A stretch of DNA of 64,000 nucleotides from Spirochaetota bacterium (GTDB lineage Bacteria; Spirochaetota; UBA4802; UBA5550): the NCBI GenBank assembly GCA_003246895.1, contig QKCL01000087.1, forward strand, positions 1 to 64,000, written 5' to 3'. The notes under the pieces were generated by a model. It saw nothing but the letters and a program-made list of their open reading frames with translations, did no database searches and was not told the origin of the DNA. The stretch's first letter is position 1. Each line of letters begins with the position of its first letter. The position numbers were made by a program, and so were the translations under genes. Shown here piece after piece: positions 1 through 64,000 of this stretch.

Positions 1-24
1 GGGGCATCAATGCATGCACATTAA
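1..24 (+). CDS. atpB: ATP synthase subunit a, last codons (partial)
   Basis: Frame 1 reads Gly-Ala-Ser-Met-His-Ala-His then TAA before the start of atpE. A short His-containing tail is normal for subunit a (the E. coli protein ends in a similar Met-Ala-Ser-Glu-Glu-His), and atpB precedes atpE in most atp operons. Seven residues cannot prove identity, so the call rests mainly on position. The gap to atpE is about 70 nt of AT-rich sequence. Confidence 0.5.
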   Translation, partial: GASMHAH

Positions 25-97
25 TCCTTAAAAACAAAGGAATTAATATAAATTAAATTTTGTAAAAAAATTTACACAAAATTTCAGGAGGAATTTG

Positions 98-379
98 ATG
101 GAATACTTAGGACTTTCTTACTTGGCAGCTGGACTTGGTGCAGGCCTTGCAGTAATAGGTGCTGGTCTTGGTATCGGAAAACTTGCTGCTGCTGCTCTTG
201 AAGGAACAGCTCGTCAGCCTGAAGCTGGTGGTCATTTAAGAACTACTATGATTATTGCAGCTGCTCTTATAGAAGGTTTTACTTTCTTCGCACTGGTTGT
301 AACTTTCATGCTTGCTGTTCAGGCTCCAAAAGAAGCTCCAACTGCTGCTAAAGCTCCAGTTGAAAAAACAACTAAGTAA
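98..379 (+). CDS. atpE: F-type ATP synthase subunit c (proteolipid)
   Basis: This is the membrane rotor subunit of F1Fo-ATP synthase: two hydrophobic helices joined by the polar RQP loop that contacts gamma/epsilon. The ion-binding carboxylate is the Glu in ALIEG of helix 2. It is followed by Gly rather than Ser/Thr, and helix 1 has no Gln at the usual sodium-ligand site, so a proton-type ring is more likely. AGGAGG (86-91) lies 6 nt before ATG 98, which is better placed than for the in-frame TTG at 95. Oddity: about 20 residues rich in Ala, Pro and Lys follow helix 2, longer than in typical 70-85 aa proteolipids. Confidence 0.95.
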   Translation: MEYLGLSYLAAGLGAGLAVIGAGLGIGKLAAAALEGTARQPEAGGHLRTTMIIAAALIEGFTFFALVVTFMLAVQAPKEAPTAAKAPVEKTTK

Positions 380-407
380 TTGTTGCTTAGGTAACTGGTA
401 GGTTATT

Positions 408-917
408 ATGCAAGCTATACAGGAAGGTTTACTCAAGGTTGATCCGGGCTTGATGCTCTGGACTGTAATAACATTTGTAATACTGGTGTTGTTACTCTGG
501 AAAACAGCCTGGAAACCTGTTGTTGAAGCTCTTGATTCGAGAGCAGAAAAGGTCCGAAATGATCTTGAGGCTGCTGACAGGAACAGACTGGAAGCTGAAA
601 AGCTTTTGGCTCAACATAAAGAAATGATGGATAATGCTAGAAGCGAAGCCGCTAGAATTATTTCTGAAGGTAAAGCTGAAGCTGATAAACTAAAAGATGA
701 GATCATTGCAAAAGCCAGTTCAGATGCAAAAAGTCTTTCAGATAAAGTTAAAAGAGAGATTGAAGTTGCTAAAGATAAGGCATTGTCAGATATTAAGGCT
801 GAAGTTGTCACTCTTTCTACAGAGATAGCTTCTAAAATAATAAGCAAGAACCTTAATCCTGATGATCAAAAAGATCTTGTAGAAAAGACTCTTAATAAAA
901 TCGAGACAGTTCAGTAA
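408..917 (+). CDS. atpF: F-type ATP synthase subunit b
   Basis: Peripheral stalk subunit, 169 aa. One N-terminal transmembrane helix (about residues 17-33, hydrophobic with LWTVITF) is followed by a long charged alpha-helical coiled coil rich in Ala, Glu and Lys, the usual architecture of subunit b. It connects Fo to the delta subunit at the top of F1. It sits 28 nt after atpE and 43 nt before atpH, as in the canonical order. Only one b-type gene lies in this operon, so a homodimeric stalk is expected. Confidence 0.93.
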   Translation: MQAIQEGLLKVDPGLMLWTVITFVILVLLLWKTAWKPVVEALDSRAEKVRNDLEAADRNRLEAEKLLAQHKEMMDNARSEAARIISEGKAEADKLKDEIIAKASSDAKSLSDKVKREIEVAKDKALSDIKAEVVTLSTEIASKIISKNLNPDDQKDLVEKTLNKIETVQ

Positions 918-960
918 CCTGGACTGTCCGTTTTAAAATTAAAAGAGAAGGTAAATCAAA

Positions 961-3034
<2,074 letters not shown>

Positions 3035-3053
3035 CAGTAATAAGGATTAAACA

Positions 3054-3935
3054 GTGGCTAATCAAAGAGATATAAAACAAAGAATAAAATCTGTAGGTAA
3101 TACCAGAAAGATTACCAGCACGATGGAAATGGTTTCAACTGCCAAGATGAAGAAAATGCAGACTCGTCTTGAACAGTCTAAACCTTATGAAGAAAAAGTA
3201 TCTGAAATTATTAAAAATCTTATTTCTTCAGGTTCTGAAACTGCAGATCATCCTTTATTCTCTGCTAATAATAATCCCAGGAAGATCCTTATTCTTCAGA
3301 TTACCGGGAACAGAGGACTTTGTGGTAGTTTTAACACCAAGGTCATTGAGAATACAGTGAATTTTCAGGACAAGATGATAGAGAGCGAAAAAGAAGTTCT
3401 TCTATATGTAATAGGAAAGAAGGCTATTTCCTATTATAATTTTGTAAATCAGGAAATGATGAAATCAGGTGCTAATCTTGAAGATAAATTTTCATTTGAA
3501 GACGCTTCAAGGATAAGTGATGAAATTACAGGGTATTTCCTCAATGGTGAGGTGGATGAGGTTTACGTTTCATATACAAAGGTTAATTCAAGCGTTAATC
3601 AGCAGCCTGAAATATTTAAATTGTTGCCGATTGCTTCTGATAAACTTCAGAATAAAAGCACAAAAAACGAACTGGTTACTGATTATATTTTTGAGCCTGA
3701 CCCGCAGAATATTTTTTCATATGTACTGCCGCTTTACCTGAAAGTAAAGCTGTATACATGTTTTCTGGAATCTGCATTTTCTGAGCAGTTTGCCAGAAGG
3801 GTGGCCATGAAAAATGCTACTGATGCAGCGAAAGATATGATTTCTGAACTATCAATTACCTATAACAGAGCCAGACAGGATAAGATTACTACTGAACTTA
3901 CTGAAATTATAGGTGGAGCAGCAGCTCTGGGATAA
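3054..3935 (+). CDS. atpG: F-type ATP synthase subunit gamma
   Basis: Central rotor shaft of F1, 293 aa. The N-terminal helix carries the family signature (IKQRIKSVGNTRKITSTMEMV) and the C-terminal helix ends ITTELTEIIGGAAALG, the two segments that form the coiled-coil shaft inside alpha3beta3. Start is GTG at 3054, 19 nt after atpA, with AAGGA nearby. Position and length are canonical. Confidence 0.97.
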   Translation: MANQRDIKQRIKSVGNTRKITSTMEMVSTAKMKKMQTRLEQSKPYEEKVSEIIKNLISSGSETADHPLFSANNNPRKILILQITGNRGLCGSFNTKVIENTVNFQDKMIESEKEVLLYVIGKKAISYYNFVNQEMMKSGANLEDKFSFEDASRISDEITGYFLNGEVDEVYVSYTKVNSSVNQQPEIFKLLPIASDKLQNKSTKNELVTDYIFEPDPQNIFSYVLPLYLKVKLYTCFLESAFSEQFARRVAMKNATDAAKDMISELSITYNRARQDKITTELTEIIGGAAALG

Positions 3936-3942
3936 ATGATAA

Positions 3943-5381
<1,439 letters not shown>

Positions 5382-5382
<1 letters not shown>

Positions 5383-5771
5383 TGGAAAAGTTAATAAACT
5401 GTAGCATTCTTACTCCGGAGAGACTGATATACGAAGGTAATATAAATTCGGCAATAGTTCAGGCTGATGATGGAGAGATGGGATTTCTCTATAATCATGC
5501 GCCTCTGGTGTCAAGACTGGGTATAGGAGAAATCAGGCTTACAATGGCGAATGCTGAAAGGTTTTTTGTTGTTGAAGGCGGCCTGGTTGAGATTAATGCT
5601 AATAAACTGATTATACTTGCCGAGAATGCCATTCCAAAAGAAGAACTTAATGCAGCTGAGCTTGAACAGAAGATCTCAGAGCTTGAAAAAACTTCTTCTG
5701 AGGCAGGACAGTATGCATTGAGTCCTGAAACTGTAAAACTCAGAGCAAGATTAAAGTTATCAAAGAAATAA
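5382..5771 (+). CDS. atpC: F-type ATP synthase subunit epsilon
   Basis: 129 aa. The N-terminal beta-sandwich has recognisable epsilon features (CSILTPERLIYEG, ADDGEMGFLYNHAPLVSRLGIG, FFVVEGGLVEI). The C-terminal part is a Glu/Leu-rich helical hairpin of the kind that inhibits ATP hydrolysis in bacterial enzymes. It is the last gene of the operon and is followed within about 20 nt by a strong terminator. Confidence 0.95.
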
Positions 5772-5791
5772 GTAGTATAGTTTAATAAAAT

Positions 5792-5826
5792 AAAAAAAGG
5801 AATGCTCCTGAGGCATTCCTTTTTTT
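5792..5826 (+). terminator. Rho-independent terminator of the atp operon
   Basis: GGAATGC (5799-5805) pairs with GCATTCC (5813-5819), flanked by an A-run upstream and a T-run downstream that extend the stem. The loop is 7 nt. It is positioned 20 nt after atpC and ends in a poly-T tract, the classic intrinsic terminator arrangement. The A/T symmetry means it could act on both strands. Confidence 0.9.
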
Positions 5827-5843
5827 ATTAATAATGGCAATAT

Positions 5844-5871
5844 TTGCCGATAATCATAATGATATCATAAT
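5844..5871 (+). promoter_or_regulatory. Candidate sigma-70 promoter for the acidic protein gene
   Basis: TTGCCG (5844-5849) and CATAAT (5866-5871) are separated by 16 nt, just after the atp terminator. Transcription would begin near 5878, leaving only a very short leader before GTG 5886 or ATG 5892. Confidence 0.4.
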
Positions 5872-5885
5872 TTGTACATTTACCG

Positions 5886-7313
5886 GTGGATATGAGTAAT
5901 ACCCTTGACATTGAAAACAAGAAAATTGCTGATCAGTTGGCACTTTCAAATGAATTGAAGAAGAAACTTCCTCAAGATCTTGATATAAGTGAAATCGGAA
6001 AAATTAATCTCTTTGAGGCAGAAGAAATTGCTAATGAAGAAATAATGATTTTAACGGAGAAGGATTTCCTTGAAGATCTTGAGAATCTTGAAGTCTTGAA
6101 GTTTGAGAAGCATTTAGATAAACACGTATTAGAGTCTCTACCTGAAGAAAATGAAGTAATAATATCTGAAAAAGATGATTCTCTACAGGTTTCAAAAGAC
6201 ATTGAAAGTGAAGTTCATGATGAATTACCTCAGGATGATCAAACTGAAATCGGAAAGGGTGAAATTTTTCTTCTTGAAACGGAATTGCCTAAAAGTGATA
6301 GAATAACCACAGAGAATGACAATGCGGTAAATGATAAATTAACTTCAGATCATATCGATGATACTGCACAGAATTTTATTCCTGAATATGAACTTGAAAG
6401 AATTGATGATATAATCTATATTGATGATGAAATGTCTGATACCAAAGAGGATGACATTTCTAAAAGTAAAGATAACTCAACTATTTATAGCACAGAATTC
6501 AGAGACCTTGAATCTGTTCCGTCCAAATTAAAAACCAGAGATAAGGGGACAGTAGTTGAACCGGATAATGTTGCCGATTTTGCTCTTCTTGGAGACGGGG
6601 ATATAGAATTTATTGATAACTCTATAATAAAAGATGATTTTGGACGATTTATACTTGAGATAGATGACTATACTGGCTTTAAAAATTCGGGTCAAAGTGA
6701 AGCAGAAAAGTTGTATGGAATTGAGACAGATGAGCTGAAAGAATTCGAAAATCAGATGTTCAGTTCGGAATATGAAAAACAGCAGTATAATGATGTAGAT
6801 GCTGTGCTGAGTTTTTTTGAACGGTCGGGGCCTGAGGAGAAGCATACAAAATATATTAGTAACGATGAAAAAAGTTTTGATGAATCTGAAATTATATCAA
6901 TTGAAAGTGATATTACTTCAGCCAATGCAATTGTAATTGAGGAGGATGTTTCTGATATCTATGAAGAACTTGAAATCAGGTATGGTTCTTCAGATGTTGA
7001 ATCTCATTCTTATTCTGAAACTTTAACAACAGATGCTAATGTCGAAAGTGAAATACACTCTGGAATTGAAGAGTATCACGGTACTGATGATGGAGATATT
7101 ATAATTGATATAACTGACAGTGTAATAATTCTTGAGGATTATGCTGAAAGGGAAAAATTTACTGATAGGTTTCCTGATAAGAAAGAGGACCTTAATAAAC
7201 TTTTTACATATCTCGATGGATTATTTGAAAAACTCCCGGAAGATGTAATAATGAAATTTGCAGATTCTGAGTACTTTGATCTTTATATGAAAGTAATAAA
7301 TGAAATGGATTAG
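5886..7313 (+). CDS. Large acidic protein of unknown function
   Basis: 475 aa, extremely rich in Asp, Glu, Ser and Ile. There is no signal peptide, no membrane segment and no domain I recognise. Much of it looks intrinsically disordered, with repeated acidic clusters and short beta-prone IIxID stretches. The last 50 residues (FPDKKEDLNKLFTYLDGLFEKLPEDVIMKF) look like a small folded helical module. The start is uncertain: GTG 5886 or ATG 5892, neither with a clear ribosome-binding site. It is 3 nt from the next gene, which has a similar acidic N-terminal region, so the two probably form one operon and work together. Function is unknown. Confidence 0.75.
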   Translation: MDMSNTLDIENKKIADQLALSNELKKKLPQDLDISEIGKINLFEAEEIANEEIMILTEKDFLEDLENLEVLKFEKHLDKHVLESLPEENEVIISEKDDSLQVSKDIESEVHDELPQDDQTEIGKGEIFLLETELPKSDRITTENDNAVNDKLTSDHIDDTAQNFIPEYELERIDDIIYIDDEMSDTKEDDISKSKDNSTIYSTEFRDLESVPSKLKTRDKGTVVEPDNVADFALLGDGDIEFIDNSIIKDDFGRFILEIDDYTGFKNSGQSEAEKLYGIETDELKEFENQMFSSEYEKQQYNDVDAVLSFFERSGPEEKHTKYISNDEKSFDESEIISIESDITSANAIVIEEDVSDIYEELEIRYGSSDVESHSYSETLTTDANVESEIHSGIEEYHGTDDGDIIIDITDSVIILEDYAEREKFTDRFPDKKEDLNKLFTYLDGLFEKLPEDVIMKFADSEYFDLYMKVINEMD

Positions 7314-7316
7314 AAA

Positions 7317-9092
7317 ATGGGACTTTTAGAAAAAGCTCTAAAGTATAAGAAAAATTTAAATACTGAAGGAAAGCAGACCCTCATTGATAAAATAGCAGGG
7401 CCTGCCGAGACAGAGCGTAATATCACAAAGCCGGATATTATTAACTTTAAAAATATTGATTTGTTAGATGAATATGAGAGTACTAATCAAAAAAATAATG
7501 ATATACTGCATCTTTCAGAAGAGGATATAACAGAGGTTGTTCTTGACGATGACAATATTTCAAAGGTTGAAGAAGAAATTGTTTTTTTGGATGATGATTC
7601 AGTAGTTGTTAATGGAGAAAATAAAATTTCAGATCATTTTGATCTGGCAGAAGATGAATTTAATTTTGATGAATATGATGATTATCATGTATTATATGAA
7701 ATATTTAAGGATTTAATTAAGTGTGAAACACCTGAACAATTATATGATGTAATCTCATTTTCAGTAATGGGGCAGCTTGCAGTATCTTCCGTATCGGTGC
7801 TGATTCCTGATGATAGTGATTATATAAAAATAGCACATTCAACCGGTATTAATGTTACCGAGCCGGTGAGCTGGAGTAAAAACAGAGGTATTTTTTCCAA
7901 AATTGTTTTAACCAGAGAAATTGTAGATCTGGATAATTATAAGGATGATAAGGATTACCGGGAAGATTATTACAGGTTTATTTCCGTAGATGGTAGGCTG
8001 ATTTCTCCCATTTTCAGTGGCAATAGCATAAATGGAGCCCTGTTGCTGGGCGAAAAAATTGAAAATGGTATTTATTCCAAAATGGATTATATTTTTATTC
8101 AAAACATTACCCAGATGTTTAAAATTGCATTGGAAAAAATATCCAGGTTTAATGATGTTTCCTCCAAATTTGAAATACAATCAGATGAAAGAGGTGTATT
8201 TGATGATGTTGAAGCGATCCAGGATGGTTTGAGCGGAGTAAGAAACAAATATGATTTTCTTCAATACATCAGAAAATCATTCAGCGATTTAGGTGTTAAG
8301 GTATTTTCTATTTTTACATATAATACTGATTTTGATATATATGAGCCTGAATTGTTTGAGGAAGACAATGTACTCGGCATAAACAGAGAAGAAATAAGAA
8401 TTAGTTATGATGACCATCTTGTCAGATTGCTTCAGACCAGGAAAACACCAGTTGCCATTGATAACTTTACAGAATCCGAGGTCTTAACAGAAATATATGG
8501 CAAGAGAAGAATTGAGCAAATGAAGCATTACATAGTTTATCCATTTGTTTTTTCAGGAGAAATTCCAGGGTTTATTGTTATTAACGATATAGAAGAAAAT
8601 ATTCATATTGATGAAATTGATATCAGGATGAGAAAAATAGTTAAGTTTCTTTTTCCATATTTTAATGAATTTCATATTTTTGAGAATAATAAAATAAAGC
8701 CCGGAGCAATAAATAATGGTGAATACCTGTATCTGGAAAAGAAGTTTAATGACTGTAAAAAAATTAATGCGCCATTCAGTATGGTAAAAGTTTTTTTTAC
8801 AAATACAGGCATTATTAAGGCGGATAATGGATCGGAACTGGTCTTCAAATGGTTACAGGTCGCAGAAAAAGCAATTCTTAACAAATTGTCAGCAAATGAT
8901 GCAATTTATAAATCCGGTATGGACAGGTATATACTGATACTGCCGGGGAAAGATAAAAAGTACATCTCAAATATAGCAGCTGTACTAAAGAAAGAAATAC
9001 AGGAAAACACAGAGTTTAACCTGTCCTATATTGCAGTCACTGGCGGAGTGGATGGAAATGATATCTTTGATTTAATGGAACTTCTTAATTAA
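7317..9092 (+). CDS. GAF-like protein with degenerate GGDEF-like C-terminus
   Basis: 591 aa, cytoplasmic. A short basic N-terminus (GLLEKALKYKKNL) is followed by an acidic linker to about residue 120. A GAF-like sensor region (about 125-285) contains LYEIFKDLI, SVSVLIPDD, and SPIFSGNSINGALLLG. A second similar region lies at about 310-455 (VYPFVFSGEIPGFIVIND). The last 130 residues resemble a diguanylate-cyclase fold, but SGMDR (533-537) stands where GGDEF is expected, so it should not make c-di-GMP. A signal-sensing or scaffold role is inferred only. It is co-transcribed with the preceding acidic gene. Confidence 0.7.
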   Translation: MGLLEKALKYKKNLNTEGKQTLIDKIAGPAETERNITKPDIINFKNIDLLDEYESTNQKNNDILHLSEEDITEVVLDDDNISKVEEEIVFLDDDSVVVNGENKISDHFDLAEDEFNFDEYDDYHVLYEIFKDLIKCETPEQLYDVISFSVMGQLAVSSVSVLIPDDSDYIKIAHSTGINVTEPVSWSKNRGIFSKIVLTREIVDLDNYKDDKDYREDYYRFISVDGRLISPIFSGNSINGALLLGEKIENGIYSKMDYIFIQNITQMFKIALEKISRFNDVSSKFEIQSDERGVFDDVEAIQDGLSGVRNKYDFLQYIRKSFSDLGVKVFSIFTYNTDFDIYEPELFEEDNVLGINREEIRISYDDHLVRLLQTRKTPVAIDNFTESEVLTEIYGKRRIEQMKHYIVYPFVFSGEIPGFIVINDIEENIHIDEIDIRMRKIVKFLFPYFNEFHIFENNKIKPGAINNGEYLYLEKKFNDCKKINAPFSMVKVFFTNTGIIKADNGSELVFKWLQVAEKAILNKLSANDAIYKSGMDRYILILPGKDKKYISNIAAVLKKEIQENTEFNLSYIAVTGGVDGNDIFDLMELLN

Positions 9093-9112
9093 TAAATTTT
9101 ATCTATGTTTGT

Positions 9113-10084
9113 TTACCAAACGAAATCAATCGGATTTATAGCTTTGCCATGTCTGAAAATAGTGTAGTGCAAATGAGGCCCTGTTGATCTGCCTGTTGAG
9201 CCAACAAGTGCAACTGGCTGATCCTTTTTTATCCACTCACCTGTATCTACAAGAATTTTGCTGCAGTGGCCGTAAAGAGAAGTGTACCCATCTGCATGCT
9301 GTATTATTACTGTGTTTCCAAACCCGCCTTTCCAACCGGTAAAAAATACCATACCTTCTTTCGCTGCTCTGATTTCAGTTCTCATGGGGGCTGCAATATC
9401 AAGGCCATTATGAAATTCCATTCCCTCTAAAAAAGGATTAACCCTTTCTCCAAACATTGATGTGTAGTAACCATTTTCAAGAGGATTTGAAAAATAGTTC
9501 ATATAGGAATAAAGTTTTGAAATATCATCATTCACTACAACAGGTTTAATATCGCTGATGAAGACCATTCTGACATCATGAGGTGAAAATAGTCTGAAAA
9601 TGCCTGATCGATAAACTGATAAAATGTCATTACTGACTTTAGATTCGTTTTTTTTAATAATTTTTTTTAGATCACTGAAGCTGTCAAAAAATATTATTGA
9701 ACCGTTGGAGGACGGGATAACAAGTTGCTTTATAGTTCTAATATCCAGATTCTTTAAATGAGGGTTGGCAGAAATAAGGGTCTGTACTGTAATGCCAAAT
9801 CTTTTTTTTATGGTCCAGATTGTTTCGTTTGGCATTACATCATGAACTGTAAGAGTTGCTCCGGTTTCATATGGATAATTTCTTACAAATTGCATATATG
9901 CATTTTCAGAGGTAAAGACAGGATAGCCATTTTTCAGTATATAATCTTCTTTATTAACAGATATAGTTTTAGTGAATACGTATGTATAGATATTGCCTGA
10001 TACTAATATAAAAACAAGGGAGGCTGCAGCGATGAGTATGTAAAGTTTTAGTTTATGTATCTGATAAACTGTCGGCATATTCAT
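9113..10084 (-). CDS. LysM / M23 family metallopeptidase (membrane-anchored)
   Basis: 323 aa. One N-terminal transmembrane helix (about 12-33) is followed by a LysM-like region (DVMPNETIWTIKKRFGITVQ, about 80-125) and a C-terminal M23/LytM domain. The zinc-site motifs are present: HNGLD (His-x3-Asp) and HLHY (His-x-His) near the end. Such proteins cleave peptidoglycan cross-links in the periplasm, or activate amidases when degenerate; here the zinc ligands look intact. The start overlaps the proC stop by 4 nt, so it is the last gene of the yggS-proC operon. Confidence 0.9.
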   Translation of the reverse strand: MNMPTVYQIHKLKLYILIAAASLVFILVSGNIYTYVFTKTISVNKEDYILKNGYPVFTSENAYMQFVRNYPYETGATLTVHDVMPNETIWTIKKRFGITVQTLISANPHLKNLDIRTIKQLVIPSSNGSIIFFDSFSDLKKIIKKNESKVSNDILSVYRSGIFRLFSPHDVRMVFISDIKPVVVNDDISKLYSYMNYFSNPLENGYYTSMFGERVNPFLEGMEFHNGLDIAAPMRTEIRAAKEGMVFFTGWKGGFGNTVIIQHADGYTSLYGHCSKILVDTGEWIKKDQPVALVGSTGRSTGPHLHYTIFRHGKAINPIDFVW

Positions 10085-10884
10085 GATTTTTCACCAAGTT
10101 CTTTTGATTTTAGTGTACCAGCCTCAATAGCATCAATTATGATACCATTGAAGCCTGCTCTTTCCAGCTTGTGAACTCCTTCGATAGTAGTCCCGCCCGG
10201 GGAAGTGACTTTATCCCTCAATGAAATTGGATTGTCCGAATTACCAAGAATCATTTTTGCAGAGCCAAATACAGTTTGAGCAGAAAGCAGTAAGGCCTGA
10301 TCCCGATTTAAACCCATCTTAACGGCTCCGTCAGCCATTGCCTGAATGAATGTGTAGACATATGCAGGGCCGCTTCCTGAAACACCTGTAACCGCATCCA
10401 TCAGTTTTTCTTCAACGGTAATTACCCTGCCTATGCTTGAAAAAAGGTGAGTAACGTTTTGCATCTCTTCAGAAGTAATATTCTCATTGGCAGAAACGGC
10501 TGTCATTCCTTCGCCAACAAGTGATGGGGTGTTGGGCATGGCGCGTACTATTTTTTTATCAAATCCGGTTCCGGTTTCTAAATTTTTAATTTTGACTCCT
10601 GCTGCAATTGATATTATCACTCCACTGTAATTTGTGAGGTGTTTTAGTATATCATTCACCTGAGCGGGCTTTACAGCTATAATCAGATAGTCTGAATTAT
10701 CTATACATTCATCAATGAATTCTGCAGAAGAAATATTGTAGGAATCTTTTAAAGAAATAACTTTTTCTTTAAAACAGTCAAACACTGTTATATTTTCAGG
10801 AGAGATTGTTGACACAAGACCTGAAATAATGGCAGATCCCATATTGCCTGCTCCCAGAATCCCGATTTTGATTTCATTAGCCAT
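10081..10884 (-). CDS. proC: Pyrroline-5-carboxylate reductase
   Basis: 267 aa, normal length. The N-terminal Rossmann motif GILGAGNMGSAI binds NAD(P)H. The middle contains VRAMPNTPSLVGEGMTA and the C-terminal part has the family signature around VTSPGGTTIEGVHKLE. It catalyses the last step of proline synthesis, P5C to L-proline. It lies 5 nt downstream of the yggS homologue, a very common bacterial pairing. Confidence 0.97.
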   Translation of the reverse strand: MANEIKIGILGAGNMGSAIISGLVSTISPENITVFDCFKEKVISLKDSYNISSAEFIDECIDNSDYLIIAVKPAQVNDILKHLTNYSGVIISIAAGVKIKNLETGTGFDKKIVRAMPNTPSLVGEGMTAVSANENITSEEMQNVTHLFSSIGRVITVEEKLMDAVTGVSGSGPAYVYTFIQAMADGAVKMGLNRDQALLLSAQTVFGSAKMILGNSDNPISLRDKVTSPGGTTIEGVHKLERAGFNGIIIDAIEAGTLKSKELGEKS

Positions 10885-10889
10885 TTATA

Positions 10890-11567
10890 TTACCTGCATC
10901 CAAATATTGAAGAACCTATCCTGACTATTGTGGAGCCGCATTCAACTGCAATCCTGTAATCACCACTCATGCCCATGGATAATTCCCGTAATTCTAAATT
11001 GTAAGCCCTGTTTATCTCGGTAAGAAGACCCTGCGCTCTCAGAAAGGAGGCTCTTATTACCGATTTATCATCAGTGTATGGAGCAACAGTCATAAGCCCC
11101 ATAAGCTTAAGATTTTTATACTTCAGAATCTCTCCTGCAATGGATATAATCTCATCCGGATTTGCACCGGTCTTTGTCTCTTCAAATGAAGTTTTAACCT
11201 GAAGAAGAATATTCTGAGTCTTGTTTATCTTTTCAGCTTCTATATTCAGCTTCCCGGCAGTGCTGACTTTTTCTATTGAGTGAATCATGTTAAAAAGCTG
11301 GACAGCCTCTTTGCATTTATTGGACTGTAACTGTCCTATAAGGTGAAACTCAAAATTTCCTGTTAATTCAGAAATTTTCTGTTTAGCTTCCTGAATCCTG
11401 TTTTCGCCAAAGAGAGAAATCCCGGAATCAATAGCTTCCTGGACATTGTGTGAAGAGAATGTCTTGCTTACTGCAAGGATCTTGATATCTTCGGGATCTC
11501 TTCCGCATGATCTGGCAATGTTTGTGATATCATCTACTATCTTATTATAGTTATCTATTATGGTCAT
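10890..11567 (-). CDS. yggS: YggS/PLPBP-family pyridoxal phosphate homeostasis protein
   Basis: 225 aa single-domain PLP-binding TIM-barrel protein. LAVSKTFS carries the PLP lysine and FGENRIQEAKQK is the hallmark segment, with HLIGQLQSNK and SMGMSGDY following. The family buffers free PLP and has no known catalytic activity. Its start overlaps the upstream HATPase-like gene by 4 nt and proC follows 5 nt downstream, so the block is transcribed and probably translated as a coupled unit. Confidence 0.95.
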   Translation of the reverse strand: MTIIDNYNKIVDDITNIARSCGRDPEDIKILAVSKTFSSHNVQEAIDSGISLFGENRIQEAKQKISELTGNFEFHLIGQLQSNKCKEAVQLFNMIHSIEKVSTAGKLNIEAEKINKTQNILLQVKTSFEETKTGANPDEIISIAGEILKYKNLKLMGLMTVAPYTDDKSVIRASFLRAQGLLTEINRAYNLELRELSMGMSGDYRIAVECGSTIVRIGSSIFGCR

Positions 11568-12439
11568 GTATTAATAATTGCACCAGAGTCATGTATCGTT
11601 AAATTATCAGGAAAAAGGAGAGTGAATTCATATGCACCAATCTCCTTAAAATTTTTAATATGTACATACTCAAATGTAAAGAAGATTTCTCTGTTGCATA
11701 GTTTACTGAGCTGTTTATTCATGACTTTTTTTATCATGAACAGACCGACATTTGAAAGACCGGTATAAACAGTGGAATTAATACTTCCTTCACAGAATTT
11801 GAAAAAATTTTCGTTGGTGGTTTCTGCCTGGATTTTTTCAAGAATACGGTCGTTGTGAAATTTTGAATAGGGAGCGTAATTTCTTACCTTTAATATGTCA
11901 TATTTGAGAGCAGTATCTTTTTCAAGCCACTGATTTACTGCTATTTCCAGCAGTGCACCGTAGTTTTTTTTACCGTAATATTCATCGGGGTGGCATTTGC
12001 CATTTTCTACATCGAGCCTTTTCTCAATAGCGTAGGATGATTGTATTGCGTTATTGAGAAGTTCGTGAAGAACGACATTATTCAGAAAACTCTCTTCAAT
12101 AGAAAAAAACGGCATCGATTCACAGAGAAAATTTATTACATTTTTTTTCAGACTATCCCTGTAAGAGCAGAAGGACTCGTCGATTTTTTTTCTGTTTTGA
12201 AACGTTCCCCAGGATGGGAACGAGGGGACATTGTAATAAAAGCGCTGTCTAAGCCCGCTTCTCGTATAAGATATGTCATCATATTCAAGAGAATTGTCAA
12301 TATGATGTTTTTTTATAATATGAGTACTTGCGTTATCGAAGAAAAGATTGTGCCGGTTCCTTTGAATCAGGGACGCAATGAGGCATGGAGGACTGGATTC
12401 CTTTGAATAATCAAAAATATTATCAATCATAGTCTCCAT
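11564..12439 (-). CDS. HATPase-like (GHKL-type) protein of unknown function
   Basis: 291 aa, soluble. LNNVVLHELLNNAIQSS (about residues 121-137) resembles the N-box of histidine-kinase/anti-sigma ATPases, and TGLSNVGLFMIKKVM (about 237-251) resembles the glycine-rich G-box ending in a helix. There is no H-box, receiver or transmembrane segment, so it is more like an anti-sigma/regulatory ATPase than a sensor kinase. It is the first gene of the yggS-proC-M23 operon, overlapping yggS by 4 nt. The fold assignment is moderate and the partner is unknown. Confidence 0.65.
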   Translation of the reverse strand: METMIDNIFDYSKESSPPCLIASLIQRNRHNLFFDNASTHIIKKHHIDNSLEYDDISYTRSGLRQRFYYNVPSFPSWGTFQNRKKIDESFCSYRDSLKKNVINFLCESMPFFSIEESFLNNVVLHELLNNAIQSSYAIEKRLDVENGKCHPDEYYGKKNYGALLEIAVNQWLEKDTALKYDILKVRNYAPYSKFHNDRILEKIQAETTNENFFKFCEGSINSTVYTGLSNVGLFMIKKVMNKQLSKLCNREIFFTFEYVHIKNFKEIGAYEFTLLFPDNLTIHDSGAIINT

Positions 12440-12540
12440 ATTTTATCTCTATAATATTATTTTCCCAATGTCAAATTAAAAATCAACCGGTAATATTTTT
12501 AAATATTTCGGCAAAACATGGGAAAATATTGAACTTTTAA

Positions 12541-12568
12541 TTGACCTTACAAAAATTTTTTTTGTAAT
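12541..12568 (+). promoter_or_regulatory. Candidate murI promoter
   Basis: TTGACC (12541-12546) and TGTAAT (12563-12568) are separated by 16 nt in the divergent region between the minus-strand operon and murI. Transcription would begin near 12575, downstream of the in-frame ATG at 12567. That supports ATG 12591 as the murI start. Confidence 0.5.
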
Positions 12569-12590
12569 GTACTTATATAGGTTCATCCGT

Positions 12591-13361
12591 ATGAAAATAG
12601 CAATATATGACTCAGGTATCGGGGGAATGACTGTCCTCCATGAAGCACTTAAAATACTCCCAAATGAAGAGTATATATACTACTCTGACTGTAAAAATGC
12701 ACCCTATGGCACCAAGGATAGAGAAACTGTTTTAAAACTTATTTCTGATTCTGTCGATTTCATTGCAGGCCAGAATATTGATGCACTTGTTGTGGCATGC
12801 AATACTGCAACAAGTGTTGCAATCAGTTTTCTAAGGGCCAGATACAGTTTCCCGATTCTGGGCATGGAGCCTGCTGTAAAACCCGCTGTTGAAAGAGGGG
12901 GATCCAGAAAGATCCTTGTAATAGCTACTGAATTAACCCTTAAAGAGGAGAAGTTTTACAATCTTATTCAAAGGGTAGGGAATGAGGCATTGATTGACCC
13001 TCTGCCTGCTCCCGGTCTTGTTGAATTTGCGGAAAAGTGCATATTTGACAGCGCCACCGTCAAAACCTATCTGAGTGAAATACTCTCTAACCGTAATCTG
13101 AGTGAATATGGGACAGTTGTTCTTGGCTGTACACACTTTCCTTTTTTTAGACCGGTAATAAGTGATATTTTTGGAGGAGAAGTCGCTATCCTTGACGGAG
13201 GGGAAGGGACAGTCAGGCATCTTGTAACTGTTCTTGGCAGGACCAAGGAGCTTCCTCGGTCCGAAAAGAGGCCGCAAATCGTATTTTACAATTCAGGGGA
13301 ACTGGTTTTAGATCCTGAACGTTACAATGAATATCTTGATATTCTGTCCGCTCAGCAATAA
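12591..13361 (+). CDS. murI: Glutamate racemase
   Basis: 256 aa from ATG 12591. It converts L- to D-glutamate for peptidoglycan. The family N-terminus IAIYDSGIGGMTVLHEAL begins directly after this start. The catalytic cysteines lie in VVACNTATS and in VVLGCTHFPFF, and YSDCKNAPYG is the substrate-binding loop. An in-frame ATG at 12567 would add 8 residues but lies upstream of the predicted transcription start. The ribosome-binding site is weak (AGG 12579-12581). Confidence 0.95.
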   Translation: MKIAIYDSGIGGMTVLHEALKILPNEEYIYYSDCKNAPYGTKDRETVLKLISDSVDFIAGQNIDALVVACNTATSVAISFLRARYSFPILGMEPAVKPAVERGGSRKILVIATELTLKEEKFYNLIQRVGNEALIDPLPAPGLVEFAEKCIFDSATVKTYLSEILSNRNLSEYGTVVLGCTHFPFFRPVISDIFGGEVAILDGGEGTVRHLVTVLGRTKELPRSEKRPQIVFYNSGELVLDPERYNEYLDILSAQQ

Positions 13362-13427
13362 ATTTGCAGAAAATAAATAGTTTCTTAATAAAAACTTTAT
13401 CTGTTTTTCCCGTGTCCATGATCTAAT

Positions 13428-13454
13428 GCATCGCAAAGGAGTTTTAAGCGATGC
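13428..13454 (+). promoter_or_regulatory. Hairpin enclosing the ribosome-binding site and start codon of the chemoreceptor
   Basis: GCATCGC (13428-13434) is perfectly complementary to GCGATGC (13448-13454). The 13-nt loop holds AAAGGAG, and the 3' arm contains the ATG at 13451. In mRNA this would bury the start codon and loop out the Shine-Dalgarno sequence. It could equally be a short DNA palindrome bound by a protein. Confidence 0.45.
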
Positions 13455-15157
13455 GAAAATTTTTTCCCAATATCTTTAAAGAGAAAAAACTGCTCATAAC
13501 GGTTGTGTTAATTGTATTACTGTCACTTTTAAATATATCCGCTTATATTGTCCTGGACTGGATGAATGAAAATCTCTTTAAACGGTATTCCGACAAACAG
13601 ACTGAAAATTCATTTCTTCTTAAAAGTGTAATCAATGAATCAAGATGGTCAAACAGGCTTCTTGAATCCATATTGACCAACATGGAATTTGACGGTGAGC
13701 TTAATCATAATGAAACAGATTTTGCTAAGTGGTATTATTCCCTAAAGGGAACAGCAAAGTACTGGAAAATGGATGATGCCGCCAGGGAGGTCTTCGACTC
13801 TCTGGGGAGAATAAATCAGGATATGCATAATAGTGCCAGAATGATGTTCGGTGCGGGAACCCAGGCTGAAAAAATTGAAATTTTCAAACAATACACTGTG
13901 AAGAGCCAGAATCAGCTCACTGAGGGCCTGAATAAACTCATGTTCATAAACAACAAGATTCTGGATCAAAGCAAGACTGAGCTGCATGACTTCATCATTT
14001 ACAAACGGATTTCCGGCATGATTTCAGGAGCAGTTATCGTTGTACTATGCCTCATACTTGCTTTAAGGGTAATCAACTCCATGACAAGGAATAATAAAAA
14101 TCTTTCTGATACCCTTGTCAGAATCAGTGAAGGAGATTTAACAGCCAGGCTTGATATAATAACAAAAGATGAATTCGGGCATCTTTCTCATCGAATAAAC
14201 GGTTTTACCGGAAGAATAGAATCTGTGATATCTGAGGTAAAGGAAGGCTCAGACCTTCTTATGCGGTCTACTGTTGAAATTCTTTCAATAATCAATAATT
14301 TTTCAGATAACTCCCAGAAGCAGGCAATGTCAACTGAGGATATTACAGAAAGCATGAAGAAAGCTGTGGATTCAGTTGTGCTCATTGAAAACAGCACGGG
14401 TATGCTTTCAGAAGGACTCTCAAAGCTCATAGGTTTTATTGATAATCTTGCCATGATTATGGATGAATCCGCAAGGTTCATGAAGGAATCATTATCCTGT
14501 GCAAGGGAAATTGCTGAAACTGCCGAATCCGGTGAAATGAGAATTATTGAAATGAGCAGAACTATTGACAATATCACTCACAGTTCAGCTGAAATGAAGA
14601 CCATAGTAAATATCATAGAAGAAATATCTGATCAGGTAAACCTGCTTTCGCTTAATGCTTCCATTGAGGCAGCAAGGGCAGGAGAAGCCGGAAAGGGATT
14701 CAGTGTTGTTGCAAATGAAATTTCCAAACTGGCGGACAAGACTTCTGTAAGTGTAAAGGGCATTAATAAAATTCTTGAAGAGAATCAGACCGATATTTTG
14801 AGCGGTACAGATGCAATAGAGAACACAGTATCAACATTTCGTAGTATTGTCAAAGGGGTAATGGTAATTCACGACGATATGGTTAAAATTTCTAATTTTT
14901 CAGAAAAGCAGTCATTTATGAGATCTGAGGTAAATGAGGAAGCGGGCAGGGTGCATTCTCTTCATGGTGATATATCAGAATCGATAGATATATTCAAGAA
15001 GAGCATCATTGATATCGAAAATGAACTAGGTTTTATAAATGAAAAGGTTCAGGACGGTGCAGCCGGTGCAGAAGAGCTGGCTGCACAGATGGAGGGGGTC
15101 AAGTCCATGGCTATTAGTCTTATAAGGGATGTGGATTATTTCAAGACAACTTCCTGA
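13451..15157 (+). CDS. Methyl-accepting chemotaxis protein
   Basis: 568 aa inner-membrane chemoreceptor. Transmembrane helix 1 is at about 13-35, an extracytoplasmic helical sensor domain of about 150 residues follows, transmembrane helix 2 is at about 187-207, then HAMP and a long cytoplasmic coiled-coil signalling domain. The hairpin tip around residue 394 onward ([20 protein letters not shown] then [10 protein letters not shown]) is the conserved CheA/CheW contact. The sensor resembles a four-helix-bundle type and the ligand is unknown. It overlaps the convergent radical SAM gene by 17 nt. No C-terminal CheR tether pentapeptide is visible. Confidence 0.95.
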
Positions 15158-16742
15158 TGATACCGGATAAGGCGGTATCAGTGGGGTTCAGTGAAGCGGC
15201 TTTTTTGAATGATTCGAGGGCTTTTATTGTCTTTCCGGATTCATTCTGTATTTCTCCCAGACGCTGCCAGATATTATGGCAGTTTGGCACAATCTTTGAC
15301 GCACTGACTAGAAGTCTTTCCGCTTCTGAAGCGTCATTGCAGATTTCGGCGAGCTTCATATATCCCCATGGGTTTCTGTTATGATTTCTGATAACTTTCA
15401 TATACAGCTTGCTGGCACTGTTGTAATTCCCCGTGTCTGCAAGAGCATCTCCTTCCATAAGATCGGTTGTCCAGCAGTCAAGGAGAAATGATTTCCTTTG
15501 ATCCTTAAAGTCATGGGGTTTATAGTAGGATTTTGCCCGGATGGATTCTCCTGCCCTGATTATTCTTTTTATCCATGACCGGGTTTTTGAAAGGTCACTG
15601 AGGTACAGGCCATTGTCATTTCTGTTAAACCAGACATCATCCGTTATTTTGTCTGATCTTACGCCGTCAAAATATATGTCCGTGCCTGGATAGTAGGCAA
15701 CAGGTGATACAATTACATCATGTGGAAGGGTTTCCTTTATTAGGCTTATGGTTAAGTCTATGTCGTGATCTGTTTCATCCTTCATCCCGGCCATTAGATA
15801 GTAGGAGAGGTATATTCCTGCTTCCCTTGTGAGTGCCGCGGCTTCCTTTATCCGTTTTATTGATATTGATTTGTCATACATTCCGAGAATTTTTTCAGAT
15901 CCGGATTCGACTCCGTACTGTATATGTTCAAGTCCGTTTTTTTTCATCGCAGTAAGCATTTCCATGTCAACAGTATCAACACGGGCCTGGCAGTTCCACA
16001 TGAAATATAATTCCGAATCCTCAAGCAAACGGCAGAATTCAAGCACCCTCTTTTTGTTCAATGTAAAATTATCATCGCGGATGGAGAAATATATGAGTCC
16101 ATGTTTTTCCTGTAAATATCGGAGTTCACTCACAATTGACCGTGGGTCTCTCATGGAAACTTTACGCTTCCAGAAACCCGGTGATGAGCAGTATCTGCAT
16201 CTACTGGGGCATCCTCTGGACGTTATTATATATCTGAACTGTTCATTTTTATTAACACCTATGGTTGTTCCCTTGAAAAATGCAGGAGGCGGAAACCTGT
16301 CTATGTCATCAGATCTGATGCCGTGTATGACTTTTTCTGCGGAACCATCTCTGAGAAGCTGCAGAGATGCATCCTCTCCTTCACCTGTGATAATATAATC
16401 TATTTCCGGATACCTTTTGGTTATTTCGTTATAGAGGAATGTGGGATGGTGCCCTCCGATAACAGTTTTTATGAGAGGATTTTTCTGTTTAAGTTTTTTT
16501 ATTAGTTTTAAGGACTCTGTTCTGTTAAATGAAAATATGGAGATAAAAACATAGTCAGGGGAAATTTTAAGAATTTCCTGAACAGCCGATTCTGCGCCGA
16601 TATGTGAAAAATTCGCAAGGGTTACTTCAAATCCGTTTTGTTCAAGAAAAGCAGTAATGGAGGTGATACCATATGGCATGAGGGACATGAAATAATCACC
16701 TCTGTCTTCGTGGTTGCACAGATAGGCACAGATAATTTTCAT
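15141..16742 (-). CDS. B12-binding-type radical SAM protein with TPR C-terminus
   Basis: 533 aa. An N-terminal Rossmann-like cobalamin-binding-type domain (about 1-145, with VIGGHHPTF and IITGEGED) is followed by the radical SAM core with CPSRCRYC (Cys178, Cys182, Cys185 for the 4Fe-4S cluster) and [12 protein letters not shown]. About the last 100 residues look like TPR repeats ([35 protein letters not shown]). Enzymes of this layout methylate or rearrange unreactive carbons, often in lipid or cofactor pathways; the substrate cannot be read here. It directly abuts the upstream M15 peptidase gene with no gap. Confidence 0.88.
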
Positions 16743-17489
16743 CTATTTGCAGGAATCATTTATTGAGTTTACATAGATTGGGGCGAGAAACAGAGCCTCC
16801 TTTGAACCAGGGAAAGTCAGTTTCCTGCTGAAGTTTTTTTTGTTTTTACTGTATTCATCATTCCATATTTTAAGATACTTTGAGGAAAGGGGAGTATATG
16901 ACCAGTGCCACTTCTCCTCTTTATACCCGTCTTTGCGTCCAGCAGTATAGGGCTGCCCAAAACCATAACGCCGGGCGTTTTTGATAAACCAGTCATAAAC
17001 TATTTTGCCTTCTCCCTTTTCAAAATATTTATTATCAAGGCTGTTCATGTCAAAATCAGTTCCCCAGTGGTGTCGGGAGGTTCCTGGCATTGAGGAGTAA
17101 TTAAGAATTGTTCTGGCTTTTTCTACGGGAGATTTTATGTCGTTTATGTTCTTGATCCCTGTGACTTTGCGTTTACCTGTCCATTTGTCTGACCAGATTT
17201 TTTTTTGTATTTCGAAGTTTCTTGCAGCACTTATTACTCTGATTACAATTTTAGGATGTTCCTTGTTGAAGTCTGAAATAAGTTTCTCGAGGGCCTGAGA
17301 TGCCTCCTTTCTTAGAAACATTCCGGATCCTGCATATTTAATGCCAGTTTTTTTTAAATTGATAAATTCGGTGTTTTTTTCAGGAGAGAACTTGCCTGTA
17401 ACATAATCAATTGTTGAAATGGCATTTTTGGATACTACAGGTGCAGCGCTGCATATGAGTAATACTGTAACTATTGAGGTTTTAAACAT
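16743..17489 (-). CDS. M15-family (VanY-type) D,D-carboxypeptidase
   Basis: 248 aa with an N-terminal signal peptide (VTVLLICSAAPVVS). The zinc motif Ser138-x-His140-x-x-Gly143-x-Asp145-x-Asp147 (SRHHWGTDFDM) and the downstream EKWHW (His195) match the M15B family, which trims D-Ala from peptidoglycan stem peptides. It lies between a tiny membrane-protein gene (16 nt upstream) and the radical SAM gene (0 nt downstream), suggesting an envelope-related operon. Confidence 0.9.
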   Translation of the reverse strand: MFKTSIVTVLLICSAAPVVSKNAISTIDYVTGKFSPEKNTEFINLKKTGIKYAGSGMFLRKEASQALEKLISDFNKEHPKIVIRVISAARNFEIQKKIWSDKWTGKRKVTGIKNINDIKSPVEKARTILNYSSMPGTSRHHWGTDFDMNSLDNKYFEKGEGKIVYDWFIKNARRYGFGQPYTAGRKDGYKEEKWHWSYTPLSSKYLKIWNDEYSKNKKNFSRKLTFPGSKEALFLAPIYVNSINDSCK

Positions 17490-17505
17490 TATATTTTACC
17501 CTGGA

Positions 17506-17649
17506 CTATTTTGAAGATGTGCAGTTTCTTTTTTTTATTCCGATTGCAAATCTTATAAAACCGGAAATAATCACAAATACTGCGATGAGTCCGATTATTA
17601 CTGAAGCATTTCTGATTAATAGGTGATATTCCCTTACAAAGGTATCCAT
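17506..17649 (-). CDS. Small single-span membrane protein (47 aa)
   Basis: The reading frame runs from ATG at 17649 to TAG at 17506. GGAG lies 6 nt before the start. The sequence is Met-Asp-Thr-Phe-Val-Arg-Glu-Tyr, then one hydrophobic helix (VIIGLIAVFVIISGFI, about 17-32), then a basic tail ending KKRNCTSSK. It lies 16 nt upstream of the M15 peptidase and is probably the first gene of that operon. Function unknown. Confidence 0.6.
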   Translation of the reverse strand: MDTFVREYHLLIRNASVIIGLIAVFVIISGFIRFAIGIKKRNCTSSK

Positions 17650-17781
17650 TACAGTCTCCGTAAAAAATGATTACTTATCTATAAACAGTATATAAAAAAT
17701 GTCAAATATTTATGCTGTTTAGGAAGTTTATATTTATCAGGAGCAAATTATTTATAATTATCAGTAAAAATCTAATTGGGG

Positions 17782-17810
17782 TTGACTTGTTTAATTAATG
17801 GTGCTAAGAC
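17782..17810 (+). promoter_or_regulatory. Candidate promoter of the small-gene cluster
   Basis: TTGACT (17782-17787), a 17-nt spacer, and TAAGAC (17805-17810) preceded by TGC, giving an extended -10. Transcription would start near 17817, just before the 55 aa gene. Confidence 0.5.
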
Positions 17811-17834
17811 TGTTTCAGGGCGGGTTGCTATGTG

Positions 17835-18002
17835 ATGGAAGAAAATTCTAATCTATATGAACTATGTGATTTTATAGATTCCTACATTAAATCTGATAGG
17901 GAGCTTCTGTCTGAGCACATTAAAATGGTTAAAGACAGAATACATAAATCCCTGTTGAAAAACGGCAGTCCGAACATTGATGTACTTTTAAAACGGCTAT
18001 GA
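17835..18002 (+). CDS. Small soluble protein (55 aa)
   Basis: Starts ATG 17835 and ends TGA 18002. Mostly charged and predicted helical: MEENSNLYELCDFIDSYIKS, then RELLSEHIKMVKDRIHKSL. It overlaps the next gene by ATGA (4 nt), strong evidence for translational coupling. I do not recognise a family. Confidence 0.55.
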   Translation: MEENSNLYELCDFIDSYIKSDRELLSEHIKMVKDRIHKSLLKNGSPNIDVLLKRL

Positions 18003-18205
18003 GTTTCCTGTACCTGAAAATACTGCGAATAATGCTTTTCGTGATTTGTGTTCTGGCTGTCAGGTTATTGATCTTACGTTTACTTTCAAATAAAAAAATT
18101 TTACGCGGCAAATACGATATCGAAATTATTGCCCCTTCCATAATCCTTGCCTATATTTTAGGTACAGCAATTTACTTTGCAGTAAGAAAAATGTTTGAGA
18201 TATAA
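17999..18205 (+). CDS. Small two-span membrane protein (68 aa)
   Basis: Two hydrophobic helices (about 8-28, LRIMLFVICVLAVRLLIL; about 44-61, IIAPSIILAYILGTAIYFAV) are separated by a basic loop (SNKKILRGKYD). It starts within the stop of the 55 aa gene, so the two are likely made together, perhaps as a soluble/membrane pair. No family recognised. Confidence 0.6.
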   Translation: MSFLYLKILRIMLFVICVLAVRLLILRLLSNKKILRGKYDIEIIAPSIILAYILGTAIYFAVRKMFEI

Positions 18206-18229
18206 ATCCCTTGTTAAGGAGGTACTATA

Positions 18230-18394
18230 ATGGCAGTTGAGAACATAAGCGGCAGTGACATCATAACAACCGAATTTGCAAGAAATACCAGCAAAGCTTC
18301 TGAGTCAGTTGAGAAAGATACCAGGGAAATTGTTGAAAGACCCGCTGTTCAGCAGGAGGAAACAAAGGGGAATTATATAGACAAAAAAGCATAA
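18230..18394 (+). CDS. Small hydrophilic protein (54 aa)
   Basis: A strong AAGGAGG (18216-18222) lies 7 nt before ATG 18230. The protein is Ser/Thr/Glu-rich, begins MAVENISGSDIITTEFARNT and ends with a short NYIDKKA tail. It follows the two-span protein by 24 nt and is probably in the same transcript. It lacks membrane segments and any family I can name. The strong ribosome-binding site argues that it is translated well. Confidence 0.6.
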   Translation: MAVENISGSDIITTEFARNTSKASESVEKDTREIVERPAVQQEETKGNYIDKKA

Positions 18395-18412
18395 TTGAAA
18401 CATCATTTTTTT

Positions 18413-19747
18413 TCAAGTGATTTCACTGATAAATTTTGGTATGTGTATTCCATCGGAATGATAAATTATATGCAGCTCCTTTACGGCTCTGGTAACGGCA
18501 ACAAAGAACAGTCTGCGTTCTTCCTCTATATCAGACATGGGTGAAGGAAAAATTTCATCATTTATTCCTGATACTATTACACGTTCATATTCCAGCCCCT
18601 TTGATTTGTGCATTGTGAGTATTTCTGTTTTTGGGCCTATATAGTCATGGAGATGTTTATTCAGGCAGGAGATCTGCCAGTTGTTTCTTACAAGAATGGC
18701 AGTTTTTTTGTTCCTGCCGTGACCTGAACTCAGGATTGATCTTATGACATCCTGCTCTGCCTCAGCTGTATCAGCACCGTGAATATTCACAGAACCCCCT
18801 TTGCCTTGAACAGATACAAGTTTTTTCCTGGTCTTTTTTCTGTTGTGCCGGATGATTTTCTCCGCAAGATCTGTTATCTCCTTATGGGACCTGTAGTTCA
18901 GTATCAGTTTATGAACTGTCAGGTTTTTAAAGTATTTTTTCAGATTCATAATTATGCCCACATCTGCTCCCCTGAATCCGTATATAGCCTGATAATCATC
19001 TCCAACAAGAAATATATTTCTGTTTATCCCCATTACCAGTTTTATCAGTTCCATATCAGTTTCTGAAGTGTCCTGAAACTCATCGATGAATGCCGCGAAG
19101 TACATGTCTGAGAGCGAGTCACTTATTTTTTTATCTGTGCGGATAAGGGTTACAGCTCTGTCTATGATCTCAGAAAAACCGATGAGGTTCATCCGGGATT
19201 TGACTGAATCCATGCGAATGAAGAGTTCCTGAAGATTACTGATCAGTTCGCCATTCGTGGAAAGTACAGGAATTTTTTTTACTTTATCAGGTCCCAGCTT
19301 GTAAAGTGAATATACAGTTTTCAGTGGCATGCCCATGTAGCGGCTTTTGTTTAAGCTGAAATGTTCATAGAGAAGGTTCATTTCATCATCATCTGTTATT
19401 ATTTTCGGCTGACCCGGAGCTTTCCATACCTGTTTGTATGCTGACATGTTCCGGCAGATTATATCGTAGCAGAAGGAGTGAATTGTCCCTGCATATAAGG
19501 ATTCAATGGATGCAATATTTTTTTTAAAAAGTCGTTGTTTTATTTCTTCTGCTGCCTTTCTACTGAAGGTAAGTATAAGAATCTTTTTTTTGAGTTTCTG
19601 GGCATAGGGGAGAGTGTTTTCAATGCGCCGGATCATGGTGAATGTTTTACCTGTTCCCGCTCCTGCAAGAACCAGGTGTGTCCCTTCTGAATATGCAGAT
19701 GCCCTGATTTGTGCAGTGTTTGATTTCATAAAGATGTTACGAATCAC
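18413..19747 (-). CDS. Compact UvrD/Rep-type SF1 helicase
   Basis: 444 aa, much shorter than UvrD or PcrA (about 700). The SF1A motifs are in order: Walker A GAGTGKT (29-35), motif II AFIDEFQDTSE, motif III GDDYQAIYGFRGAD, motif IV ILNYRSH, motif V ILTMHKSKGLEYERVIVSG and motif VI RRLFFVAVTRA. The accessory 1B and 2B insertions appear much reduced. It is probably an ATP-dependent 3'-5' DNA translocase or helicase in repair. It is divergent from the RNase II-type gene with 40 nt between starts. Confidence 0.88.
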   Translation of the reverse strand: MIRNIFMKSNTAQIRASAYSEGTHLVLAGAGTGKTFTMIRRIENTLPYAQKLKKKILILTFSRKAAEEIKQRLFKKNIASIESLYAGTIHSFCYDIICRNMSAYKQVWKAPGQPKIITDDDEMNLLYEHFSLNKSRYMGMPLKTVYSLYKLGPDKVKKIPVLSTNGELISNLQELFIRMDSVKSRMNLIGFSEIIDRAVTLIRTDKKISDSLSDMYFAAFIDEFQDTSETDMELIKLVMGINRNIFLVGDDYQAIYGFRGADVGIIMNLKKYFKNLTVHKLILNYRSHKEITDLAEKIIRHNRKKTRKKLVSVQGKGGSVNIHGADTAEAEQDVIRSILSSGHGRNKKTAILVRNNWQISCLNKHLHDYIGPKTEILTMHKSKGLEYERVIVSGINDEIFPSPMSDIEEERRLFFVAVTRAVKELHIIYHSDGIHIPKFISEIT

Positions 19748-19787
19748 GACCTGGTAGCACTAATTTTTTTTCAGGATAAAAACCATT

Positions 19788-21590
19788 ATGAAAATTACTT
19801 TTAAATACTGCCGTCTCTATCAGTGCAGAAGTAGAGGGAACAGTTCCAGAATAATTGATTTTTATTCCGGCGAGGAGTTGCCCGGTCATGAACTCTCCGG
19901 TGAATTCGCTGATGGAGATCTGTTCTTTTTTCCATATAAATGTTCTGTGCCTGTACATGTATGCAGTGAAAAATCTGCTGTATTCAGTTATTTCATGGAG
20001 TTTAAAAAAACAGGGATATATCCTCTGCACAATGAAGAGTCTTCAATGGAGCTGGAGCACATCCTTGAAAAGGGGATAGAAGCAGACTCTTGTCTGAAAA
20101 ATTATGAAGATATACCCTTTGTTACCATCGATAATGACGGATCAAAAGACCTTGATCAGGCTGTATATGTAAGTGAGACAGACATGGGATTTAAGGTTGT
20201 CTATGCTCTTGCTGATGCTTCTTTTTTTGTTCATCCTGAGAGTGAGCTTTTCAGGGAAGCTCTCAGGCGAGGTTCAAGTTACTATTTTCCCGGTTATTCA
20301 CTGCCCATGCTGCCCAGGGAACTTTCAGAGGGACTGATCTCACTGAACCCCGGAGAGAAAAGAAGAGCACTTGTATTTTCAATTTTCGTTGACCTTAACG
20401 GAAATGCTCTGGAAACCTCTATTGAACGCGCCTTTATAATAAGCAGGCACAAACTTTCATATTCCCAGGTGCAGAAATTTTATGATGAAAACAGCTTTGG
20501 AGATCTTCCCTCTGTCATCAGGGAATCACTGATTTCTCTCCAGAATGCGGGCAGAATACTCTATAAGAAATCTCTCACGAGGGGAGTTATAAACTATCAT
20601 CGTCATGAGCTTGATATAAGTATTGATGAAGGTAACAATGGATTCATCGTTGAGAACTCAATCCGTACTGATGCTGCAAGGTGGAACGAACAGGTTTCGG
20701 TTCTGTGCAATATGGAGGGAGCAAGGGAAATCGCGCGGTTGGGAAAGTGTGATGTTGAGATTGTGCAGCCACTGTTCAGGATACATGAGCCTCCGACAGA
20801 GGGAAGCCTTAAAAGGCTCAATGGAATAATCACTGATCTTGTAAAAATTCATTCTCTTGACAGTGCTCTCTGGGGGTGGGGGTATCATGAAGGAGAGAGC
20901 CTCGCCGCATACCTTGACAGACTCCCAAGGCAGGATCAGTACAGTGCCATTACCGAGACTATAGAACAGCAGATACTTGTGACAAATAAAAAATCTGTGT
21001 ATTCTGAGAAACCCATGGGGCACTACGCTCTCCGGGCTGAACTCTACGGAAGATTTTCTTCTCCCATGAGAGAAATTGTCGGAATCTATACCCATAAGGA
21101 ACTTCTGGAGAAACTCGGCTATGAGAAAAATGGAATTGCGGAGATGGATCTTCAGCTTCGTGAGGAGGTCATAGATTCAGGCAACAGATCGAAGGATATA
21201 CAGAAGGACATGGACAGGATGACATTCGATCATGTCCTTGATTATCTTTTTTCAGAGGAACTGGAAAAGTCTCCATCAGACAGACAGGTTTATAAAGGTA
21301 TAGTACTGGGTGTAAAAAGCAGCAGAATATATCTGAGAATTCATAATCCTTCCATTGAGGTGAAGATGTATGTTGATACAGTTAATTTTCTTTTACAGGA
21401 CAGGCTTGAAATTTCTGAAAATTCACTTGAACTTGTTTCAGCAAAAAATGGAAAAACCGTAGTGGCAGCAGGTTCGTTGGTCGAGTTTAAGATAGGTAAG
21501 TACGAGAAGGGGAAATGGATACCAGTTCCTGTCAGGCTTTGCTATGCGGGCCTTGATCTTACTGCTGCTTCTCTCTCCTTTTTGGAGTAG
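19788..21590 (+). CDS. RNase II/RNB-family exoribonuclease, divergent
   Basis: 600 aa. The RNB catalytic core begins at about residue 110, with TIDNDGSKDLDQAV matching the Asp-rich Mg2+ site (typical form TIDGEDAKDFDDA). LADASFFV, FSSPMREIVGIYTHKEL and a C-terminal S1-like segment follow. N-terminal cold-shock domains are not obvious, so this is shorter than RNase R (about 750-800). It should degrade RNA 3' to 5'. The gene overlaps convergent queH by 49 nt. Confidence 0.88.
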   Translation: MKITFKYCRLYQCRSRGNSSRIIDFYSGEELPGHELSGEFADGDLFFFPYKCSVPVHVCSEKSAVFSYFMEFKKTGIYPLHNEESSMELEHILEKGIEADSCLKNYEDIPFVTIDNDGSKDLDQAVYVSETDMGFKVVYALADASFFVHPESELFREALRRGSSYYFPGYSLPMLPRELSEGLISLNPGEKRRALVFSIFVDLNGNALETSIERAFIISRHKLSYSQVQKFYDENSFGDLPSVIRESLISLQNAGRILYKKSLTRGVINYHRHELDISIDEGNNGFIVENSIRTDAARWNEQVSVLCNMEGAREIARLGKCDVEIVQPLFRIHEPPTEGSLKRLNGIITDLVKIHSLDSALWGWGYHEGESLAAYLDRLPRQDQYSAITETIEQQILVTNKKSVYSEKPMGHYALRAELYGRFSSPMREIVGIYTHKELLEKLGYEKNGIAEMDLQLREEVIDSGNRSKDIQKDMDRMTFDHVLDYLFSEELEKSPSDRQVYKGIVLGVKSSRIYLRIHNPSIEVKMYVDTVNFLLQDRLEISENSLELVSAKNGKTVVAAGSLVEFKIGKYEKGKWIPVPVRLCYAGLDLTAASLSFLE

Positions 21591-22114
21591 ATGCATCCGC
21601 AATAGTTCTGTCTGTAGAAATTCATCTTTCTTGATATTTCCAGGGATTTTTTGAAGCCGTCATTTTTTTTGAAATCCGACACAAGATATTCAATCCCATA
21701 CTCTTTCTGCAGTTTTACGCCGATTTCATTTACTTTTACTGCATCTTTATGAGGGCTTATTGTGAGAGATGTTGCAACTGTATTAAATCCGTACTCCTTT
21801 GCCTTTTGATAGGTTATCATCATTCGGTGCTCGTAGCAGGCCCAGCATCTTTCTGATCTTTCTCCAAGATCCTTATATGGCAGTGTTTCAGAGGACCATT
21901 TTTTTACATCGGGTTCTTCAATAATCAGATCCGCACCAAGGAAGCTGCTGAAAGTTTCCAGTTCATTCAATCTTTTTTCATATTCCAACAGAGGCATTAT
22001 GTTTGGATTGTAGAAAAATATTGAAACAGAATATACATCTCTCAGCAGCTCATACACATGTGAAACACATGGTGCGCAACATGTATGAAGCAACAGTTTT
22101 TTTGATGAGCTCAA
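21542..22114 (-). CDS. queH: Epoxyqueuosine reductase QueH
   Basis: 190 aa. The cysteine pattern of QueH (formerly DUF208) is present: HTCCAPC near the N-terminus, ERCWACYEHRM in the middle, and NYCGCIYS near the C-terminus. It reduces epoxyqueuosine to queuosine in tRNA, replacing QueG. The start is TTG at 22114, immediately after the stop of the upstream gene. No clear ribosome-binding site is seen, so coupling to that gene is likely. The 3' end overlaps the exoribonuclease gene on the opposite strand. Confidence 0.93.
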   Translation of the reverse strand: MSSSKKLLLHTCCAPCVSHVYELLRDVYSVSIFFYNPNIMPLLEYEKRLNELETFSSFLGADLIIEEPDVKKWSSETLPYKDLGERSERCWACYEHRMMITYQKAKEYGFNTVATSLTISPHKDAVKVNEIGVKLQKEYGIEYLVSDFKKNDGFKKSLEISRKMNFYRQNYCGCIYSKKEREAAVRSRPA

Positions 22115-22462
22115 TTATTTTAGGTACTTCTCAATGAAGTTTGAAAGTTCCTGAGCTTTCTCAGGTTCAGCTTTGCCATCAAGCCATAAAAGGAATTTAG
22201 GCCTGACCTCATTTTTTGTCTCAGGGCAATACTCATGGTGAAGGATGTATTTTGCCACATCATATTTGATTGTGTCCAGAATTTCTTCCGCTTTATGAAG
22301 ATTTTCAGGGGTAGATCCTATGACATCACATATTTTAACGATGATCTCATGCCTGTCAATTCCCTTCAGTTCGTCATGACATCTTTTGGAATACAATTCA
22401 TTGCATAGACTCATTTCGTCGGTCAGTTCCGGGATATAAGCCCCTGCTATTTTGTTTTCCAT
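22115..22462 (-). CDS. Hypothetical protein (115 aa) coupled to queH
   Basis: GGAGG (complement of 22469-22473) lies 6 nt before ATG 22462, so the first nine residues of the longer frame are excluded. Soluble and helical, with Cys/His residues (ELYSKRCHDELKG, ILHHEYCPETK) that could bind metal but form no known motif. It abuts queH with no gap. Family not recognised. Confidence 0.65.
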   Translation of the reverse strand: MENKIAGAYIPELTDEMSLCNELYSKRCHDELKGIDRHEIIVKICDVIGSTPENLHKAEEILDTIKYDVAKYILHHEYCPETKNEVRPKFLLWLDGKAEPEKAQELSNFIEKYLK

Positions 22463-22660
22463 TTCATACCTCCAGAGTGGTGTGTGCAAATATTAATTTT
22501 GCAGCAGATTTTATTGTACACCGTAATATTAATTGTTTAATTAGCGGAAAACAACTTTTTTTGTTTTTTTTAAAAAAAATATCAAAGAAAAAAATTTACT
22601 GTTATTATGGATTATTTGTTGTATATTACTATTTATATACTATTTTAGAGGTTTCATTAA

Positions 22661-23305
22661 ATGAGAAAAATCGCCCTGGTCATCGTGGATATGCAGAATT
22701 ATTATCTTGATGAAAATTCATCATACTGTTCATATTTCAGCTCACTCTATCCGGGGTCTTTTGATTATCTTAAGACCCGGGCCGAAACCGTTGTAATAAA
22801 AAATATACGTAAGCTGAAGAATCTTTTCAGGGAAAAAGGGAACGAGGTAATATTTTTAAGGCTCTGCAGCCGTATGGATGACAGGAGTGACCTGCATCGT
22901 TTTTTCAAAGAGTCATTTGACGATGGCAGGGAAAAGGGGTTTGATAATGTCTATCCCATGTGGGATAATCCGGAATCCTTTATAATTGATGAGTTAAAGC
23001 CCATTGAAGGAGAGACTGTAATTGACAAGACGACTTTCAGTCCCTTTTCCAGCACTAATATATACGAAATACTGGCAGAAAAGGGTATTAAATCACTTGT
23101 TTTTACAGGACTTGCCACAAGTCAGTGCGTAGAGACAACTGCCAGGGATGCATCTGACAGGGGATTTGATATAGTGCATATTTCGGATGGTCAGGTTGAC
23201 TATGATGAAGTCAGTCACAATGCCTCGTTAATAAGCTCCAGAGGAGTATGCGGAGGAGAAATTTACGAGGCAGAGGAGTTTATCAGTTTTTTTAAATCTA
23301 TTTGA
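22661..23305 (+). CDS. Isochorismatase/nicotinamidase-fold cysteine hydrolase
   Basis: 214 aa. The family's catalytic triad is visible: Asp10 (VIVDMQNYY), Lys123 (IDKTTFSPF) and Cys156 (GLATSQCVETTARDA). Members hydrolyse nicotinamide, N-carbamoyl compounds or isochorismate. The sequence does not fix the substrate. GAGG precedes the ATG. It is convergent with and overlaps the anti-sigma gene by 8 nt. Confidence 0.9.
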   Translation: MRKIALVIVDMQNYYLDENSSYCSYFSSLYPGSFDYLKTRAETVVIKNIRKLKNLFREKGNEVIFLRLCSRMDDRSDLHRFFKESFDDGREKGFDNVYPMWDNPESFIIDELKPIEGETVIDKTTFSPFSSTNIYEILAEKGIKSLVFTGLATSQCVETTARDASDRGFDIVHISDGQVDYDEVSHNASLISSRGVCGGEIYEAEEFISFFKSI

Positions 23306-23954
23306 AGACCCTGATAATTACTTTACCCTTTTCATTTGGAGAAATTTTTTCTATTTTAACATCACTCATTGCTGTACTGCCCACAGATACATCGGAATAA
23401 TTTTTACCCTTCATGTTTGAAATCTGGTAAAATGGATGGTTGAATATTTCCATTTTCAGATTGTTTTTTCCGAGTTCATATCTGATCTTTTCAAGTTTGG
23501 AGCTGGATATCTGGCTTTCAATATAATTATCTGTCATTTTCAGTATTTTTCCATCTGAATCACGAATAAATGAGATTATTTTTTCAGTTTTTGACAGATT
23601 GTTATTAGAAGCGATAATTGATCCGTTATCATTGAAGGAGGATTGTGTAACGGCAAATCCAACGCCGAAAACAATAAAACATGAAGCTGCAATGGCAGGT
23701 ATTCTCTTCATGTACATTCTTTTTCGGCATCTTTTTTCATATAATTGTATTGTGGACGAACAGATGTCAGGAATAGCTATCTGCTCGCTTTTAATGTTGT
23801 AAACAAGTGAAATACATCGGGAAAGTGTATCGTATTCTTTTTTACATATGCTGCATGAAGAAATATGAGAAAGAAATTCTCTTTTTTCCTCTTCTGAAAC
23901 ATCTCCGTCTATCAAATCGGATATCTGATTAAAGCTAAGATGAAAAGATGTCAT
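23298..23954 (-). CDS. Anti-sigma factor with zinc-finger (ZAS-like) N-terminus
   Basis: 218 aa. The N-terminal HISSCSICKKEY (His-x3-Cys-x2-Cys, about 30-41) is the zinc-binding anti-sigma motif. One transmembrane helix follows (about 89-106, IPAIAASCFIVFGVGFAV), then an extracytoplasmic domain of about 110 residues. It should hold the co-encoded ECF sigma factor inactive at the membrane until an envelope signal arrives. Its start overlaps the sigma gene by 4 nt. Confidence 0.88.
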   Translation of the reverse strand: MTSFHLSFNQISDLIDGDVSEEEKREFLSHISSCSICKKEYDTLSRCISLVYNIKSEQIAIPDICSSTIQLYEKRCRKRMYMKRIPAIAASCFIVFGVGFAVTQSSFNDNGSIIASNNNLSKTEKIISFIRDSDGKILKMTDNYIESQISSSKLEKIRYELGKNNLKMEIFNHPFYQISNMKGKNYSDVSVGSTAMSDVKIEKISPNEKGKVIIRVFK

Positions 23955-24523
23955 ATCAAACCTCTTGCATATAGTCTGTTTTTGAGGTACTCACGGCCTC
24001 TATGTATTCTTACCTTTACATTTGAAAGGTTTATTCCCAAAATACTGGAGATTTCATTATATGACAGACCATCAATGTCTCTCAATGTAAGTATTTCCCG
24101 GAAATCATCGGGAAGCTTACTGATCTCTTCCTTTACAATCCGCAGGGAATCCTCTGTTATAATACGATCTTCAGGATTCTCCCTTGAATCCTCCAGCTGA
24201 ATCTCATACTCATCGTCACCCTTTTTTGACTGAAGAGGAACCAGAGAGTATCTGTTTTTCTTCTTTCTGTAGTTTTTACAATGGTTTACCATTATACTGT
24301 AAAGCCATGTAGAAAACTTTGATTCCTGTCTGAAAGAGGGCAGGGCTTCCATCACAGTAATGAATATATCCTGAGTTATATCAAGCGCCTCATCATAGTC
24401 ATTAAACTGATAATAGACATACCTGAATACCATATCCTGATATTTCTTTATGATCAGTGAGTATGCATCAGTATTGCCCTCTAGTACTCTGCTTATTATT
24501 TCAATATCGTCTATTTTCGACAT
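23951..24523 (-). CDS. ECF-family RNA polymerase sigma factor
   Basis: 190 aa. Region 2 (YQDMVFRYVYYQFNDYDEAL, DITQDIFITV) recognises -10 DNA. Region 4 (LPDDFREILTLRDIDGLSY, then NEISSILGINLSNVKVRIHRG) recognises -35 DNA. The charged linker is typical of RpoE/SigW-like factors. It lies 27 nt downstream of tyrS and overlaps its anti-sigma partner. Target promoters cannot be assigned here. Confidence 0.94.
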   Translation of the reverse strand: MSKIDDIEIISRVLEGNTDAYSLIIKKYQDMVFRYVYYQFNDYDEALDITQDIFITVMEALPSFRQESKFSTWLYSIMVNHCKNYRKKKNRYSLVPLQSKKGDDEYEIQLEDSRENPEDRIITEDSLRIVKEEISKLPDDFREILTLRDIDGLSYNEISSILGINLSNVKVRIHRGREYLKNRLYARGLI

Positions 24524-24550
24524 AGCTTATCCACTTGTGTTACAAATTTA

Positions 24551-25762
24551 TTAAAATTTTAACTTTAAAAAACGTCTTTTTCCAACTTTTATTATACCTT
24601 CTGCGGCTTCAACTTCCTGGTCAGGATCTGTAATTTTGTTGCCGTCAATTGATACTCCGCCCCCTGTAATTAGTCTCCTTGCTTCTCCATTTGATGAAGC
24701 AAGATTTCCAAGTGTCATGAGTTTGATTATCCATATTTTGCCGTCTTTGATCTCTTCAGCGGGCACCTGAAATTCAGGAATATCATCGGGAATATCCTTT
24801 TTTACAAATATCTGATTAAAATCAAGAAGAGCCTTTTCCGCTGTGTCGTCATCATAGAACTGGGAACAAATATTTTTTGCAAGATTGACTTTTATATCGC
24901 GTGGATGATGAGACCCGTTTTCGATTCCATCTTTCATTTCCGATATTTTTTCAAATGGTATATCAGTAACAAGCTCATAATATTTAAACATCAGTTCATC
25001 TGAAATGGACATTACTTTTCCGAAAATTTCCTGTGGAGCCTCGTCAATTCCTATGTAGTTATTCAGGGACTTGCTCATTTTCTGGACACCGTCAAGGCCC
25101 ACAAGAAGGGGCAGGGTGATAATGGTTTGTGGGGTCTGCCCATATTCTCTTTGAAGATCTCTTCCAACGAGGAGGTTGAATTTCTGGTCAGTACCACCAA
25201 GTTCGACATCAGCCTTTAGAGCAACTGAATCATAGCCCTGAACCAGCGGATACATGAATTCAAGGATTGAAATGGATTTGCCGCCTTTAAACCGCTTTGA
25301 AAAATCGTCCCTTTCAAGCATGCGGGCCACATTATATCTGGATGTCAGCTCGAGTACATCGGCAAAATGCATCCCGCTGCACCATTTTGAATTAAATTCT
25401 ATTACGGTTTTTTCAGGATCGAGAATCTTGAAAACCTGTTTCTTATAGGTTTCGGCATTTTCCAGAACTTCCTCACGGGTCAGTCGTTTCCTGGTTTCAG
25501 ATTTACCCGTTGGATCACCTATCATTCCGGTGAAGTCACCGATGAGGAAAACCACTCTGTGACCCATGTCCTGGAAATGTTTCATTTTCCTTAAGAGTAC
25601 AGTGTGGCCGAGATGTATATCCGGTGCTGTGGGGTCGAAACCGGCCTTTACTGTGAGCGGGGCATCTTCAGCTTCCGATTTTTTAAGTTTTTCAATAAAG
25701 AGCTCTTCGGGTATAATCTCCTCAGTTCCGCGTTTTATGAGTTCTATGTCGTTTTTTACCAT
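24551..25762 (-). CDS. tyrS: Tyrosyl-tRNA synthetase
   Basis: 403 aa class I aminoacyl-tRNA synthetase. The HIGH-type motif is HLGH (50-53, after GFDPTAPDI), the KMSKS motif is intact ([10 protein letters not shown]) and a C-terminal S4 RNA-binding domain ends the protein ([20 protein letters not shown]). The layout suits the TyrRS 2 (TyrZ-like) group. It is preceded 15 nt upstream by a 91 aa gene. Confidence 0.96.
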
Positions 25763-25777
25763 TTTAATATCCGTTTG

Positions 25778-26053
25778 TTAATTTAGGTTTTCGTCACTGC
25801 CCTCTGGCCCTTCCGGGAAAACGAAATCCGGCCCCATGGCCTGAATTATATGATACTGAGCAACTAGTGAAATGAGTTCGTCTCTTGCTTCGCTGGCCTC
25901 GCCGGTAGAGTCAAAACCAATTATGACAGGTTCTGGCAAGCCCGTAAGAAATACTTCAAAACCGTTTCTGCCATTGCTTTCAGTCATGCTCCCCACTGCA
26001 GTAACATGGGGAATCACTATAGCTATGCTTCCATAGTCAATTACCGGTAACAT
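25778..26053 (-). CDS. Hypothetical protein (91 aa) upstream of tyrS
   Basis: GGAG (complement of 26060-26063) lies 6 nt before ATG 26053, so the longer frame starting at 26068 is less likely. Soluble, with beta-prone segments (LPVIDYGSIAIVIPHVT, EVFLTGLPEPVIIGFDS), a short helix and an acidic tail. No family recognised. Likely co-transcribed with tyrS. Confidence 0.65.
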   Translation of the reverse strand: MLPVIDYGSIAIVIPHVTAVGSMTESNGRNGFEVFLTGLPEPVIIGFDSTGEASEARDELISLVAQYHIIQAMGPDFVFPEGPEGSDENLN

Positions 26054-26100
26054 TAATTTCTCCAACAATAATTATTCACAGCAGTCTGTAAAGTACTAAT

Positions 26101-26128
26101 AAAAAAACAGCCTGATCATCTGTCAGGC
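26101..26128 (-). terminator. Rho-independent terminator of the heat-shock operon
   Basis: On the minus strand GCCTGA pairs with TCAGGC (26110-26115 with 26123-26128) around a 7-nt loop, followed by a run of seven T. It lies about 30 nt after dnaJ. Confidence 0.85.
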
Positions 26129-26157
26129 ATGTTTTGGTGGAATATATCCTTTGTATC

Positions 26158-27261
26158 TCAGTAGAAATCTTTTTTGGAATCCTTTTCATCCGAGAGTGTG
26201 TCAAATTCCTTCAGAAGTTCCTTCTGCCTTGATGAAAGTTTTTTGGGAACAGCAATGTTTATCTTAACCAGCTGGTCACCCTTGCCGTAGGAACCAAGGT
26301 ATGGAATTCCGTTCCCCTTGAGTCTGAAGATCTGCCCGTTTTCAGTTCCAGGCGGAATCTTCATTTTAACCTTTGATCCGGAAATTGTCGGTACCTGAAT
26401 CTCTCCTCCCAGGCAAACAAGAGTGAAAGAAACATCCACAAGGCTTATTATATCATTGCCGTGACGTTCAAAGATGTCGTGTTTGTTGACGTGCATTACG
26501 ACATAGAGATCTCCGGCAATACCGCCGTTTGGAGCCTGTTCCCCTTCGCCGCTTATTTTAAGCCTTGAACCTGATTCCACTCCCGCCGGGATTTTAACAG
26601 TGATTTTTCTCTTCTTCTGTGTGACTCCTGCACCCTGACATGTTTTGCAGGGAGAGGTGATGATTTTACCCTCTCCGTGGCATTTGGGGCATGTCTGGCT
26701 TATCGAGAAGAATCCCTGTGTCTGTCGTATCTGGCCCATGCCGTTACATGTGGGGCAGACCGCAGGTTTTGATTTTGATGAAGATCCTGTGCCGTTGCAT
26801 GTCTCGCATGTTTCCAGTCTTGGTATCTCAATCTGTACTTCACTCCCCAGTGCGGCTTCCTCAAGAGATATTGTAAGGTCATACTGAAGGTCTGAGCCTC
26901 TTCTTGTTCTTTTGGATCTGCTTCGAGATCCTCCGAATGATGATCCGAAGAAGCCTTCAAAAATATCTCCCAGATCAAAATCTCCGAAGATATCAGAGAA
27001 ATCTGTATATGCGCCGCGGCCCATTCCGTCAAATCCCTGAACTCCATCATGGCCGAATTTGTCATATGAGGATCTTTTCTTCGGATCCCTCAGTACTTCA
27101 TAGGCTTCGGTTGCTTCCTTGAATTTATCTTCAGCTTCCGGATTGTTTTTGTTCTTGTCGGGGTGATATTTAAGGGCAAGTTTTCTGTATGCCTGTTTTA
27201 TCTCCTGTTCTGAAGCGGTTTTGCTAACCCCGAGTATTTCGTAATAATCTCGCTTGGCCAA
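26158..27261 (-). CDS. dnaJ: Chaperone DnaJ (Hsp40)
   Basis: 367 aa. The J domain carries His-Pro-Asp (YHPDKNK), followed by a Gly/Phe-rich linker. Four zinc-binding CxxCxGxG repeats follow ([32 protein letters not shown]), then the substrate-binding C-terminal domains. It stimulates the DnaK ATPase and delivers substrates. It is last in the hrcA-grpE-dnaK-dnaJ operon, separated from dnaK by a hairpin. Confidence 0.98.
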
Positions 27262-27294
27262 TTTAATCCTCGCTATTCTTGTGAGCCATCTATG

Positions 27295-27324
27295 ATACAG
27301 CCCTCTTTCAGGAGAGGGCTGTAT
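27295..27324 (-). other. Stable hairpin between dnaK and dnaJ
   Basis: ATACAGCCCTC (27295-27305) pairs perfectly over 11 bp with GAGGGCTGTAT (27314-27324), loop 8 nt. No T-run follows on the minus strand, so it is less a full terminator than a candidate attenuator or mRNA-processing/stability element lowering dnaJ relative to dnaK. Confidence 0.6.
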
Positions 27325-27336
27325 TCAATCTATTCA

Positions 27337-29268
27337 TTATTTTTTATCTTCGTCAACTACTTCATAATCTGCGTCGTAAACTTTTTCATCTGACCCGGAT
27401 GCAGAACTGTTTTTGTTTTCACTGCCTGCACCTGCTTCACCCTGTGCCGGGCCTCCCTGCTGCTGTGAAGCTTCCTGATACATCCTTTCGGCAAAGCCGT
27501 GAGATGCCTTTTCAAGTTCTGATTTTGCATTTTTGATTGTATCTATGCTGCTGCCTTCCATGGCAGTTCTCAGTGCTGATATTGCAGAAATGATGGCATT
27601 CTTTTCGTCTTCTTTTACCTTGTCCGCGTTTTCCTTCATCATTTTTTCTATCGAATAGATGAGTGTATCGGATTCATTTCTCACCTCAATGAGTTCCTTG
27701 GCTTTTCTGTCCTCGTCAGCATGAGTTTCAGCGTCTTTTACCATTTTGTCAATTTCATCATCGCTGAGTCCGCTTGAAGATTCGATTTTAATCTTTTGTT
27801 CCTTGCCTGTTCCGAGGTCCTTGGCTGAAACGTGGACAATACCGTTTGCATCAATATCAAATGTTACTTCAATTTGAGGAACTCCCCTTGGTGCAGGAGG
27901 AATATCTGCAAGGTCGAATCTGCCAAGTGTTCGGTTCTGGTTAGCAAGTTCCCTTTCTCCCTGAAGAACATGGATGGATACTGCAGGCTGGTTGTCGGCT
28001 GCTGTAGAGAAAATCTGACTTTTCCTTGCCGGAATTGTTGTGTTCCTCTCGATGAGTTTTGTCATAACCCCGCCGAGAGTTTCAATTCCAAGCGAAAGAG
28101 GTGTAACGTCCAGAAGAAGTACATCGTGAACATCTCCTGCAAGAACACCGCCCTGAATTGCTGCACCTATTGCAACAACCTCGTCCGGGTTAACTCCCCT
28201 GTGGGGCTCTTTGCCGAATACTCTTTTTACCAGTTCCTGAACTGCAGGGATCCTTGTTGATCCTCCAACAAGAATTACCTCGTCAATATCTCCCGGTGTA
28301 AGTCCGGCATCTTCAAGCGCCTTCATGCATGGGATTTTGGTTGATTCAACAAGATCCTCTGTGAGCTGCTCGAATTTTGCCCTTGAAAGAGTTGTTACAA
28401 GGTGTTTCGGTCCCGACTGATCTGCTGTGAGGAACGGAATGTTTATCTCAGTCTGCATTTTCCCTGAAAGCTCGATTTTTGATTTTTCTGCGGCTTCTTT
28501 CAGTCTCTGAAGAGCCATTTTGTCGTTTGACACATCAATGCCGGTCTGCTGTCTGAACTCGTTTATGAGCCATTCCATTATTCTCTGGTCAAAGTCATCT
28601 CCTCCCAGATGTGTATTTCCGTTTGTGGATTTTACTTCAAAGACACCGTCGCCCAGTTCAAGAATTGAGATATCGAATGTACCGCCGCCAAGGTCATATA
28701 CTGCGATTTTTTCGTTTTCCTTTGCTTTGTCGAGTCCATAGGCAAGGGCCGCAGCTGTCGGTTCGTTTATTATCCTTTCAACTTCAAGTCCTGCGATTTT
28801 ACCAGCATCTTTGGTTGCCTGTCTCTGTGCATCGTTGAAGTATGCGGGTACTGTAATTACAGCTTTTGTTACTGTCTCGCCTAGATAGTCTTCCGCAGTC
28901 TGTTTCATTTTCTGAAGAATTCTTGCTGAAATCTCCTGGGGAGAAAATTCTCCGGAAATGGTTTTGATGTTAACCCCGTTCTTACCGTCATCCTGTACTG
29001 TATATGGTACCATGGATATTTCACCGGTAACTTCATTGAATTTTCGTCCCATGAATCTCTTTACAGATCTGATGGTATTCTCCGGGTTTGTGATAATCTG
29101 GTTTTTGGCAACCTGTCCCACCAGTCTTTCGCTCTTATCTGTATATGCAACAATCGATGGTGTAGTTCTCTGTCCTTCGGAGTTTTGAATTACAACGGGC
29201 TCACCACCCGACATAACAGAAACACAAGAGTTTGTGGTTCCAAGGTCTATACCAATAATTTTGCTCAT
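27337..29268 (-). CDS. dnaK: Chaperone DnaK (Hsp70)
   Basis: 643 aa. Phosphate-binding [16 protein letters not shown] at the N-terminus, [18 protein letters not shown] and [14 protein letters not shown] in the ATPase domain, then substrate-binding and lid domains. The C-terminus ends with an acidic tail ([12 protein letters not shown]) typical of bacterial DnaK. AAGGAG precedes ATG 29268. It is the central ATP-driven folding chaperone, working with DnaJ and GrpE. Confidence 0.99.
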
Positions 29269-29311
29269 TTTTTTACTCCTTATGATTTGTTATATTAACA
29301 GTTTTTTAGTA

Positions 29312-29947
29312 TTAATTTTCTTCTTTTGGTTCTTCAGTCTCATCTTCCGGCTTTTTGGGTGAAGGCTTGGAAACCTTTACCTTTGAGCTTCTTATTACAA
29401 GTTCATCCAGTTTGAAACCTTTCTGGTGAACCTTTGTTACAGTGTCAATTTCGTGATGTTCACTGTCTTCCATTTCTATTGCTTCATGAAAATTCGGGTC
29501 AAAGGGTTTATCCAGGGCCTCAATCTCCTCAATGCCGTAATTTTTAAGGGTTTCTAATATTCTGCCTGAGATCATTCTCACTCCATCAACAAAGGATTTG
29601 TGAGATTCTTCATGATGACCGTTTTCAAGATTTTCAGAAGCGTCAATTGCCCTGATAAGGTCATCATTGATATTTATTATATCACAGGCGAAGTCCTTAA
29701 TCGCTGTTTTTTTGAAGTCCTCCTGTAATTTGGCGGATCTTTTTTTGTAATTTTCAAAGTCCGCCTGCCTTCTGATCATCAGGTCCTTCTGTTCTTCCAG
29801 CTCTTTTTTCAGACCTGCAATCTCTTCGTCCTTTTTGTTCAGATTCTCTCCGGAAGTGACATCGGCAGAATCTTCGGACTGAGTTTTTTCAGAAGAGATG
29901 TCTTCTTTTTTCTCTTCCATTTCTTCAATCGGTTTTTTTTGAGTCAT
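29312..29947 (-). CDS. grpE: Nucleotide exchange factor GrpE
   Basis: 211 aa. A charged N-terminus and a long coiled coil precede the GrpE core (RQADFENYKKRSAKLQEDF) and the C-terminal beta domain (VTKVHQKGFKLDELVIRSSKVKVSK). It releases ADP from DnaK. An acidic Lys/Glu tail follows. Position between hrcA and dnaK is canonical. Confidence 0.97.
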   Translation of the reverse strand: MTQKKPIEEMEEKKEDISSEKTQSEDSADVTSGENLNKKDEEIAGLKKELEEQKDLMIRRQADFENYKKRSAKLQEDFKKTAIKDFACDIININDDLIRAIDASENLENGHHEESHKSFVDGVRMISGRILETLKNYGIEEIEALDKPFDPNFHEAIEMEDSEHHEIDTVTKVHQKGFKLDELVIRSSKVKVSKPSPKKPEDETEEPKEEN

Positions 29948-29976
29948 ATTTAATTCTCCAAATATTTGCTTTATTT

Positions 29977-31020
29977 CTATTTTGAAAGCTTTGTTAAAAG
30001 CCCTGATACGGCCTTGCCTGTATAATCGACCAGAGGGAGAATTTTTTCATAATCCATTCTGGTCGGGCCGAAAACCCCCAGTGCTCCAACGGGGCGGTTT
30101 CCTATCTTGTATGATGATGATACTATGCTGCATCCGGTTATTGACGGGTTGCCTATCTCATCTCCTATGAGTATTCTTACTCCTTCTGAGTTGAGCTGGC
30201 TCTCTAGAAGTCCTCGGAGTATGTTTTTTTCTTCAATAATATTGAGGAGACTGTTCAGTCTGTCCGCCTCAACCATTTCAGGTATACGGAGAAGGTTTTC
30301 TATCCCTTCGATGCTTATGGCTGAATCATTGCTTTCATTGAGGGCAAGCTGTGCAATATCCAGGGCCACATCCTTTCTGTCATTTGAACTTTTTTCAGTT
30401 CGCAGTTTCAGGAAAATTGTGTCCTTTATCTCCTCAATGGAATATCCCCCAAGTTCGGTAGTGAGAAACCTTGAACAGAGGAAGAGGTCATCCTGTGTTA
30501 CTCTTTCGGAAAGGGTGACTTTTTTTGTTAAAATCATCCCTGTCCTTGTGATTGAAATCATGAGAACTTCACTGTTTTCCAGCTGTATGAGTTCAATGAA
30601 TTTTAATACTGTAAAGTCGGGCCTGGGGGAGAGCATGATTCCTGCATAGCTTGATACGGTCGACAGCATTTTTGCAACTGAATCGAAAATTTTGTCAAGC
30701 TGGAGCTCCCGGGCCAGAACCTTTTCATCAAAATGATGCTCGGTGTTAAAGTCATAGCTGCTCAGGAGGGAATCAACATAGTATCTGTATCCCTTGTCCG
30801 TTGGAACTCTTCCCGATGATGTATGGGGCTGCATGAGATAATCGAGTTTTTCAAGGTCATACATTATGTTTCTCATGGTAGCTGGAGAAAGAGAAAAGGA
30901 ATATTTCTGCACAAAGGATCTTGATCCGACCGGTTTTCCGGTGACAATGTATTCATATATAATAGCATTGAGTATTGCAGATTCTCTGTCATTAAGTATT
31001 CTGTCTTTGTTCTGTTCCAT
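29977..31020 (-). CDS. hrcA: Heat-inducible transcription repressor HrcA
   Basis: 347 aa from ATG 31020. The winged-helix N-terminus has LNDRESAILNAIIYEYIVTG, PVGSRSF and SPATMRNIMYDLEKLDYLMQ, then PHTSSGRVPTDKGYRYYVD. It represses the operon by binding CIRCE and is kept active by chaperone systems. An upstream in-frame ATG at 31047 would lie inside the CIRCE operator, so it is rejected as the start. Confidence 0.97.
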   Translation of the reverse strand: MEQNKDRILNDRESAILNAIIYEYIVTGKPVGSRSFVQKYSFSLSPATMRNIMYDLEKLDYLMQPHTSSGRVPTDKGYRYYVDSLLSSYDFNTEHHFDEKVLARELQLDKIFDSVAKMLSTVSSYAGIMLSPRPDFTVLKFIELIQLENSEVLMISITRTGMILTKKVTLSERVTQDDLFLCSRFLTTELGGYSIEEIKDTIFLKLRTEKSSNDRKDVALDIAQLALNESNDSAISIEGIENLLRIPEMVEADRLNSLLNIIEEKNILRGLLESQLNSEGVRILIGDEIGNPSITGCSIVSSSYKIGNRPVGALGVFGPTRMDYEKILPLVDYTGKAVSGLLTKLSK

Positions 31021-31040
31021 AAAAAATAGCCCTATTACTA

Positions 31041-31067
31041 TTAGCACTCATAATAATCGAGTGCTAA
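31041..31067. promoter_or_regulatory. CIRCE operator (HrcA binding site)
   Basis: TTAGCACTC (31041-31049), 9-nt spacer, GAGTGCTAA (31059-31067). This is the exact CIRCE consensus with perfect arms, 20 nt upstream of the hrcA start. HrcA bound here would block transcription of its own operon. Confidence 0.98.
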
Positions 31068-31071
31068 TAGT

Positions 31072-31099
31072 AATATACAAAACATCCTTAAATCGTCAA
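31072..31099 (-). promoter_or_regulatory. Promoter of the hrcA-grpE-dnaK-dnaJ operon
   Basis: On the minus strand TTGACG (complement of 31094-31099), 16-nt spacer, TATATT (complement of 31072-31077). Transcription would begin at the edge of or within CIRCE, as expected for repression by HrcA. Confidence 0.75.
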
Positions 31100-31147
31100 G
31101 AAAAAATTATTAATTTTTGTGGTGGTTTCAGTAGAGGAAGGATTTTT

Positions 31148-31963
31148 TTATTTTTTCTTTTTCCCGTCCTTGTCGTCCTTCTTGTCTCCTGCATCGAGAT
31201 TCTGCCGTGCGGCATCAATTGTTGTTTTTAGTTTGTCGGCATCGCTGCTTTCTCCCATTACCATGTGTACCTTTCTCAGGGCCTCAAGGAGATCGATTGA
31301 TTTTTTGAGATCTTCACGGGACTTTGCAGAAAGTTCATATTTTGTCCTGTACTGTTTTGCCGCTTCTGCAAGAGAGTCCTTTACAAGATGGAGATGTTCT
31401 CTTCTGTCATGGAAAAAATCCTGTCTGGGATCTCTGTATTTCTGCATATCGGAGAAATTCAGAAGATTTCTGTTTATTACAGCCAGTTTTGCCTGAAATT
31501 CCACGAAGAGCCATTTCCATTTTGAGTCCTCACCCATGCTGTCTCTTAGGGATCTGAAGGTTTCATCTATTTTATTTGCCAGGTCAAGAATCTGTCTTGC
31601 GTTAAAGTGTCCGATCCTGGACAGGTATTCCTCATTTTCTTTCAGGGAGTCCCTGTCAACTTCATCTCCAACTGTTTCCTTCATGAATTGCAGTATTTTA
31701 GACAAACTTGATTTTGCATTATCAAGACTTTTGTTGTTCTTTATATTCAGCATCTGAACAGAGAGGTTGTTTATCTGTATATTGTATTCAATATCTTTAA
31801 CAAGATAATACACTGTTTCAATGTTGAAATACCCCTCAAGATTAGGCATTTCTTTCCTTTTTGACGCAGTTTCCCTGATATTTTTCTGCAGTGTGTCTAT
31901 TTCAGTTTTTATATTTTTTATTTCGTCATTGTATGCAGCTTTTTGAGCTTTGGATATGGCCAT
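31148..31963 (-). CDS. Coiled-coil cytoplasmic protein, unknown function
   Basis: 271 aa, almost entirely helical and charged. The N-terminal heptad pattern (KAAYNDEIKNIKTEIDTLQK) suggests a coiled coil. A middle conserved-looking segment (SKWKWLFVEFQAKLAVINRN) is followed by a Lys/Asp-rich tail (DAGDKKDDKDGKKKK). No signal peptide or membrane helix. It is upstream of the heat-shock promoter but has its own gene unit. Family not recognised. Confidence 0.75.
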   Translation of the reverse strand: MAISKAQKAAYNDEIKNIKTEIDTLQKNIRETASKRKEMPNLEGYFNIETVYYLVKDIEYNIQINNLSVQMLNIKNNKSLDNAKSSLSKILQFMKETVGDEVDRDSLKENEEYLSRIGHFNARQILDLANKIDETFRSLRDSMGEDSKWKWLFVEFQAKLAVINRNLLNFSDMQKYRDPRQDFFHDRREHLHLVKDSLAEAAKQYRTKYELSAKSREDLKKSIDLLEALRKVHMVMGESSDADKLKTTIDAARQNLDAGDKKDDKDGKKKK

Positions 31964-32141
31964 GGCGAATAAATCCCCTGAATAATTAGATATGGTAATA
32001 GTTTCGGTTTTCTGTAAATATGCAATACAAATTTTTTAAATAGTGCCTTTCCATTAATAAAATGTAATTTTTCACGAAAAATAGTTGCATCTAATATTGC
32101 AATTTTAGAGTGTTTAATTAATTACTTAAAATAAGGTTGAA

Positions 32142-34316
32142 ATGATGTACAGACCATACTGGCTTCCCGGAACTGTTGTTTCCATAATATTTTTCCTGGC
32201 AGGGAATCTGCTGAATCTATCCATCTCATATATGGGGAACAGCAATAGCGATATATCCTCTGTCATGATAAAGCTTTTCTGGCCCACTATTCTTGGCCAG
32301 ATAGTGAAGGTTTTTGTTATTACTGTACTCACAGGAATATTCTTCAATATTATATATAGACTTGCTTTTGATTTTATTCAGGTTAAAACCGGGAGAAAAT
32401 TTTCAGGCAGATGGGTGGCCGGCGTCATTGTATATTCATTTCTAATGTTCTTTCTTGCCACTGTAATTAACATTCCGCAGCTGTTCATGGATAACTTTTT
32501 TTCCAAATCTGTTTTTCTCAATACATTTCTTGATTTTATTACAGGTACTTTTTCTCCATCCTTTTTCTATTCTCTATTTTATCTTGTCAATGTTTCGGCA
32601 GTGTTAATGGCTGCAGTATTTGTTATTGGAAAGGTTATGGAACTGTCACAGATCAGGGCTTTTCTGGAAAACAGGAGAATTGCCGGGTACATCCCGACCC
32701 GCAGGAGAGCGGCATTTTTCGTACTTTTAATTTCCATTGCAGGGCTTCTGATCGCAGTAATTCCATCAAAAAAACATATTGCCGGGAAGAATATTCTCAT
32801 CATTTCCTCCGATTCAGTGAGGCCCGACAGAATAAGCTATAACGGTTATTCGCGCAAAACAACCCCCAATCTTGATAAGTACATGAAGGAGGCTCTTCAG
32901 ATAAGAGGCGTCATGACAGCCGTGCCGAGAACCTTTCCTGCATGGGTGAGTCTTCTTACATCATCCACTCCTTTGAGGCATGATATAGGCCACATGTTCC
33001 CGAGAACCAGGGAAAGGTCTGTGAAGCTTGACAGCGCAGTTTCATATCTCAGAAACAAGGGCTATTACACCTCAGTGGTTTCAGAATTTGCAGGAGATAT
33101 ATTCCCCAGGGTGGATCTGGGCTATGAAAATGTGGTTGCTCCCGAGATGAATTTCAAAGTTATCATTAAACAGGTAATTCTCGAGAGGCAGGTTTTTCTC
33201 CTTCCATTTATTCTGAACAGGGCGGGCAGGGCTCTCTTTCCGGAGGTCAGGGATATCGCCAAGTTCTCTGACCCTTCAATGCTCACAAGCGAGTGCATGG
33301 GGGAGATAGAAAAGTCCGGAGACAGACCGTTTTTTATTTCAGTGTTCTATTCTATCACACATTTCCCATTTTCCGGGAATTACCCCTATTACAAAAAGTT
33401 TTCAGACCCTGATTATAACGGGCCATATAAATATCTGAAACAGATTGTGGTTAAGCTCGGAAAGGGGGATGATTCAGGTAAAAAGGAAAGAACATCTGAA
33501 GATCCGAAGAAGAAAGAGGCTGATGAAGCACAGGTAAACGCACTCTATGACGGGTGTCTCTATGAGCTGGATGTTGAAATCGGCCGTATTGTGGAATACC
33601 TGAAGAAAAATGGCCTCTATGAAAATACAACTATTATTGTCACCTCCGATCATGGGGAGAATCTCTATGATGAAAAGAATTACGGCATCGGTCATGGTGA
33701 GCATCTCAGAGGTAATTACGCAATGGAGATCCCATTTATTATGCTGGGGGGATATGTGAAGGATGGGCACAGGGGTGTTACAATAAATAAAACCGGATCA
33801 ATTACAGATATTCTCCCCACTGTGTTCAACTATACAGGTCTTGGGATTCCAGGTTTTTTTAGAGGCAGAGACCTTTTTTATCCATCTGTCAACAGGGTTG
33901 ATGCCTATGTTGAGACAGGCATCTGGTTTGATAACAACAAGTCTTCTGAGCTTTTCTTTTATCATGAGAGAATTGATTATCCAGATATCTCGGGCCTTCT
34001 TGAAATAGATTTTGATTACATGAATGAAGGAGTGGTGAAGCAGGAATATCAGAATGTAATCAAAACGGCCAAGCACAGGGCAATATACAGCGGAAGATAC
34101 AAACTTATTTATGTTCCCCTTTCTTCGGGGGTCAGGTTTGAGCTCTATGATTTCGTAAAAGATCCGGGTAACAGGACTGACCTCTCCTCCCGAAAACCTG
34201 ATGTGCTGGGACGCATGAAGAAACTTTTCTACGATTATGTAACAGAAGAGAGTCTTGGAAATTATAAGAGGGTAGGGGATTATATTCTTCCCTTTTACTC
34301 TGATTCAGTATTTTAG
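32142..34316 (+). CDS. Membrane-anchored sulfatase-fold hydrolase/transferase
   Basis: 724 aa. About five transmembrane helices occupy residues 1-215, then an alkaline-phosphatase-superfamily domain. Metal-site candidates are Asp224 (ISSDSVRPD) and Asp503-His504 (SDHGEN). The likely nucleophile is Thr264 (PRTFPAWVSLLT), at the place of the Cys/Ser of true sulfatases, a pattern seen in lipid-linked phosphoglycerol- or phosphoethanolamine-transferase relatives. The catalytic domain should face the periplasm. Clearly paralogous to the gene at 37148-39310: both share SYMGNS and F[FY]SKS in the membrane part. The actual substrate is unknown. Confidence 0.85.
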   Translation: MMYRPYWLPGTVVSIIFFLAGNLLNLSISYMGNSNSDISSVMIKLFWPTILGQIVKVFVITVLTGIFFNIIYRLAFDFIQVKTGRKFSGRWVAGVIVYSFLMFFLATVINIPQLFMDNFFSKSVFLNTFLDFITGTFSPSFFYSLFYLVNVSAVLMAAVFVIGKVMELSQIRAFLENRRIAGYIPTRRRAAFFVLLISIAGLLIAVIPSKKHIAGKNILIISSDSVRPDRISYNGYSRKTTPNLDKYMKEALQIRGVMTAVPRTFPAWVSLLTSSTPLRHDIGHMFPRTRERSVKLDSAVSYLRNKGYYTSVVSEFAGDIFPRVDLGYENVVAPEMNFKVIIKQVILERQVFLLPFILNRAGRALFPEVRDIAKFSDPSMLTSECMGEIEKSGDRPFFISVFYSITHFPFSGNYPYYKKFSDPDYNGPYKYLKQIVVKLGKGDDSGKKERTSEDPKKKEADEAQVNALYDGCLYELDVEIGRIVEYLKKNGLYENTTIIVTSDHGENLYDEKNYGIGHGEHLRGNYAMEIPFIMLGGYVKDGHRGVTINKTGSITDILPTVFNYTGLGIPGFFRGRDLFYPSVNRVDAYVETGIWFDNNKSSELFFYHERIDYPDISGLLEIDFDYMNEGVVKQEYQNVIKTAKHRAIYSGRYKLIYVPLSSGVRFELYDFVKDPGNRTDLSSRKPDVLGRMKKLFYDYVTEESLGNYKRVGDYILPFYSDSVF

Positions 34317-34325
34317 AACGGCGGA

Positions 34326-36844
34326 ATGTTAACTATGAAAAAAATTAAGCAAATGTTTAAATATATATTATCACTGTTTACTTTCAGAAGGTTCAGGATT
34401 CTGCTTCTGGGAGTTCTGATTGCTTCTCTTGCAGGAGGGCTGGGTTTTGTACTCTGGTGGAATTTTATTTTTTTCCCCGATGACTATTCATTGACTATGG
34501 ATCTTGCAAAGACTGCTTCCCAAAGCAGGGGTTTTTATGAAAAAAGAAATGACCTTCTCCTTGATCTGAAGAGGGCGAAGCTTTCAAATTTCTCCGGCCC
34601 CGATGAAAGAAATTCGGTTCTGAAAAAGTTCAGGGAATGCGGCGTTCTAATCGGCATTGATGATTATGCCGGGAAGAACAGAACCGCGCCTGTGTACAGG
34701 GCAGGTACCGGTCATGTGGGCATCTGGGTGGATGAACGTTCTTCAATGCTCATGAACCCGGGATCTGCAGCTGCATTTGATGTTAAGCTAAAAAGTGACG
34801 GTCTAGTTGAATTCTCGGGTCTTTCAAAGGGTAAAGGAGCCAAAGTAAGGGTCTCTGTAAAGTCCCGGGGGAAGGTTATTTCAGAAAGGGTCTTTGATAT
34901 TGCAGGATACAGCAATCCATACAGTGATTCAGATGTGAAAATGAAATTTTCAAACAGGGGCTTTGGGAAGTCAACTGACAGCACGGGCTGGACAGACTGC
35001 ACTCTTGAGGTTGCGGGTAACGCAAAATCCAGTAGCAAGTTTACCGTCCAGGTTGAGGTCATTGAAGGAGAACCGTTATTTCTTGCAAACCTGAATGTGC
35101 TGGAAAAGGCAAAACAGAAAAAATATAACATTGTATATATAATCTTCGACGGGGTTGCTCTCCCGTACTGGACATTTCATAACAGTAAATCAAACCTTAC
35201 CCCATATATGGCCGAGGTCGCAAAAAGTGACTACATAGTTTTTGACAATATGATCACACTGGGAAATAAAACCAGGATTTCACTTTCAGGCCTTTTTACT
35301 TCCATGATTCCAAGTGAAACAAGGCATGGTATAAACCGTAACTTTATTCCCCAGGAGGAGAGGGATATTTTTTATGACAGGGTGAATAAAGGCTTGATTG
35401 AAACTTTTCCATCTTACCTCAGAAAGAACGGATTCGTTTCAGCCCAGTTCGGCAACAGCGGTTTTACAGTCAACCTTCTGGGTACAGGTACTGATTACGG
35501 TTTTGAAAGGTCATTTGAGTTTCAGTATAATCCCTATGATTCCCTGGGCATATCCAGAGAGTTTTTCAGTTTTGTAAGAAAGAACGGAATTTCTATGCAT
35601 ACTGCCATTACAATACACCGCACAAGCCGTTCTTTGCTCCGCTGAAGTATTATTTCAGGGGAGTACTTGACGGTCCCCTGGAAGGCCTCTGGAGGCCTGA
35701 TTTTGCAGGAGCCATAAGCTACACCGATGATGTTTTCAGAAATATTCATCTGATGCTAAAAAAGAACGGGCTTCTTGAAAATACAATAGTTGTCATTGCG
35801 ACGGATCATGGATCAGGGTATTCTGTTTCCCGTTTTGACCGTGGATTCCAGTATGACGAATACACAAAACAGGTCTTCATGGTCCATCTTCCTGAAGAGC
35901 TGAAGGCGAAGCTCAATGCTCCGGGCGGACACAGGAGCACATATGTCTCCTCAATAAATATAAGTCCCACTCTTCTTGACCTTGCAGGATTCAGTCCGGT
36001 TAAGCAGTTTAAAGGGAAGAGCTTTATGCCTGTAATAAAGTCATTGTATAAAATGCCCTCCTGGGATGACAGATTGTGGTGTCTTGGGAGAAAAACAGTA
36101 TCTCTTGTTGCTCCGGATCTCATGAAATACATAGTAAACGGGACTGACACAAAGAGGTATATTGCAAGGGAATATGACTTTTTCGGTGACGGGAAGGAGG
36201 TGCCCTATGAGATGCTCTTTGACCTGAGAAAGGACCCTGAGGAAAAAAATAATCTTATCCATTCTGACCCGGAATCTCTGAAAAGGATGAGGGAAATTTT
36301 CTTTAAAAGCGATATCCATCATCCTGAAAAAATTCTTATTTCCTTTGCATCCGGTAATAACACAAAGAAAAGAATTGAAGTGAAGGTCAGATCCTTAAGC
36401 CCCATTATAAGGGCCGAACTTTATGACGAAAAAATGAATATTCTTAAGACCCTGGAAAGCGGGGGAAAGAATGAAAGTTATTCCTTTCATGTTGAAGGTA
36501 AACCTGTTATTCTTGTGCTTGAGCAGGAGAATGACCGTTCACCATTTGAGGCTGTACTTTATTCAGACGGGAAAAAGATAAACAGTAACTCAGTTTACGG
36601 AACATCCGTGGATCTCAATATTCTTAAAAATCCGGTTAAAATGTCCACCCTGAAGGAGTTCAGGGCACTTGCCGTGAAAAAACCTGCAGTACTGTCGGGA
36701 TGGAAAGGTGTAAAGGGGAATGAAATAAGCGTCAGGGTTGCACGGGTGGACCTTCACAGGTGGATTGATATGAACAGTTTTGATAAGACAAAAATTTCGG
36801 CGTCCATGAGGGAGACTCTAAAGTCATGGGGCTACATTCAGTAG
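34326..36844 (+). pseudogene. Sulfatase-fold gene interrupted by a -1 frameshift
   Basis: Two frames together make one protein of about 840 aa. The first (34326-35645) has one transmembrane helix, a beta-rich domain of about 200 residues, a metal-site-like IIFDG, and TRISLSGLFTS with Thr at the nucleophile position. It then shifts into nonsense. In the second frame the sequence resumes upstream of any ATG, from about 35585, reading Asn-Phe-Tyr-Ala-Tyr-Cys-His-Tyr-Asn-Thr-Pro-His-Lys-Pro, and continues through ATDHGSG to 36844. Loss of one base near 35583-35588 (AACGG for AACCGG) repairs the frame. No canonical slippery heptamer is present. Either a true pseudogene or a sequencing/assembly indel. 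Confidence 0.85.
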
Positions 36845-36976
36845 GAGATATTTTCTCTCTCTTCCGGACTTTTTGAGAACTGGTATTTTTTAATTGAATT
36901 TGGTTTTACATACGGGAAGGAGGAGGTGCCGGGAATCTGAAAATTCAGTCCGGATGGATTCATTTCTGAATGAAAT

Positions 36977-37050
36977 TCGGGGCGACAGGATTCGAACCTG
37001 CGGCCCCTTCGTCCCGAACGAAGTGCGCTACCGGACTGCGCTACGCCCCG
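36977..37050 (-). tRNA. tRNA-Pro (anticodon CGG)
   Basis: 74 nt cloverleaf on the minus strand. Acceptor CGGGGCG pairs with CGCCCCG. The D arm is GCGCAGTCCGGTAGCGC, the anticodon loop TTCGGGA sits in the stem CTTCG/CGAAG, and the T arm is GCAGGTTCGAATCCTGT. The anticodon CGG reads CCG proline codons. The CCA end is not encoded; the next bases are ATT. It sits between two sulfatase-fold genes with no integrase nearby. Confidence 0.96.
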
Positions 37051-37147
37051 AAAAGTTTCTGTATTTCCTATACCTTACTGTAAGAGGCCGGATAATTTCA
37101 AGATATATTTTTATAGATTTTGCCTGAAATTCCATGTAACGTTTATG

Positions 37148-39310
37148 TCAGTATCTGGAAAGAGGATAAATAAACCCGTTCTTAACCATTACATCGCTGT
37201 TTCGTGTTACCCACCTGAAGAGTTCTTTGCTGAGACGTTTTACAATATCAGGTCTTCTGGACGCTATGTTGTTTTCCGCAAGCGGATCTTTTTCTGTGTC
37301 ATATAATTCGTATTCAATTCTGTCCTGAAGCGGAATATATATGAGCCTGTAACGGCCGTCAAATATGTAGCGGTGCTTGGCCATGTTTATTATATCCCTG
37401 TAGTTGTCATTCAGAACTACCTGTTTGTCGAAGTGAAAGTCCACCATGCTGAGGCCGGTAATATCCGGATACATGATTCTCTGGTTCTGGAAAAAGAGCC
37501 CGTTTTTTCTGCTGTTGTCAAACCATATGCCGGTTTCTCCGTATGCGAAACGGCTTTGCTTCTCTGTACCCTTTATTACGGGGATTAGGCTTTTGCCCTC
37601 CATTGTGAAGGTGTTCTTTACCTTCATCAGTTCAAGTATGGTCGGAGCAAGGTCGACGTTTCTTACAAGGCTTTTTATGTCCTTTCTTCTGTCTGTAAGT
37701 CCGGCATAATTTATTATAAGTGGAATCCTTGTGGCATATAGTCCCCTGAAGTGCTCTCCGTGACCCATGCCGAGTTTTCCCTCATAGAGATTTTCTCCGT
37801 GGTCCGAGAGTACTATTATGACTGTATTCTTTTTCAGTCCATTTTTTTCCAGAAATTTAATAATTCTCCCAACCTCTCTGTCAAAGGCGTGAAGCCCACC
37901 GTCATAGAGGGCGTTGACCTGGCGCTTGTCCGTTTCGGAAAGGGTCTTTGAAACTTTCTGATTATCCAGTGCGATGATCTGCTGTTTCAGGTATTTGTAT
38001 GGCCCGGTGTACCCCTTTTCGGCATAGGTTTTGTAATAGGGGTATGGAGGAGCATAGGGGAAGTGCGTGGATGAGAAGAAAGTTGTAATAAAAAACGGTT
38101 TTCCCTTTGTGTTTTTTATGTATTTCATGATCCTTTCTGTTACAAGTTCAGGAGGACAGAAGTATGCGGAGTCCTTCAGGAATGTAAAGAAGTCCAGCCC
38201 CTTCTGGTTCGTCAGAAAAGGCATTAGAAATACATGGGCATCAAGTATTGCCTGATAGAGAATATGGTCTGCGTTGAAATATGGTGTATCCACATGTTTG
38301 AATCCAAGGTCGATTCTTGTGAAAATGTCAGCAGCATAGTCGCCGATTACAGATGTTTCGTAACCGTTTTTGTTAAGAAGTTCTGGAAGTGCCCTGAAAT
38401 TTCTGTTCAGGTCCCTGGAAGTAGGGAACATGTGCCTTATTCCGTGGGTAGACGCGAACTGGCCCGTAAGTGTGGATACCCATGATGGGAAAGTCCGCGG
38501 AATTTCTATATTGGCATTCTTGAAATCTATTCCGCTTTCGATGATTTTATCTATATTCGGAGTTGTGGCTCTTTTGTATCCGTTGGCGCTTATGTGGTCA
38601 GGCCTCAGTGCGTCAGATGCCAGAATAATTACATTAGGCCTGTTCTCGTCCCTGTTGAGACCGGAATCTCCGTTGAATGCCATGAACGCTGTTGCTGCGA
38701 GGGCTGCTGCTGCAACAGGTACAGAGTATCTGAAGATATGCTTTCTGTGTTTTTCAATGATAGCGGCCGCAGTATTCTTAAGGCTGTATATGAAAATACC
38801 GGTCATGAGAACAAGAAACACAATCTGCAGTACTGTGAAAAACACCGGAGAAACACTGTCTGTGAGAAATTCAGTAACTGATTTAAATACCGGGCTTTTG
38901 CTGTAAAATCCGTTCATGTAAACCTGCGGATAGAGTATTATGTTTTTCATGAAAAAAGGCAGATAGAGTATGAAGGAGATCAGGGAATTCAGCATAATCT
39001 GTACCTTCATTGAGAAAAACTTACCGCGCACATGTTTCTGGTATGAATTCAGTATTAACCTGCCTGCCAGTCCGAATATTATCCCGAGCACGGCATAAAT
39101 AACTACAAGCTTTAATATGAAAAATATTATTTCTCCAAGGAAGTTGTCCATGATGAACTTTTTGGCCGTTTCACTTGAGTTTCCCATGTAGGAGAAGGAG
39201 AGATTGTTTGCTATCCCGTACGCAAAGAAGAGACCGAATACAATGAGCCCTCCCGATGCCTGAACGTATACTGATAGAAAAATTTTCAATGTCTTCATAA
39301 ATGTTTTCAT
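37148..39310 (-). CDS. Membrane-anchored sulfatase-fold hydrolase/transferase (paralogue)
   Basis: 720 aa from ATG 39310, which has CAGG 7 nt upstream; the longer frame to 39367 lacks this. About five transmembrane helices are followed by the catalytic domain with [22 protein letters not shown] (Thr candidate nucleophile) and LSDHGEN. It matches the 32142-34316 protein along most of its length (both have SYMGNS, MGHGEH/IGHGEH and similar C-terminal YRLIYIPL segments), so they are duplicates. Probably a periplasmic modification enzyme of an envelope polymer or lipid, but the substrate is unknown. Confidence 0.85.
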
Positions 39311-39472
39311 ATTAAAACCTGCCAGAAAGAAATAATTCATGGTTAATGTGAAGCGGAAAATGGTCAAGTAAATGTTTGTCTTTTTCGCGCTATAAAAGGT
39401 TAAGAAATTTTTAAAAAAAGTTTACATTTTCTATGTTTTATATACCAATAATAAGTGATTTATGGAGGATCT

Positions 39473-40576
39473 ATGTTTCATATTTTTATTTCATTTATTA
39501 TTATGATGCTTCTCATTGTGTCATGTGACAGCGGAGGAGGGGGTACCACCGGGACTTCATGGGAAAAGGTAAAGGCTGATGCCTATGTTACGGTACACCT
39601 CGCATCGGAGTATAACACTCCTTCAAAACTTCCGGTTTCAACACTGGGCTGGGAGGATGGCATAAACATCAGCCGTGACGGTCTCCATATCTATGCCACA
39701 TACATGCCCGCCGATCTACTCTCCTTCACTTTAAACGGAGACAGCGTTGAGAATTACTATAAATATGACCGTGGCCCTCATTATGACATGGATTTTATCA
39801 CAACTCCGGGACCTGCGATTACCTATCTCTGGTACCAGAGTGATATTATTATCGCATCAAGGACATCTGTTTCAGAAAGTTTCTCCGGCTGGACAACGTC
39901 TTCCATGAAAAGGAGTATATACAGCGAAGGAGCGCTTTCAGCAGTATTTTCGGGAAGCGACATTGATATCTGCGCATTCACCAGCAATGAAAATTATACC
40001 TATCAGAATAATATAAATGTAATAACAGGTATAACAGGAGGAGATCCTTCCGGTACCGGCACGCTTATCACGTCCATAGACACAACAGGGACATCCTCCA
40101 TAAATACAGGCTACATCGAGGACAACCCCCATATTGAAAGGCTCGATGGAAGTACACTTGTTCTGTTTTTTGACAGCGAAGACAGGCCCGGAGGAGAGGG
40201 GGGCCATGATATATGGTATTCAACAAGCAGTAATAACGGAGGAGACTGGACAACCCCGCTTTCTGTGACTTCAATAAATACATCTTCAAAAGAGCACCAG
40301 CCCCATCTCTATCACGACGGGAGCTACTGGTGGCTGTACTATTCGGCCTACGACGGTGACGGCAAACTGGCAATATACAGGGCAAAACAGAATAGTGCAA
40401 GCTGGGATGACTGGGGTACTCCGGAACTTGTAATAAGTGCAGGTAACACCGAAGGGGTTGGAGAACCGACTCTGACTGCAAACGGAGACCTTTACTTTGT
40501 GGTGATATATAAAAATCCAGACGGCACAGAGTATGACCGCTATGATGCAGACCCCTGGGTTGCGCTGAAAAAGTAG
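39473..40576 (+). CDS. Lipoprotein with beta-propeller-like repeats
   Basis: 367 aa. GGAGG (39464-39468) lies 4 nt before ATG 39473; the upstream GTG at 39455 is unlikely. Signal peptide with lipobox LLIVSC, then the tether CDSGGGGTTGT. The body has repeated bladed segments (INISRDGLHIYATY, HDIWYSTSSNNGGDW, HQPHLYHDGSYWWLYYSA), like sialidase or other beta-propeller folds with Asp-box-like turns. Enzymatic residues cannot be confirmed, so a surface binding or hydrolase role is only possible. Confidence 0.8.
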   Translation: MFHIFISFIIMMLLIVSCDSGGGGTTGTSWEKVKADAYVTVHLASEYNTPSKLPVSTLGWEDGINISRDGLHIYATYMPADLLSFTLNGDSVENYYKYDRGPHYDMDFITTPGPAITYLWYQSDIIIASRTSVSESFSGWTTSSMKRSIYSEGALSAVFSGSDIDICAFTSNENYTYQNNINVITGITGGDPSGTGTLITSIDTTGTSSINTGYIEDNPHIERLDGSTLVLFFDSEDRPGGEGGHDIWYSTSSNNGGDWTTPLSVTSINTSSKEHQPHLYHDGSYWWLYYSAYDGDGKLAIYRAKQNSASWDDWGTPELVISAGNTEGVGEPTLTANGDLYFVVIYKNPDGTEYDRYDADPWVALKK

Positions 40577-40639
40577 TACAGTAAAATAGCTTTTTTTCAA
40601 AAAAAAAGAGTAAATAATTCATTTTCAGGAGAATCATGA

Positions 40640-40675
40640 GATAAAAAAACTCTTTTTGACTTGACTTTTTTTATC
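40640..40675. repeat. AT-rich inverted repeat spanning the cold-shock -35 region
   Basis: GATAAAAAAA (40640-40649) is the exact reverse complement of TTTTTTTATC (40666-40675), with a 16-nt loop. The right arm overlaps the last base of the -35 hexamer and the spacer of the cold-shock promoter, so it could be an operator, or a weak terminator of the preceding lipoprotein gene. Confidence 0.5.
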
Positions 40676-40688
40676 TGACCCGGATAAT
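40661..40688 (+). promoter_or_regulatory. Promoter of the cold-shock gene
   Basis: TTGACT (40661-40666), 16-nt spacer, GATAAT (40683-40688). Transcription starts near 40695, giving a leader of about 160 nt before the cold-shock gene, as expected for thermoregulated cspA-type mRNAs. Confidence 0.65.
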
Positions 40689-40855
40689 GCCGGAAGATGC
40701 AAAATTTATATGTATCGGGTATAGAGTTCTAAAAAAATTACCTTCCGAGTTTTATCCGCAGTTTATGACTTCGAAAAAAACGGCAATCCAATTTGAAGAC
40801 CTATATCAAACAGCATAGTAATATTGTGTCTTACAACTTATATAGGAGTTTCAAA

Positions 40856-41056
40856 ATGGAACAAGGAACTGTAAAATGGTTCAACGACAGCAAAGGATTC
40901 GGATTTATCCAGAGAAACGGCGGAGATGATATCTTCGTACATCATTCAGGTATTGTTTCTGACGGATTCAGAACACTTGCTGAAGGTGCAGCTGTTGAAT
41001 TCGAAGTAGAAGATTCAGACAGAGGCCCAAGAGCTGTATCAGTAAAACAGCTGTAA
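40856..41056 (+). CDS. Cold-shock protein (CspA family)
   Basis: 66 aa single cold-shock domain: [15 protein letters not shown] contains RNP1 (KGFGFI) and DIFVHHSGI contains RNP2. It binds single-stranded RNA/DNA and melts secondary structure. AGGAG (40844-40848) lies 7 nt before ATG 40856; the longer in-frame start at 40793 lies within the leader. A long 5' leader follows a good promoter. Confidence 0.95.
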
Positions 41057-41069
41057 TAAAATGAAGGAG

Positions 41070-41092
41070 GAGGCCCTGAAAAATCGGGCCTC
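41070..41092. terminator. GC-rich hairpin between cold-shock gene and tetR
   Basis: GAGGCCC (41070-41076) pairs with GGGCCTC (41086-41092), loop 9 nt. It overlaps the last bases of the convergent tetR gene. There is no strong T-run, but position between convergent genes suggests a bidirectional terminator. Confidence 0.6.
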
Positions 41093-41669
41093 ATTCTATC
41101 ATATGGGGCTTTAGTATTTCTTCGAGCTGTTTCAGCCCTCCGTCGATCATTTTTTCATTCGTATTTTCTCCGCTTGAATCAGAGAAACTCATCCAGAAGT
41201 CTGTGATAATCCATATATTTTTCATGAGCCTTTCAATCTGATCACTGCTGCTGAATTTTTTAATGAGACCCTTTTTTTCAAAATGTATAATCGCTGACTT
41301 CATGAACTTCATTTTTTCTCTATAGTTTTTTCTGTACATTTCCTTCAGAATTTCATCTTTCTTTAAAAGTGACGAAATTTCCAGATAGAAAAATCTGTAT
41401 TTGTATATGAGCCTGTAGTTTTCACGGAACAGTTTCATTGTTCCGGAGAAGTCTTCACATTTATCAAATCCTGACATTACCTGTGTGAATTCACTCGAAA
41501 TTTTAAGAAAAATTTCACGTATTATTTCCTCTTTGTTTTTAAAATGATAGTACAATGTGCCCGGGCTTATGCCGAGTTCATCAATTATATGATTAGTTGT
41601 CACTGAAAAGGCTCCATGCCTGTTGCAGAGTTCCACTGTGATATCAGTTATCTTTTCTCTTGTGTTCAT
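41091..41669 (-). CDS. TetR-family transcriptional repressor
   Basis: 192 aa from ATG 41669, preceded by GGAAATTTA. The N-terminal helix-turn-helix (REKITDITVELCNRHGAFSV, HIIDELGISPGTLYYHFKNKEEI) is typical TetR. The C-terminal ligand domain has no clear family features. It is last in a three-gene operon whose promoter carries two palindromes at 43503-43550, making autoregulation likely. A small-molecule or redox effector would be expected, but none can be read. Confidence 0.9.
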   Translation of the reverse strand: MNTREKITDITVELCNRHGAFSVTTNHIIDELGISPGTLYYHFKNKEEIIREIFLKISSEFTQVMSGFDKCEDFSGTMKLFRENYRLIYKYRFFYLEISSLLKKDEILKEMYRKNYREKMKFMKSAIIHFEKKGLIKKFSSSDQIERLMKNIWIITDFWMSFSDSSGENTNEKMIDGGLKQLEEILKPHMIE

Positions 41670-41703
41670 TAAATTTCCATGTACTTCGTTTAAGTTTATT
41701 CGG

Positions 41704-42834
41704 TCAAACTGTGCGCAGAAAACTTTCGAAAGGCATTCTGGGGCTCTCCGGTTCAGGATAGCTCTCAACATATCCTGCTCTCAGAATGAACTGGGGATTC
41801 CCTTTCAGTCCGCTGAAGCCAGATAACTTTTTTCCTGACTGGGCTTCTTCCAGTATCTGTGTCATGGGATGAAGGGCAATTCCGAATTTTCTGGCACGGA
41901 GAAATATTTTCTGAAAAATACCTCCGCAGTTTATCAGGGATTTCACATCATTACCCGCGGAGTTTATTACAATCCACCCTCCGGTTCTTGCAACCTGTTC
42001 TTCTGCCATGGCAACAGTTCTATTCCTGAATTCCTCTGTCATTACATCTTTTCCGGAATAGAAAGTTTCAACGTACCATCTTGAGATGCCTGAAATTTCC
42101 ATTGATGCAGGGGTTATGCCGTTTCTGTATTTTTCTATCTCAAAGCGGTTCCATCGTATCCATCGTGAAAGCTCCTCCATGGCATCATCTCTTCCGGTCT
42201 GGATCCTGTTGGCATTTACTGTTTCCCTTGAGAGGAATTGTCCTGTTTTTGACTGCAAGGGGTAGTAATGGGCAAGGTCCTCCACTTCATGAAAGAGACT
42301 GGTTAAATGTTCAGAACTGATGGCTGATAACTTATGATTTTTTCTCAGGGTTCTTCTCTTCTTGAGATCTGAAAGTATTTTCTCCTGCGTTCCGGAAGGA
42401 GAGTCTCCGCTCAGCTTTACCTCAATTATTTTGTCCGATTCAGGGTTTGATGAGATTATTTTCTCCTTCACTCTTAAACCGAATAGACCTGCTGAAATTC
42501 TAAGATTTTCCATAAATGCACCAAGACTTAACATCGTCTCCCTGTTTTCGGGATCAACTGCGGGCAGCCATCTTGTTCTGTCTGTTCCGATGATCCATCT
42601 GTCACGGCCGGCCAGATGCACAGTCCATGGCTGACTGTTGTGTCCGCTGGGGGCCAGGGAGGCATGCCATAAAATCTTTTTATGGCTGTCTGTTAATTCG
42701 CTAAGGGCGGAGTCTGTCATGTTTCGGAGGCTGTCATTTCTCTGTGTAGTAATGCACTGCAGATGCATGAGAGATGATGCCCCGAGCAGAGAAAGTGCTC
42801 CGGTTTTTAAAAAATCCTTTCTCGAGATTTTCAT
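41704..42834 (-). CDS. Exported nitroreductase-fold protein
   Basis: 376 aa. The N-terminus (SRKDFLKTGALSLLGASSL) looks like a Tat-type signal with an Arg-Lys variant. A nitroreductase-like motif (HASLAPSGHNSQPW, about 57-70) and a C-terminal hydrophobic segment (ARKFGIALHPMTQILEEAQSG) follow. Such flavin proteins reduce nitro or quinone compounds with NAD(P)H, but an exported member would need another electron source. It lies 34 nt upstream of tetR and 8 nt downstream of the exported 216 aa protein gene, so all three share one promoter. Confidence 0.75.
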   Translation of the reverse strand: MKISRKDFLKTGALSLLGASSLMHLQCITTQRNDSLRNMTDSALSELTDSHKKILWHASLAPSGHNSQPWTVHLAGRDRWIIGTDRTRWLPAVDPENRETMLSLGAFMENLRISAGLFGLRVKEKIISSNPESDKIIEVKLSGDSPSGTQEKILSDLKKRRTLRKNHKLSAISSEHLTSLFHEVEDLAHYYPLQSKTGQFLSRETVNANRIQTGRDDAMEELSRWIRWNRFEIEKYRNGITPASMEISGISRWYVETFYSGKDVMTEEFRNRTVAMAEEQVARTGGWIVINSAGNDVKSLINCGGIFQKIFLRARKFGIALHPMTQILEEAQSGKKLSGFSGLKGNPQFILRAGYVESYPEPESPRMPFESFLRTV

Positions 42835-42842
42835 TTTGTCTC

Positions 42843-43493
42843 CTAAAAATATATTCCCATGGATATGTTCATTCCCTGAGACTGAATGAACCAGTTCATT
42901 GTATTTCTGCTGCTGAATTTATTCTGAAATTCCCTGTACCCTGCAACAGAACCTGCCGGCTGGGTCCATATCTGAATTTCACCCACTGCCATTCCTGTGG
43001 CCATGCCCATGAGTGCGTTCTTTAGCGGCTCCTCCTTTTCAAAGAAAAAGATAACTCCGGCTCCGGCCAGGTTGGTAAGGAATGAGATGACTCTGGCCAT
43101 TCCTGAATTATTCCTCTGAACATGCTCAGAAGAGTCACGGAGCAGCTGTTCCGAAATCCTGTATGACTCTGAACTTTCATTATCCTGATGTTCCATAATT
43201 TTTTTATCCCCATTGATGCCTGGATATGGGGTTGTTATGAAGGGAACAATGGCGAGTATGGATTTGGCTGTAATAACGGAGTTTGTAACACGCAGTCTAT
43301 GGTCACTTTCTGCCTTGTATCCGTACCATGCAGCTGATGACGCATATATTGAGATCCAGGAATAGTGCCAGATTTTGACTTCTGTCTCTTCGGACCTGAA
43401 GTGGTTTATGGCAAATTCAGAAGGTTCATTCTCTGCAGCATGGAGATTGAAGTGCAGAAATATGAACACGATTAGTAGTATATATGGTTTCAT
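42843..43493 (-). CDS. Exported protein of unknown function, first gene of the TetR operon
   Basis: 216 aa from ATG 43493, with GAGGAAATAGA upstream. Signal peptide MKPYILLIVFIFLHFNLHA then AENEPS. Two weakly hydrophobic segments follow (NSVITAKSILAIVPFITT, VISFLTNLAGAGVIFFF). The rest has no recognised domain. As the first gene after the operators it is probably an induced target of the repressor. Confidence 0.75.
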   Translation of the reverse strand: MKPYILLIVFIFLHFNLHAAENEPSEFAINHFRSEETEVKIWHYSWISIYASSAAWYGYKAESDHRLRVTNSVITAKSILAIVPFITTPYPGINGDKKIMEHQDNESSESYRISEQLLRDSSEHVQRNNSGMARVISFLTNLAGAGVIFFFEKEEPLKNALMGMATGMAVGEIQIWTQPAGSVAGYREFQNKFSSRNTMNWFIQSQGMNISMGIYF

Positions 43494-43502
43494 TCTATTT
43501 CC

Positions 43503-43518
43503 TCGAATAAATATTCGA
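43503..43518. promoter_or_regulatory. TetR-type operator, copy 1
   Basis: TCGAATA, 2-nt spacer, TATTCGA: seven-base perfect arms, 10 nt upstream of the exported protein gene. Its centre is exactly 30 bp from that of the second palindrome, about three helical turns, so two repressor dimers could bind the same face. Confidence 0.7.
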
Positions 43519-43525
43519 CAAGGGT

Positions 43526-43555
43526 CATATATTCGAATAATTATTCGAATGGCAA
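43526..43555 (-). promoter_or_regulatory. Promoter of the TetR operon
   Basis: On the minus strand TTGCCA (complement of 43550-43555), 18-nt spacer, TATATG (complement of 43526-43531). The spacer is almost entirely the 20-bp palindrome, the standard place for a TetR repressor to exclude polymerase. Confidence 0.55.
43531..43550. promoter_or_regulatory. TetR-type operator, copy 2 (perfect 20-bp palindrome)
   Basis: The 20 bases from ATTCGAATAA to TTATTCGAAT equal their own reverse complement. The site is made of two ATTCGAAT 8-mers around AATT. It shares the TATTCGA half-site with copy 1 and fills the promoter spacer. It may also affect the divergent DJ-1/PfpI gene. Confidence 0.75.
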
Positions 43556-43604
43556 GCAATTAATTTAAACTTGCAATAAAATTATGTTCCTTTATAAGAT
43601 AATT

Positions 43605-44180
43605 ATGAATATAGGAATATACATATATGAAAAAGTTGAAGTCCTGGATTTTTCAGGGCCATTTGAGGTGTTCAGCACTGCTTCCAGAATTCACACAGAC
43701 AATCCATTCAGTGTCTCCCTGATTTCACAGCATGGAAAAGCTGTTGCCGCAAGGGGAGGGTTCTCTGTAAATCCGCATTTTTCATTTGGCAACTGCCCGG
43801 ATCCTGATGTTCTTGTTGTACCTGGCGGTATTCATACCGGTGAAATGGAGAAGGATGATGTTCTGAAATGGATCTCGTCAGTTTCAGAACGGACAGATAT
43901 TACTGCTTCTGTATGTACAGGGGTGTTTCTTCTTGCGGCCGCGGGAGTTGTTTTCGACGGGGAAGTTGTCACACACCATGAGGACATGGAAGATCTTAAA
44001 AGGCTTTTTCCGGAACTTCAGATTGTCAAGGGCAGGCGGTGGATTGACCGGGGAAAGATTATCACCTCGGGAGGAATCTCTGCGGGTATCGACATGAGTC
44101 TGCACATTGTTTCAAAGCTGGCAGGCCGGGAACACGCACTACGTACAGCAATGCAGATGGAGTATGACTGGAGAGAGTAG
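43605..44180 (+). CDS. DJ-1/PfpI-family protein
   Basis: 191 aa from ATG 43605. The class I amidotransferase-like fold has IYEKVEVLDFSGPFEVF at the N-terminus, the loop VVPGGIHT, and the nucleophile-elbow Cys in TASVCTGVFLLAAAG. GGISAGIDMSLHI near the C-terminus is typical of isonitrile-hydratase-like and AraC-associated members. The substrate is unknown. TTGCAA (43571) and TATAAG (43593) upstream would put transcription start at or very near ATG 43605. It is divergent from the TetR operon and shares its operator region. Confidence 0.88.
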   Translation: MNIGIYIYEKVEVLDFSGPFEVFSTASRIHTDNPFSVSLISQHGKAVAARGGFSVNPHFSFGNCPDPDVLVVPGGIHTGEMEKDDVLKWISSVSERTDITASVCTGVFLLAAAGVVFDGEVVTHHEDMEDLKRLFPELQIVKGRRWIDRGKIITSGGISAGIDMSLHIVSKLAGREHALRTAMQMEYDWRE

Positions 44181-44230
44181 ATTGTTCATGGCGGCTATAA
44201 GTCCCTGGTGATTCGTATCGGATGCTGTTG

Positions 44231-44677
44231 TCAGGATTTATTTGATACATTTTCCAGAATTCTCTCCATGTAGCCAAGAACCTCAGTTCTTTCCTCTTTT
44301 GAAAAACCATGAAGAAGCACCTCGTTCATTCTTATGAGAATCTTCTGGAAGTCCTTTTTGACCTCCATGGCCTTGTCTGTGAGAAAAATGTTGTGTACCC
44401 GTTTATCTTTCCGGTTTACCTGTTTTGTCACATATCCCTGGTCCATGAGACTTTTTATTGCCTTGGCACCTTCATCCTTTTCAAAGCCGCAGTGGTCACA
44501 GAGTTCGTTCTGGCTTATGCCCTCTTTCTTGTATATGTGCAGCAGGGCCATGTACTGGCCTCTGCCAAGTGAGAGAAGTTCAAATTCTGGACTCATACGG
44601 CTGAAAATTTTTTTTGTGATCTTTGTGAAGTACCTGGACACGTTGTATCTGGGGAAACCTTCCCTGTTTGCCGGCAT
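44231..44677 (-). CDS. MarR-family transcriptional regulator
   Basis: 148 aa winged helix: GRGQYMALLHIYKKEGISQNEL, CGFEKDEGAKAIKSLMDQGYVT and the wing NRKDKRVHNIFLTDKA. It lies 6 nt downstream of the MFS efflux gene and is almost certainly its repressor, with a palindrome at 46110-46130 as target. Phenolic or toxic compounds usually release such repressors. Confidence 0.92.
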   Translation of the reverse strand: MPANREGFPRYNVSRYFTKITKKIFSRMSPEFELLSLGRGQYMALLHIYKKEGISQNELCDHCGFEKDEGAKAIKSLMDQGYVTKQVNRKDKRVHNIFLTDKAMEVKKDFQKILIRMNEVLLHGFSKEERTEVLGYMERILENVSNKS

Positions 44678-44683
44678 TATCTG

Positions 44684-46096
44684 CTACCTGTCCCTTTTCA
44701 TTCTGTAGAGAGTGAGAATGAGTCCAATTGTACATATTGCTGCTCCTGCCATATAGACAAACTGCATGGCATCAATGAATATCTGCGGCGCTTCTTTTGG
44801 AAAACCGGTGATCTTTGTGCCTGCTTCAAGAGACATTCTGTGGTAAAGAAGAGAAACGGCAAAGGTTATACCTGTAACCATTCCTATATTCCTGGCAAAT
44901 GCGTTTATGCTTCCGGTAAGCCCCAGTTTGTTTTTAGGAGAAAGCCCCATGAGTATTGATGTGTTGGGTGACTGAAAAATTCCATGGCCCATTCCCAGAA
45001 GCACCCCCATTGCAACTATTGTAAAGGGAGATGAATTCAGATCGAGAAAACTGAAGAGTACAAGAGCAATGACAAGTATTCCAAGTCCCGTTGCGGTGAT
45101 TGCCTTTGGGCCGGCAACATCTGAAATATGGCCGCTTATGGGTGCTACTATGAATGTAGCCACAGGGAATGCAACCATGAATAGTCCGGCTTCAGCAGGA
45201 GAGAAAGACAGTGCGCTCTGGAGATAGAAGGGGTGTATTATGTTTACAGTAAAGGCAACCACAAAGGTTAAGAAGGCACATATTAGGCTGATGCTGAAAA
45301 ACGGTATCCGCAAAAGTTCAATATCTATGACCGGATCCTTGGCTCTTTTTTCAACCGGAATAAGTAAAAATAGTGAAACAAGTCCAGTGAGGCCCGCGGC
45401 AGTCAGGGTTTGCGGAGAAACATGGTCGTCTGTGAATGCGAGCAGTGACCAGAATACAAGGCTCACACCGCAGATGAGAAGAGCGGAACCTGCGTAGTCA
45501 AAGGGTTTGTGTTTCTCGTCACTGGTATCTTTGGGAAGTATTATAATACCCATAATGAATCCTATGACAGAAACCGGAATGTTTATTATGAAAATTGACT
45601 GCCAGTTGAAGAAATGAACCAGAAACCCTCCAAGGGGCGGCCCGGTCATTGTCCCTACGGCAACTGTGCTTCCAAGTATTCCAAGGGCCTTTCCCCTTCC
45701 TTTCTGTGAAAACGCCGATGCCACGATCCCCTGATTTGACGACATGAACATGGCCGCACCTATGGCCTGAATAATACGTGATAGAACAAGTGTAACAAGT
45801 GTGGGAGAAAGTGCGCAGAAAAGTGAACCGATTCCGAAAACTATGAATCCCTTAAGGAACACATTGGATTTCCCTATTCTGTCCGAGAGCTTGCCGAATG
45901 ACAGTATACATGATGATATTATTAAAAGGTAGCTTGTTACCACCCACTGTATTCCGCTGATTTCCGTATGTAGTTTCTCTGCCATGACCGGCAGGGCCAC
46001 ATTTACTATGCTTGCATCCAGTGTGGCCATGAAGGTGGACATGAGAACCACCATGAGGATTCTCCATCTTTTATCGTGTACATCTGCAGAGTTCAT
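44684..46096 (-). CDS. MFS drug efflux transporter (DHA2/EmrB-QacA type)
   Basis: 470 aa from ATG 46096, with AGGAG 6 nt upstream. Roughly 14 transmembrane helices. TFMATLDASIVNVALPVMAE (helix 1), GKLSDRIGKSNVF (motif A) and TVAVGTMTGPPLGGFL (motif C) are characteristic of proton-driven drug exporters of the EmrB/QacA group. In an operon with marR, and overlapped upstream by a palindromic operator. Confidence 0.93.
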   Translation of the reverse strand: MNSADVHDKRWRILMVVLMSTFMATLDASIVNVALPVMAEKLHTEISGIQWVVTSYLLIISSCILSFGKLSDRIGKSNVFLKGFIVFGIGSLFCALSPTLVTLVLSRIIQAIGAAMFMSSNQGIVASAFSQKGRGKALGILGSTVAVGTMTGPPLGGFLVHFFNWQSIFIINIPVSVIGFIMGIIILPKDTSDEKHKPFDYAGSALLICGVSLVFWSLLAFTDDHVSPQTLTAAGLTGLVSLFLLIPVEKRAKDPVIDIELLRIPFFSISLICAFLTFVVAFTVNIIHPFYLQSALSFSPAEAGLFMVAFPVATFIVAPISGHISDVAGPKAITATGLGILVIALVLFSFLDLNSSPFTIVAMGVLLGMGHGIFQSPNTSILMGLSPKNKLGLTGSINAFARNIGMVTGITFAVSLLYHRMSLEAGTKITGFPKEAPQIFIDAMQFVYMAGAAICTIGLILTLYRMKRDR

Positions 46097-46109
46097 AATA
46101 TCTCCTTGA

Positions 46110-46130
46110 TTAGTTGAATTTATCAACTAA
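46110..46130. promoter_or_regulatory. MarR-type operator of the efflux operon
   Basis: TTAGTTGA (46110-46117), ATTTA, TCAACTAA (46123-46130): perfect 8-bp arms. On the minus strand it sits just upstream of the ribosome-binding site, and a perfect TTGACA -35 (complement of 46145-46150) places the -10 region within the palindrome. Binding would block transcription. Confidence 0.75.
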
Positions 46131-46247
46131 TTCTGAGTAACTGCTGTCAAATTCATTTCTAATTTTTCTGTAATTTTTTATAAAAAATATATTCAGACGA
46201 TAGTTAAATATGATAGAATAAACCATGAAATGTCTGCGAGGTTTGTT

Positions 46248-46805
46248 ATGGATAAAAAAGGGAAAGTCTGTCCGGTTGAGATTGCCGGTTTCCTTGACGG
46301 AAGATTAAGAAAACTGGTTCATGATCCTGAAAAAATACTGGGACCATTTATCAGCGGCAGTGAGGCGGTACTTGATTTCGGCTGCGGCCCAGGTTTTTTT
46401 ACAGCCGGTATTGCCCGCATGCTTAAGAGCGGGGGAAAGGTGACCGCTTCAGATATACAGAAGGGCATGCTTGAAAGGGTTGAAAAGAAAATTATGGAGG
46501 AGAGAATTTCTGATCGTGTCATTCTCCACAGGCACAACGGCTGTGACTTCAATTTTAATGAAAAGTTTGACCTCATAGTGGCATTTTACGTTATCCATGA
46601 GGTTCCGGATCGGGATATACTTTTCAGGTCATTCTATGAACTGCTCAAACCCGGTGGAAGACTTTTTATATGCGAGCCTAAAATGCATGTTTCAGGAAAG
46701 AGTTTTGAAAGAATGACTGATCTGCTGAAAAGTACAGGATTTAAGGTCACTGAAAGACCGAAGGTTTTCTTCAGCAGGACTGTTGTTGCGGAAAGGGAAG
46801 GGTAA
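46248..46805 (+). CDS. Class I SAM-dependent methyltransferase
   Basis: 185 aa from ATG 46248, which has GAGG 6 nt upstream; ATG 46230 has none. SAM-binding motif I VLDFGCGPGFFTAG, acidic motif II TASDIQKGML, and motif III-like LLKPGGRLFICEP are present. HEVPDRD follows the catalytic strand. It resembles small UbiE/ArsM-like enzymes but the substrate is not readable. Divergent from the efflux operon with about 150 nt between. Confidence 0.85.
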   Translation: MDKKGKVCPVEIAGFLDGRLRKLVHDPEKILGPFISGSEAVLDFGCGPGFFTAGIARMLKSGGKVTASDIQKGMLERVEKKIMEERISDRVILHRHNGCDFNFNEKFDLIVAFYVIHEVPDRDILFRSFYELLKPGGRLFICEPKMHVSGKSFERMTDLLKSTGFKVTERPKVFFSRTVVAEREG

Positions 46806-46833
46806 AAGTAAAGATAAACGTAGAGTTTGAGAA

Positions 46834-46856
46834 CCAGCCGCTGTGTCAGCGGCTGG
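46834..46856. terminator. Strong hairpin between convergent genes
   Basis: CCAGCCGCTG (46834-46843) pairs over 10 bp with CAGCGGCTGG (46847-46856), loop TGT. It lies between the methyltransferase and the convergent lipoprotein gene. No T-run, but probably a bidirectional terminator. Confidence 0.7.
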
Positions 46857-46865
46857 TGAGAATGA

Positions 46866-47408
46866 TTACGGATTAACTGTTATTGTCCCGAATTTTGTAG
46901 TTGAGTATGGGAATGTTCCATCTGTTGTCGCAAGTTCCCAGCCTGAATCGCTGTCTCCAGAGTATTTAAATCTCACAGTGAAAGAGTATGTGCCTGCAGT
47001 ATCAATTTTCAAAGCTGCACCATACTGATCATTGTTTGGAACTGTGGCAGTTCCAATGTATGAGGCTTCATACCAACACCATTGTGAAGAGTTAGGATCA
47101 CTCCCCTGTGGACCATAGCCAATTTGTGCTGTGATTTTATCAGATTCGCTGCTGGAGATATCTGTTACACCACTTATGTATATTTGTGCTTTAATAGTTG
47201 GTGAGTTAACGCCCGCTGATGTGGATATTGTTGTTGTACTATCAAAACCTACCCAACCAGCTGAAGATGTTCTTTCTGTTAATCCTGTTGAACAATTATT
47301 TGATGTTGTTGCTCCTGTACCGCCGTCTGAGCTGCCTCCACCACCATCGCAGAAAATTACAGTCAGTGAAATCATTGCAGTAAATAAAATTGTGAGTAAT
47401 TTTTTCAT
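46866..47408 (-). CDS. Secreted/lipoprotein with Ig-like beta-sandwich domain
   Basis: 180 aa. Signal peptide ending LTVIFC, with the Cys followed by DGGGGSSDGGTGATT, a flexible tether. The remainder has beta strands with IKAQIYISGVTD, IGYGPQGSDPN, and YSFTVRFKYSGDSDSGW, resembling a small extracellular sandwich domain found repeated in other secreted proteins. It ends in a short TITVNP strand. Role unknown; surface exposure is likely. Confidence 0.75.
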   Translation of the reverse strand: MKKLLTILFTAMISLTVIFCDGGGGSSDGGTGATTSNNCSTGLTERTSSAGWVGFDSTTTISTSAGVNSPTIKAQIYISGVTDISSSESDKITAQIGYGPQGSDPNSSQWCWYEASYIGTATVPNNDQYGAALKIDTAGTYSFTVRFKYSGDSDSGWELATTDGTFPYSTTKFGTITVNP

Positions 47409-47514
47409 AAATAGGCTCCATGTTTTTTGTGGGCTATATATTTTTCTGCCCTGCCATGGAAGTTGTATCTGAATTGGAAATTAAAAGAGTTAATTATTTT
47501 CGTCAAGCTCTTTT

Positions 47515-48369
47515 TTATATGGGGCGACCCTGTACACAGGGGGCACTGTCTGTTCCAGTTGATGTGAGCTGTGTAGTCGAGAATGTTTCAGTATCGATCT
47601 TATAGATGTATCCAGATGATGAATAGTAGATATATTTTTCGTCTGCGCTGAAGGCAAAACCGGTGATTGTAGTACCGAGGTCACAGAAAGTATATACTGT
47701 AAGTGGTTCTGTGTATGAGACATAGTAAATCACCGATCCGTTGAAGTAATATAACTTATCTATATCTTTACCCCAATGAGAGCCTTGATTTGAACCAGAA
47801 CCTGTTAGTACCGTTGTTGTATCATCTGATATTTTTACCATGCCGATTGCGTTAGCGCCATAGGAAAAGGCAATGTATTCACTATCCGGTGAAACTGTAA
47901 TATCAAAAGGAGCTGATGATCCTGATGCAGTTTTAAGTACATTTCCTTTAATATCTGTAATCACAAACGTATACACTGATGATATTGATCGACAATATAC
48001 CAGGTTACCGTTTGGCATCCAGGTTGGGTATTTGGCATAGTTAGAAGAGGAATTATATGTCATCTGTCTTAAATTTTTTCCGTCTGAATCTATCAGATAG
48101 ATATTAAGTGCAGTACCGTCATATCTCGTTGAGTGAAATGCTATTGTCTTTCCGTCCGGAGACCATGACGGCTGGCCATTGTCCGCAGTGAATGTTAGCT
48201 GTTTTACATCTGTTCCGTCATCATTCATCGTGTATATGTCGCTGCTCCGGACAAAGGCTATTTTAAGTGGTGTTTCCTCCCTTTCATAGACACATGACTG
48301 GAAGAGAACCATGGCTGATACTGCCAGGAATAAAAGTGTTCTTGATTTACTGTATTTAAATATATCCAT
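47515..48369 (-). CDS. TolB-like/PD40 beta-propeller lipoprotein
   Basis: 284 aa. Signal peptide with lipobox-like VLFQSC. Repeats of the PD40/TolB type occur: DIYTMNDDGTDVKQLTFTA, QPSWSPDGKTIAFHSTR, LNIYLIDSDGKNLRQMTY, DITVSPDSEYIAFSYG. They form a propeller used for protein binding. It is 14 nt downstream of the outer-membrane-type protein gene, so the two are probably co-transcribed. Confidence 0.85.
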   Translation of the reverse strand: MDIFKYSKSRTLLFLAVSAMVLFQSCVYEREETPLKIAFVRSSDIYTMNDDGTDVKQLTFTADNGQPSWSPDGKTIAFHSTRYDGTALNIYLIDSDGKNLRQMTYNSSSNYAKYPTWMPNGNLVYCRSISSVYTFVITDIKGNVLKTASGSSAPFDITVSPDSEYIAFSYGANAIGMVKISDDTTTVLTGSGSNQGSHWGKDIDKLYYFNGSVIYYVSYTEPLTVYTFCDLGTTITGFAFSADEKYIYYSSSGYIYKIDTETFSTTQLTSTGTDSAPCVQGRPI

Positions 48370-48383
48370 AATTTCTGTTCCGG

Positions 48384-49004
48384 TTACCTGTAGAGCTCCC
48401 TGTTTCCGCCCGTGAGTGTGTACTTTATACCTGCACTGGCCGTATATCCGTGAATAATGCTCTCCCCCATAATTTCTTCATCGAAGAGCCCCATCTGGTA
48501 TCCTCCGCCGATAAAGGCTGTTACATTCTGTGAAAATATATAGGCAAGCTGAATCTCGACAGAACCCTGTGGCCCCCATGTTGTCTCGGTTTCTGTTTTG
48601 CTGTAATCGTAGTAGTTTCCGTATCTGGGAGGGCCGTTTTTTCTCAGAAGATATGCCCCTGCCTGCAGTTTAATGTCAATTGAAGCTCTGGTGCCTGCAA
48701 TGTTTTTGCTTAATACTCCGCCCAGAGAAAGGGGACAGTAGAAATATATTGTTTCGGCAGGTTCTCCTGGTGATTCTATTCCCGGGAGCAGAGATGCTTC
48801 CAGTTGAAGATGTGCCTCTGTAATTCTGAGAAACCTGGGGAACGGGAAGTCAAGTGTAAGTGCAGGCCCCATTACACTGGTTGTGTCACCGAGTTGAGTC
48901 ATGCGGCCGCTGAAGCCTGCCTGAACAGATGCCCTGAGATCTGATATGGCTGACAATGAAACCGAGACTGCAATGATAAAAATAATAATTCCCTTAATCT
49001 TCAT
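48384..49004 (-). CDS. Putative outer-membrane beta-barrel protein
   Basis: 206 aa. Signal peptide (GIIIFIIAVSVSLSAIS) then alternating amphipathic strands rich in Gly, Tyr and Thr (SVQAGFSGRMTQLG, IDIKLQAGAYLL, GSVEIQLAYIF, YTASAGIKYTL). The C-terminus does not end in a canonical aromatic residue. Short for a porin, so an 8-strand barrel is plausible. Family not identified. Confidence 0.65.
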   Translation of the reverse strand: MKIKGIIIFIIAVSVSLSAISDLRASVQAGFSGRMTQLGDTTSVMGPALTLDFPFPRFLRITEAHLQLEASLLPGIESPGEPAETIYFYCPLSLGGVLSKNIAGTRASIDIKLQAGAYLLRKNGPPRYGNYYDYSKTETETTWGPQGSVEIQLAYIFSQNVTAFIGGGYQMGLFDEEIMGESIIHGYTASAGIKYTLTGGNRELYR

Positions 49005-49303
49005 ACGAATATTTGAAAAATATACCTGTATAAAATCAAGCGTTTTGTGCAGGCAAAGTTGTAAATTATGTTAAATATTTGTTTTTTTTAGGTTAAGAGC
49101 CGCTCCTCCATGGAGTGTCTTTTCGGCAAGGGTTGCTCACTGCATGGAGTGCAAAAAGGATCCATAGATTCCTGCTTACTGTTAGAAATTTTTTTTCTAT
49201 ATTCCTTAAGTTAAGGAAATATGAAATTTTCTGTTATTTCGTTTTTTCATTTGACACTGAATTACCGCGGGTAATCTGTAAATACTACGCATAGAGGTTT
49301 GTC
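49005..49303. other. Intergenic region with palindromes and a repeated 9-mer
   Basis: No gene seen. The 9-mer CATGGAGTG occurs at 49109 and 49143, and the palindrome CTCCATGGAG is at 49106-49115. TTCCTTAA-G-TTAAGGAA (49202-49218) and ATTACC-GCG-GGTAAT (49261-49275) are perfect inverted repeats. TTGACA at 49252-49257 could be a -35 for the downstream GGDEF gene; the -10 is not clear. No riboswitch family I know fits. Confidence 0.6.
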
Positions 49304-50578
49304 ATGGCAAAGGTGTTGATTGTTGAGGAGAGTATGGTATTCGGGACTCTCCTTAGTGAAAAGATTCAGTCTGAACTGGGATTTGATATATTGTGGTCAA
49401 AGTCTTTCAGGGAAACAAGTGATGAAATTGAAAAAGACAGAGATTCAATCTTCGCGGCGGTTCTGGACCTGAGGCTTGCAAATAATGAAGATTTTGATAT
49501 TATAGATTTTGTCATATCGAAAGACGTACCGGTCATTGTCTGCTCATCGGAATTCAGCGATGATGCACAGGACAGAATGTGGTCAAAGAAAATTGTAGAT
49601 TATGTTCTTAAAGCCGGGAAGTGCAGTGTTGATATTATAGTCAATTCACTGAAGAGGCTCAGGGAAAATTCCGGAGTAAAAATTCTTCTTGTCGATGACT
49701 CATCAGTTGTGCGGGCCTCCATAGGAGATCTCCTCCGTAACCAGAATTTTGTAATACTTGAAGCCGGCAACGGTGTAGAAGCCCTGAAAGTAATAGATGA
49801 AAACCCCGACATAAAACTCACTCTCACAGATTACCATATGCCCGACATGGACGGTTATGAACTGACAAAGGCCATCAGAAAACGCTACAGCAAAGATGTT
49901 CATGCTGTAATAGGTATTTCCGGACAGGGCAGTAACAGGCTTTCAGCCAGGTTTCTGAAGTACGGCGCCAATGACTTCATAGGCAAGCCCTTTGTTGTTG
50001 AAGAGCTTTACTGCAGAATAAACCAGAACCTTGACATGATCAGGACCATGGAGGCCGTGCGATATGCGGCAATGTTTGACTACCTTACATCTATCTACAA
50101 CAGAAGGTATCTGTTTCAGGCAGGTTCCAGTTTTATTCAAAATGCAAGAAGGAATAATCTCAGTGCCATGGTAGCGGTGCTTGATATAGATGATTTCAAA
50201 AAAATTAATGACACATACGGCCATCTGACGGGAGACAGGGTAATTGTTGAGATATCACAGATTCTGAAAGCAAGATTCAGGGAATCGGATATAGTGGCAA
50301 GGCTTGGAGGAGAGGAGTTCTGTATCCTTGCACTGAATATGAACAGAGGGTCTGTTAATGAAATTTTCAATGAAGTGAGGGCTACTATTGAGAAGTCCAG
50401 AATCCTGACAGAACGCGGTGACTATATCTCTGTTACTGTCAGTATAGGCATCTGTACCAGCATCAAGAAGGATCTTGAGGAAATGATAAATATTGCTGAT
50501 AAGAAAATGTACAAGGCAAAGGTCTGCGGAAAAAACAGAATATGCACTGACGTGAAAACTGTCTCAAATGTATCATAA
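49304..50578 (+). CDS. REC-REC-GGDEF diguanylate cyclase (PleD-like)
   Basis: 424 aa. Receiver 1 (1-120) has Asp55 (VLDLRLA) but a weakened acidic pocket (IVEES). Receiver 2 (about 125-240) has the normal DDSS pocket, phospho-acceptor Asp176 (LTDYHMP) and Lys in GKPF. The GGDEF domain has GGEEF at 335-339 and the inhibitory I-site RESD five residues before it. It should make c-di-GMP when phosphorylated, with product feedback. Possible operators lie upstream at 49202-49275. Confidence 0.95.
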   Translation: MAKVLIVEESMVFGTLLSEKIQSELGFDILWSKSFRETSDEIEKDRDSIFAAVLDLRLANNEDFDIIDFVISKDVPVIVCSSEFSDDAQDRMWSKKIVDYVLKAGKCSVDIIVNSLKRLRENSGVKILLVDDSSVVRASIGDLLRNQNFVILEAGNGVEALKVIDENPDIKLTLTDYHMPDMDGYELTKAIRKRYSKDVHAVIGISGQGSNRLSARFLKYGANDFIGKPFVVEELYCRINQNLDMIRTMEAVRYAAMFDYLTSIYNRRYLFQAGSSFIQNARRNNLSAMVAVLDIDDFKKINDTYGHLTGDRVIVEISQILKARFRESDIVARLGGEEFCILALNMNRGSVNEIFNEVRATIEKSRILTERGDYISVTVSIGICTSIKKDLEEMINIADKKMYKAKVCGKNRICTDVKTVSNVS

Positions 50579-50614
50579 TAGTTTTTAAAAATAATATAAA
50601 ATCCGGGGAAGGGT

Positions 50615-51013
50615 ATGAAACTGAAGTTCGACATGGTGGGAATCTTCGTCAGCGATATTGAAGTCATGGTCCGGTTCTATTCTGATGTCATGGGGCTGGA
50701 AACAAACTGGAAAACAGGTGAACCCTATGCCGAGTTTTCCAATGATGGAATCAGGTTTGCCATGTTCGAAAGAGCAAAACTGCCCGACCTTCTTGGGCAG
50801 GAACCGTCCTATCCGGCCGGACTGAACGGCACTTTTGAACTTGCAGTAAATGTGGGCAGCCCGGAAAACGTTGATATTACTTTTAATGAAATGCTGGAGA
50901 AGGGCGCGGCACCGGTCTATGGGCCAAGGGATGAACCATGGAAGATGAGGTCGGCAATGGTTTCAGATCCCGAGAAAAATCTCATAGAGATTGCATCCGA
51001 TTTCTGGAAATAG
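50615..51013 (+). CDS. VOC/glyoxalase-superfamily protein
   Basis: 132 aa, two babbab modules: FDMVGIFVSDIEVMVRFYSD at the start and AAPVYGPRDEPWKMRSAMVS, then DPEKNLIEIA at the end. Metal ligands typical of the fold are not clear, so it may be a lyase, dioxygenase or a binding/resistance protein. GGGAAGGG precedes the ATG. Confidence 0.85.
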   Translation: MKLKFDMVGIFVSDIEVMVRFYSDVMGLETNWKTGEPYAEFSNDGIRFAMFERAKLPDLLGQEPSYPAGLNGTFELAVNVGSPENVDITFNEMLEKGAAPVYGPRDEPWKMRSAMVSDPEKNLIEIASDFWK

Positions 51014-51032
51014 TTTGAAGGAGAATCCTTTC

Positions 51033-51653
51033 ATGATCACACCTGAATTTCTGGTTACAACCCTCATAATAGTTCTGCTGCCCGGTACGGGTGTTCTTTA
51101 TACTGTATCGAACGGCCTCTTACACGGGAGAAGGGCGGCATTCTTTGCATCGGCGGGATGCACAGCGGGAATTGTTCCGCACCTTGCCGCTTCTGCCGCG
51201 GGTTTATCCGCGATAATGCACAGCAGCGCTGTAGTATTTCAGGCTGTAAAATATGCAGGAGCTCTCTATCTCCTCTACCTTGCATGGACAATGTGGAGAA
51301 GTGAATCAGGTTTCTCTGTCGATCAAAAGAGCAAGGACAGTGAAGTGAGAGGAAGGGCCATCGCAGTCAGGGCGGTACTGATAAATCTCCTGAACCCCAA
51401 ACTCACCATTTTTTTCTTTGCCTTTATTCCGCAGTTTATACCTTCAGAATCTGTTCACCCTTCAATGGATATGCTTTCACTCAGTCTTGTATTCATGATC
51501 CTGACTTTCATTGTATTTTTCATGTACGGCATTGCTGCCCATGCAATGGGAAATTTTCTGTCTGTAAAGAAGAGGGCCGTCCGGATTGTGACGCGTTCAT
51601 TTTCCGCTGTATTTGCACTCATGGGGCTCAAGCTTGCCCTTTCCGACAGGTAG
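51033..51653 (+). CDS. LysE/RhtB-family exporter
   Basis: 206 aa from ATG 51033, with AAGGAG upstream; the longer frame from 50991 overlaps the preceding gene. About six transmembrane helices. The LysE motif region LLPGTGVLYTVSNGLLHGRRA (helix 1/loop) is characteristic of amino-acid or metabolite exporters. Twenty nt after the VOC gene, probably one operon. Confidence 0.9.
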   Translation: MITPEFLVTTLIIVLLPGTGVLYTVSNGLLHGRRAAFFASAGCTAGIVPHLAASAAGLSAIMHSSAVVFQAVKYAGALYLLYLAWTMWRSESGFSVDQKSKDSEVRGRAIAVRAVLINLLNPKLTIFFFAFIPQFIPSESVHPSMDMLSLSLVFMILTFIVFFMYGIAAHAMGNFLSVKKRAVRIVTRSFSAVFALMGLKLALSDR

Positions 51654-51835
51654 CGGTTTTATATATATCAGCTGCCTGTTGTTTCCATGTAAATCTCCTG
51701 CCTGAAAACTTTATAAGTTAAAATTCTGCAGATGTACATTAATGCTGTTATGTTCGTATAATTGAAACTTTTTGCAGAAAAAGTTGACAGAATACTGAAA
51801 TGTGCAGTTTTATTTCTGTATTGTAAGGAGAGTTC

Positions 51836-52975
51836 ATGAGAATACTTGTTCTGGCGGTTCTTGTTTTTTTCTGGGGATGCGACAGCGGCGGAAGCGGTAC
51901 CTCGGAAGATAAACGAAGCTTCTACATGGGTTTCACGCCATGGCCATATGCTGCAACCATAGAGGCAATTTCAGATGTCTACGGTTTTATTAATTTTGAA
52001 GGAGATCTTGTGGCCCATCATTTTCAGCAGGGCCTGCCATATACAGAGAGCAATATACTTAACATTGACGGATACAGCGCAGCAAATATCAGAAGCGAAA
52101 TTGACGGAAGGATATCCAGTACTGATTCTGGCAAGGTCATCTATCTGGCAATAGATTCCCTTAATGCTTCCAGGAACGGACTGATCGACCAGTGGGATGG
52201 CTCGGGTTCCAACCGGCCCAGAACGGCCCCATGGGATTCGAGGAATTTTGACAGTACAGAGGTGATCACCGCATATGTTGAATTCTCAATTGCAGTCATT
52301 GAAAGATTCAGAAACAGTTACGGCAGGCTGCCGGAGTATTTTAATTACGGCACTGAAGTAAGTGAGCTCATGATCAACAGCAGTGCGGATTTCACGAAAT
52401 TCATATTCTTTGCACAGAATGTATATGCCGCGCTTAAGGCTCAGTACCCTTCTGTAAAATTCATGGTTTCGCTTGCACTGAAGGATCCGGGAAGCAGCGC
52501 AATGTCAACGGTAGCTGCAGGTTTTGACCAGATTAAGAATTATGTTGATGTTGTGGGGATCAGTGTCTATCCATACGCTTTTTTCACCCATGTGGAAAAG
52601 GGAAACCCTGATAATCTCCCTTCGGACTGGATCTCGCAGATAAAGACAATAGCTCCGGGCAAGCCCTATGCCGTTACTGAAACCGGTTGGATTGCAGAGA
52701 ACCTATCTATCCCTGCCTATTCCCTGAACGTAACAAGCGACGGTGCAGCACAGGCCAGATTTGCAGAAAAACTCTTTGAGGAATGCAATGAGTTGGGTGC
52801 TGAATTTATTGTGTGGTTTACATCCTATGATTATGATACACTCTGGACAGATACCCTTGGCAGCGACAGCCTTTCAAAGATATGGAAGGATACCGGTTTT
52901 ATCAGTGAGACTTTTGATGAAAGGCCGGGCCTTGCCACATGGAGGGCATGGATGTCCTTTGCCAGGAAAGAATAA
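51836..52975 (+). CDS. Lipoprotein glycoside hydrolase-like protein (clan GH-A type)
   Basis: 379 aa. Signal peptide with lipobox-like FFWGC and tether DSGGSGTSED. A TIM-barrel-like body follows: FYMGFTPWPYA at strand 1, FNYGTEVSEL with a candidate acid/base Glu, VDVVGISVYPYAFF, and PYAVTETGW with a candidate nucleophile Glu. These motifs match the two catalytic glutamates of clan GH-A enzymes. It probably hydrolyses a polysaccharide at the surface or in the periplasm. The exact family cannot be set by eye. Confidence 0.75.
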   Translation: MRILVLAVLVFFWGCDSGGSGTSEDKRSFYMGFTPWPYAATIEAISDVYGFINFEGDLVAHHFQQGLPYTESNILNIDGYSAANIRSEIDGRISSTDSGKVIYLAIDSLNASRNGLIDQWDGSGSNRPRTAPWDSRNFDSTEVITAYVEFSIAVIERFRNSYGRLPEYFNYGTEVSELMINSSADFTKFIFFAQNVYAALKAQYPSVKFMVSLALKDPGSSAMSTVAAGFDQIKNYVDVVGISVYPYAFFTHVEKGNPDNLPSDWISQIKTIAPGKPYAVTETGWIAENLSIPAYSLNVTSDGAAQARFAEKLFEECNELGAEFIVWFTSYDYDTLWTDTLGSDSLSKIWKDTGFISETFDERPGLATWRAWMSFARKE

Positions 52976-53000
52976 CTCCAGCCGGATACCGGAGTTTTTT
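52975..53000 (+). terminator. Intrinsic terminator of the glycoside hydrolase-like gene
   Basis: ACTCC (52975-52979) pairs with GGAGT (52991-52995), followed by TTTTTT (52995-53000). The stem is short, so the terminator may be weak. It overlaps the end of the convergent gene. Confidence 0.55.
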
Positions 53001-53916
53001 ATGTATCTTTGCGGCTGAAATAAACTGCATCACTGAGTTTGACCTTTTTCAGGCCTGTGAGCAGGTTGGGCAGAGACATGGCCTTTACCTTCTCTTCAAG
53101 TACTTCTCTCTTTGAAAGGTCTCCGAGCCTGAGTATATGTTCCACTGTCATGTCTGATGCCCTTTTTTTCAGTGATTCAAGGGTGTCAGTATATTTATTC
53201 CCCGTAACCGGATGCATGTATGATATTATCCCCTGTTTCAGAATATCTGATGGAGTCCTGTTGTAGAAGAGTTCAAAGTAATTATCAAGACCAAGTCTGA
53301 GAAATCTGTTGGCAAACTTCAGCGCGGAACCGGTTCTCTTCATAGTAAAAGCCCTCTGGTAGAGAAGATGTTTTTTCAGGGCCATTTTCATTACAGGACA
53401 TGCCGTGATGTCATTTAAAAAGAATATGGCAAGGAATTCGGCAACAGTACCTGTATTAATATTTTTAAAATTGATCTGGTTTGCAAGCCGCATTTTCTTC
53501 AGACTGCCGTAATTATGGAAGATCATGTCAATGTCGCTTTCAAGGCGGAAGTGGGTTTTGATGTCTGAGATCCCTGAAAAGTGGTAGACCATGGGGTGGA
53601 ATACGGAATCGGATATGATGTGGCACAGTGTACCCAGTGAAAGGGCTGTCATTTCTTCACAGCTTTTTCTGCAGTTTTGAAGTACATTGATGAATCCGGT
53701 GAATCTTATGTTTTTGGAATCATGGAAGTTTTTGTCTGTCTCCTTCATTATGAAACTGTGTTTTCCGCTGTTCAGATATGCCGGTGTATCAGGGAGAACA
53801 GATCCCAGTATGAAATGATCCTTATTGGACATGAGAATATTGTTTGTGTAGTCCATTTCTTCAAGCTGGCGTAGAACATCTCTGGCGATGTGTATGTGAG
53901 TGAATTCCTTGGGCAT
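52999..53916 (-). CDS. Zinc-dependent phospholipase C-like protein
   Basis: 305 aa. Motif order matches the zinc-dependent PLC family: HIHIARDVLRQL at the N-terminus, FILGSVLPDTPAY, LGTLCHIISDSVFHPMVYHF and RLESDIDMIFH, all supplying His/Asp zinc ligands. There is no signal peptide, so the location is probably cytoplasmic. Five nt downstream of the transporter gene; likely co-transcribed. Confidence 0.85.
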   Translation of the reverse strand: MPKEFTHIHIARDVLRQLEEMDYTNNILMSNKDHFILGSVLPDTPAYLNSGKHSFIMKETDKNFHDSKNIRFTGFINVLQNCRKSCEEMTALSLGTLCHIISDSVFHPMVYHFSGISDIKTHFRLESDIDMIFHNYGSLKKMRLANQINFKNINTGTVAEFLAIFFLNDITACPVMKMALKKHLLYQRAFTMKRTGSALKFANRFLRLGLDNYFELFYNRTPSDILKQGIISYMHPVTGNKYTDTLESLKKRASDMTVEHILRLGDLSKREVLEEKVKAMSLPNLLTGLKKVKLSDAVYFSRKDT

Positions 53917-53921
53917 GGTGG

Positions 53922-55169
53922 TCAGTCCCTCTCACATTTTGAAAGCAGGTAAGCCCCTGAGATAAACAGAATAAAAATCGGAACAACTCCGAATCTTGAT
54001 TCCCCTGTGATCTGGATTGCTGCGCCCATGAGAAAGGGACCCAGTATTGCCGCGAACTTTCCGAATATGTTGTAGATGCCGAAGTACTCTGCAGACTTTT
54101 CCTGGGGGATGATTTTACTGAAGTATGATCTGCTCAGGGCCTGTATCCCGCCCATTGATGTTGCAACAAGTACAGAGAGTATCCAGAATATGAGCTGTTT
54201 CTCCTGAAGTGTTTCAAAGGAGGGGAGAAAGTAGGCAAGGCCTGTAATTACAATATAGACTGCAATTCCCGCTGTTATTATTTTTTTTGTGCTGAAGTAA
54301 TCTGTCATTTTTCCGTAGAGAAGTGCAAAGGGGAAAGCAAGAATCTGGATGGCAAGAATTGCCGAGATAAGCGTAATCTTGTCAAGGCCTGAATCTAGTC
54401 CGTATGTTGCGGCCATGCTTATGATTGTGTCAACGCCGTCAATGTAGAGAAAATAGGCTCCGAGAAAAGTCAGGACCTTTCTGTTTTTCAGAACCGATTT
54501 CAGTTCACCGTAAAATTTTCTCATGGAATTAGACTCACCATGACCAGCGGTGTCCGGTACTTTCCGTGATTTGACATTCTTTATCATGGGTATTGAAAAC
54601 ACCATCCACCACAGAGCTGTTATGAAGAACCCGGCCTTGTAGTATATTCCGTTCCCTTCATTGAGTCTGTCACCTGCGGCAAGAAGCAGCCCTATGACCA
54701 TGAGAAATGGAATAACGGAACCTATATATCCAAAGGCAAATCCGTATGAGGAGATTCTGTCTCTCCTTGATTCTTCCGTAATGTCAACAAGATATGAGTC
54801 ATAGAAAATATTTGCCCCGGCCCATGATATACGGCCGGCGATAAAGAGCCCAAGACACAGAGTCCATGCACCTTTCCATACAGACATGAGCAGAAGGGTG
54901 GCTGTAATTCCTGAAAAGAGAAAGAATGTGAAAAAGTTCTTTTTCTTTCCGCTCATATCAGCCAGGGTACCGAGGTAGGGTGCAAGAATTCCGATGATCA
55001 GGGCGGCACCGGAATTTGAGTAACCCCAGAGGGCGGTTGATTTTTCCATTGAAAGACCGGCAGAGGCGAATTCCTTGAAAAAAATAGGCATCACAACTGT
55101 TATCATTATAAGTACAAATGCCGAGTTTGCAACATCGTAGAGCACCCAGCTTCTTTCGGTTTTGTTCAT
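53922..55169 (-). CDS. MFS transporter, UMF1/Atg22-like family
   Basis: 415 aa, about 12 transmembrane helices. The N-terminal RSWVLYDVANSAFVLIMITV is the family hallmark, and helix 4-5 carries SYGFAFGYIGSV. Eukaryotic relatives export amino acids from vacuoles; the bacterial substrate is uncertain. It is divergent from the REC gene with a 114-nt region between. Confidence 0.9.
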   Translation of the reverse strand: MNKTERSWVLYDVANSAFVLIMITVVMPIFFKEFASAGLSMEKSTALWGYSNSGAALIIGILAPYLGTLADMSGKKKNFFTFFLFSGITATLLLMSVWKGAWTLCLGLFIAGRISWAGANIFYDSYLVDITEESRRDRISSYGFAFGYIGSVIPFLMVIGLLLAAGDRLNEGNGIYYKAGFFITALWWMVFSIPMIKNVKSRKVPDTAGHGESNSMRKFYGELKSVLKNRKVLTFLGAYFLYIDGVDTIISMAATYGLDSGLDKITLISAILAIQILAFPFALLYGKMTDYFSTKKIITAGIAVYIVITGLAYFLPSFETLQEKQLIFWILSVLVATSMGGIQALSRSYFSKIIPQEKSAEYFGIYNIFGKFAAILGPFLMGAAIQITGESRFGVVPIFILFISGAYLLSKCERD

Positions 55170-55283
55170 TCACATATCCGCTATATCAAGTTTTATAGTT
55201 ATATTAGAGAAATAAGTATTGACTGCAAGGAAAATGCGTTTATTTTATAAATTATTTGCTAAAATATTTTTGTGGAGTTTTTT

Positions 55284-55664
55284 TTGAAAATTCTCTTGGT
55301 TGATGATGAAGACATGATTCTTGGAGCCATATCAAGGCTCCTTGAGAAAATGGGACATATTGTCGATACCGCATCATGCGGTGAGGAGGCTGTTGAAAAA
55401 TTCAGCAGGTCTCTCGGCGGGGCTGAAGGCTTCGCCCTTGTAATTGCTGATATCAATATGCCGGAAAGCTTTGGTGCCGAAGAACTATTAAAGAGGCTCA
55501 GGCCTCTTCAGGATGGTGTAAGAGTAGTCGTTTCCAGCGGGCAGACCTTTGATCCGCTTATGGAGAATTACATGGATCACGGTTTTTTCGGAGCAGTTAC
55601 AAAACCCTTTTCAATGGACACACTTAACAAGGTGATTGAAAAGGCATCCTCTCCTAACAGTTAA
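55284..55664 (+). CDS. Single-domain response regulator
   Basis: 126 aa receiver starting at TTG 55284 (GGAG at 55274-55277, 6 nt upstream, supports it over GTG 55272). ILLVDDEDMI supplies the acidic pocket, IADINMPES the phospho-acceptor Asp, VSSGQT the switch Ser, and VTKPFS the Lys. No output domain. It lies 25 nt before a Crp-like gene and 0.75 kb before a GGDEF-EAL gene, which suggests a shared signalling path. Confidence 0.92.
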   Translation: MKILLVDDEDMILGAISRLLEKMGHIVDTASCGEEAVEKFSRSLGGAEGFALVIADINMPESFGAEELLKRLRPLQDGVRVVVSSGQTFDPLMENYMDHGFFGAVTKPFSMDTLNKVIEKASSPNS

Positions 55665-55689
55665 ATATTTAATTCAGCACGGTGTTTTT

Positions 55690-56358
55690 ATGACGTACAG
55701 AAGAGAGAAGGCAGATTCAGGGGATATTATCCTTTCTGTGAGGGAAAATTATTTGTTCCGTGGACTAAGTGAGGAGTTTCTGGCAAAGGCAGTAAATGAA
55801 GGAGAAATTCTCTTTGCTGAACGTGGAGTTATTTCTCCTGCCCATAGGGACGGGAACTCTTTTCTGTTTCTTCTTAAAGGTATATTGAAGTGCACCTATA
55901 AAACAGGGAAGATTCAATATGTAAAATCCGGATCTCCTGTCAAGCTCACGGCCCTTATGGAGGGGTATGGGGATTTAAACGAGATCCGGGCTGTAAGAGA
56001 TTCTCTTATCTTAAAGATTTCCAGAGATACATTTCTTGAATACCTCCCAAAAGGAGGAATTGAGCCTGTTTTATCCTCCCTCCTCGCCAGAATTTCCGAA
56101 CTTGAAGACGCTTCTGCCGGAACTTCATCCACTTCAATTGAAGAGGATTTCTTTATGTTCATCAGAGAAAGTTATGGTTTGAATGATTCAATTGTTCTGG
56201 ACCTGTCCAGATCCGAAATATGCAGTATCCTTGGACTTGATCCTGCCGGATTCAGCGTTATGATCAACAGTTTGAGGAATATGGGGGTCATTGTATGGGA
56301 GGGCGACAGCATGACTTTAAACAGAGAGTATGTCATTAATAAGCTTAAAATAGAGTGA
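55690..56358 (+). CDS. Crp/Fnr-like regulator with degenerate cNMP domain
   Basis: 222 aa from ATG 55690. The N-terminal beta-roll (ENYLFRGLSEEFLAKAVNEG, GNSFLFLLKGILKCTYKTGK) looks Crp-like, but the cyclic-nucleotide phosphate-binding motif is missing. A C-terminal winged helix (VLDLSRSEICSILGLDPAGFSV, LRNMGVIVW) should bind DNA. An effector other than cAMP is likely; c-di-GMP is possible given the neighbouring gene, but that is inference. Confidence 0.75.
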   Translation: MTYRREKADSGDIILSVRENYLFRGLSEEFLAKAVNEGEILFAERGVISPAHRDGNSFLFLLKGILKCTYKTGKIQYVKSGSPVKLTALMEGYGDLNEIRAVRDSLILKISRDTFLEYLPKGGIEPVLSSLLARISELEDASAGTSSTSIEEDFFMFIRESYGLNDSIVLDLSRSEICSILGLDPAGFSVMINSLRNMGVIVWEGDSMTLNREYVINKLKIE

Positions 56359-56415
56359 TCTTTGTTGAAATAACCATAAAGTATTGTTAAACTATATTCC
56401 GGAGATGTTTTCAGG

Positions 56416-59400
56416 ATGGATAGATTTTTGAATTTGTTAAACAGTGAACTCATAGATGATTTTGTGATATGGCTCGATACAGGCGCACGTACGTGTTTTA
56501 TCTCCAGTCCCGCCGAGAAATTCCTTGGTATTGAATATGATGCGTCAAGGGGGGTCCTGCTTGAGGAGCTGATTCATCCGGATGATATACAGTTTCTTCT
56601 TGAAAGGATCTGCAGTTCCAAAGACAGCATAGTTTCCGGCAATCCTGTAACTCTGAGACTATTGAACGGCCACAGAGAGTTTAAGTGTATTGAATTCAAA
56701 CTGAACAATGCTGCCGGACTTGAGTCAAATCCTGACAGGTATGAACTCAGGGCAAGTTCTGTTGACGGCCTCACTGGATCTACAGCCTTTGAACTGGTTT
56801 TCCCTACAATAGAGAAGAATCCGTACCCCATATACTGGATTGACGGCGGGAACCGGATTATTTATGTGAACGATTCGGTCTGCAGGCAGCTTGGATATTT
56901 AAGAGATGAACTCCTTGGAATGAGCATAGCTGAAGTTGATGCAAATGCCACCGATGATGAGCTTTCAAGGCTCTGGAGAGGGCTGAGGAAATATAATGAG
57001 ATCCACTTTGAATCCCTTCACCGTTGTAAAGACGGAAGCCACGTCATGGTTGAAATATCGGCGTTCTATAAGGAGATAGGCGGAAGGGATTACTTTTATG
57101 CATTCACAAAGGACATAACAGGGGAAAGCCGGAACGAGTATAAGCTCATAATGAATGAGATTACCTACAGAACTCATTATAAGTTTTTTCCAGTACCGTC
57201 ATATACATGGAAGTTTAATGGAAGGGATTTTGTTCTTATAGATTTTAACGATGCAGCTGAAGATGAAACTTCCGGAACAATAACCAAATGCCTGGGCATG
57301 ACTGCGGCTGAGTTTTTTGACAATGACCATGATACTCTTGAAAATTTCGGGCACTGCCTCAACAGTAAGAGTACCATACATATCATTGGAAAATTCCCAG
57401 GGAGGCCCATTGATAATTATAGGTATTTTGATCTGACACTTATTTTTATGCCCCCCGATCTGATTACAGTTCATGCAGAGGATATAACAGACAAGCTCTA
57501 TGCCGAGGAGAGGATTCAGTCCCTGGCCAAGTTCCCGGACGAAAACCCGAATCCGGTTTTCAAGGTAAACGGCAGCTATTCTCTTACCTATAACAATGGC
57601 GCAAGTGAGACAGTTTTAAAAGAGTGGTATGAAGGAGATGTTTTCTGCCTGCCTGAAGACCTGAAAAAAGTTGTGGACGAGGTCATTGCCAATAACAGCA
57701 CGAGAAACAGGGAGTTCAACTTTAATTCCAGAACATTTTTTGTCACAGCCTCTCCCGTGGAGGATTCGGGAGAGGTATACATATATGCTTCGGAGATTAC
57801 CGAAAAAATACATGCCAGAGAGGAGCTCCTACTGGCAGGGCATGTATTTGAGGCCACTGCTGAAGGAATCATGGTCTGTGACCATAATGCTTTAATCGTC
57901 AGAGTCAATCCGGCATTTGAGAAAATTACCGGTTATGCATTTGACATGGTAAGGGGAAAGAACCCTTCAGTACTGAAGTCAGGACGGCATTCCGACAGTT
58001 TTTATTCCGACATGTGGGGCAAGCTGAACGCAGTTGGTAAATGGGAAGGAGAGATCTGGAACAGAAGGAGAAGCGGTGAAGTATACCCGTCCTGGATGAC
58101 AATCGATGCAGTCAACGGCAAGGAGGGGGAACTTAAAAATTATGTATGCGTATTTTCCGATATAAGCGATATTAAAAAATCCGAGGAGGAAATTGTTTAT
58201 CAGGCTTATCATGATCCTCTGACCGGACTTCCAAACAGAAATCTTTTCAATGACAGGCTAACCCTTGCCCTGATTCAGGCGAAAAGGGAAAATACACGTG
58301 CTGCAGTTCTATTCATAGACCTTGACCGTTTCAAGATAATTAATGACGGACTCGGGCATATAGTGGGAGATTATCTGCTTCAGGAAGCTTCAAGCCGTCT
58401 TGAAAAATGTATAAGGACAGGAGATACTCTTGCCAGAATCGGTGGAGATGAATTTATCCTGATACTTCCATTCATAAATGAAATAAGTGACAGCACAAAG
58501 GTTGCAAACAGAATACTCGGCTATTTCCGTGAGCCGATGTTTATTGAGGGGCATGAACTTTTTGTTACTTCCAGTATCGGTATCAGTATTTTCCCTGACG
58601 ACGGGCAGAATGCTTCAGAAATGTACAAGAACTCAGATATAGCCATGTATCATGCAAAGTCCATGGGAGGTAACGGTTACAAGTTTTTCTCCAGGGAAAT
58701 GAACAATGATACAAATCTCAGGCTGAAGCTTGAAATAGATCTCAGACGCGCTCTTGATCTTGATCAGTTTGAACTGTATTACCAGCCCATTGTAAATTTT
58801 CAGCAGCAGAAAATTGTCGGAGCAGAGGCCCTTATAAGATGGAACCACCCGGAACTTGGTCTTGTTACCCCGGACAGCTTTATTCCAATTGCCGAGGAGA
58901 CAGGGCTGATCACAGCCATTAATGACTGGGTCATGAAGAGGGCATGTTCGGATCACAGAAACATTAAGCAGGAAGGTTACGGCAACTTCTATTTTTCTGT
59001 TAATATGACTTCCCACCAGTTCATGAACAGAAGAATAGTTGATACCGTTTTTTCAGCCCTTAAGGAATACGGCATGTCACCGGATAATCTGGTAATAGAA
59101 ATTACGGAAGACAGCATCATGAAAAATGTTGATGAGATTATTGGAGTTATGGCTGAACTGAGGGCCCTTGGGATCAGGTTTTCAATAGATGATTTCGGAA
59201 CAGGTTACTCTTCATTAAGTTACCTGAAAAAGTTTCCGCTTGATAATCTGAAGATAGACCGGTCGTTTGTCGTGGACCTTCCATATGACTACGACAGCAA
59301 CACTCTTGCCAGGACAATCATTGTACTTGCAAGAGAACTTGGGCTCAATGTCATTGCCGAGGGAGTTGAAGAACAGGAACAGCTGGATTTCTTTAAGAAT

Positions 59401-59493
59401 GAATACAACTGTCTGATTCAGGGATATTATTACAGCAAGCCCGTATCCCTGAATGGTCTGATACTTTTTTTGAAAAAGTGTGAACTGCTCTAG
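56416..59493 (+). CDS. PAS-GGDEF-EAL bifunctional c-di-GMP enzyme
   Basis: 1025 aa. Several PAS-type sensor modules occupy residues 1 to about 590, including YWIDGGNRIIYVNDSVCRQL and NALIVRVNPAFEKITGYAFD. GGDEF has the intact motif at 676-680 and I-site RTGD five residues earlier. EAL has EAL at 804-806, DDFGTGYSSLSYLKKFPLDN and AEGVEEQEQ, so all hydrolysis residues look present. It could make or break c-di-GMP. No transmembrane segment. It follows the Crp-like gene by 57 nt. Confidence 0.95.
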   Translation: MDRFLNLLNSELIDDFVIWLDTGARTCFISSPAEKFLGIEYDASRGVLLEELIHPDDIQFLLERICSSKDSIVSGNPVTLRLLNGHREFKCIEFKLNNAAGLESNPDRYELRASSVDGLTGSTAFELVFPTIEKNPYPIYWIDGGNRIIYVNDSVCRQLGYLRDELLGMSIAEVDANATDDELSRLWRGLRKYNEIHFESLHRCKDGSHVMVEISAFYKEIGGRDYFYAFTKDITGESRNEYKLIMNEITYRTHYKFFPVPSYTWKFNGRDFVLIDFNDAAEDETSGTITKCLGMTAAEFFDNDHDTLENFGHCLNSKSTIHIIGKFPGRPIDNYRYFDLTLIFMPPDLITVHAEDITDKLYAEERIQSLAKFPDENPNPVFKVNGSYSLTYNNGASETVLKEWYEGDVFCLPEDLKKVVDEVIANNSTRNREFNFNSRTFFVTASPVEDSGEVYIYASEITEKIHAREELLLAGHVFEATAEGIMVCDHNALIVRVNPAFEKITGYAFDMVRGKNPSVLKSGRHSDSFYSDMWGKLNAVGKWEGEIWNRRRSGEVYPSWMTIDAVNGKEGELKNYVCVFSDISDIKKSEEEIVYQAYHDPLTGLPNRNLFNDRLTLALIQAKRENTRAAVLFIDLDRFKIINDGLGHIVGDYLLQEASSRLEKCIRTGDTLARIGGDEFILILPFINEISDSTKVANRILGYFREPMFIEGHELFVTSSIGISIFPDDGQNASEMYKNSDIAMYHAKSMGGNGYKFFSREMNNDTNLRLKLEIDLRRALDLDQFELYYQPIVNFQQQKIVGAEALIRWNHPELGLVTPDSFIPIAEETGLITAINDWVMKRACSDHRNIKQEGYGNFYFSVNMTSHQFMNRRIVDTVFSALKEYGMSPDNLVIEITEDSIMKNVDEIIGVMAELRALGIRFSIDDFGTGYSSLSYLKKFPLDNLKIDRSFVVDLPYDYDSNTLARTIIVLARELGLNVIAEGVEEQEQLDFFKNEYNCLIQGYYYSKPVSLNGLILFLKKCELL

Positions 59494-60236
59494 CACCTGT
59501 CCATGAGAAAATTCAGGGAAAGTGTTCTGAACTCATCAGTTTTATAGAGTATTGTGGGATGATTTCCGCCGCTGAAAATATGGGACTGACCCTTTTTCAT
59601 CAAAGTTGCATACCCTGTGACAACATCTTCGTTGTTTCTGATAAAATTACTGTGAGAAGAGCCTGTTACCAGAACGGGTGAGGATATTTCCGATATGTTT
59701 TTTTCAAAGAGATGTCCGGATTTATCAATGAATTCTTTCTGCATCCGTGTATCATCCTCAAGAAACTTCTCCCATTTTGCACCTGCACAGTGTCCATAGA
59801 CCTGTCTGTCTGTTTCGGCTGGTGAAGATCTGAATGATTTCAGGCATTCGAGGTATTCCTGATCGAGTGTCATTGGAAGTGGGCTGTCTGCAATGATGCA
59901 TCTGATAAGTGCTGGTGCATTTAATGCGGTAAGAAGTGCTGTAACGGCTCCGCCTCCGGTTCCAATGATTGACATTTTTGCAATTTTGAGTTTTTCCATT
60001 GTTTCAATTATTCTAAAGGCATTGTCAAGCCAGAAGTTCCCTGTTGCCGGAGAGTATTTTCCGGACTTGCCGTGCCCGGCCATATCGATACTTATTGTCC
60101 TGAAATAATTATTAAAAAAAATAACATCACGTTCAAACATTCTGGAAGACAGCCCGTTGTCGTGTATGAGCAGCAGTGTTTCAGATCTGTCTGTCCCGCT
60201 TGCTGTGTAGTGCAGCTTGTTGTTTCTTGATAGCAT
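59490..60236 (-). CDS. Alpha/beta-hydrolase-fold protein lacking the serine nucleophile
   Basis: 248 aa from ATG 60236 (AGGG 7 nt upstream); longer starts at 60266 and TTG 60293 have no site. The hydrolase core is clear: LLLIHDNGLSS (oxyanion loop), DMAGHGKSGK and GGNHPTIL (catalytic His region). At the nucleophile elbow, however, the usual Gly-x-Ser-x-Gly reads GTGGG (92-96), so the Ser at 94 is replaced by Gly. It may be inactive or have another role. It overlaps the EAL gene end by 4 nt on the opposite strand. Confidence 0.8.
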   Translation of the reverse strand: MLSRNNKLHYTASGTDRSETLLLIHDNGLSSRMFERDVIFFNNYFRTISIDMAGHGKSGKYSPATGNFWLDNAFRIIETMEKLKIAKMSIIGTGGGAVTALLTALNAPALIRCIIADSPLPMTLDQEYLECLKSFRSSPAETDRQVYGHCAGAKWEKFLEDDTRMQKEFIDKSGHLFEKNISEISSPVLVTGSSHSNFIRNNEDVVTGYATLMKKGQSHIFSGGNHPTILYKTDEFRTLSLNFLMDRC

Positions 60237-60512
60237 ATGAATACCCTGATCCTTCTTTAGTGACATAATTACTGTTTGATTATTAAATTTCAATCAGTTT
60301 TGGATTTTTTATTCGAAAATAATTTACATTTTAGAGTCATTGATTTGAATTTTTAGATAAAAGTATTATATTGAAAACACTATTCTTGAATATAAAGTAT
60401 CATTATATGCGGAGATTGTAAAGAGATTACCTGTTGGATAGGCCATATAAATATATATTGAAGCATCTTTATCTTAGCTGTTTTCTTTGTATATGACATA
60501 TCTGCATATGAT

Positions 60513-60544
60513 GACATCACTGCTCTCAAAAGAACAGTGATGTC
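60513..60544 (+). promoter_or_regulatory. Leader hairpin upstream of the last REC gene
   Basis: GACATCACTG (60513-60522) pairs perfectly with CAGTGATGTC (60535-60544), loop 12 nt. It ends 17 nt before the ATG and 8 nt before GGGGAGGG. No T-run, so a leader regulatory element or DNA-binding palindrome is more likely than a terminator. Confidence 0.55.
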
Positions 60545-60561
60545 TATTACGGGGAGGGAGA

Positions 60562-60963
60562 ATGTGCTGTGCAAGGAATGAAATATCCGGGGAACTCCTT
60601 ATTCTCCTTGCAGATGATGATACTCTCATCAGAAAGTATGTAAAAAAAATACTCTGTGATGCAGGTTACAGTGTTGTTATTGCAGCGAACGGGCAGGAAG
60701 CAGTGTCATTATTTTATACTACTGAAGGTATCAATCTTCTCATTCTTGATATAATGATGCCAAAAAAGAACGGCTGGGATGCCTATAAGGAAATCTCAGG
60801 ACAGAACCATGAGATCCCGGCAATTTTTATCAGCGGTTATGATGAAAGTTTTATTGATGTTGACTACAATAAGAACTCCTTTATAAAATATATCCCGAAA
60901 CCATTTAACCAGCAGACTATTCTTGATGCAATCATGGAAGCTGTGTCACAGAACTCCATCTGA
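60562..60963 (+). CDS. Single-domain response regulator
   Basis: 133 aa receiver. LLADDDTLIRKYV forms the acidic pocket, LLILDIMMPKKNG carries the phospho-acceptor Asp, FISGYD the switch Ser and IPKPFN the Lys. GGGAGGGAGA precedes the ATG. It has no output domain and no kinase neighbour. The preceding 270 nt contain a hairpin and AT-rich sequence only. Confidence 0.92.
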   Translation: MCCARNEISGELLILLADDDTLIRKYVKKILCDAGYSVVIAANGQEAVSLFYTTEGINLLILDIMMPKKNGWDAYKEISGQNHEIPAIFISGYDESFIDVDYNKNSFIKYIPKPFNQQTILDAIMEAVSQNSI

Positions 60964-61191
60964 TTGTATTTTCATCACTACAGAGTGCAGCACCTCAGGA
61001 ATTTTGTCATCTGCCCAGGGCAGTATCGGATAGCCCGTGGTCAGGAAACAGGTACTTTTAGCAAATACCCAACCATGACGCAGACAGATTGGAGCGGAAA
61101 AACATCGCCGGCCCTGCGGCGGGAAATTTTATAAAAGGGTTTACAAAAATAAAAAATAATAGTAAGCTTTTATTAAAAAAATGGAAAAGAT

Positions 61192-64000
61192 ATGGCAGGG
61201 TTGAATTTTTATTCCGGGAACAGACTCGATCTTCTGGCCGGCAAGCTGGCATCTGTTTTAATGGAGACACCGCTGCCCCCGCTTAAAAGTGAATGTATAG
61301 TTCTTCAGAGTACAGGTATGATGAAGTGGCTTTCCATCCAGCTTTCACAGAAACTTGGAATATGGTCCAATTACAGTTACAGATTGCCTAACAAGGTTGT
61401 GGGAGAGGTGCTTGATGCAGTTATGGGTAATGGAACAGAGAAACGTTTTTTTGATAAAAGTTCCATGACATGGAACACTATGGCGCTGCTGCCGGGGCTT
61501 CTGGAACAGAAAAAATTTCCCATGCTTGAAAATTATTTTACCGGAGAACTGAACGGTTTGAAAGCCTATCAGCTCTCATCAAAAATCGTTGATACTTATG
61601 ATCAGTATATGACGTTCCGCCCGGAGATAATTCTGAAGTGGGACAGAAATGAATTCTATGCAGGAGAATCTGACAGGGAAAATGAACTATGGCAGAGAGA
61701 GATATGGAAGCTCCTTACTTCAGAGAGTTCTTTCAGTAACCCTCCGGCAATGCTTAAGGCTTTCTATGAAATTATCGGAAACAATGAAGTTATTGACACT
61801 TCAAGCCTGCCTGAACGGATAAGTGTCTTCGGCATATCCTATCTGCCGCTTTACCATTACAATATTCTGCGCGGTATATCGAAATATATTGATGTTTCAT
61901 TTTATCTTTTTAATCCATCAATGGAATACTGGTATGAGATAAAAACTGACAAGGAGATTAAACGTATTGCCCTGAACCGTCCTGTTGAATCCAGAAATCC
62001 CAGGACTGAACTCTATCTTGAAAAGGGAAATCAGCTTCTCGCTTCATTGGGAAAATCAGGGAAGGATTTTCATTATTATCTTCTTTCATCTGACAATTAT
62101 TTTTCAGATGAGGAATGTTTTTCGGCTCCTGAAGGAAACTCTCTCCTGAATATAATACAGTCGGATATTTTTAATATGACAGATCGGGAAGAGTCTGAAG
62201 ATGTTTCTCAGTTTGAAATAGATGAGGACTCCATGGAATCAGATTCTTCTCTCATTATAAATTCCTGTCACAGTGCGCTGCGGGAAGTTGAGGTTCTCAA
62301 TGATTTTCTTCTGGGACTCTTTGATAGTAATGACAGCCTGAGGCCAATTGACGTCCTGGTAATGACCACTGATATTGAAAAATATTCACCATATATCGGA
62401 GCTGTTTTTAACAGAAACAGGGGGACTTATATGGAGATCCCCTATTCCATAGCCGATCGAAGTGCGAGAAATACAGAGAGATCCTTTGAGACTTTTTTCA
62501 AGATTCTGGAACTGGACCGTGAGCGTTTTGACTCGGAGTCTGTTTTTTCAATAATAAGCAGCGATGCTGTTTCAGGTAAGTTCGGACTGTCAGATGATGA
62601 TCTCATGAAAATTGAAAAATGGATTATTGATACAGATGTAAACTGGGCGATTGACGCTGAATACAAGCTTTCATTCTCCCTGCCGGGCATAGAGGAGAAT
62701 ACATGGAACTGGGCTCTGGACCGAATGATACTCGGGTCAATGATCTGCAGCGTCGAATCACCGGTAAATAATGTATTGCCCTACGTGGAGGTGGAGGGAA
62801 ACGACAGCACTATTCTCGGGAAACTGGTTCACTGTGTGAGGCTTCTGTCGGAAATATGCACCGCAGTAAGGGAGGAGAGGACCATTGAACAGTGGTGTGA
62901 ATTTATGGAGCATGTGCTTGAAATTTTTTTTGAGGCTGACGAATTCTTCGAGAATGAGTTCAGGGACATCTTCCGGGCAATCAATGAACTGAGAAACAGC
63001 GGCGGTGAATCATCTTTTGCGGGAAAGATTCCACTGCTGGTAGTGCAGACATTCCTGGAAGAAGTGCTGGCTTCGGCCAGGAATGTTCATGATTTTATAA
63101 GGGGGAGAGTTACCTTTTGTGAAATGCTGCCAATGAGGAGCATCCCATTCAAAGTTATATGCATGCTCGGCATGAATTCAGCGGATTTCCCCCGCAAGTC
63201 CATGACTCCGTCTTTTGATCTCATGAAAGGAGAGAAGAGAATGGGGGACCGTTCTGTGAGAGACGAAGACCGTTACCTCTTTCTTGAAACGCTTATGTCC
63301 GCAAGAGAGTGCCTTTACATAAGCTACACTGGGCAGAGTATAAAGGATAACAGCGAGAAGGATCCGTCAATTGTGGTAAATGAACTTCTTGATTATGTTG
63401 ATTCTGTTTTTATTGTAAAAAACGGCAGGCAGCCTGCTGCATCTGATTATATACACAAGAGGCACAGGCTGAATCCGTACAGCCCGGTCTATTTTAATTC
63501 AGATAATCCGGAAAGTTACTCCGTAGAAAATCTGTCGGTTGCAATGGCCATACAAAAGAGCGAATTAAATGAGAGGCCATTTCTCTCCGCCGGGCTGTCT
63601 GAACTTTCTTCTGACGAGAAGAACATGACACTGAATGACCTTTTGAAGTTTCTAATCTCCCCGTCAGAATATCTGATGCGGAAGAGAATGGGCATTGACT
63701 ACACTGTCAGGGTGGATAATTTGTCGCCGGTTGAAACTGTTAATCCGCATGGTCTTGAAGACTATGGAATAAAAGAATTTATTCTGAAGGAGATTGACCG
63801 CGGCAGAGATGCCGGTTTTATATATGGCAATCTGCTCTCTGCAGGTGAACTTCCCCATGGAGTTCAGGGCAGAATCTATTTTAATGTGTTATATGATGAG
63901 GTAAATTCGTTTTATCAGGGCATAATGCCGATGCTGAAGAATCGGCACGATGATTTTTATATTACTTCTGCTTTTGAGGAATTTACTGTGACCAACAGGT
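61192..64000 (+). CDS. recC: Exodeoxyribonuclease V gamma subunit (partial, runs off the window)
   Basis: 936 complete codons from ATG 61192 with GGAAA upstream; no stop before the window end. The N-terminus LNFYSGNRLDLLAGKLASVL with VLQSTGMMKWLSIQLSQKLG and IW matches RecC. Later segments are also typical (FNPSMEYWYE, NSCHSALREVEVLNDFLLG, VTFCEMLPMRSIPFKVICM, DRSVRDEDRYLFLETLMSA). RecC is the Chi-reading structural subunit of RecBCD. recB and recD probably follow. The gap of about 230 nt upstream holds short GC-rich hairpins but no gene. Confidence 0.93.
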   Translation, partial: MAGLNFYSGNRLDLLAGKLASVLMETPLPPLKSECIVLQSTGMMKWLSIQLSQKLGIWSNYSYRLPNKVVGEVLDAVMGNGTEKRFFDKSSMTWNTMALLPGLLEQKKFPMLENYFTGELNGLKAYQLSSKIVDTYDQYMTFRPEIILKWDRNEFYAGESDRENELWQREIWKLLTSESSFSNPPAMLKAFYEIIGNNEVIDTSSLPERISVFGISYLPLYHYNILRGISKYIDVSFYLFNPSMEYWYEIKTDKEIKRIALNRPVESRNPRTELYLEKGNQLLASLGKSGKDFHYYLLSSDNYFSDEECFSAPEGNSLLNIIQSDIFNMTDREESEDVSQFEIDEDSMESDSSLIINSCHSALREVEVLNDFLLGLFDSNDSLRPIDVLVMTTDIEKYSPYIGAVFNRNRGTYMEIPYSIADRSARNTERSFETFFKILELDRERFDSESVFSIISSDAVSGKFGLSDDDLMKIEKWIIDTDVNWAIDAEYKLSFSLPGIEENTWNWALDRMILGSMICSVESPVNNVLPYVEVEGNDSTILGKLVHCVRLLSEICTAVREERTIEQWCEFMEHVLEIFFEADEFFENEFRDIFRAINELRNSGGESSFAGKIPLLVVQTFLEEVLASARNVHDFIRGRVTFCEMLPMRSIPFKVICMLGMNSADFPRKSMTPSFDLMKGEKRMGDRSVRDEDRYLFLETLMSARECLYISYTGQSIKDNSEKDPSIVVNELLDYVDSVFIVKNGRQPAASDYIHKRHRLNPYSPVYFNSDNPESYSVENLSVAMAIQKSELNERPFLSAGLSELSSDEKNMTLNDLLKFLISPSEYLMRKRMGIDYTVRVDNLSPVETVNPHGLEDYGIKEFILKEIDRGRDAGFIYGNLLSAGELPHGVQGRIYFNVLYDEVNSFYQGIMPMLKNRHDDFYITSAFEEFTVTNR

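Follow-up and report, generated by a model that had tools for sequence, protein, structure and literature searches.

Which regulator acts on the two palindromes at 43503-43550, and which of the neighbouring genes does it control? The palindromes lie in a stretch of 64,000 nucleotides from a Spirochaetota genome (hereafter the window), between a three-gene operon on the minus strand and a divergent gene on the plus strand.

The operon and its paired palindromes

The features of the locus are as follows.

41091..41669, minus strand: TetR-family regulator, 192 aa when read from MNTREK (the longer ORF starts at 41771), matched to PF00440 and PF13972
41704..42834, minus strand: Acg family FMN-binding oxidoreductase, nitroreductase fold, Tat-like N-terminus, matched to NF047509
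42843..43493, minus strand: exported protein, 216 aa, signal peptide, no family match (ORF and family search)
43500..43504, minus strand: likely Shine-Dalgarno sequence GAGGA (from sequence), two bases common to O2
43503..43518, no strand assigned: predicted proximal operator O2, TCGAATAAATATTCGA, central two bases non-palindromic
43526..43531, minus strand: -10-like box TATATG (from sequence, consensus match only)
43531..43550, no strand assigned: predicted distal operator O1, 20-bp palindrome ATTCGAATAATTATTCGAAT without mismatch, 16-bp core TCGAATAATTATTCGA at 43533-43548
43550..43555, minus strand: -35-like box TTGCCA (from sequence), at the same offset in the related genomes G004 and G014, 7 bp before the 16-bp operator
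43584..44180, plus strand: divergent DJ-1/PfpI gene, probably outside the regulon

The gene content of the operon was as given in the original prediction, i.e., an exported protein, a nitroreductase-fold protein and a TetR regulator, and the latter two were matched to families. The oxidoreductase aligned with NF047509 over profile positions 2-319 of 319 (E=1.7e-61, 208.4 bits with a cut-off of 199). The regulator carries the N-terminal helix-turn-helix domain PF00440 (45.7 bits, cut-off 24) and the C-terminal ligand/dimer domain PF13972 (82.9 bits, cut-off 25); the related solved structures are 3rh2 and 3nnr, and its recognition helix reads SPGTLYYHF in the alignment. The intergenic gaps within the operon are only 8 and 34 bp, so co-transcription of the three genes is likely. 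The exported protein had no similarity to the exported proteins of related operons. Beyond the DJ-1 gene, an MFS transporter gene and a MarR-type regulator gene (44231-46126) lie on one strand, six bases apart, and probably form a separate efflux operon.

The two palindromes share the pattern TCGAATA-NN-TATTCGA, at 43503-43518 and 43533-43548, and their centres are 30 bp apart, so that the 20-bp palindrome, the 16-bp repeat, their common half-site and their distance are all present as originally described. The exact 14-letter pattern occurred twice in the window and in none of 100 dinucleotide shuffles, and the pair at 30-bp spacing occurred once in the window and never in the shuffles. A genome search for further sites, proposed beforehand, recovered the two sites of the locus and no other exact match in the 3.57-Mb genome. 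The sole site with one mismatch genome-wide falls inside coding sequence, in the C-terminal half of a HemN-like ORF on contig C87, and as such was rejected as a chance match.

The -35-like box TTGCCA (43555-43550) and the -10-like box TATATG (43531-43526) are weak consensus matches on the minus strand, separated by a spacer of 18 bp. As the original prediction had it, the 20-bp site lies in this spacer; O1 spans the whole of it together with one base of each box. The local promoter scan did not include this promoter in its list because it required a final T, which is missing from TATATG. O2 starts near the expected transcription start. At its other end it reaches the GAGGA ribosome-binding site, leaving 9 bp to the ATG at 43493; O2 is expected to span the transcription start, and it touches the ribosome-binding site.

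Conservation of sites, promoter position and regulator

Of the 46 genomes of the order, 15, the window's own included, encode homologues of the TetR regulator with 31-46% identity; the search of viral contigs gave no relative. At most of these homologue loci, palindromes of the form TNGANTA-NN-TANTCNA either adjoin the TetR gene or precede an Acg gene. Acg-type genes follow such sites in G014:C13, G016:C382, G004:C199 (where the Acg gene was assigned by similarity only), G032:C23, G045:C154, G040:C157, G036, G035 and G027. In G030, the palindromes are followed by an exported-protein gene and then by an Acg-type gene, while in G004:C199 the operators are followed by FMN reductase, exported protein and Acg genes. 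Lack of conservation of the palindrome in close relatives had been named in advance as the outcome that would speak against the original prediction; the palindrome is conserved, and the sequence of its half-site shifts outside the closest clade.

In G004, G014, G016, G045 and G040, the TetR gene and the sites of the Acg operon are on different contigs, so the site and the regulator are conserved together without adjacency. Before these operons the sites are again paired, at 30 bp in G014:C13 and G004:C199, 29 bp in G016:C382, and 26 bp in G045:C154 and G040:C157. Moreover, nearly all of the promoters with such sites have a TTGAC-like box whose start precedes the upstream operator of 16 bp by 7-9 bp, so that this operator fills the promoter spacer.

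Of the pairs listed by hand from the loci compared, six are spaced 30 bp apart, five 26 bp, two 29 bp, two 28 bp and one 24 bp. The 30-bp spacing is common among the closest relatives of the window and is not a rule, the overall range being 24-30 bp. Because the spacing varies, the two sites probably act as separate operators, and the pairs do not point to a strict phasing on the helix or to a fixed complex of two dimers; some cooperation between the sites is possible.

Two further promoters of G004 have a single TCGAATA operator, one before an alpha/beta hydrolase gene (L200 4132) and the other before a small membrane-protein gene (L201 5199), and they possibly belong to a wider regulon. In G014 (L046 5798-6460), a protein with a nitrite/sulphite reductase domain (PF01077) is encoded 3' of the TetR gene on the same strand, and may be a further target. 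The queE gene is divergent at both L199 1700-1842 and L046 7272-7418, where the operator side is occupied by FMN reductase and Acg genes in G004 and by the TetR gene in G014; the operators seem to have stayed while the genes at the queE loci were exchanged.

Half-site type and recognition helix

In several phyla, the usual palindrome of this TetR family is the 16-bp TAGAGYA-NN-TRCTCTA, which is often paired and usually follows a TTGAC -35 box directly. A survey of 80 loci from many phyla outside that of the window gave 36 operators at 28 of the loci; at the threshold applied, the remaining 52 had no site of this kind close to the TetR gene. Among the 36 operators, there were 21 cases of a TTGAC-like box 7-9 bp before the operator and three at 10-20 bp. 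In Acinetobacter, Pseudomonas and Alcanivorax, a TAGAG site is located between the TetR gene and a divergent aldehyde dehydrogenase gene, in the promoter spacer. In Paenibacillus, a Thermoflexales genome and Kibdelosporangium, an Acg-type gene directly follows the TetR gene, and the TetR-Acg link therefore exceeds one phylum. A literature search on the TAGAG motif, PF13972 and the TetR-Acg link returned nothing relevant. The findings on the palindromes amount to a predicted operator code for a little-characterised TetR branch present in several phyla.

The type of half-site followed the recognition helix of the regulator. TetRs with an SPGN helix pair with TAGAGYA, and those of the SPGT clade (G000, G004, G009 and G014) pair with TCGARTA; G016 was also placed in this clade, its TetR gene being broken in the draft and 88% identical to that of G014 over the readable part. 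Among the 393 genomes of the phylum, TTG-N4-TCGARTANNTAYTCGA occurred at four places in three genomes, all among the five with an SPGT TetR (Fisher p=1e-6), and TTGA-N3-5-TAGAGYANNTRCTCTA at eight places in seven genomes, all with SPGN-type TetRs (Fisher p=1e-11), both tests counting related, hence non-independent, draft genomes. All ten genomes bearing these promoters and operators carry the corresponding TetR type.

Judged from sequence, the half-site change and the helix change go together, and do so in one clade only. The SPGT group forms a single clade (support 97/98) and thus represents one event, and correlation alone cannot show cause; residues 29-30 also differ between the two types. 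Tentatively, and at slightly less than even chances, we suggest that a module with its operator fixed in the -35/-10 spacer is present in several phyla, and that one clade switched from TAGAGYA to TCGARTA along with an N to T change at helix position 38 (and Ala to Ile at 29), the change spreading to unlinked Acg, FMN-reductase and other promoters. If true, the regulator and several target sites would have moved together in a natural switch of specificity, and the paired change would offer a direct and easily tested case of specificity evolution in the TetR family.

Two members of the clade have irregular loci. G009 carries an SPGT-type TetR gene (G009:C18, L048, 343-951), and no site within one mismatch was found anywhere in its draft genome, nor any diverged site; this TetR may be an orphan regulator, its site may have changed further, or the draft may have a gap. 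In G016:C61 (L057, 3377-4000) the draft TetR gene contains stops and undetermined bases, while its own operator and the pair at G016:C382 are kept.

Proposed regulation, alternatives and known systems

O1 and O2 are very probably operators of the TetR repressor encoded by the third gene, predicted to repress its own operon until released by a small molecule. This reading is based on sites that outnumber the chance expectation and have no further exact copy in the genome, that are conserved in relatives, and that co-occur with the matching TetR type; at the sequence level, a palindromic operator lies in the promoter of the regulator's own operon, as is characteristic of the TetR family. The original prediction of paired TetR operators, one of them filling the promoter spacer, is likewise favoured by this conservation and by the agreement with TetR type. 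From the sites, their promoter position and their linkage to TetR genes in relatives, we infer binding, repression and an inducer in the following form. A repressor dimer bound to O1 would occupy the DNA that separates the -35 and -10 boxes and block RNA polymerase. Another dimer, bound 30 bp downstream at O2, would lie over the transcription start and the early leader and reinforce the repression. The repressor would thereby shut off the exported protein, the Acg-type FMN oxidoreductase and itself, until released by a small molecule, plausibly a redox-active, nitro or lipophilic compound.

It had also been suggested that one repressor controls both directions, and the operators do lie within the 90-bp intergenic region shared by the operon and the DJ-1/PfpI gene. 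However, a plausible DJ-1 promoter (TTGCAA at 43571-43576, a spacer of 16 bp, TATAAG at 43593-43598) is situated past both operators, and the gene opposite the operators differs between loci, being queE in G004 and G014:C33 and transporter-like in G014:C13 and G016. As a search of the four other SPGT genomes, run with no positive control, also gave no DJ-1 homologue, this part of the original prediction was not borne out, and joint control of the DJ-1 gene through these operators is unlikely.

That the palindromes serve another regulator is far less probable still. The candidate would be the MarR-type protein at 44231-44677, whose gene is about 700 bp from the sites and whose family uses similar palindromes of 16-20 bp, but in different genomes and phyla sites of this form go with the PF13972 TetR, no MarR gene was seen beside the operator-bearing Acg operons of G004:C199, G014:C13 and G016:C382, and the MFS gene upstream of the MarR gene on the same strand is a likelier MarR target. 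The idea that the palindromes arose by chance in AT-rich intergenic DNA, or form an RNA hairpin, carries almost no weight: the high AT content of the region and the ability of a palindrome to fold speak for it, but the shuffles gave no match where the locus has two, O1 is upstream of the predicted start and would escape transcription, and the conservation of form and promoter offset in other genera contradicts both versions.

With the TetR repressor as the preferred reading, the locus was compared with described systems. What appears new, as far as sequence can tell, is a further case of a known TetR/operator type together with a possible natural change in operator specificity. In the laoABCR cluster of Pseudomonas aeruginosa, aldehyde dehydrogenase LaoC is accompanied by the TetR regulator LaoR (PA0367) (PMC7318663), and the PA0367 motif obtained by ChIP-seq is in a cluster described as more likely inverted repeats (PMC13086498). 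The Pseudomonas, Acinetobacter and Alcanivorax members of the present family are divergent from an aldehyde dehydrogenase gene, as in laoABCR; the comparison is at the level of gene arrangement. The LaoR cluster serves long-chain alcohol oxidation, whereas the target in the window is an Acg operon with the half-site TCGAATA; its regulator has Acg and exported-protein genes as neighbours instead of genes for long-chain alcohol or aldehyde oxidation.

In Mycobacterium smegmatis, MSMEG_6503 represses the neighbouring nitroreductase-fold enzyme NfnB via operator sites (PMC11841060); NfnB is not of the Acg type, and the comparison is at the level of gene arrangement and mode of control. Acg (Rv2032) of Mycobacterium tuberculosis, which is induced by DosR (PMC11841060), belongs to the same family as the window oxidoreductase (NF047509, FMN-bound nitroreductase fold). 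It is under DosR rather than TetR control, and several of the members found here have N-terminal export signals. The locus links the TetR branch with Acg-type flavoproteins, a group of disputed activity whose best-known representatives respond to DosR.

QacR dimers occupy one shared long operator of 34 bp (PMC4486848). QacR and CgmR both place two dimers on neighbouring DNA, as proposed for O1 and O2; instead of one long overlapping inverted repeat for two dimers, the present loci have two separate complete palindromes, 24-30 bp apart in relatives.
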